Source of the DNA: an uncultured Bacteroidales bacterium
GTDB taxonomy: Bacteria > Bacteroidota > Bacteroidia > Bacteroidales > Bacteroidaceae
Reading direction: 5' to 3'
NCBI GenBank assembly: GCA_946055515.1
Contig: CAMGGA010000005.1
Span: forward strand, 1 to 35,678
DNA: 35,678 nt
In this document: in pieces, positions 1-35,678 of the stretch
Layout of the letters: each line of letters opens with the position of its first letter
Position numbering within the stretch: position 1 is the stretch's first letter
The notes under the pieces: model-generated
Told to the model about the DNA's origin: nothing
Seen by the model: the letters and a program-made list of their open reading frames with translations, nothing else
Database searches by the model: none
Position numbers and translations under genes: made by a program

Positions 1-745
1 GCATCACGGCCGTCGGCACGCGATTGACCGTGAAGGGGTCGGCGAGGCGGAAGGAGAACATGGGTTCGGTGCCTGTGAGGGCGTAAGTGATGCAGGTGGC
101 AGTGAGGCAGCTGACGAGCAGGGGCAGCAGGGAGGCCATGGTGAGGTCTATCATGAGCACTTCGAGGGTGAACATGAGGCCAGCAATAGGGGCCTTGAAG
201 ATACCAGCCACAGCTCCCGAGGCGCCGCAACCGATGAGGAGCATCATGGTCTTCTGGTCTTGCTTGAAGAGGCGGCCGATGTGGCTACCGATGGCCGACC
301 CCGTGAGCACGATGGGCGACTCGGCTCCGACGGAACCGCCGAAACCGATGGTGAGGGCCGAGGCGATGACGCTGGACCAGCGGTTGTGATTGCGTATGTT
401 GCCCTGCTTGCGCGAGAGGGCGTAGAGAATTTTCGTGACACCGTGGCTGATGCTGTCGCGCACGACATACTTGATGAAGAGGGCGGTCAGGAGGATGCCG
501 ACTACGGGGTAGACGAGGAAGAGCCAGTTGGCGTGGGTGACGTCGAACTGAGAGGTGAGGGCGTGCTCTATCTCGTGGATGAGAAGCTTGAGCACCTGTG
601 CGGCGATGGCTGAACCGATACCCGTCCACAGCGCGAGCAGAAAGAGGAATTGCTTTTGACTGAGATGCCTGTTCGCCCAGAGCGAGACGAGGCGCACGAG
701 ACGGTTCTGCTCGTCGGGGCGATGGGGGGTGGATGTATGTTTCAT
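1..745 (-). CDS. ClC-family chloride channel / antiporter, C-terminal part cut by window edge
   Basis: Manual minus-strand translation from ATG at 745: MKHTSTPHRPDEQNRLVRLVSLWANRHLSQKQFLFLLALWTGIGSAIAA...GFGGSVGAESPIVLTGSAIGSHIGRLFKQ; GSVGAESP resembles the ClC GxxGxExP motif. Frame runs off the window start. Confidence 0.85.
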   Translation of the reverse strand, partial: MKHTSTPHRPDEQNRLVRLVSLWANRHLSQKQFLFLLALWTGIGSAIAAQVLKLLIHEIEHALTSQFDVTHANWLFLVYPVVGILLTALFIKYVVRDSISHGVTKILYALSRKQGNIRNHNRWSSVIASALTIGFGGSVGAESPIVLTGSAIGSHIGRLFKQDQKTMMLLIGCGASGAVAGIFKAPIAGLMFTLEVLMIDLTMASLLPLLVSCLTATCITYALTGTEPMFSFRLADPFTVNRVPTAVM

Positions 746-781
746 AATAAACTAAGGAGGATGCAGGCCCGTGGGCTGGCT

Positions 782-1393
782 TTACTTTCTGAGAATGGTG
801 ACCTCTCCACCCTGCGTAAGTTTGATGACACTCGAGGCTTGGGCGGACTGCTTTTCATCGCGGCGGGAGGTGCAGACGTAATCGACGGCGCGCAGGATTT
901 CTTCTGGGATTTCGGCAAAGCAGCGCGGCGCGGGCTCTCCGCTGACGTTGGCGGATGTGGAGACGATGGCCCGCTTGAAGCGCATGCAAAGGTCGCGGCT
1001 GAAGGGTTCGCGGGTCACGCGGATGCCGATGCTGCCGTCTTCGCCGAGGAGGTTGGGGGCGAGATTGCGGGCACCGTCGAGCACGAGCGTAAGGGGACGG
1101 TCGGCCACTTCGAGCAGGTCCCAGGCGACTTCGGGCACGTCGCGCACGTAGAACTCAACCTTGGGTTCGGAGTCTACGAGAACGATGAGTGCCTTGTTGT
1201 CGGCCCGCTGCTTGATTTCGTAAATGCGCCTGACGGCCTCGGGATTGCAGGCGTCACAACCGAGGCCCCAAATGGTGTCAGTGGGATAGAGAATGACTCC
1301 GCCCTCGTTCAGCACGCGCAGGGCTTCACGAAGGTCGTCGGCCCAAGCACGCCGCTGGGCAGCTTCGGCCGTATGAAGGTTTTTTTTCGTCAT
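782..1393 (-). CDS. Sua5/YciO/YrdC family L-threonylcarbamoyladenylate synthase
   Basis: 203 aa; ALRVLNEGGVILYPTDTIWGLGCDACNPEAVRRIYEIKQRADNKALIVLV is typical of YrdC/Sua5. Confidence 0.92.
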   Translation of the reverse strand: MTKKNLHTAEAAQRRAWADDLREALRVLNEGGVILYPTDTIWGLGCDACNPEAVRRIYEIKQRADNKALIVLVDSEPKVEFYVRDVPEVAWDLLEVADRPLTLVLDGARNLAPNLLGEDGSIGIRVTREPFSRDLCMRFKRAIVSTSANVSGEPAPRCFAEIPEEILRAVDYVCTSRRDEKQSAQASSVIKLTQGGEVTILRK

Positions 1394-1412
1394 GTTTTAC
1401 TTTTTTACCCTG

Positions 1413-1420
1413 CAAATATA
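1413..1420 (-). promoter_or_regulatory. Candidate Bacteroidetes -7 element (TATATTTG) for the Sua5 gene
   Basis: Plus-strand CAAATATA = minus TATATTTG, 20 nt upstream of the ATG at 1393; no clean -33 TTTG seen. Confidence 0.5.
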
Positions 1421-1503
1421 GTGCAAGGCGGGCACTTGCAGTATATTTCTCCGTCAAAATAGGCGGCGGCTCGGCAATGAAAACAAAATCCTGCGGCTTT
1501 TGT

Positions 1504-1534
1504 TTTGCATTGCTCTCGCCTTGCACTATTTTTG
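1504..1534 (+). promoter_or_regulatory. Bacteroidetes-type promoter TTTG-N19-TATTTTTG, likely for cdd
   Basis: TTTG at 1504-1507, 19 nt spacer, TATTTTTG at 1527-1534. Implies a ~190 nt leader before the cdd ATG at 1735. Confidence 0.6.
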
Positions 1535-1560
1535 CCCTGCAAATAATCTCACGAAGTATC

Positions 1561-1690
1561 TGAGCTTATGAGATGTTGCGCTCCGCGCAGGTTATAAGGT
1601 TATAAGGTAACTGGTGAAGGCCGTCACTCCACAGTGTCTTTATACCCTTACACCCTGAGAACGAAGCGACGCTAACCTCAGTGCTTCAGT
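1561..1690 (+). repeat. Structured intergenic element, family member A (upstream of cdd)
   Basis: GTTGCGCTCCGCGCAGGTTATAAGGTTA (1575-1602) matches the minus strand of 11100-11127 at 26/28; 1606-1629 matches the minus strand of 9794-9818; 1657-1680 resembles the minus strand of 9727-9750. Confidence 0.7.
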
Positions 1691-1734
1691 TTCGGTATGA
1701 CCAAGAGTTGAACAATCTAATACTTTACCCCTCC

Positions 1735-2205
1735 ATGGAACAGAAGTCTATCACTATCAACTATACGGAATGGCAGGAAGAGGAACTCGAACCGCTGTGG
1801 CATTTGCTGGTGGCGGCGGCCAAGGCGGCGACGGAGACTGCCTACGCGCCTTATTCGCATTTCTTTGTAGGGGCTGCCGTCCTGCTCGAAGGCGGCGAGG
1901 TGGTCTGCGGCAGTAACCAGGAGAACGGGGCCTTCGGCGCGGGGACCTGTGCCGAACGTACCGCGCTCTTCTATGCCCAGGCCCACTACCCTGCCCGGGC
2001 GGTACGTGCCATCGCCATCGCCGCACGCTCCGGCGAGGACGGCTTTACAGAAGAACCTGTTCCGCCCTGCGGCATCTGCCGGCAGGTGCTCTCGGAAGTG
2101 CAGCAACGGGCGGGAAAGCCCCTGCACATCCTGCTCTACGGCAAACGCTGTGTGTGCCAGATCGAGGGCATCGAGGGTCTCCTGCCGCTGGGCTTCAAGC
2201 TGTAA
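1735..2205 (+). CDS. cdd: Cytidine deaminase
   Basis: Internal ATG at 1735 of ORF 1681-2205 (MEQKSITINYTEW...); zinc motifs CAERTA and PPCGICRQVLSE. Confidence 0.9.
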   Translation: MEQKSITINYTEWQEEELEPLWHLLVAAAKAATETAYAPYSHFFVGAAVLLEGGEVVCGSNQENGAFGAGTCAERTALFYAQAHYPARAVRAIAIAARSGEDGFTEEPVPPCGICRQVLSEVQQRAGKPLHILLYGKRCVCQIEGIEGLLPLGFKL

Positions 2206-2260
2206 ACAACGGGCTTTTCACCATAAATTTGCGGCGCAAGCAAAAAACTGTAGCTCCCTC

Positions 2261-2290
2261 TTTGTCTATTCATTTTAGTTCGTACTTTTG
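2261..2290 (+). promoter_or_regulatory. Bacteroidetes-type promoter TTTG-N18-TACTTTTG for pyrB
   Basis: TTTG 2261-2264, TACTTTTG 2283-2290, ~100 nt upstream of the pyrB ATG. Confidence 0.6.
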
Positions 2291-2386
2291 CAGTGGGGTA
2301 TCACAGTGCCGCACGCACTGCACACGGGAGTACCCAAGGGCTCTCCCCTTGCCCCAAAACATCCATTGCACTTAAACCTTTTCGAC

Positions 2387-3334
2387 ATGAACCCTCAACG
2401 AAGCTTTGTGACGATAGCCGACCTTTCGCGAGAAAAGATCCTCTACCTCATTCGCATGGCGGAAGAGTTTGAAGCTTTTCCCAACCGTGACCTGCTGAAG
2501 AACCGCATCGTGGCTACGCTCTTTTTTGAACCTTCGACCCGCACCCGCCTCTCTTTTGAAACAGCCGCCAACCGCCTCGGTGCCAAGGTCATCGGATTTA
2601 CCGACCCGAAAGTGACGAGTTCGACCAAAGGCGAAACGCTCAAGGATACCATCATGATGGTGAGCAACTATGCCGACGTGATCGTGATGCGCCACTACCT
2701 CGAAGGCGCGGCGCAGTATGCAAGCGAGGTTTCGCCCGTGCCCGTGGTGAACGCGGGCGACGGGGCCAACCAACATCCCTCGCAGACGATGCTGGACCTC
2801 TACAGCATCTACAAGACGCAGGGACGGCTCGATGACCTGAACATCCTGCTGGTCGGAGACCTGAAATACGGACGCACCGTACACTCGCTGCTCATGGCCA
2901 TGCGACACTTTAACCCTACTTTCCACTTCATCGCCCCGAAGGAACTGGCCATGCCCGAGGAATACAAGGTGTATTGCCGCGAACATGGCATCCGCTACGA
3001 GGAACACGAGGATTTCAACGCAGACGTGATTGCCAAGGCGGACATTCTCTACATGACGCGCGTGCAACGCGAACGCTTCACGGACTTGATGGAGTATGAA
3101 AGGGTGAAAGACGTGTATATCCTCCGCGCGGCCATGCTGAACAAAGCCCGCGAGAACATGAAGATTCTGCACCCCCTGCCCCGCGTGAACGAAATCGCCT
3201 ACGACGTGGACAACGACCCGCACGCTTACTACTTCGAGCAGGCTCGCAACGGTCTCTATGCACGACAGGCCATTATCAGTGATGTCCTGGGCTTTACCCT
3301 CGAGGATGTCCAAAACAACAAACTGCAGCTGTAA
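2387..3334 (+). CDS. pyrB: Aspartate carbamoyltransferase catalytic subunit
   Basis: ATG 2387 ([22 protein letters not shown]); [42 protein letters not shown]. Confidence 0.96.
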
Positions 3335-3356
3335 CTCCCAATTTTACTTTTCTTTC

Positions 3357-3827
3357 ATGAAACGCCAAGAACTGATGGTTGCCGCTATCGAAAACGGCAC
3401 GGTTATCGACCATATTCCTTCCAACAAGCTTTTCCAAGTGGTGAGCCTGCTTGGCCTCGAACATCTCAAGACGGCTGTGATGGTGGGCTACAACCTGCCG
3501 AGTGCCAAGATGGGACTGAAGAGCATCATCAAAGTGGACGGAAAGTATTTTTCGGATGAGGAACTGAACACGCTCAGCGTGGTGGCGCCGAACGTGACGC
3601 TCTGCATCATCAAGGACTATGAGGTGGTGGAGAAGAAATGCGTGACGCTGCCCACAACGATCACGGGTATCGTGAAATGCAACAACCCGAAGTGCATCAC
3701 GAACAACGAACCGATGCAGACGCGCTTCGTACTGACGGACGCTGAGGCGGGTACGCTCCAATGCCAATACTGCAAGAAGGAACAACCGCTGGAGAACGTG
3801 AAACTGACCTCGAAGATTTCGATCTGA
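3357..3827 (+). CDS. pyrI: Aspartate carbamoyltransferase regulatory subunit
   Basis: ATG 3357 ([34 protein letters not shown]); C-terminal zinc site CNNPKCITN...CQYCKK. Confidence 0.96.
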
Positions 3828-3891
3828 CACGTGGCTCCGGCCCGCTAACCTACTGGCTCAAACGCTTAACCCTAATACTGAATACTGAATA

Positions 3892-5172
3892 ATGAACAAG
3901 GACACAGAAATCTTTACGCTCATCGAAGCGGAACACCAACGCCAACTGAGAGGCATCGAACTGATTGCGTCGGAAAACTTCGTCAGCGACCAGGTGATGC
4001 AGGCCATGGGCTCGTGGCTGACGAACAAATATGCAGAGGGCTATCCCGGCAAACGCTACTACGGCGGCTGCGGCGTAGTGGACCAAACGGAAACGCTGGC
4101 CATCGAACGCGCCAAGAAGCTCTTCGGGGCGGCTTACGCCAATGTGCAACCGCACTCGGGCGCACAGGCCAACGCGGCTGTTTTCCTCACGGTGCTCAAA
4201 CCTGGCGATACGTTCATGGGCCTGAACCTCGACCACGGCGGCCACCTCTCGCACGGCTCGAAGGTGAACACGTCGGGCATGCTCTATAATCCCATCGGCT
4301 ATAACCTGAACAAGGAGACGGGACGCGTGGACTATGACGAAATGGAACGCCTCGCGATGGAACACAAGCCGAAACTCATCATCGGTGGTGGCTCGGCCTA
4401 CAGCCGTGAGTGGGACTACAAGCGGATGCGCCAGATTGCCGACTCCGTCGGTGCCATCTTTATGGTGGACATGGCTCACCCCGCCGGACTGATTGCGGCC
4501 GGACTGCTTGACAACCCCGTGAAGTATGCGCACATCGTGACGACAACGACGCACAAGACGCTCCGCGGCCCGCGCGGCGGTCTGATTCTGATGGGTGAGG
4601 ACTTTGTAAATCCCTGGGGACTGACCACGCCGAAGGGGGCACCGAAGATGATGAGCCAACTCCTCAACAGCGCCGTCTTCCCGGGCATCCAGGGCGGACC
4701 GCTCGAACACGTGATTGCGGCCAAGGCGGTGGCCTTCGGCGAAGCGCTCGACCCGTCGTTCAAGGAATATGCGCTGCAGGTGAAGCGCAATGCGGCCAAG
4801 CTGGCTGAGGAACTGACGAAGCGCGGCTTCTCTATCGTGAGCGGCGGTACGGACAACCACTCGATGCTGGTAGACCTCCGCAGCAAATACCCCGAACTCA
4901 CGGGTAAGGTGGCCGAGAATGCACTGGTGGCTGCGGACATCACGGTGAACAAGAACATGGTGCCGTTCGATACGCGCTCGGCTTTCCAGACTTCGGGTAT
5001 CCGACTCGGCACGCCAGCCATCACTACGCGTGGAGCCAAGGAGGACCTCATGGTGGAAATTGCCGAAATGATTGAGCAGGTACTGAACGATCCCGAAAAC
5101 GAAGACGTAATCGCTTCCGTACGTGCCCGCGTGAACGAAACCATGAAGAATTATCCGCTCTTTGCTTACTAA
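3892..5172 (+). CDS. glyA: Serine hydroxymethyltransferase
   Basis: 426 aa; [40 protein letters not shown]-lysine region [15 protein letters not shown]. Confidence 0.97.
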
Positions 5173-5197
5173 GCCGCAGGACCTTTAATAGAAAAAG

Positions 5198-5243
5198 CCC
5201 CTCTATTCGCCCATGCCTGGAACGGCCGGGAGGAATAGAGGGG
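5198..5243. terminator. Hairpin terminator between convergent glyA and HAD genes
   Basis: 11-bp perfect stem CCCCTCTATTC (5198-5208) / GAATAGAGGGG (5233-5243), flanked by A-rich and T-rich runs. Confidence 0.75.
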
Positions 5244-5292
5244 TTCTTGCGTTTGCTTGGGATTTCTTTTCCGCCAAATCCTTTTCCTGAAG

Positions 5293-6006
5293 TTACAGGA
5301 AAAGCGTTTCGAGCGTGTCCAAGCGGGTGATGATGTGGTCGGGGAGGGTTTCGTCGCGCTCTTTCGTTTCCCACTCTTCGCCCTTGAACCAGACGGTTTG
5401 ACATCCGATTTCCTTGGCGGGCACGATGTCTTTCCCATAGCTGTCGCCCACTACGACGCATTCGTCGGCGCGGCAGCCTGCCGCTTCAACGCCCAGCTGC
5501 CAAATCGCTGCATCGGGCTTGCGCACACCGACCACGGCGCTCTCTACAATGCGCCCGAAAAGATGGGACAAGCCGTAGCGCTGCAGGACGGTCGGGAGAT
5601 TGCCGTAGAAGTTCGAGACCATGACGAGTTTGTAGCGCTGGGCCAACCGTTCGAGCACCTGGCGCGAACGCTGGGTTTCGCGGGCGGCATAGCGGTCGCA
5701 GTGGTCCGTGACGGCCTCGACGAACTCGGGCACACGGGCAGCGTCGGCCGGGGAAAGGAGTTTGTTTTTCAAAAGATAGTCAAACTCTATCGTCACTTTC
5801 TTGAACAGCAGCGTGCGGAAGTCGTCCTCGGGCTGGATGTGGGGCTCGCGGGCCAAGGTGCGTTCGCCGTGAACGTAGGCATCACGGAAGTCAGCCTCGG
5901 AAACGGCCACGCCTGCCGCACGGTAGCCTTCCCACAGGACGTAGGACCAATGGCGGGCTGCGGTGTCCAAGGTGCCGCCGTAGTCGAAAAGAAATGTTTT
6001 AACCAT
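5293..6006 (-). CDS. HAD-superfamily hydrolase with variant motif I (DYGGT)
   Basis: 237 aa; N-terminal FLFDYGGTLD, VMVSNFYGN, GVRKPDAAIW and VVGDSYGKDI follow HAD motif order. Confidence 0.88.
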   Translation of the reverse strand: MVKTFLFDYGGTLDTAARHWSYVLWEGYRAAGVAVSEADFRDAYVHGERTLAREPHIQPEDDFRTLLFKKVTIEFDYLLKNKLLSPADAARVPEFVEAVTDHCDRYAARETQRSRQVLERLAQRYKLVMVSNFYGNLPTVLQRYGLSHLFGRIVESAVVGVRKPDAAIWQLGVEAAGCRADECVVVGDSYGKDIVPAKEIGCQTVWFKGEEWETKERDETLPDHIITRLDTLETLFL

Positions 6007-6036
6007 TTGCTAATCAGTATTTGGAATTTCTGTTTG

Positions 6037-7047
6037 CTATGCCTTCTCCTTCATGAGTTTCTGGTTGCCCACCTTGACCAAGCCCACGCCTATACAGATC
6101 CACACCAATTCGCGTACACGGGTGTAGAGGCTCGTGAAGATGCCGATGCCCGAGGTGCTCAAGCCAAGGATGCGCACTATCATGAGCAGGCCGCCCTCGC
6201 GCGCTCCGAGCTGCATGGGGAAGAAGAAGAGGAGGTTGCCGATGAGCGACGAGAAGGCCAAAACCAGCACGGCATCGAGGAAGGTGAGGCTCACCCCAAG
6301 CGAAAGCAGGATAAAATAGTACTCCAAGGCGTTCACCACGCGCGCTACATATTCCCACAGCAGGGAAAGGAAGAAGGCACGCGGCTGGGAGTGGAGGTAG
6401 GCCACGCCGTCGTCGATCTGCTGCATGGCGGGCAGGTTCTGCTCGTAGATGCGGCGCGCCTTGTGCTTCACAAAGGGAAGATGGAGCAGGGGCTGGAAGA
6501 GTTTGACGACGAGCCCTTTCTTGTAGCAAAGGCGGAAGAGCACCAGCACGAGCAGTACGGCGAGGCTGAACAGTCCGAAGAGGCCCCAGAGGAAAGGTGT
6601 CATTTTCTCGGTATAGGCAATGGCAAACAACACGGCGGCGGTACTCCACAGGCAGATGTGGGAGAGGATGTGCATCATCGAATAGAGCACGACCGAGGAG
6701 GTGGCGCGCGCCAGTCCGATGTGCGCTCCCAGTTCCATCACCCTGTACGGGCCGCCCCCGAAGCCGAAGGGGGTGGTATAGCTGAAGGCAAAGCCGGAGA
6801 CGGTGAGCTTGTAGGCATGGCTGAAGCTGAGGTGCTTCGTGTGCTGCCCAGAATTGACAATGATCTGGAAGGCCCAGGCATTGAACGCATAGACTATGAC
6901 CCAAACGCCAATCACGGCGGGGAAGTAAAGGCCCGCTCGGCCCAGGTTGTCGAGCAACTGTGCGTAATCGACCTCAAAGGTGCAAAGCATCACCACGATG
7001 CTGGCCAAGCCGAAGAGTAGGAAGAGATTGCGGTAGAGTGGCTTCAT
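6037..7047 (-). CDS. Lysylphosphatidylglycerol synthase TM / flippase-like (UPF0104) membrane protein
   Basis: 336 aa, multiple hydrophobic segments; AFSYTTPFGFGGGPYRVMEL and LGAREGGLLMIVRILG resemble the UPF0104 (YbhN/AglD-like) family. Confidence 0.82.
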   Translation of the reverse strand: MKPLYRNLFLLFGLASIVVMLCTFEVDYAQLLDNLGRAGLYFPAVIGVWVIVYAFNAWAFQIIVNSGQHTKHLSFSHAYKLTVSGFAFSYTTPFGFGGGPYRVMELGAHIGLARATSSVVLYSMMHILSHICLWSTAAVLFAIAYTEKMTPFLWGLFGLFSLAVLLVLVLFRLCYKKGLVVKLFQPLLHLPFVKHKARRIYEQNLPAMQQIDDGVAYLHSQPRAFFLSLLWEYVARVVNALEYYFILLSLGVSLTFLDAVLVLAFSSLIGNLLFFFPMQLGAREGGLLMIVRILGLSTSGIGIFTSLYTRVRELVWICIGVGLVKVGNQKLMKEKA

Positions 7048-7050
7048 GCT

Positions 7051-7986
7051 TTATGCGTAGTTTGACAGTTCCATGCGACGACAGAGCTGCTCGTGGCGCG
7101 CACGCATGTAGAAAAAGAGGAGGTTCATGACTACTACTTCAAACACGAAATACAACCAGGGCTCTCCCAGCAAGAGTACGACATAGAGCACGATGGCGCG
7201 TGTGTTGAACGTGAGGATGTTGGCATATTTCATGAGCGGCAGACTTCCCGCACGGAAATCGCGGCGCAAGGCTTCGGGGAGCGGTCCCGCGCCGTACTTT
7301 TCCTTGAGCTGGCGGCGGAAACGCTGGAAGGCGGGGGTCATCTGTTCTTGCGAACGGGTGTAGTTTCCATAGAAATAGAGAAACACTTTCCACACGCCGT
7401 CGCGCTTCCAGCTGAGCGAGTGGAGTTCTGCGCGCAGCTTCTGGAAACTGTCGAGCTCGCTGCCCTGTTCGCCCTTGAGAAAATAGAGGTGGATGTTGCG
7501 GTAGTAGTCGGCCAGCTGGCATTGCTTGCCATGACAAATAAATCCCGAGAAGGCAGCCAACAGCCAAATCCAGATGCCCCACGGGGTCTCCGTGCCCGGC
7601 ATGGGTTGGTCCTGAAGGCGAAGGCAGATGGCTGCATAGATGGCGAAGAACCACACGTCGCCCGCAAACCCGTCGAGGATGCGGCCCCAGCGCGTCTTCT
7701 TGCCCGTCATGCGGGCGAGCTGGCCGTCGGCGCTGTCGTAGAGATTGGCCCACACGAGAAGGGCAATGCCTATAAGCGTGTGCGTGAGGTCGGACCAATA
7801 GAAGCAAACGCCCGCGGCGGCGCCGAGGATGATGCTCAGGATGGTGACCACATTGGGGTGGATGTTGAAATGATTGAAAAAGCGTGCCCACAAGAGGCCT
7901 AGCGGACGAGTGAAGTGGATGTCGAGCCATTCCTCGGTGTCACCCGACTTGAATGTACTTTGGAGCTGGGTAGATGAAGAAGACAT
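7051..7986 (-). CDS. CDP-alcohol phosphatidyltransferase family protein
   Basis: DSADGQLARMTGKKTRWGRILDGFAGD matches the CDP-alcohol phosphotransferase signature (Dx2DGx2ARx8Gx3Dx3D). Start taken at MSSSSTQLQ (7986); the ORF extends to 8046. Confidence 0.9.
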   Translation of the reverse strand: MSSSSTQLQSTFKSGDTEEWLDIHFTRPLGLLWARFFNHFNIHPNVVTILSIILGAAAGVCFYWSDLTHTLIGIALLVWANLYDSADGQLARMTGKKTRWGRILDGFAGDVWFFAIYAAICLRLQDQPMPGTETPWGIWIWLLAAFSGFICHGKQCQLADYYRNIHLYFLKGEQGSELDSFQKLRAELHSLSWKRDGVWKVFLYFYGNYTRSQEQMTPAFQRFRRQLKEKYGAGPLPEALRRDFRAGSLPLMKYANILTFNTRAIVLYVVLLLGEPWLYFVFEVVVMNLLFFYMRARHEQLCRRMELSNYA

Positions 7987-8078
7987 TGTTGGTGTGAGAA
8001 TATGAACGATTTCGTTAAGCCAAAAGCCCCAAGGGAGCTTGCTCACTTGGGCTTGGCGAGAAATCGCACTTTTAAGAA

Positions 8079-8957
8079 CTAAATTTGGGTGGAAGGCTTG
8101 CCCTCCAAGCGTCCTATAAGGTGAGAGGCAATGGCCTTTGCGGCTTCACGCCGGCAGGTGGAGAAACTGGGCCAATCGTTGAAGTCTATCAGCACGGGGA
8201 TTCCGTCGGGGCGGACTATGGCGTCGCCGCCATAAACCCCGAAGCCGGATGCGACGGCTGCACTGTCGGCCAACTGCTTCAGTGCCGCTGGGTCGAAAGC
8301 ATAACCTTTGGGGGTACCGTTGTGCTGCTCCAGGCCAAATTTGGAAAAGCCGCCTTCGGCCGAGGGATAGTGAAACTGGAAAAAGTCGGTTTGCGCAACG
8401 CCGTAGAACTTTACAAGGTCGCCCTCTGCATGTTGCACAGCGACGACCTCCCCCACTCCGCGCCCAGCGAAATCGCTCAGCGCCTTCACGGCTTCAGCCC
8501 GGTCTTTTACAAAAACGACATCGCCCGGAGTCTGGGCACAGGCATCGGAGCGTTTCAACCACACGGGAAACTGAAGGGGAAGCGCGTCGATCGCCGCTGC
8601 GCCATCGGCAGCGGACACGCAGCAGAAGGCGGGTTGCGCCACTCCAGCTTTTGCGAAAGCCTGCATGAGCCCTGCACGTGTGGCGGCGGACAAGGCAAGC
8701 GCGCTGTTCACCACGCAAAGTCCTTCGTTTTGCTCTGCCTCACTGAGCACTTCCAATACATACTGGCCCCGAGCCATCGAAAACACCAGGTCAAATGCCT
8801 GCAGGTCTACACTCACAAAAAGGTCTTCACTGAGCACTGACACATCGTGCCCACGACGATTGAGCCGCGACACTACGGCGGCAAAGATGGCCGCGTCGCG
8901 GTCAGCGGAATTGGGACTGAAACGGGGAGAACGGCTCACGCCTAATATATGCCACAT
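8079..8957 (-). CDS. ATP-grasp-like protein (RimK/ITPK-like fold suspected)
   Basis: ATG 8957 (MWHILGVSRSPRFSPNSADRDAAIF); FPVWLKRSDA, VAVQHAEGDLVKFYGV and IPVLIDFNDWPSF resemble ATP-grasp nucleotide/metal motifs. Family is a by-eye call. Confidence 0.65.
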   Translation of the reverse strand: MWHILGVSRSPRFSPNSADRDAAIFAAVVSRLNRRGHDVSVLSEDLFVSVDLQAFDLVFSMARGQYVLEVLSEAEQNEGLCVVNSALALSAATRAGLMQAFAKAGVAQPAFCCVSAADGAAAIDALPLQFPVWLKRSDACAQTPGDVVFVKDRAEAVKALSDFAGRGVGEVVAVQHAEGDLVKFYGVAQTDFFQFHYPSAEGGFSKFGLEQHNGTPKGYAFDPAALKQLADSAAVASGFGVYGGDAIVRPDGIPVLIDFNDWPSFSTCRREAAKAIASHLIGRLEGKPSTQI

Positions 8958-8958
8958 A

Positions 8959-9696
8959 CTAATTATCCTTTTCTGAAAAGCGATTGTCTTCGCTGCCCTC
9001 GGCGAGGAAGGCTTCGGCCTTTTCAATGTCCGAGGCATGGTCCACATCCAGAATTTTCGAGAAAGGCCACGCTTCGAGCTGCAGGCCGTCCTCCACCAAG
9101 GCGCGCTGGAAATTACGCATACGGCTCCGGCCTTCGCGAAGACAGCGGTCGAGGGTTTGCAGGGCATTGGGGCGCAGCAGGTAGATGCCGCCCGAAATGA
9201 AACGGTCGTTTTCGCAACGGTCGTGGAAGCCCGTTATGCGCAGGTTATCGTTCGTCGCCACATAGAGCGGACTTTCATCGTCAATGTAGTCCGTCACGGC
9301 CATGCAGCCGTCGAGTGCCGTCTGTTGGAAATGGCGGATATAGTCAGCAAATTCCGTTTCGCGGAAAATCGTATCTACCGTGGTCAGGCAGAACGGACCA
9401 TCGCCGAGATAAGGGGCCAGTTCCGCAAAACTGTGCATGGAACTGGGCGTGGTCTTCACCACGAGGCGCACATCATCGGCAAGTCCCTGCGCCTGGAGTT
9501 CGCGCAGATGTTGTTCGGTGAGGGGATTGAGGCTATTGACAATCACCACGATTTCCTCCGCCCCATTGTTGCGGAAGATGCGCAGCAGGCGGTCAATCAT
9601 CGCCTCGCCGCGCAGTTTCACCAAAGGTTTCGGAAGGGCCACGCCTTCCTGCTGCAACCGCGATCCCTCGCCTGCAGCTATGATAGCATATTTCAT
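8959..9696 (-). CDS. Nucleotidyltransferase (sugar/alcohol-phosphate NTP transferase family)
   Basis: 245 aa; MKYAIIAAGEGSRLQQEGVALPKPLVKLRGEAMIDRLLRIF is the NTP_transferase signature. Confidence 0.9.
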   Translation of the reverse strand: MKYAIIAAGEGSRLQQEGVALPKPLVKLRGEAMIDRLLRIFRNNGAEEIVVIVNSLNPLTEQHLRELQAQGLADDVRLVVKTTPSSMHSFAELAPYLGDGPFCLTTVDTIFRETEFADYIRHFQQTALDGCMAVTDYIDDESPLYVATNDNLRITGFHDRCENDRFISGGIYLLRPNALQTLDRCLREGRSRMRNFQRALVEDGLQLEAWPFSKILDVDHASDIEKAEAFLAEGSEDNRFSEKDN

Positions 9697-9704
9697 GATT
9701 TTTG

Positions 9705-9870
9705 AGGGTTATGGGACATAAGGTTATGAGGTTTGGGTCGCTTCGCTCGGAAGTTATGGGGTTTGAAGTTATGAGGTAATAAAGTTACTGCTTGAGTGGC
9801 AGCCTTTAGCCAGTTACTTTATAACCTCATAACCTTAACCCTTATAACTTTGGGAAAAATAACCACATAA
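9705..9870 (-). repeat. Structured intergenic element, family member B (upstream of the nucleotidyltransferase)
   Basis: Inverted repeat GTTATGAGGTAATAAAGTTACTG (9768-9790) / CAGTTACTTTATAACCTCATAAC (9811-9833), 21 of 23 paired, 20-nt loop; minus-strand sequence matches member A. Confidence 0.75.
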
Positions 9871-9878
9871 CCTGGGAA

Positions 9879-10979
9879 CTATCGTTCCCTCCGTTCCTGA
9901 TAAATCTTGGGCAACGGATTTTGGTAAGCCATCTCGAAGTGCAGTCTGTTGCGCCAAGCATCGATTGCCGTGAAAATAGCCTGACGCATGGAACGCTCGT
10001 CGGCTGTGCCCATACCAGCAATGTCGTAGGCCGTGCCATGGTCGGGAGAAGTGCGCACGAAGGGGAGTCCTGCGGTAAAGTTCACGCCATCGCCGCCCGA
10101 GAGTGCCTTGAAGGGAGCAAGCCCCTGGTCGTGGTACATGGCCAGCACTCCGTCGAACTTGCGGTACATGCCCGAAGCGAAGAAGCCATCTGCGGCAAAG
10201 GGGCCGTAGCAGGGGAGTCCAGCCTCCACCAGCGACTTGATGGCGGGTGCAATCACCTCTTCCTCCTCCTGGCCAATCACGCCGTGGTCACCCGCATGCG
10301 GATTGAGGGCCAGGATAGCGATGCGCGGGGCAGACACGTTGAAATCCCTGCGCAGCGATTCGTAGAGCAAACGCGCCTTCTCGGCAATGCGTTCCTCGGT
10401 GATGGCGAAAGCAACTTCCGAAATCGGCAGGTGCGTAGTAACCAACGCCACCCGCATCATGTCGTTCAGCAAAATCATCAACGGAGAAGTCTCCTCCGTG
10501 CCCAAGCGGTCCTGCAGATACTCCGTATGACCCGGGAAACGGAAATTGGCGCTCTGGATATTCGCCTTGTGGATGGGAGCCGTCACCAGCACATCCACCA
10601 GCCCTGCCTTCACGTCGGCCGTTGCCTGCTCGAGCGCAAGAAAAGCTGCATGTCCAGCCTCGCTGCTCAGTTTTCCAAATTCCACTTTCACCTCGTCGTC
10701 GCTGCAGTTCACCAAGTTCACCTGCCCATCAGCAGCCTCCTCGGCCGATGCGACCACACGGAGCGGCACGTTCAGCCCCAAGTGTTTGGCTTGGAAATCC
10801 GCCACTTTGGCGTGGCCGTAAATGACAGGCGTGCAGAGTTCCAACATGACAGGTTCAGCGAAAGCCTTGAGAATCACCTCCCAGCCCACACCGTTGGTGT
10901 CACCCTGCGTGATGGCCACGCGCACCTTGCCCGCAGCCGCCGTGTCCGGCATATTTTGTTCTTTGGTTATAGAATTCAT
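9879..10979 (-). CDS. pdxA: 4-hydroxythreonine-4-phosphate dehydrogenase
   Basis: VRVAITQGDTNGVGWEVILKAF, LNPHAGDHGVIGQEE, YHDQGLAPFKAL; start at MNSITKEQNM (10979). Confidence 0.94.
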   Translation of the reverse strand: MNSITKEQNMPDTAAAGKVRVAITQGDTNGVGWEVILKAFAEPVMLELCTPVIYGHAKVADFQAKHLGLNVPLRVVASAEEAADGQVNLVNCSDDEVKVEFGKLSSEAGHAAFLALEQATADVKAGLVDVLVTAPIHKANIQSANFRFPGHTEYLQDRLGTEETSPLMILLNDMMRVALVTTHLPISEVAFAITEERIAEKARLLYESLRRDFNVSAPRIAILALNPHAGDHGVIGQEEEEVIAPAIKSLVEAGLPCYGPFAADGFFASGMYRKFDGVLAMYHDQGLAPFKALSGGDGVNFTAGLPFVRTSPDHGTAYDIAGMGTADERSMRQAIFTAIDAWRNRLHFEMAYQNPLPKIYQERRER

Positions 10980-11014
10980 CGTAAAAGAAAAGTTTCCCAG
11001 AATATGGGGATATT

Positions 11015-11160
11015 CCAAGGTTATAAAGGATTAGGTTGTGAGGTAATTATGCAACTCTTCGAGCGGCGGTGTGAAGAAAGTTTTCTAAAAGCAACTTTGT
11101 AACCTCATAACCTGCGCGAAGCGCAACACCTCCTAACCCTTACACTTATAGCCTCATTGT
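11015..11160 (-). repeat. Structured intergenic element, family member C (upstream of pdxA)
   Basis: TAACCTCATAACCTGCGCGAAGCGCAAC (11100-11127) with TGCGC-GAA-GCGCA hairpin; reverse complement is 26/28 identical to 1575-1602. Imperfect partner arm around 11033-11046. Confidence 0.7.
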
Positions 11161-12266
11161 TAATTCCTTTGCCCGCGGGCCTGCTCTTGCGCTGCCGTAC
11201 TCAGCAGACCACAAGCCGCAAAGATGTCCTGCCCGCGCGAAGCACGGATGGTGGTGAACACCCCGTGGGCCGTGAGATAGTCCCTCAGCCAGACCATGCG
11301 CTCCGCGTCCACACCCTGGAGCGGAGAATCGGGGATGTCGTGGAAGCGGATGAGATTGACGCGGCAGTCCAGCGGGCGAAGGAGTTTCACCAGCGCCTCG
11401 GCATGGTGCAGCCCGTCGTTCACGCCCTTGAACACAATGTACTCAAACGAGAGCCTGCGTTGTCGTGCCCCCTCTGCGGGCCGCGGCCCATCAGAACGTT
11501 TGCGACAGAAATCATATTGGCGCAAGAGTTCCACCATGCGCTCGATGCCCATGCCGCGCTCGGCGGGCATCAGCGCGGCACGTTCGGCCGGGATAGGATG
11601 GTGCAGACTGATGGCCAAGTGGCAGGCCGACTCGTCGAGGAAGCGCTTCAGCCCCTTCTCGAGGCCCACCGTCGAAACAGTGATGCGCTTCGGACTCCAG
11701 CCCCAGCCCCACGCGGCGGTTAGCACCTCAGTGGCGCGCAAGACCGCGTCGAGATTGTCCAAAGGTTCGCCCTGCCCCATGAAAACCACGTTCGTCAGGG
11801 TGTCCACTTCAGGGAGCGAGTAAATCTGATTTAGGATGTCAGCCACCGACAGCGAAGCCGCATAGCCCTGGCGCCCTGTCATGCAAAACGCGCAGCCCAT
11901 CTTGCAGCCCACCTGCGAACTCACGCACAGCGTGGCACGCGCACCGTCGGGGATATAGACTGTCTCGATGAAATGACCGTCGGCCGTGGTGTAGAGATAC
12001 TTCACCGTACCGTCTTTCGAACGCTGTTCGGCGGCAGGGCGGCGTGCGCCAATTTCGCAATGCGCCTCGAGCAGTGCCCTCGCCTTCTGGCCCACATTCT
12101 TCATTTCCGCAAACGAAGCAACGCGTTTGCCGTAAATCCATCCTGCCACCTGTTTGCCCACGAAAGCGGGCAAGCCCAACTGGAGGCACAGCTGCGCCAT
12201 TTCGTCGGGCGAGCGACCCAAGAGAGAAAGTTTTTGTTCCAAAGGGGAATATTTAAGAATGCGCAT
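11160..12266 (-). CDS. rlmN: 23S rRNA (adenine(2503)-C(2))-methyltransferase
   Basis: 368 aa radical SAM; GCKMGCAFCMTGRQGY, VVFMGQGEPLDNLD, FKGVNDGLHHAE. Confidence 0.95.
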   Translation of the reverse strand: MRILKYSPLEQKLSLLGRSPDEMAQLCLQLGLPAFVGKQVAGWIYGKRVASFAEMKNVGQKARALLEAHCEIGARRPAAEQRSKDGTVKYLYTTADGHFIETVYIPDGARATLCVSSQVGCKMGCAFCMTGRQGYAASLSVADILNQIYSLPEVDTLTNVVFMGQGEPLDNLDAVLRATEVLTAAWGWGWSPKRITVSTVGLEKGLKRFLDESACHLAISLHHPIPAERAALMPAERGMGIERMVELLRQYDFCRKRSDGPRPAEGARQRRLSFEYIVFKGVNDGLHHAEALVKLLRPLDCRVNLIRFHDIPDSPLQGVDAERMVWLRDYLTAHGVFTTIRASRGQDIFAACGLLSTAAQEQARGQRN

Positions 12267-12297
12267 CGCGCCCCCTCTTGCACGAAGAAGGGGCGCG
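12267..12297. terminator. GC-rich hairpin between the SPOR gene and rlmN
   Basis: CGCGCCCC (12267-12274) / GGGGCGCG (12290-12297); lies between the SPOR stop and the rlmN start. Confidence 0.45.
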
Positions 12298-12309
12298 CGC
12301 CACCGTCAA

Positions 12310-12825
12310 TTATTTCGTATAAAGCAACCAGGCACCGGGATAGTTCGCCTTCAGGGCGTCGCGCGACTGCGCAGCCGAAGCCTTGTCGTCGTACGAGGAG
12401 GCAATCACGCGGAACCAGCCAGTCTGGCCGTTGATCGTCTCGTTCGTTTTCACCACGCGGGCATCATACCCCGCGTTGTCGAGACGAGCCTTCTGACCCT
12501 CAGCGTTCGCCTGGGTCACGAAGCTGCCCACAACGACACTGTATGTTTTGAGCGGATTGCCGCTGATTACCGTCATACCACCCTTGATTTCGCGCACATC
12601 GCTGTGATCCTCGGTCACCACCGTTGTCGTGGGCGGGGGAGTCGGCGTCACCGTCACGGGGCGTTCCTCCACGGGGTTAGTCACCACCTGCTGTTCATTC
12701 TGCTGCGTCTTGTCTTGGGCCATAGCCTGTTCGTAAGCCTGGCGGTAGGCACTCTCGCGCGACTTACAACTGCTCAACCCCACTGCGGCGCAAAGAACCA
12801 GCGCCCAAACCAAATTCTTTCTCAT
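12310..12825 (-). CDS. SPOR-domain lipoprotein
   Basis: 171 aa; lipobox-like VGLSSCKSRESAYRQAYEQAMAQ; C-terminus KTYSVVVGSFVTQANAEGQKARL...GWFRVIASSYDDKASAAQSRDALKANYPGAWLLYTK. Confidence 0.88.
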   Translation of the reverse strand: MRKNLVWALVLCAAVGLSSCKSRESAYRQAYEQAMAQDKTQQNEQQVVTNPVEERPVTVTPTPPPTTTVVTEDHSDVREIKGGMTVISGNPLKTYSVVVGSFVTQANAEGQKARLDNAGYDARVVKTNETINGQTGWFRVIASSYDDKASAAQSRDALKANYPGAWLLYTK

Positions 12826-13013
12826 TGTTTCCTTATATATTATTAGTAGGTGTATGTTTCAGCTTTAGCCGGGCAGGCCCGAAGCCCGCCCTCAGCCGAT
12901 AGCCAATAGGCGATACAAAAGTACAACAGACGCCCGCGGCGGCCGCACAAACACTTACTAAAAAACTTTAAATACCCATTTTTGTCCTTTTAAAGGAAAA
13001 ATAACGGGCGTAA

Positions 13014-13046
13014 TTTGCTTCAAATCAATTTAAAGCCGTACTTTTG
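13014..13046 (+). promoter_or_regulatory. Bacteroidetes-type promoter TTTG-N21-TACTTTTG for the YtxH gene
   Basis: TTTG 13014-13017 and TACTTTTG 13039-13046, 43 nt upstream of the ATG at 13089. Confidence 0.65.
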
Positions 13047-13088
13047 AAGCCTCACATAATAGTATTCACCCTAAAATACTTCTACACA

Positions 13089-13292
13089 ATGAAAGGACTT
13101 AGCATTCTCGCCGCATTCTTGGGCGGCGCTGCAGTAGGTGCAGCATGCGGCATTCTCTTTGCACCCGAAAAGGGCACCGATACCCGCGAACGCATTGCCG
13201 ACGCCATCCGCAAGCGTGGCATCAAGCTGAATCGCAAAGAAATGGAAAGCCTTGTCGACGACATCGCCGACGAGCTCCAGCCCGCTGAATAG
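13089..13292 (+). CDS. YtxH-domain small protein
   Basis: MKGLSILAAFLGGAAVGAACGILFAPEKGTDTRERIADAI; glycine-rich TM followed by LFAPEKG is typical of YtxH. Confidence 0.85.
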   Translation: MKGLSILAAFLGGAAVGAACGILFAPEKGTDTRERIADAIRKRGIKLNRKEMESLVDDIADELQPAE

Positions 13293-13300
13293 TTTACGGA

Positions 13301-13348
13301 AAAGCCCACCCGTGTGCAAACGGCAATACTTGCGCAGGGGTGGGCTTT
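13301..13348. terminator. Nested hairpin between the YtxH and holin-like genes
   Basis: AAAGCCCACCC (13301-13311) / GGGTGGGCTTT (13338-13348) perfect 11-bp stem; inner TGTGCAA/TTGCGCA arms. Confidence 0.6.
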
Positions 13349-13444
13349 GCTTGGCTTCCCCATCGTGCGGGCAAACCGTACACCCTTCAGCTCGCCGCAA
13401 GCGTTTCGCCCCACAGTTTCATTACCCCTCAAATCCCTTTCGCC

Positions 13445-13843
13445 GTGTTTTCCTCCGACAAGAATATCGAAACCATCGGGCAACTGCTGTCCGAACTCCA
13501 CCGCCATGCCGAGCTCCGCGCCGAGCTGTTCAAAGTCAACGCCGTCAGCAAACTCTCCAAGTTGCTCACGGTGCTCCTGCTTGGCATCATCCTCATCATG
13601 CTCATCAGCCTGGCGCTGTGGTTCGTCTCCATGATGTTGGCTGCTGCACTCGGCGAATGGTTGGAGAGTCAAGCCTTGGGCTATGCCATCGTCGTTGCCG
13701 GCTATTTGCTGTTGGCTCTTGTGGTCTACCTGCGCCGGAAAACCTGGATTGAAGCCCCCCTCACTCACTTCCTGGGCGAATTGTTCCTCAGTGACCACCA
13801 TCCAAACAGGAACAGCAACACTTCTACCCCATCATCCCTTTAG
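13445..13843 (+). CDS. Phage-holin superfamily-like (Actinobacteriophage holin III / YqjE-type) membrane protein
   Basis: GTG start inferred (VFSSDKNIETIGQLLSELHRHAELRAELFKVNAVSKLSKLLTVLLLGIILIMLISLALWF); two TM segments; position after YtxH typical. Start uncertain. Confidence 0.6.
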   Translation: MFSSDKNIETIGQLLSELHRHAELRAELFKVNAVSKLSKLLTVLLLGIILIMLISLALWFVSMMLAAALGEWLESQALGYAIVVAGYLLLALVVYLRRKTWIEAPLTHFLGELFLSDHHPNRNSNTSTPSSL

Positions 13844-13854
13844 CCCCCGTCCAC

Positions 13855-14133
13855 ATGAACACCTCGTCCACCCGCTATACCCCCGAATTGTTTGCAAAGC
13901 GCATCGCAGAACTGCACGAGCAGTTAGATGCCAACCGTTCCGCCATTGCTACGCATTGGCAAACCCTCTTCGTCCCCGCGCCCGCCTCAGAGAGCAAAGT
14001 ACAGCAATTTGTCAACCAAGCCGAGCGCGCAGTGGCCATCTACGACGGCGTGATGTTGGGCTACAAACTGTTCCACCGCTGGGGCGGTGCCATGAGCCGT
14101 TTAGGCAAGAAATTCCACCGAAAAAAGAAATAA
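13855..14133 (+). CDS. Small hypothetical protein in the YtxH/holin-like cluster
   Basis: 92 aa, 11 nt after the upstream stop; basic C-terminus FHRKKK. Confidence 0.65.
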   Translation: MNTSSTRYTPELFAKRIAELHEQLDANRSAIATHWQTLFVPAPASESKVQQFVNQAERAVAIYDGVMLGYKLFHRWGGAMSRLGKKFHRKKK

Positions 14134-14137
14134 CGAA

Positions 14138-14164
14138 AGAGGGGGGCGAAAGCCTCCTTTTTGG
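14138..14164 (+). terminator. Rho-independent terminator after the YtxH cluster
   Basis: GAGGGGGGCGAAAGCCTCCTTTTTGG: GC stem, GAAA loop, T-run. Confidence 0.6.
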
Positions 14165-14323
14165 TTATCCCCCATGGGGAAAGTGACTCCACTACCCTAT
14201 TCCCATTTCCTTTTTGGGGAGGACAAAACCATTTCACATCTCAGCACATTCGGGCTGTGTCGTAAGCTACCATTACGGCGCAGCCCCTTTTGGTACAATA
14301 CGAATTGGAGGGAGAAAACGCAT

Positions 14324-14357
14324 TTGGAGGGTGCGCCAAGATCGGCACACCCTCCAA
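14324..14357 (-). terminator. Hairpin terminator for the GH2 gene
   Basis: TTGGAGGGTGcGCC (14324-14337) / GGCaCACCCTCCAA (14344-14357), one mismatch, 6-nt loop; just downstream of the minus-strand stop at 14384. Confidence 0.65.
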
Positions 14358-14383
14358 GTATTTGTCAAAGCGAAAGAGTTCGC

Positions 14384-17581
<3,198 letters not shown>

Positions 17582-19597
17582 TCAGTTTTTCGTTTTCAGT
17601 GCCTTGATCTGGGCGTATGCCTTGTAGAGGCCCAACTGTCCGGCACGGCTGAAGTCGGCCTTGCTTTCCGCCCAATGTCCCAGACGGGCATGTACGAGGG
17701 CACGGTTGTAGTAGGCTTCGGGAAGACCGGGGTCGAGCTGGAGGGCACGGTCGAAGGCTTCGAGTGCTTGCTGCCACAGTTTCTGTTCGGCCCATAGACA
17801 ACCTTGGTTGTACACGACGTAGGCGTTTTGTGGTTCCAGGTGGGCGGCCAAGCTGAGGTCTGCGGCAGCCAAGGCGAGATTGGCCCTTGCTTCGGGGGCC
17901 TCGAGGGTCGCAGCCCGCGCACTGCGCATGAGGATGGAGGCGCGTTGGAGGCGCGGGGCGAGGGAGGCGGAGTCGGCCTGCACCGCGCGGTTCACTTCGT
18001 GGAGGGCTGCGGTGTAGTCGTACTGTGCTGCATAGATACTGGAGAGGTAGAGGGCCGCGTGGCTGTCGGGAATGGCTTCGAGAAGCGGCCGCAGACGCAG
18101 CAGGTCGGCCTCGGCGTCGGTGGCGGCAGAGGCATCGGCCGCAGCGGTCAGACTGAATTTGCGCAAGGGGGCATCGGCCTCCTGCAGGCGGGACATTTCG
18201 GCGAGATAGCCCACGGAGTGATAGCCATGGGCAAAGACGGGACGGAAGGCCAGGGCATACATGGGAAGAAATTCGTCGCTGACGGTCTGGTTCTGCACCT
18301 TTCCGTAGAGCGTGCCGAACACGTTCCTCACGGTGTCGGGGTCTTCCTCGATGAGTTGGGCATAGTTTTCAAAGGCATGGTCGGAACGCTGCCGCACCTT
18401 GCGCGTGGAAGTCTTCTTCTTGCGGCCAAAGGCGACGTCGAGCTCGTGGCGTGCCACGACGGTCTCGTCACTCACCGCCCCGGAGACATCGCCGATTTTC
18501 CGTCGGCACTCTGCACGGGACAGGTAGCCGTAGTAGAAATTGGGATATGCCTTGATGAGCACGGTATAGTCAGCCGCGGCCCCGCGGTAGTCGCCCGTCT
18601 GGGCGCGCAGCTGGGCGCGGTTGTAGCGGGCGAGGGTATTGTCCGGTTCCACGCCGAGCACAAAATCGAAGTCCTCGAGCGCCTGGTTGTAGTCGCCCGT
18701 GAAGGAGCGCAACAGGCCGCGGTTGTAGTGTGCCACGAAATGTCGGGGAATGAGCTCGATAGCCCGGTCGTAATCCTCGAGTGCGAGGTCGAAGAGTCCG
18801 AGTCCGTGGCGTGCCTGGGCGCGGGCCACATAGAGGTCGTGGTCGGTGGGCATTGCCTGCAGGGCGCGGGTGAGGAAGGAGTCGGCCTGCACGAGTTCGT
18901 TCTTCTGCAGGGCGTAGCGGCCCTTGAAGCTCCAAGCGCTTCCTTCTGCTGCATTGTACGTGAGGACAGTGTCCATCAAGGCTATGCCACGCAGGGTATC
19001 GCCGCGCTCGAGGGCTATCTGTGCCTTGACCATATAGGAGCGATAGAAGTTGGGGGTGCGGCGGAGCAGGTAGTCGAGGTCGGCCTCGGCCTCGTCGTAG
19101 TGTTTGAGCTGGAGTTGGCAGAGGGCGCGGTTGTAACGTGTGCCCTGCTCTTCGGGCATCTCGCGCAGGGCGCGGGTGTAGTCGGCGACAGCGCCTTGGT
19201 AGTCCTCGTTGTGGATGCGGCAGAGGCCGCGCAGTTCATACACATCGACGAGGAAGGGATTCAGGTCGATGCTCTTGGAACAGTCGGCCTCGGCTCCCGC
19301 ATAGTCTTCGAGGGTGAACTTGGCATAGGCGCGATAGTAATAGGGGCGGGCCAGGTAGGGCTTGGCCTCGATGGCCTGGTTGAAATAGCGGATGGCGGTG
19401 AGATAGTCGTCCACGCTGAGTGCATTGCGCCCCATGAGGGTGACCGCCTCGGCATCAACCTGGGCAGAACTTGAAAGGGGAAGGAGGAAGAAGACAACAA
19501 GCCACAAAATCCATTGTCCCACAGAGCGTTGGTGGCTTCGGGTGGGACAATGGATGGAAAGGGGTTTGCCGGATTTGGGGTCCAACTGTCTTCGCAT
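17582..19597 (-). CDS. Tetratricopeptide repeat protein
   Basis: 671 aa; many TPR units (AIRYFNQAIEAKPYLARPYYYRAYAKFTLEDYAGAEADCSKSIDLNP); signal-like VGQWILWLVVFFLLPLSSSAQ. Start uncertain: the hydrophobic segment begins at an in-frame GTG at 19522. Confidence 0.9.
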   Translation of the reverse strand: MRRQLDPKSGKPLSIHCPTRSHQRSVGQWILWLVVFFLLPLSSSAQVDAEAVTLMGRNALSVDDYLTAIRYFNQAIEAKPYLARPYYYRAYAKFTLEDYAGAEADCSKSIDLNPFLVDVYELRGLCRIHNEDYQGAVADYTRALREMPEEQGTRYNRALCQLQLKHYDEAEADLDYLLRRTPNFYRSYMVKAQIALERGDTLRGIALMDTVLTYNAAEGSAWSFKGRYALQKNELVQADSFLTRALQAMPTDHDLYVARAQARHGLGLFDLALEDYDRAIELIPRHFVAHYNRGLLRSFTGDYNQALEDFDFVLGVEPDNTLARYNRAQLRAQTGDYRGAAADYTVLIKAYPNFYYGYLSRAECRRKIGDVSGAVSDETVVARHELDVAFGRKKKTSTRKVRQRSDHAFENYAQLIEEDPDTVRNVFGTLYGKVQNQTVSDEFLPMYALAFRPVFAHGYHSVGYLAEMSRLQEADAPLRKFSLTAAADASAATDAEADLLRLRPLLEAIPDSHAALYLSSIYAAQYDYTAALHEVNRAVQADSASLAPRLQRASILMRSARAATLEAPEARANLALAAADLSLAAHLEPQNAYVVYNQGCLWAEQKLWQQALEAFDRALQLDPGLPEAYYNRALVHARLGHWAESKADFSRAGQLGLYKAYAQIKALKTKN

Positions 19598-19610
19598 GGC
19601 GATGAGCGGA

Positions 19611-20168
19611 TTATTTCGGACTCTTCACTTTGTAGGCGCAGCGGAACTTGCCCTTGATGAGCTGGGTGAGTTTGCTGCGCACCATTTGCTTGCGGAGTGG
19701 GGAAATGCGGTCCACAAAGAGGTGTGCATCGAGGTGGTCAAACTCGTGTTGCATCACGCGGGCCAGATAACCTTCGACCCATTCCTCGTGGTGCTGGAAC
19801 TGTTCGTCGTCATAGGCTACCTTGATGCGAGTGGGCCGGCGAACGGGTTCGTGGATGCCGGGCAGGCTGAGGCAGCCTTCTTCCATGCTTTCCGTTTCCG
19901 TGTCGTCGTACTCGAGGATGTGGGGATTGATGTACGCCTTGTTGAAACCGGCATACTCGGGATAGTCGTCCTTGAGCACATCGAGCGTAATCACCACGAG
20001 GCGAATGTTGCGGCCGATTTGCGGGGCAGCCAGCCCCACGCCATCGCTGTGGTACATGGTTTCGAACATGTCCTTGATCAGCTGCTGGAGTTCGGGATAG
20101 TCGGGGGTGATGTCTTCACACTCCTTGCGCAATACGGGCATGCCGTAGGTATAGATGGGGAGAATCAT
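19611..20168 (-). CDS. def: Peptide deformylase
   Basis: 185 aa; [36 protein letters not shown]. Confidence 0.95.
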
Positions 20169-20198
20169 GTGAAATGGTTATTGTCGGAAGTTAGAAGT

Positions 20199-20618
20199 TT
20201 AGTGTGATAGTTGTGCGTCCATGTACCCCTGCAAGATGATGCAGGCACTGATTTCGTCGACCAGGCCCTTGTCCTCTCGCCGGCGCTGCTTCTTCACGCC
20301 TGCCGCCAGGATAGCCTGGTGAGCCAGCACGGAGGTGAAGCGCTCGTCGTAGAAGTCCACGGGGATTTGCGGCAGGGCCTTGCAGAGCTTTTCTGCAAAA
20401 GCCCGTACGCGGGGCTGGTTGTCCGAGGGTTGTCCGTTGGGCTGCGTGGGCAGTCCCATGACAATGCGTTCCACGCCCTCCCGGTTCACATAATCCATAA
20501 GGAAACGGAGCAACTGGGAGGTTTCCACCGTTTGCAGCGGTTGGGCAATGAGGCCCGCAGGGTCGGTCACAGCCACGCCCGTGCGCTTCTTGCCGTAGTC
20601 GAGACAGAGTATTCTCAT
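20199..20618 (-). CDS. ruvX: Holliday junction resolvase-like / pre-16S rRNA nuclease YqgF
   Basis: ATG 20618 (MRILCLDYGKKRTGVAVTDP); YDERFTSVLA, GLVDEISACIILQGYM. Confidence 0.93.
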   Translation of the reverse strand: MRILCLDYGKKRTGVAVTDPAGLIAQPLQTVETSQLLRFLMDYVNREGVERIVMGLPTQPNGQPSDNQPRVRAFAEKLCKALPQIPVDFYDERFTSVLAHQAILAAGVKKQRRREDKGLVDEISACIILQGYMDAQLSH

Positions 20619-20636
20619 GGTCTTCAGGCGCAACGC

Positions 20637-21911
20637 TTAGCGGATCATGTCACAACCCATATAGGGCTGGAGCGCCTTGGGAATGCGGATGCCTTCGGGC
20701 GTCTGGAAGTCCTCGAGCAGGGCGGCCACGATGCGGGGCAGGGCCAGGGCCGAACCGTTGAGCGTGTGGCAGAGGCGGATTTTCTTGTCGGCACCGCGAT
20801 AGCGGCACTGGAGGCGGTTGGCCTGGTAAGTGTCGAAGTTAGACACCGAACTTACTTCGAGCCAGCGCTTCTGGGCTTCGCTGTACACCTCGAAGTCGTA
20901 GCAGATGGCAGCCGTAAAGCTCATGTCGCCACCGCAAAGGCGGAGGATGCGATAGGGAAGTTCGAGCTTCTGGAGCAAGCCTTCAACGTGTGCGAGCATT
21001 TCCTGGTGACTCTGTTCGGAGTGTTCGGGCTTGTCGATGCGCACGATTTCAATTTTGGAGAATTCATGGAGGCGGTTCAGTCCGCGCACGTCCTTGCCGT
21101 AACTGCCGGCTTCGCGGCGGAAGCACTGGGTGTAGGCGCAATTCTTGATGGGGAGCTGGTCTTCGCTGAGGATGACGTCGCGATAGATATTCGTCACGGG
21201 CACTTCAGCCGTGGGGATGAGGTAAAGGTCGTCGAGGTTGCAGTGGTACATCTGTCCTTCCTTGTCGGGCAGCTGGCCCGTGCCGTAGCCCGAAGCCTGG
21301 TTCACCACGGTGGGGGGCATGATTTCGGTGTAGCCGGCCGCGCGGGCTTCGTCGAGGAAGAAGTTGATGAGCGCGCGCTGGAGGCGGGCACCCATGCCGA
21401 TGTAGACGGGGAAGCCCGCTCCCGTAATCTTCACGCCAAGGTCGAAGTCGATGAGGTTGTACTTTTTGGCGAGTTCCCAGTGCGGCAGCGCGTTTTCGGG
21501 CAACACAGTGTCGTGGCCACCCGTCTTCACCACGAGGTTGTCTTCTGCGCCGGTGCCTTCAGGCACAAGGTCGTAGGGCACGTTGGGAATGGTGCAGAGC
21601 AGTTCGCGCTTCTCCTCTTCGGCCTGGCGCATCTGCTCTTCGAGCGACTTGCTCTCCTGTTTGATTTCGGCCACGCGCTGCTTGGCCCCTTCGGCCTCTT
21701 CCTTCTGGCCCGCCTTCATGAGCGCGCCGATGCTCTTCGAGAGCGTGTTCACCTCGGCCTTCATGGCGTCGAGTTCGGCCTGCGCCGTCTTGCGCTTATT
21801 GTCGATGGCGAGCACCTGCTCTACGGCTTCGCGTGCTCCCTTGAAATGCTTCTTTTCGAGGCCGCGGATTACGGCTTCCTTGTCGTCGGTGATTTGCTTG
21901 ATAGTCAGCAT
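20637..21911 (-). CDS. serS: Serine--tRNA ligase
   Basis: 424 aa; coiled-coil N-terminus; YTQCFRREAGSYGKDVRGLNRLHEFSKIE and NGSALALPRIVAALLE. Confidence 0.97.
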   Translation of the reverse strand: MLTIKQITDDKEAVIRGLEKKHFKGAREAVEQVLAIDNKRKTAQAELDAMKAEVNTLSKSIGALMKAGQKEEAEGAKQRVAEIKQESKSLEEQMRQAEEEKRELLCTIPNVPYDLVPEGTGAEDNLVVKTGGHDTVLPENALPHWELAKKYNLIDFDLGVKITGAGFPVYIGMGARLQRALINFFLDEARAAGYTEIMPPTVVNQASGYGTGQLPDKEGQMYHCNLDDLYLIPTAEVPVTNIYRDVILSEDQLPIKNCAYTQCFRREAGSYGKDVRGLNRLHEFSKIEIVRIDKPEHSEQSHQEMLAHVEGLLQKLELPYRILRLCGGDMSFTAAICYDFEVYSEAQKRWLEVSSVSNFDTYQANRLQCRYRGADKKIRLCHTLNGSALALPRIVAALLEDFQTPEGIRIPKALQPYMGCDMIR

Positions 21912-21944
21912 AGCTATGTTTTTTGATTATTTACATGCGAAAAA

Positions 21945-21996
21945 CTCATTTCCTGACTGCCCGTTCGCGAGAGGGTTGCAGCAAGCAGGAAATGAG
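21945..21996 (-). terminator. Hairpin downstream of the GH25 gene
   Basis: CTCATTTCCTG (21945-21955) / CAGGAAATGAG (21986-21996), 11-bp perfect stem. Confidence 0.65.
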
Positions 21997-22029
21997 CCTT
22001 TGGTTGGAGAGGCCACCCACGCCCCTCTC

Positions 22030-22854
22030 TTACATCATCACTTGGTTGAGCGAGTAGCTGCCCATGATTTTCGAGCGGTCCACGTTGCCGCGGATGCCCG
22101 GTATGCTTCCCGTGGAGGTGTATTGCCACATGATGTAGTCCTTGCCGTCGTTCAGTGTGGGGCTGTCGCTGCGGTAGCGGGCAATCATGAAGTGGTAGTC
22201 GGTGAACTCGCCCACGAGGTAGCGGTTGTAGAAGTTGTGGTAAGTATAGAGAAGGGGTTTCTTGCCGTAGTGTTCGGTCACTTTCTCGATGAAGGCCCGC
22301 AGGTCGGCGATGAAAGCGGCAGAACTTACCGAACCGCGGTGCTCGATGTCGATGATGGGCACGAGGTCCTGCTCTTCCATCTTCACTACGGAAGTGAGGT
22401 TGTTGAACTGCTGTCGCCAGTCCACGTTGGGGCGGTAGAAGTGGTAGCTGCCCACGCTGAGGCCCACGCGGCGTGCCTCTGCAAGGTTTCGGGCGTAGGT
22501 ATTGTCGACGAGCGAGGCCCCTTCCGTAGCTTTGAGGTAAACATACGAAATCGCACTGCTGCCGACCACTTCGTCCCAGTCGATGCGGCCCTGGTAGTGT
22601 GACACGTCGATACCTTCCTTGTATTTCGAGTTGATGCGTGCGTTGGAGGTATGGATAAACACGGCAGCGGCATGTTCCATCTTGCGTTCCGAAGTGGCGG
22701 GGGTGGCCAGGGCGTCGGGTTCGGTGGCCATGTAGGCTACTTCGCCCTGTCCGTGACGCTTGTCGCGCTTGCGGGCCATGGAGGTTTGCGGAACACAGAA
22801 CAGAGCGGCCAAAGCTACCGTGCCGATGGTTCTAATAAGATTCTTTCCTGTCAT
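22030..22854 (-). CDS. GH25-family lysozyme-like secreted protein
   Basis: Start MTGKNLIRTIGTVALAALFC at 22854; KEGIDVSHYQGRIDWDEV, YVYLKATEGASLVDNTYARNLAEA, YHFYRP, LYTYHNFY, MWQYTSTG. Promoter at 22905-22936 excludes the longer ORF start. Confidence 0.9.
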   Translation of the reverse strand: MTGKNLIRTIGTVALAALFCVPQTSMARKRDKRHGQGEVAYMATEPDALATPATSERKMEHAAAVFIHTSNARINSKYKEGIDVSHYQGRIDWDEVVGSSAISYVYLKATEGASLVDNTYARNLAEARRVGLSVGSYHFYRPNVDWRQQFNNLTSVVKMEEQDLVPIIDIEHRGSVSSAAFIADLRAFIEKVTEHYGKKPLLYTYHNFYNRYLVGEFTDYHFMIARYRSDSPTLNDGKDYIMWQYTSTGSIPGIRGNVDRSKIMGSYSLNQVMM

Positions 22855-22904
22855 GTATTTAGATTGGGTGGGGGTTGCCAAAGCGAATAAGCACATTACG
22901 GCCG

Positions 22905-22936
22905 CAAAATTAGCGCAACTTTTTTTTTTATGCAAA
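22905..22936 (-). promoter_or_regulatory. Bacteroidetes-type promoter TTTG-N20-TAATTTTG for the GH25 gene
   Basis: Plus-strand CAAAATTA (22905-22912) and CAAA (22933-22936), 20 nt apart. Confidence 0.6.
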
Positions 22937-22988
22937 CTTCACGCGGGTTTTCAAGCGCCCCCTACTCATTTATCTTGGAAAAGACGCA

Positions 22989-23025
22989 CAGAAGCAGGCA
23001 GCCTTTGTCGGGATGCCTGCTTCTG
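22989..23025 (-). terminator. Terminator hairpin for the SLBB gene
   Basis: CAGAAGCAGGC (22989-22999) / GCCTGCTTCTG (23015-23025), perfect 11-bp stem between GH25 and SLBB genes. Confidence 0.65.
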
Positions 23026-23065
23026 CATTTGTACGGAGCGACCCTGTTCGACGTATTCCCCTACC

Positions 23066-25582
23066 CTACTTCAGCAAGGTGGCAATCACCGTACCGAGCG
23101 TGGCGGTCATCGTACCGATGGAGACGATTTCGCCGAGCGACATGCGGCTGCGGCGGGCCTTGGAGGGCACGAGGATGGTACAGCCTGGGGTGATGTCCTT
23201 GGCCGAACGCACGCGGGTCACCGTGCCGTTCATGTTCACGGCAAACACGCGGCGCTTCTGGGCGCGCTGGCCGAAACCACCGGCCTGGTCGATGTAGTAA
23301 GAGAGCTTCGCGCCCTGGCGGTAGGCCACGGCATTCGGGTATCTCACCTGGCCGTTGATGGAGACGATGTTGCTGTACTGCGGCACCACGAGTTTGTCCC
23401 CGTCGCGCAGCACAATGTCGTAGTGGTCATTGCCTGGATTGGCCAGGGCTTCCTTGAGGTTGATACCAATCATCTGCTTGTCGCCGAGGTCGAGCTGACT
23501 CATGTCGATGGAGTCGCCACTCACGGCAAGTTTGATCATGGACTGCTGCTTGATTTTCTCTTCGGGGGTGAGTGTACGTTCCAGGTGTGCGCCGAGAGAG
23601 TAGGCTTCGGGGGTGAGGCCACCCGCTTCCTTGATGAGGTCGGAAAGGCGCATACCCTTGTTGGCCAACACATACATGCCTTCGAAGGCCACTTCGCCCG
23701 AAACGGTCACGTGCTGCTGCTCGACGTAGCCCGGAGAACGGCGCACGAACACTTCGTCGAAGGGTTCGAGCACAAAGCCCTGTGTGCCGTCAATGACAAA
23801 GCCTTCCTTGAGCTTGAAACTGTAGGACTGCGCCACCTGGCTGCTGGACTGCATCGATTTTTTGTTGCGCACACGGCGCGACACGTCCACTTTCACGATA
23901 GAAGCGGCGTCCTTGAGTCCTCCGGCCTGGAGAATAAAGTCTTCTATCGTCGTGTTGGCGGCAAATTCGTAGGTACCGGGATAATTCACCTCGCCCGAAA
24001 TGGTCAGGATTTTCTCTTCCTCCATCAAGTCTTTGGAGGGAACGAAGAGCACGTCTTCGTTGCGCAGCGCCTCGTCGGCCACGGTGTGGTTCATCACGCC
24101 GAGGAGGTCAATAGAGAGTACTTCGAGCGTGCGGTCTTCGCGGCGGCGGTGCATGATGCCGCGCGCCGAGAGCGCGTCCTCGCTCAAGCCGCCTGCCGCC
24201 TCGAGGAGTTGGCGCACGGTGGTGATGGTTCCGTCCATCTGGTACTTACCCGGGCGCATCACGGCGCCTTTCACTTCTACCATATTGCGGTAGCGCTGCA
24301 ACACGCTGTCCACCGAAACGGAGTCGCCGTCCATCAGCTGGAAGGCGTTGCGGTCAAAGTCGTCCACGGAGTGAACGGAGAGCAGACCGCCCGACTTGCG
24401 GATGAGATTGACGCGGGCCTGAAAGGCGTCGCCCGTGAAGCCGCCGGCGTATTTGATGAGTGTGCCGACGCTCTCGTTCTGCTTCATTTCGTAGAACATT
24501 GGGCGCTTCACCTTACCTGTTACTTGAACCAGACACTCGTAGGGTTCGACAATGATCACGTCGCCCGAGGCGAGGCGCACATTGCCCTTCATGTTACCAT
24601 TGAGGATATAGTCGTAGATGTCGCAGGTGGAAATGAGTTTGCCGTGGCGATAGATACGGATGTTGCGGAGCGTACCGATTTCGTTGGTTCCGCCTGCCAT
24701 GTAAAGCGCGTTGAAAACAGTGGCAAAGGCAGACAGCGTATAGGTGCCGGGCACGACCACTTCACCCATCACGTCTACGGTGATGGTGCGGGTCTGTCCC
24801 ACGGTGAGCCGCACGTTCGACCCGCCGTAGCGCTGTCCGAGGGTGGCCCGCAGGCGCTGGTTGGCCTGCGACACGGTGAGTCCGTCCACATTGACAGGGC
24901 CGTAGTTGTCGATGACCACGGTACCGTCGGGGGTGACAGTACTTTCAAAGCGTTCCTGCGAGGCTCCCCACACGTCGATAAAAACGGCATCGCCGGGACC
25001 GAGGCGGTAGTCGCTGGGGGTGGCGATGTTCATGTTGGGTTCGAAGGTGAGCTTGCGGTTGTTGAAGATGTTGCGGCCGAACACCTGCTTGCCCGTAGGC
25101 TCTTCTTCCATCCACTCATCCTCGGGAAACACATTGATGTTGTCGAGCGAGTCGGGGAGCAGCCCTTCCATCTCGTCGAGGTAGTTGGCCTTGCGTTCGC
25201 GCTCGTAGGCTGCGCGCTGCTTCTTGCTCATCGTGCTCAAGTCGACGGGCTGCTTCACACCTTCGCGCTGATACATTCCCTGTGGTTCGCGTTCGTCGCC
25301 ATTATTCGTGCGCAGGCGCTCCTTTCCCGTGGAACCGCTAATGTCTTTTGCGCCCACGACGTCGCCGTTCTGCTGTTTCTCATACTTGGTGCGGATGCGG
25401 CGAATTTGCTCAATCGACACACCGCGCTCAATGAGTTTCGTGACGATTTCGTTGCGTGGCGTACCGCGTTCGCTTTCTTTCATCATGAACTGCATCACCT
25501 GGTTGTCGGTCATGCTCGATTGTGCCACCACCTGAATGGAGAAGCACACCAACGTGAAGAACAAGAAGAGTAGTCTGCGCAT
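23066..25582 (-). CDS. SLBB-domain polysaccharide export (Wza-like) outer-membrane protein
   Basis: 838 aa; PSDYRLGPGDAVFIDVWGASQERFESTVTPDGTVVIDNYGPVNVDGLTVSQANQRLRA; multiple SLBB-type repeats. Confidence 0.92.
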   Translation of the reverse strand: MRRLLFLFFTLVCFSIQVVAQSSMTDNQVMQFMMKESERGTPRNEIVTKLIERGVSIEQIRRIRTKYEKQQNGDVVGAKDISGSTGKERLRTNNGDEREPQGMYQREGVKQPVDLSTMSKKQRAAYERERKANYLDEMEGLLPDSLDNINVFPEDEWMEEEPTGKQVFGRNIFNNRKLTFEPNMNIATPSDYRLGPGDAVFIDVWGASQERFESTVTPDGTVVIDNYGPVNVDGLTVSQANQRLRATLGQRYGGSNVRLTVGQTRTITVDVMGEVVVPGTYTLSAFATVFNALYMAGGTNEIGTLRNIRIYRHGKLISTCDIYDYILNGNMKGNVRLASGDVIIVEPYECLVQVTGKVKRPMFYEMKQNESVGTLIKYAGGFTGDAFQARVNLIRKSGGLLSVHSVDDFDRNAFQLMDGDSVSVDSVLQRYRNMVEVKGAVMRPGKYQMDGTITTVRQLLEAAGGLSEDALSARGIMHRRREDRTLEVLSIDLLGVMNHTVADEALRNEDVLFVPSKDLMEEEKILTISGEVNYPGTYEFAANTTIEDFILQAGGLKDAASIVKVDVSRRVRNKKSMQSSSQVAQSYSFKLKEGFVIDGTQGFVLEPFDEVFVRRSPGYVEQQHVTVSGEVAFEGMYVLANKGMRLSDLIKEAGGLTPEAYSLGAHLERTLTPEEKIKQQSMIKLAVSGDSIDMSQLDLGDKQMIGINLKEALANPGNDHYDIVLRDGDKLVVPQYSNIVSINGQVRYPNAVAYRQGAKLSYYIDQAGGFGQRAQKRRVFAVNMNGTVTRVRSAKDITPGCTILVPSKARRSRMSLGEIVSIGTMTATLGTVIATLLK

Positions 25583-25745
25583 TTTTGTTTGGGAATAAGG
25601 GATGTTTGCAGGGAAAAGGAAGAACTTTTTCTGTAAAACGGATTTCTTTTTGATTTATTGCACACGCTGGGAAAGACTGCCCATCGGACAGGGGGGAGAC
25701 TGCGTTCTTGCATCGCTCCCTTTCCCGGGTTTGCACAACAAAATG

Positions 25746-25776
25746 CAAAAATAGTACAACGAATTTGGCGGACAAA
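25746..25776 (-). promoter_or_regulatory. Bacteroidetes-type promoter TTTG-N19-TATTTTTG for the SLBB gene
   Basis: Plus-strand CAAAAATA (25746-25753) and CAAA (25773-25776), spacer 19; implies a ~160 nt leader. Confidence 0.65.
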
Positions 25777-25860
25777 GCGATTTCCAAAAACTTTTTTTCA
25801 ATGTTGCCCCCGATGCACCTCTTTGTCGGGCCGAAACAAGTCCTGGGTTCGGAAGGCGAA

Positions 25861-25923
25861 AGCCTGCTTTTGAAAAACGGGAGCCTGGCTTTGAAAAGCG
25901 CAAGCCTGGCTTTGAAAAGTCAC
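25861..25923. repeat. 21-bp tandem repeat, 3 clear copies (a degenerate 4th at 25840-25860)
   Basis: AGCCTGCTTTTGAAAAACGGG / AGCCTGGCTTTGAAAAGCGCA / AGCCTGGCTTTGAAAAGTCAC at exact 21-nt period. Confidence 0.85.
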
Positions 25924-25993
25924 TTCAACCGGGTTATATATCTGTGCCATACGCGCGCGTGTATTATCGCATTTATTGGGCGAAAAAACGTTT

Positions 25994-26054
25994 CAATCCT
26001 TCACAGAAGGGACGTAACGCGCTGAAAGTCAGCGAAAAACGGTGTGAAGGATTG
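25994..26054. repeat. Inverted repeat with nested hairpin
   Basis: CAATCCTTCACA (25994-26005) / TGTGAAGGATTG (26043-26054) perfect 12 bp; inner CGCTGA (26020-26025) AAG TCAGCG (26029-26034). Confidence 0.8.
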
Positions 26055-26106
26055 GTCCGCTTTAACCCTTCAACATGATTCAACCGCGCACCCGGCATTT
26101 GCGCTC

Positions 26107-26127
26107 ACTTAGAGTAATACTTTAAGT
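26107..26127. promoter_or_regulatory. 21-bp near-palindrome, candidate operator
   Basis: ACTTAGAGTA-A-TACTTTAAGT, 9 of 10 arm positions paired. Confidence 0.45.
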
Positions 26128-26169
26128 AAAGACAGCAAGGCTGCAGAACAAACATCGCGGCTGAACGAT

Positions 26170-26200
26170 GCTGAAGGATTTAAAAATCAAAACCTTCAGC
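26170..26200. repeat. Inverted repeat GCTGAAGG...CCTTCAGC
   Basis: Perfect 8-bp arms 26170-26177 / 26193-26200, 15-nt A/T-rich loop; GCTGAAGGATT recurs at 26238-26248. Confidence 0.7.
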
Positions 26201-26431
26201 CAGTTTTCTCCTGAATATCAAGGACTTACGAATACCCGCTGAAGGATTGACGAATTTTTTCGGAAAATAAAACACGTATATAGAAGCACGAAAAACGCAA
26301 AATGTTTCACTGTTTTTCAAACCATCCAGACCTCGTTCTTCCCCCAGCCGAAGACACTGCCCTGCAGCCCGCCACGAACTGTCCGCTCGCAGGCGCACGA
26401 ACATTATAATATAAAAACAATCCGCGAATGC

Positions 26432-26462
26432 TTGGGTATGCGCGCACGTTTCACTACCTTTG
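26432..26462 (+). promoter_or_regulatory. Candidate promoter TTG-N20-TACCTTTG for clpC
   Basis: TACCTTTG at 26455-26462, TTG at 26432-26434; weak -33. Confidence 0.45.
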
Positions 26463-26597
26463 CAAGCCAAAAAGCAATGCACGGCAAATAAATGCTGCCA
26501 TCCCGACCACAAACCCGCCCTTTGGCACACTACTTGCACTATCTCTGAAAACTCAAACCTATCTCTCATCCACAACACATCAAACGATTAGCACACA

Positions 26598-29093
26598 ATG
26601 AACTACGAAATACCCGCCGACACCGCGCGCTTCGTGAACGGAAGCAAGAAAATCGCACAACAATACCACTTGCCGGCCATCAACCTCTATTGTCTGCTCT
26701 ACAGCCTGCTGACGGACGCCAACGAGGCTACCGAAAAACTGCTGGAAATGGGGGTGGACTTCCAAAATTTGTTTGGCAAGATTCTGGAGAAACTCCAGGA
26801 GGACGAACGCATCTATGGGGTGGAGGAAACGGACGCAGAACCTGCTCTGGACCACGACTGTACGCGCATATTCAAACTGATGGTGCTCGAAAACCGACTC
26901 TCGGGCGGACGACGCAGCGGGGCGGAACTCCTGATGCTCTCTATCCTGCACGACCGCACCAATGTGGCGAAATCGCTGCTGCTGTCTATAGGCGTGACCT
27001 ACGAGGGGCTGGCTAAAAACGAAGAGAAGGACCTGGAGGTCCACAACGATTTCAGTTTTCCCGACGAGCCCGACGGCCCCTACCCCGGCGACGAGGGACC
27101 GGGCCAAATGCAGGGCCAAACGCAGACGCAGGAACAGAAACCTTCGAGCGACACGCCGGTCGTGGACAACTTCGGCACGGACCTCACACGCGTGGCCGCG
27201 AAAGGCGGACTGGATCCCATCGTGGGACGCGAGAAGGAAATCGAACGCGTGGTGCAAATCCTCTGCCGACGCAAGAAGAACAACCCGATCATCATCGGCG
27301 AGCCCGGCGTGGGCAAGAGTGCCATCGTGGAAGGGCTGGCGCAGCGTATCGCCGCGCGCAAAGTGCCACACCTCTTGCTCGGCAAGCGCATCGTGGCGCT
27401 CGACATGGCTTCGATCGTGGCGGGCACGCAATACCGCGGCCAGTTTGAGGAACGCCTGCGCCGCCTGATCCAAGAACTGAAGCAGCACCCGGAAATCGTG
27501 CTCTTCATCGACGAAATACACACCATCATAGGTGCGGGGGCCGCCCAGGGTAGCCTGGACGCGGCCAACATCCTGAAACCGGCCCTGGCACGCGGCGAGG
27601 TGCAATGTATCGGCGCCACGACGACGGGTGAGTTCAAGAAATCGGTGGAAAAGGACGGGGCGCTCGACCGCCGCTTCCAAAAGGTGATGCTCGAACCTAC
27701 CACGGCCGAGGAGACGGTCACCATTCTCCAGAATATCAAGGAGCGCTACGAGAAGCACCACAATGTGGTCTACACCCAAGAGGCACTCGAAGCCTGCGTG
27801 GCGCTGACGGCCCGCTACGTGACGGACCGCGCCCTGCCCGACAAGGCCATCGACGCGCTCGACGAAGCGGGGGCCCGAAAGCACCTGAGCGGGGCGGAAA
27901 ACCCGAAAATCCTCGAGGAGAAGGAACAGGAAATCGCACGCCTCCGCGACGCGAAAATGAAGGCGGCGCAGAACCAGGACTACGAACTGGCGGCGAACCT
28001 GCGCGACGAGGTGGCACGGCTCACTCGCGAGCTGGACGAACTGACGGAACGCTGGCGCACGGAGGTGGCTCTCCATCCCTCGGAGGTGAGTGCCGACGAT
28101 GTGGCGGAAGTGGTTTCGCTGATGAGCGGTGTGCCCGTGACACGCGTGGCCGCTACCGAAAGCGAACGCCTCAAGGGCATGAAGGAAGCGCTCCGCCAAC
28201 GCGTCATTGCACAGGACAAGGCTGTCGAACGGCTCACCCGCGCCATCACGCGCAGCCGCCTCGGACTGAAAGGCGCTGACCACCCCATCGGCACTTTCCT
28301 CTTCGTGGGCCCGACGGGTGTGGGCAAAACGCACTTGGTGAAGTGTCTGGCGGAATGGATGTTCGGCACGCCCGACGCACTCATCCGCATCGACATGAGC
28401 GAATATGGCGAGAAGTACAGCACGAGCCGCCTGCTCGGCGCACCTCCGGGCTACGTGGGCTACGAAGAGGGCGGACAGCTCACCGAACGCGTACGCCGCC
28501 ATCCTTACTCGGTGGTGCTGCTCGACGAAATCGAGAAGGCGCATCCCGACGTGTTCAACACGTTGCTCCAGGTCATGGACGAGGGACGACTCACCGACGG
28601 CAACGGCACTACGGTGGACTTCCGCAACACCATCATTATCCTCACGTCGAACAGCGGCACTCGCCAGCTCCGCGAATACGGCAAGGGCGTGGGCTTCGAC
28701 CGCATCGAGGGCGAACTGACGGGCGACATGGCGGAAAGCGTGGTGAACAAGGCGCTGAAGAAGCAGTTCTCGCCGGAATTCCTGAACCGCCTCGACGATA
28801 TCATCATGTTCAACCCGCTCACGAAGACCGACGCGCTGGTCATTGCCCGCCTGGAAATGGATGCCTTGCTGGCCCGCATCGCCGAGACGGGCTGGGCGCT
28901 CTCGGTCGGGGAGGATGTCCTGAACCGCGTGGTGGAAAAGGGTTTCGACGCGCAGTACGGTGCCCGCTCGCTGAAGCGTGCCATCCGCGAACAGGTGGAG
29001 GACGCGCTCTGCGACTACATGATGGAACATCCCGAACCGGCCGCGCTCGTGGCCTCGGTCGAGGAGGGCAAGGTGGTGCTCAAGGTTTCGTGA
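26598..29093 (+). CDS. clpC: ClpC-like AAA+ protease ATPase subunit
   Basis: 831 aa; Clp N-domain, two Walker A motifs (GEPGVGKSA, GPTGVGKTH), UVR-like MKAAQNQDYELAANLRDEVARLTREL. Confidence 0.93.
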   Translation: MNYEIPADTARFVNGSKKIAQQYHLPAINLYCLLYSLLTDANEATEKLLEMGVDFQNLFGKILEKLQEDERIYGVEETDAEPALDHDCTRIFKLMVLENRLSGGRRSGAELLMLSILHDRTNVAKSLLLSIGVTYEGLAKNEEKDLEVHNDFSFPDEPDGPYPGDEGPGQMQGQTQTQEQKPSSDTPVVDNFGTDLTRVAAKGGLDPIVGREKEIERVVQILCRRKKNNPIIIGEPGVGKSAIVEGLAQRIAARKVPHLLLGKRIVALDMASIVAGTQYRGQFEERLRRLIQELKQHPEIVLFIDEIHTIIGAGAAQGSLDAANILKPALARGEVQCIGATTTGEFKKSVEKDGALDRRFQKVMLEPTTAEETVTILQNIKERYEKHHNVVYTQEALEACVALTARYVTDRALPDKAIDALDEAGARKHLSGAENPKILEEKEQEIARLRDAKMKAAQNQDYELAANLRDEVARLTRELDELTERWRTEVALHPSEVSADDVAEVVSLMSGVPVTRVAATESERLKGMKEALRQRVIAQDKAVERLTRAITRSRLGLKGADHPIGTFLFVGPTGVGKTHLVKCLAEWMFGTPDALIRIDMSEYGEKYSTSRLLGAPPGYVGYEEGGQLTERVRRHPYSVVLLDEIEKAHPDVFNTLLQVMDEGRLTDGNGTTVDFRNTIIILTSNSGTRQLREYGKGVGFDRIEGELTGDMAESVVNKALKKQFSPEFLNRLDDIIMFNPLTKTDALVIARLEMDALLARIAETGWALSVGEDVLNRVVEKGFDAQYGARSLKRAIREQVEDALCDYMMEHPEPAALVASVEEGKVVLKVS

Positions 29094-29241
29094 CGCTCAC
29101 TCGCTCTTTCTCTCTGGATTAGGCCCGAAAGGGGGTGGCCACGGCTTCTTATATATTATATAATAGGAGTAGCCACTCTTTCTGAGGCCGCCGTTCCCTT
29201 CTCCCGCTCAACTGAATTTGATTGCTCAACTTTTCTGCATA

Positions 29242-29793
29242 ATGAACTACATAGAAACAGACATACCCGGGGTTTACATCCTCGAGCCCCGCGTGTTTGA
29301 AGACGCGCGCGGCTATTTCATGGAAACTTGGCGCGAAGAGGACTTCAACCGCGCTATGGGACGAACCGTACACTTCGTACAGGACAACCAGTCGATGTCG
29401 TCGCGCGGCGTGCTCCGCGGTCTCCACTACCAACGCGGTGCCGATTCCCAGGCGAAGCTGGTGCGCGTGCTCCAGGGTACGGTGGTGGACGTGGCCGTCG
29501 ACCTGCGGAAGGACTCGCCTACCTTCGGACGCCACGTGATGGTGGAACTTTCGGCCGAAAACAAGCGCCAACTGTTCATCCCGCGCGGCTTCGCCCATGG
29601 CTTCCAGGTGCTGAGCGAAACGGCTGTATTCACCTACAAGGTGGACAACCGCTATGCGCCCGAAAGCGAGTGTTCCATCCGCTTTGACGACCCCTCCATC
29701 GGCATCCAGTGGCCTATCCAGGGCAACGACGTGGTGCTGAGCGAAAAGGACCTCAGCCACGCGGTAAGTTTTGACGAGGCCGAGAAGTTCTGA
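29242..29793 (+). CDS. rfbC: dTDP-4-dehydrorhamnose 3,5-epimerase
   Basis: Start [70 protein letters not shown]. Confidence 0.94.
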
Positions 29794-29881
29794 CCGGCCC
29801 GACTCCCCCACCCTGCCCCGCCGGACTGTTTCGGCGTGGCACCCAACGATTCTCATTCTCCACCCAAAATATTCTTTCCCC

Positions 29882-31663
29882 GTGAAGCATATACGCAACT
29901 TCTGCATCATCGCCCACATTGACCACGGCAAAAGTACCCTGGCCGACCGACTGCTCGAATACACCCACACCATCCAGGTGACGGAGGGGCAGATGCTCGA
30001 TGATATGGATCTGGAACGCGAACGCGGCATCACCATCAAGAGCCACGCTATCCAAATGGAATACGAGCACGAAGGCGAAACGTACCGCCTGAACCTCATC
30101 GACACACCGGGACACGTGGACTTCGCCTACGAGGTGTCGCGAAGCATTGCTGCCTGCGAGGGCTGCCTGCTGCTCGTGGACTCTACGCAGGGCGTGCAGG
30201 CTCAGACCATCTCGAACCTCTACATGGCCATCGAGCACAACCTGGAAATCATCCCGGTGCTCAGCAAATGTGACATGGTGAACTCTATGCCCGAGGAGGT
30301 GGAGGACGAAATCATCGACTTGCTGGGCTGCGACCGCAGCGAGATTATCCGCGCTTCGGGCCGCACGGGCGAGGGCGTGGAGGACATCCTGCGCGCCGTG
30401 GTGGAACGCATCCCGGCTCCCGTGGGCGACGAGAACGCTCCGCTCCAGGCACTCATCTTCGACTCGGTGTTCAACCCCTTCCGCGGCATCATCGCCTACT
30501 ACAAAATCGTGAACGGCTCTATCCACAAGGACGAGGAGGTGCTCTTCGTAAACACGAAGAAACGCTACCACGCCGACGAGGTGGGCGTGCTGAAGATGGA
30601 TCTCTCGCCCAGGCGCGAACTCCGCTGCGGCGATGTGGGCTACATCGTGAGCGGCATCAAGACGGCTACCGAGGTGAAGGTGGGCGATACCATCACCACT
30701 GTGGCCAACCCCTGCGAAAAGGCCATCGAGGGCTTCGAAGAGGTGAAGCCAATGGTGTTCGCGGGCGTGTACCCCATCGAAACGGAGGACTTCGAACAGC
30801 TCCGCGCGAGTCTCGAGAAACTGCAACTCAACGATGCTTCGCTCACTTTCCAGCCCGAAAGTTCCGTGGCCCTGGGCTTCGGCTTCCGCTGTGGCTTCCT
30901 TGGCCTGCTTCACATGGAAATCGTGCAGGAACGCCTGGACCGCGAGTTCAACATGAATGTGATTACGACGGTGCCGAACGTGAGCTACAATGTCTATGAC
31001 AAGCACCTGAACATGCTCGAGGTGCACAACCCCGCGGGTATGCCGGACCAAACGGAAATCGACCACATCGAGGAGCCGTATATCCGCGCTTCCATCATCA
31101 CGCGCACGGACTATATCGGCAATATCATGACGCTCTGCCTCGGCAAACGCGGCGAACTCATCAAGCAGGAATATGTCTCGGGCGACCGCGTGGAACTCTA
31201 CTACGACATGCCGCTGGCGGAAATCGTGATAGACTTCTACGACAAGCTGAAGAGCATCTCGAAGGGCTATGCCTCGTTCGACTACCACTCGATCGGCTTC
31301 CGCCCCTCGAAACTCGTGAAACTCGACATTCTCCTCAACGGCGAACCCGTCGATGCGCTCTCTACGCTGACTCACGTGGACAACTCGGTCTACTTCGGCC
31401 GCCGCATGTGCGAGAAACTGAAGGAACTGCTGCCGCGCCAACAGTTCGACATCGCTATCCAGGCCGCCATCGGAGCGAAAATCATTGCCCGCGAAACGGT
31501 GAAGCAGGTGCGCAAGGACGTGACGGCGAAATGCTACGGCGGCGACATCAGCCGTAAGCGCAAACTGCTCGAGAAGCAGAAGCGCGGCAAGAAGCGCATG
31601 AAGGAAATCGGCAACGTGCAGGTGCCGCAAAAGGCTTTCCTCGCTGTGCTGAAACTGGACTAA
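29882..31663 (+). CDS. lepA: Elongation factor 4 (LepA)
   Basis: GTG start preferred ([28 protein letters not shown]); [13 protein letters not shown]-terminal [37 protein letters not shown] extends upstream to 29771. Confidence 0.96.
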
Positions 31664-31765
31664 GCCCTGTCCGCCCCAGCGCGGCCGCTGCGGCAGGATT
31701 CCGTCCCGGACTACTGGCCACGCAACCTCCATTAACTTATCCCACAAATTCTTTCCCTCCTCCCC

Positions 31766-32458
31766 ATGCTCATCAATCTCCAAGGAGTCGCCCTCAGCCA
31801 CGACGACACAACGGTACTGCACCACGTGGACTTCCAAGTGAACGAGAACGACTTTGTCTATATCATCGGAAAAGTGGGTAGCGGCAAGAGCACCCTGCTC
31901 AAGGCGCTCTACGGCGAAGTGCCCGTTCAGGAAGGTTCGGCACAAATCTTCGACGTGGACCTCACGCGCCTCAAGAACCGCCACCTGCCCGCCCTGCGCC
32001 GCCGCCTCGGCATCGTTTTCCAGGACTTCCAGCTCTTGCGCCACCACACGGTGGAACAGAACCTCGACTTCGTGCTCCGCGCTACGGGGTGGAAGAAGAA
32101 GCTCCGTCCGCAGCGCATCGCTGAGGTGCTGGAAATGGTGAGGCTCTCGGAAAAGGCGCACTGTTTCCCCCACGAGCTCTCGGGCGGCGAACAGCAGCGC
32201 GTCTGCATCGCCCGCGCCCTGCTGAGCCACCCGCAAGTGCTCCTCGCGGATGAACCCATCGGCAACTTGGACAACGATACGGCGCGACACATCATGGATA
32301 TCCTGCGCTCCGCACGCGAGCAGGGCACAGCCATCGTGATGGTGACGCACAACCTCAACCTGCTCTCGGATTACCCCGGCATCGTCTACCGCTGCCAGGA
32401 CGGTACGCTTCAGCAGGCTACCAACGAATACACCGCGGCCATCGAACTCGATGCCTAA
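31766..32458 (+). CDS. ftsE: FtsE-like ABC transporter ATP-binding protein
   Basis: 230 aa; GKVGSGKSTLLKAL, LSGGEQQRVCIARALL, VLLADEPIGNLD. Confidence 0.85.
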   Translation: MLINLQGVALSHDDTTVLHHVDFQVNENDFVYIIGKVGSGKSTLLKALYGEVPVQEGSAQIFDVDLTRLKNRHLPALRRRLGIVFQDFQLLRHHTVEQNLDFVLRATGWKKKLRPQRIAEVLEMVRLSEKAHCFPHELSGGEQQRVCIARALLSHPQVLLADEPIGNLDNDTARHIMDILRSAREQGTAIVMVTHNLNLLSDYPGIVYRCQDGTLQQATNEYTAAIELDA

Positions 32459-32495
32459 CCTTCCCCAACCGACAAACATCTCACACATCCCAACA

Positions 32496-33809
32496 ATGAA
32501 GATTCTCAAATTCGGCGGCACCTCCGTGGGCTCGCCCCAGCGCATGAAAGACGTGTGCAAATTGATTTGCGACGGACAACAGAAAATCGTTGTGCTCTCT
32601 GCCATGTCGGGCACGACCAACGACCTCGTGGAAATAGCCGACTATATAGCCAAACACAACCCCGAAGCGGCCAACAATGTCATCAACAAGCTCCGCAACC
32701 TCTACCTCCAGCACGTGAGTGAACTCTATGCAACGGAAGAAATGGCCGAGGCTACGCGCGAACTGCTGAAGGGTATTTTCCTGCATCTCCATCATCTCAC
32801 AGCCGGGGGCTACACGCCTTCGCTCGAAAAGGAAATCCTGGCGCAGGGCGAACTGATGAGCACGAACATGGTCACGAACTACCTGCTCGAACAGGGGGTG
32901 AAGGTGAAACTCCTTCCCGCACTCGACTTCATGCGCATCGACGGCAACGGGGAGCCCGACATGACTTTCATCAAAACGGAAGTGAACCGGCAGCTCCAGG
33001 CGCACCCGAACTATGACCTCTACATCACGCAGGGCTTCATCTGCCGCAACCTTGAAGGGGAAATCGATAACCTCCAGCGCGGCGGTTCGGACTACACGGC
33101 CTGCCTCATCGGTGCCGTAATCGGCGCTGAGGAAATCCAGATCTGGACGGACATCGACGGCATGCACAACAACGACCCGCGCTTTGTGCCGAACACCACG
33201 CCCGTGCGCCAGCTGAACTTTGAGGAAGCTGCCGAACTGGCTTACTTTGGTGCGAAAATCCTCCACCCCACCTGCATCCAGCCCGCACGCTTCGCGGGGG
33301 TACCCGTACGCCTGCTCAACACGATGGACCCCGCCGCTCCCGGCACCATCATCAACAACCAGATGCAGCAGGGCTCCATCAAGGCCGTAGCCGCCAAGGA
33401 CAATATCACGGCCATCAAGATTGTCTCTTCGCGCATGCTCCTCGCCACGGGCTTCCTCCGCAAAGTCTTCGAAATCTTCGAAAGCCACCAGACCCCCGTG
33501 GACATGGTGACGACGAGCGAAGTGGGCGTGACGCTGACTATCGACAACACGGCACACCTCGCTGCCATCACGGAGGAACTGAAGAAGTACGGCACCGTGG
33601 AGACGGACGAGAACATGTGCATCATCTGCGTAGTGGGTGACCTCCGCTGGGGCAACGTGGGCTTTGAGACCCTGGTGACCGAAGCGCTCAGCCATATTCC
33701 CGTGCGCATGATTTCCTACGGCGGCAGCAACCACAACATCTCGCTCCTCGTGCGCGAAGCTGACAAGAAGGAAACGCTCTGCGCACTGAGCCAGAAACTT
33801 TTCCAGTAA
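32496..33809 (+). CDS. lysC: Aspartate kinase
   Basis: Start MKILKFGGTSVGSPQRMKDVC; GGSDYTACLIGAVIGAEEIQIWTDIDGMHNNDPR; ACT-domain C-terminus. Confidence 0.93.
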   Translation: MKILKFGGTSVGSPQRMKDVCKLICDGQQKIVVLSAMSGTTNDLVEIADYIAKHNPEAANNVINKLRNLYLQHVSELYATEEMAEATRELLKGIFLHLHHLTAGGYTPSLEKEILAQGELMSTNMVTNYLLEQGVKVKLLPALDFMRIDGNGEPDMTFIKTEVNRQLQAHPNYDLYITQGFICRNLEGEIDNLQRGGSDYTACLIGAVIGAEEIQIWTDIDGMHNNDPRFVPNTTPVRQLNFEEAAELAYFGAKILHPTCIQPARFAGVPVRLLNTMDPAAPGTIINNQMQQGSIKAVAAKDNITAIKIVSSRMLLATGFLRKVFEIFESHQTPVDMVTTSEVGVTLTIDNTAHLAAITEELKKYGTVETDENMCIICVVGDLRWGNVGFETLVTEALSHIPVRMISYGGSNHNISLLVREADKKETLCALSQKLFQ

Positions 33810-33815
33810 AGACCA

Positions 33816-33857
33816 GAAGCGCTCCGCCCTTTGCTCCCAGCAAGCGCGGAGCGCTTC
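33816..33857. terminator. Strong hairpin between lysC and lysA
   Basis: GAAGCGCTCCGC (33816-33827) / GCGGAGCGCTTC (33846-33857), perfect 12-bp stem. Confidence 0.65.
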
Positions 33858-33943
33858 AAGGAAATCATCCAATCTAACCTTTAGACTTCTAAACTTTAGG
33901 CTATTTCAACTCTAAACCCTTGGACTTCTAAACTACGCGAAGC

Positions 33944-35104
33944 ATGACTTTTCCTCTGACACATTTCCACGAGTTGGATACTCCTTTCTACTACTACGAC
34001 CTTGACTGTCTGCGCGAAACGCTCAGCACCATCCAGCGCTGCACCGCCGACCGCCCCGACTTCCACGTACATTATGCCATCAAGGCAAATGCCAACCCGC
34101 GCCTGCTACAAATCATCCAGGAGGCGGGCCTCGGGGCCGATTGCGTTTCGGGCGGCGAAGTGGAGGCCGCATTGGCCCAAGGTTTCCCCGCCGACCGCAT
34201 CGTCTTCGCGGGCGTGGGGAAGACGGACCGCGAAATCCGCCTCGCACTCCAGGCGGGCATCCACAGCTTCAACGTGGAGAGCCTGCCCGAACTCGAAGCC
34301 ATTCACGAACTGGCCACAGCCATGGGCAAGAAGGCCCGCGTGGCATTTCGCATCAATCCCAACGTGGATGCCCACACGCACGCCAAAATTACCACGGGCC
34401 TCAACGAGAACAAGTTTGGCCTGGCACTCGAGGACTGCCTCCCCGCCATCCGCCGTGCCGAAGCGCTCGAAGGCGTTGAATACGTGGGACTCCACTTCCA
34501 CATCGGAAGCCAAATCACAGAACTCGAACCCTTCGAAGCCCTCTGCGCGCGCATCAACGATTTGCAGGACGAACTCGAAGCCGCCGGCATACAAACGCCG
34601 AACATCAACGTGGGCGGCGGCTTGGGCATAGACTATGAAGCCCCCGACGAGAACCCCATCCCCAACTTCGAGGGCTACTTCGCCACCTTCGCCTCGCACC
34701 TCCGCCTGCGCCCGGGCCAGCAGCTCCACTTCGAATTGGGCCGCAGCGTGGTGGCCGCCTGCGGTACGCTCATAGCCCGCACGCTCTACGTGAAGCAGGG
34801 CCACGAGAAGCAGTTTGTCATTGTCGATGCCGGCTTCACGGACCTTGTGCGCCCCGCCATGTACGGTTCGCACCACTTCACGCAAAACCTCTCAGCAAAG
34901 GACGAGGGCGAACTCCAGCGCTATGACGTGGTAGGCCCCATCTGCGAGAGCAGTGACGTATTCAGCAAGGACGAACTCCTCCCCCCCACCCGCCGCGGCG
35001 ACTTCATCGCCTTCCGCAGTGCCGGTGCCTACGGCGAAGTGATGGCCTCGCAATACAACCTCCGCCGCCTCCCCGCCGCCTACTTCAGCGACGAATTGGC
35101 CTAA
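33944..35104 (+). CDS. lysA: Diaminopimelate decarboxylase
   Basis: 386 aa; HYAIKANANPRLL (PLP lysine), GLHFHIGSQI, NVGGGLGIDYE, CESSDVFSKD. Confidence 0.95.
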   Translation: MTFPLTHFHELDTPFYYYDLDCLRETLSTIQRCTADRPDFHVHYAIKANANPRLLQIIQEAGLGADCVSGGEVEAALAQGFPADRIVFAGVGKTDREIRLALQAGIHSFNVESLPELEAIHELATAMGKKARVAFRINPNVDAHTHAKITTGLNENKFGLALEDCLPAIRRAEALEGVEYVGLHFHIGSQITELEPFEALCARINDLQDELEAAGIQTPNINVGGGLGIDYEAPDENPIPNFEGYFATFASHLRLRPGQQLHFELGRSVVAACGTLIARTLYVKQGHEKQFVIVDAGFTDLVRPAMYGSHHFTQNLSAKDEGELQRYDVVGPICESSDVFSKDELLPPTRRGDFIAFRSAGAYGEVMASQYNLRRLPAAYFSDELA

Positions 35105-35495
35105 CTCCATTGGCCGCTACAAAATACAATTCAGCCCAACTTCCTCTGCATGGGGAAATTGGGCTGATTGTTTGTGTAGGAGTTGTAGGATATATAGAAT
35201 TAGCTGTTCCGATAACAATATTTACGGGGTGCGTGTTAGAAGTATTACTGTAGCTATGCGTAGGAGATTCGTTAGATTCTGCTCCAGTCTGTTCTGCTGT
35301 TGCTCCCATCGTGAAAGTACCACCCTTCACTGCAACCATGGTGAACGAGACGCCATTGACGGTATAGACTTTGTTTTCACCGTCATTGGTGGTATTTCCT
35401 CCATTGGGCGGTGTATCACCGTAGTTATACGTCACAATGCTGTCCATCGCCTCGTACGGAAAGACCACACGGGTGCCGTCTTTCTTAAAGACCAC
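35085..35495 (-). pseudogene. Degenerate SUMF1/formylglycine-generating-enzyme-like fragment
   Basis: VVFKKDGTRVVFPYEAMDSIVTYNYGD and YTVNGVSFTMVAVKGGTFTMGATAEQ resemble Bacteroidales SUMF1-domain proteins, but no convincing start or signal peptide and homology stops after ~85 aa; its 3' end runs into lysA. Confidence 0.6.
35132..35166. terminator. Terminator hairpin after lysA
   Basis: CAGCCCAACTTCC (35132-35144) / GGAAATTGGGCTG (35154-35166), 12 of 13 paired, followed by a T-rich stretch. Confidence 0.65.
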
Positions 35496-35553
35496 GACAC
35501 CTTGTGCGATGGAAGGGAAGAAGGCGTATATTTTAATCGTATTTGAAAAGGGA

Positions 35554-35594
35554 CAGCCCGTCCCAAGTGCGATTATTACACTTGGGACGGGCTG
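35554..35594 (-). terminator. Rho-independent terminator of the gdhA-like gene
   Basis: CAGCCCGTCCCAAGTG (35554-35569) / CACTTGGGACGGGCTG (35579-35594), perfect 16-bp stem; minus strand continues TCCCTTTT. Confidence 0.8.
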
Positions 35595-35625
35595 AATCAG
35601 AGAATTGAAACGATCTGTGAGCCGC

Positions 35626-35678
35626 TTAGAGTACGCCTTGGGCCATCATGGCCTTGGCCACCTTCATGAAGCCGGCCA
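35626..35678 (-). CDS. gdhA: C-terminus of glutamate dehydrogenase-like gene, cut by window edge
   Basis: Minus-strand AGFMKVAKAMMAQGVL* resembles the C-terminal end of NADP-dependent glutamate dehydrogenases; only 16 residues visible. Confidence 0.6.
   Translation of the reverse strand, partial: AGFMKVAKAMMAQGVL

Follow-up and report, generated by a model that had tools for sequence, protein, structure and literature searches.

A five-gene module of an uncultured Bacteroidales bacterium matches the putative alternative inositol lipid cluster and suggests a role for its ATP-grasp gene

The module analysed in this study lies in a stretch of 35,678 nucleotides from an uncultured Bacteroidales bacterium (the window) and, judged by its gene families and their order, matches the putative "alternative inositol lipid cluster", a prediction that Heaver et al. 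2022 made from Bacteroides (Phocaeicola) vulgatus (BVU_RS13095/13105/13115; PMC9246714). It is highly likely that the product is an inositol lipid as such, and on balance we lean towards a Kennedy-type head-group pathway whose product is most likely inositol phosphoceramide. Our comparison suggests that the ATP-grasp gene of the cluster encodes a new bacterial inositol-phosphate kinase. What seems new here is the tie of this overlooked gene to the cluster, its co-occurrence with myo-inositol-phosphate synthase (MIPS), its fusion to the nucleotidyltransferase in some genomes and its ITPK-like metal motif DxN..PSF. The pairing of the HAD gene with the ATP-grasp gene, the exchange for an IspD-like enzyme in MIPS-less congeners and the pointers to ceramide as acceptor also seem new.

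Table 1. Genes of the module and the flanking anchor gene, with positions in the window
Feature	Position	Strand	Details
Nucleotidyltransferase (NTP), NTP_transferase / MobA-like	8959..9696	-	245 aa; PF00483 2.2e-12, PF12804 3.3e-12
ATP-grasp enzyme (GRASP)	8079..8957	-	292 aa; AlphaFold pLDDT 92.7, ATP-grasp fold
CDP-alcohol phosphotransferase (CDPAT), membrane	7051..7986	-	311 aa; PF01066 1.8e-12
UPF0104 / LPG_synthase_TM membrane protein	6037..7047	-	336 aa; PF03706 2.8e-24
HAD hydrolase subfamily IA	5293..6006	-	237 aa; PF00702 1e-14
pdxA, flanking syntenic anchor, outside pathway	9879..10925	-	TIGR00557 1.2e-110

The sequence-only reading had described a compact minus-strand module of five named families, and both parts of that description hold. 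All five open reading frames (NTP, GRASP, CDPAT, UPF0104 and HAD, in that order) run from ATG to stop with zero internal stops, and the gaps between them are 1, 92, 3 and 30 nt. Four of the family names were confirmed by Pfam, with the cut-offs exceeded for NTP_transferase/NTP_transf_3, CDP-OH_P_transf, LPG_synthase_TM (=UPF0104) and HAD hydrolase, and the fifth by the AlphaFold fold of the ATP-grasp protein. In the flanking pdxA, homology sets in near residue 31 of the open reading frame as listed.

The same five-gene order is repeated across Bacteroidales at one rlmN-pdxA site and in most same-genus genomes, in a comparison that overall spans several hundred genomes, and this is beyond chance; pdxA adjoins the module in many Bacteroidaceae loci. 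The tie to gut Bacteroidetes inositol-lipid clusters, which had been drawn only in general terms, and the expectation of a conserved neighbourhood were both borne out. Phocaeicola loci read rlmN-pdxA-NTP-GRASP-CDPAT-UPF0104-HAD-MIPS, and the gene order of the module is shared by P. coprophilus, P. barnesiae, P. sartorii, P. massiliensis and P. paurosaccharolyticus; B. vulgatus itself lay outside the compared set, so that orthology and synteny with its genes run through these five congeners and the rlmN-pdxA synteny that they have in common. The window holds together the three families of the published cluster (NTP, CDP-alcohol phosphatidyltransferase and HAD) and its LPG-synthase-TM neighbour, and the locus-tag spacing in B. 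vulgatus fits two extra genes at the ATP-grasp and UPF0104 positions. The window differs in that MIPS is not next to the module, as is also the case in P. copri. The ATP-grasp gene is absent from the main text of Heaver et al. (PMC9246714), and our proposal adds a kinase and a trimming reaction to their scheme and makes ceramide the acceptor. A search of the open-access literature, with subscription papers outside its scope, turned up no subsequent experimental work confirming the alternative cluster.

The head group is very probably inositol, because the module matches the alternative cluster, because MIPS stands directly after HAD in Phocaeicola and other Bacteroidales (including locus L050, from another family), and because MIPS and the ATP-grasp gene co-occur. 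Among 61 relatives, 31 have both genes, 5 and 2 have a single one and 23 have neither (Fisher 8e-10, phylogeny uncorrected), and in the phylum sample MIPS is found in 13/15 genomes with GRASP vs 51/378 others (1.5e-9, likewise uncorrected for phylogeny). The lipid head-group pathway suspected by the sequence-only reading, which had left the head group open, is supported by this linkage and co-occurrence. That reading had also seen no MIPS, and none was found in the window or in the assembly of its genome, which is 76% complete. MIPS is present in 27/32 same-genus genomes that carry the module. A true biological absence was considered but seems less likely: the assembly also lacks ruvB and the receptor gene linked to MIPS, and because of this the gap is probably one of assembly, with the whole locus unassembled. 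A further argument for inositol comes from genome G250, where GRASP is present and MIPS is absent. In its family, f36, a PfkB kinase is encoded at 17/17 loci. Its closest match is TM0415 (5e-26), for which phosphorylation of myo-inositol has been demonstrated (PMC5931981), and by this similarity a TM0415-like myo-inositol kinase appears to stand in for MIPS. The operon of another family, f41, includes an enzyme nearest to inositol 2-dehydrogenase. As an observation on TM0415 itself, its high Km for myo-inositol leaves room for another true substrate.

The ATP-grasp gene is as constant as the published genes of the cluster in the loci compared, and in some genomes it is fused to the NTP. The assignment of its protein stood in part when checked by structure: AlphaFold and Foldseek upheld the fold but gave no specific family, the nearest matches being carboxylate-amine ligases (Ddl, RimK, LysX/ArgX), with no ITPK among the top 50. 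No Pfam or NCBIfam family matched the protein, a PDB search with the single sequence returned no match, and PF05770 (Ins134_P3_kin) was matched at E<=1 by 0/17 family members. A profile search with the family gave weak matches to ITPK structures (E 0.002-0.02), not above those to PurK or RimK. A feature shared with the ITPK kinases beyond the common fold is the metal-binding loop DxN..P[SG][FY]: the DxN motif is present in 77/77 homologues, and the family's DxN..PS[FY] aligns with E. histolytica ITPK and AtITPK4. Action of ITPK on Ins3P has been described (PMC12077091). We rejected the idea that the ATP-grasp enzyme substitutes for MIPS as an inositol kinase, as the gene occurs with MIPS and, in f36, beside the separate TM0415-like kinase. 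Clades f38 and f45 combine MIPS with a nucleotidyltransferase and a distant transferase but lack both GRASP and HAD, and the kinase therefore appears dispensable in some MIPS-linked systems.

We propose that the NTP is a CTP:inositol-phosphate cytidylyltransferase. Its profile matched the solved structures of IPCT (4jd0, 8.9e-9), LicC (1jyk, 1.4e-6) and AfIPCT (2xme, 3.2e-6), and it matched the NCBIfam archaeal IPCT-DIPPS model NF041135 at 1.4e-12, with 47 bits vs a cut-off of 580. The CDPAT, proposed to be a CDP-inositol(-P):ceramide transferase, has its best solved relatives in AF2299 (1.6e-18), AfIPCT-DIPPS (1.9e-6), PIPS (8.6e-6) and CEPT1 (7.4e-5). It has every position of the motif DxxDGxxAR(x8)GxxxDxxxD except the last Asp, which is Gly108 in the window and G, S or A in 74/74 motif-matching homologues of named loci, and its catalysis is therefore not of the textbook type. 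Because the fold and the Pfam match (PF01066, AF2299) are clear, we count it as a divergent relative of the CDP-alcohol phosphotransferase superfamily, not a textbook member; its scores against the curated PIP synthase families of the BT_1523 and mycobacterial type lie far below cut-off (NF052561 5e-4, NF045883 6e-10). The archaeal IPCT/DIPP synthase likewise combines a cytidylyltransferase and a CDP-alcohol phosphotransferase that act on inositol phosphate. It differs in being one bifunctional protein where the window has two, with similarity far under the family cut-offs, in working without ATP-grasp or HAD, and in having inositol phosphate as its own acceptor. The eukaryotic Kennedy pathway (CEPT1/CHPT1) shares the use of a CDP-alcohol and a lipid acceptor, along with the weak CDPAT profile match (7e-5), and differs in its head group and in the last motif Asp, which the CDPAT family has replaced.

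The HAD protein, which we propose acts as a phosphatase after transfer, has DYGGT as its motif I, with Gly at +2 and the second Asp absent, a point against this role. It is fused to the CDPAT in locus L198, and in the inspected cassettes it always stands alongside the ATP-grasp gene, the two being gained and lost together. In four MIPS-less congeners, three with the cassette at this site and one with it elsewhere, an IspD-like cytidylyltransferase takes the place of NTP, GRASP and HAD; the transferases of these cassettes nest within the inositol clade. These comparisons support the assignment of the ATP-grasp and HAD genes to the inositol branch. UPF0104, a proposed lipid flippase, is retained in non-inositol cassettes too.

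Ceramide is probably the acceptor, because of the linkage to serine palmitoyltransferase (SPT) and published lipidomics. SPT lies beside the module in 17/17 f36 loci, and SPT-like genes are present in 14/14 complete genomes with GRASP. B. vulgatus, a carrier of the alternative cluster, contains Cer-PI with diacyl PI undetected; PI-DHC is made by B. vulgatus and P. veroralis (PMC9246714), and DHC-PI is found in P. copri (PMC10865984). In the pathway that we propose, MIPS, presumably encoded elsewhere in the genome, would supply inositol-3-phosphate, which the ATP-grasp enzyme would phosphorylate, possibly at C1. The NTP would couple the product with CTP to give CDP-inositol, possibly with the 3-phosphate retained, the CDPAT would transfer phosphoinositol(-phosphate) to dihydroceramide (or diacylglycerol), the HAD would take off the extra phosphate and UPF0104 would flip the lipid. 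Inositol as head-group precursor and chemistry of the CDP-alcohol type are supported by the comparisons above; the order of kinase and trimming steps is tentative. More tentative still is the full series, in which an inositol bisphosphate made by the ATP-grasp kinase becomes CDP-inositol phosphate, passes directly to ceramide and is trimmed by the HAD, within a transferase family that is cassette-swapped (inositol, IspD-like, TagD-like; once at the same site).

For the same cluster, Heaver et al. put forward a scheme in which the NTP makes CDP-inositol from inositol-3-phosphate, the CDPAT forms PI-DAG from diacylglycerol and the HAD, acting like AUR1, converts PI-DAG to PI-dihydroceramide (PMC9246714); the ATP-grasp protein would then be an accessory. 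The IPCT similarity of the NTP and the one transferase-HAD fusion agree with it, yet it leaves roleless a gene that is as constant as the named ones and fused to the NTP, and it predicts a diacyl intermediate at odds with Cer-PI without diacyl PI in B. vulgatus. Moreover, HAD subfamily IA proteins are soluble, unlike AUR1, and we regard the scheme as unlikely. The B. thetaiotaomicron cluster (BT_1522-BT_1526) resembles the module in its MIPS-fed inositol lipid synthesis, in a phosphatase step after the transferase step and in its LPG-synthase-TM and receptor-like neighbours; it differs in its use of CDP-DAG (PIP synthase BT_1523), the PIP phosphatase BT_1525 and the AUR1-like BT_1522, and the window CDPAT matches the BT_1523 model weakly, at 5e-4 with the cut-off far above. 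Slightly less likely than the published scheme is an isomer switch, in which the HAD strips Ins3P to inositol, the ATP-grasp enzyme re-phosphorylates C1 and the NTP forms CDP-inositol with a eukaryote-like D-1 linkage. This would account for the joint gain and loss of GRASP and HAD and for the NTP-GRASP fusion, but the HAD has the membrane transferase and not GRASP as its fusion partner, and f36, where a TM0415-like kinase replaces MIPS, keeps both genes though this scheme would not call for them there.

It is improbable that the ATP-grasp protein is a ligase and the product an acylated inositol lipid, with an amino acid or another carboxylate joined to the head group. ATP-grasp ligases are its nearest folds, and an aminotransferase with the inositol-dehydrogenase-like gene in the f41 operon suggests an amino-inositol open to acylation; however, such ligases have the metal motif ExN, whereas the invariant DxN is like that of inositol-phosphate kinases, the amino-group gene is missing in most clusters, and reports of Cer-PI from B. 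vulgatus and P. copri describe no modification of this kind. Least credible by far is a pathway that ends not in a membrane lipid but in di-inositol phosphate as a solute or in decoration of the capsule: the transferase and NTP do resemble archaeal IPCT/DIPPS, the maker of such solutes, but UPF0104 lies within the module, Mla lipid-transport genes lie within f41 operons and SPT within f36 loci, and cluster-bearing species make PI-dihydroceramide (PMC9246714).

Gut Bacteroidota make inositol sphingolipids that are similar to signalling lipids of eukaryotes and that, in B. thetaiotaomicron, bear on fitness within the host, and the alternative predicted cluster is carried by many Prevotella-type species. 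Our comparison offers a role for its constant but overlooked ATP-grasp gene, speaks against the HAD as a ceramide-inositol synthase and predicts ceramide as the direct acceptor. The natural cassette swaps open the pathway to gene-by-gene testing.

The module's five uninterrupted open reading frames lie between glyA and pdxA, with intergenic gaps of 1, 92, 3 and 30 nt. Four of the families named in the sequence-only reading are firmly assigned; the fifth protein has no match in Pfam or NCBIfam and is an ATP-grasp fold by its AlphaFold model (pLDDT 92.7). An AT-rich spacer (9700-9873) separates pdxA from the module; it contains a 40-nt inverted repeat (83%) as well as repeats around ATAACCTCATAACCT. 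Elsewhere in the window, 14384-17554 encodes a LacZ-type beta-galactosidase scoring slightly below the NF052611 cut-off.

Genes of the module
Gene	Coordinates	Strand	Basis of assignment
Nucleotidyltransferase (NTP)	8959-9696	-	family, firm
ATP-grasp	8079-8957	-	AlphaFold model
CDP-alcohol phosphotransferase	7051-7986	-	family, firm
UPF0104	6037-7047	-	family, firm
HAD	5293-6006	-	family, firm

A tie to inositol lipid clusters of gut Bacteroidetes, proposed in the sequence-only reading, matches the putative alternative cluster of B. vulgatus described by Heaver et al. (2022, PMC9246714), comprising BVU_RS13095 (NTP), RS13105 (transferase) and RS13115 (HAD), so the cluster was already known, as a prediction. 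The two locus tags passed over would fit ATP-grasp and UPF0104; the main text of that paper names a lysylphosphatidylglycerol-synthase-like neighbour and makes no mention of an ATP-grasp gene. Judged by its genes, the window's module is a new member of this predicted kind. Of 37 same-genus genomes, 32 have an ATP-grasp homologue, as do some other Bacteroidales families, and the neighbourhood proved conserved: 20 inspected loci share one order of genes, in which gaps and rearrangements are few, rlmN and pdxA mostly adjoining, and rlmN-pdxA-NTP-ATPgrasp-transferase-UPF0104-HAD-MIPS, ending in myo-inositol-phosphate synthase, is the order in Phocaeicola coprophilus, barnesiae, sartorii, massiliensis and paurosaccharolyticus. 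Among 77 named loci of public genomes, many on cut-off contigs, NTP is present in 69, the transferase in 70, HAD in 69, UPF0104 in 46 and a same-strand MIPS in 30.

MIPS, noted earlier as missing from the window, was also not found in the rest of the genome assembly (76% complete). In congeners it is not linked to the module but has a receptor gene in its region, and in several of them ruvB too; because these two were likewise not found in the window's genome beyond weak partial matches, the MIPS locus is probably unassembled. Within the genus, 27 of the 32 genomes with ATP-grasp have MIPS, mean completeness being 74% in the five without it versus 85%. Across 61 relatives, 31 have both genes, 5 and 2 one alone and 23 neither (Fisher 8e-10, kinship uncorrected), and in a phylum sample MIPS is present in 13/15 ATP-grasp genomes versus 51/378 others (1.5e-9, kinship uncorrected). 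G250, a complete genome, carries the module but no MIPS; it is the one genome of its family in which MIPS was searched for, and all 17 loci inspected in that family, its own included, read SPT-GNAT-receptor-NTP-ATPgrasp-transferase-UPF0104-HAD-PfkB (SPT, serine palmitoyltransferase). The nearest match of this PfkB protein (5e-26) is TM0415, which phosphorylates myo-inositol with a high Km (PMC5931981); since the PfkB protein is without TM0415's pyrophosphate-specific arginines when the two are aligned, it is probably ATP-dependent.

Most operons of another family, f41, also encode MlaE, an ABC ATPase, an MlaD protein, a class III aminotransferase and an oxidoreductase most similar to inositol 2-dehydrogenase (3.9e-21, below cut-off), with MIPS last. 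Loci L137, L138, L140, L141 and L143-L146 combine the inositol module, in most cases, with an aminotransferase, an inositol-dehydrogenase-like gene and Mla lipid-transport genes, a content suggestive of an amino-inositol lipid; L138, L140, L141 and L143 carry ATP-grasp as a tandem duplicate. In L151-L154, MIPS, a nucleotidyltransferase and a distant transferase are adjacent, ATP-grasp and HAD being absent; the transferase match in L153 and L154 is too weak for a confident call.

Fusions of successive kinase and nucleotidyltransferase steps are frequent. NTP is fused to ATP-grasp in L210, L235, L238 and L045, and the transferase to HAD in L198 and also in P. veroralis (Heaver et al. 2022, PMC9246714), suggesting that an ATP-grasp kinase would act before the cytidylyltransferase (NTP), and HAD after transfer. 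In 77/77 homologues the metal loop of ATP-grasp has DxN and, after it, PSF or PSY; it aligns with the loops DVNVFPSY and DLNYLPSF of ITPK, an inositol-phosphate kinase family of ATP-grasp fold; ATP-grasp ligases usually have ExN. Global fold similarity of the model, however, favours ligases. ITPK1 has been described to act on Ins3P (PMC12077091). Having both a kinase and HAD would make sense were activation required at D-1 and MIPS to provide the D-3 phosphate, a stereochemical rationale proposed here. In the module's transferase the CDP-alcohol motif is without its final Asp, a position occupied by G, S or A in 74/74 motif-matching homologues of the named loci; distant relatives retain the Asp. 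HAD has DYGGT or DFGGT (DYGAT once) in place of DxDGT.

At the rlmN-pdxA site of three congeners (G009, G010, G022), a related transferase stands with an IspD-like cytidylyltransferase and UPF0104, NTP, ATP-grasp and HAD being absent, and these genomes have no MIPS; G011 has the transferase/IspD-like pair at another site. In L087 and L148 the transferase is partnered by a TagD-like enzyme. Transferases of both pairings nest within the inositol transferases in a maximum-likelihood tree, and the family therefore appears, from gene content and phylogeny, to use CDP-alcohols from exchangeable cytidylyltransferases, ATP-grasp and HAD apparently belonging to the inositol version. Caution is due in reading IspD-like as non-inositol, because G015 and G017 have the full module plus an extra IspD-like pair adjoining MIPS, whose enzymes may have an inositol role. 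Such pairs replace the inositol genes in L081, L082 and L084 (rlmN-pdxA site) and in L083, L085 and L086, adjoining MIPS in the last two. The TagD-like loci (L087:7019-10215, with UPF0104; L148:8671-10777) comprise the cytidylyltransferase, an SDR and a module-family transferase, and are candidates for making phosphoglycerol-dihydroceramide, a lipid that P. gingivalis, P. copri and B. vulgatus are reported to contain. L050:3833-6508, like L100, L150, L158-L160, L162 and L165, encodes a PLP enzyme resembling HisC/CobD, a second NTP transferase and a distant CDP-alcohol transferase whose motif is canonical; in L050, SPT lies a few genes upstream of these. Such loci could provide a CDP-ethanolamine route to ceramide phosphoethanolamine.

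As for the acceptor, SPT-like genes (44-66% identity) are present in 14/14 complete ATP-grasp genomes, and the window's own genome has one at C4:6444-7625 (59%); a close SPT was not found in three incomplete congeners with the module (G003, G018, G023). B. vulgatus has ceramide phosphoinositol with diacyl phosphatidylinositol undetected, whereas species with the B. thetaiotaomicron-type cluster have both (PMC10056535), and P. copri produces the dihydroceramide form. This evidence favours dihydroceramide as the direct acceptor of the module's transferase, and argues against HAD acting as an AUR1-like ceramide-inositol synthase. To the published cluster, our analysis adds a proposed role for the ATP-grasp protein, the idea of exchangeable cassettes and the case for ceramide as acceptor, in a pathway whose enzymatic steps are all predicted.
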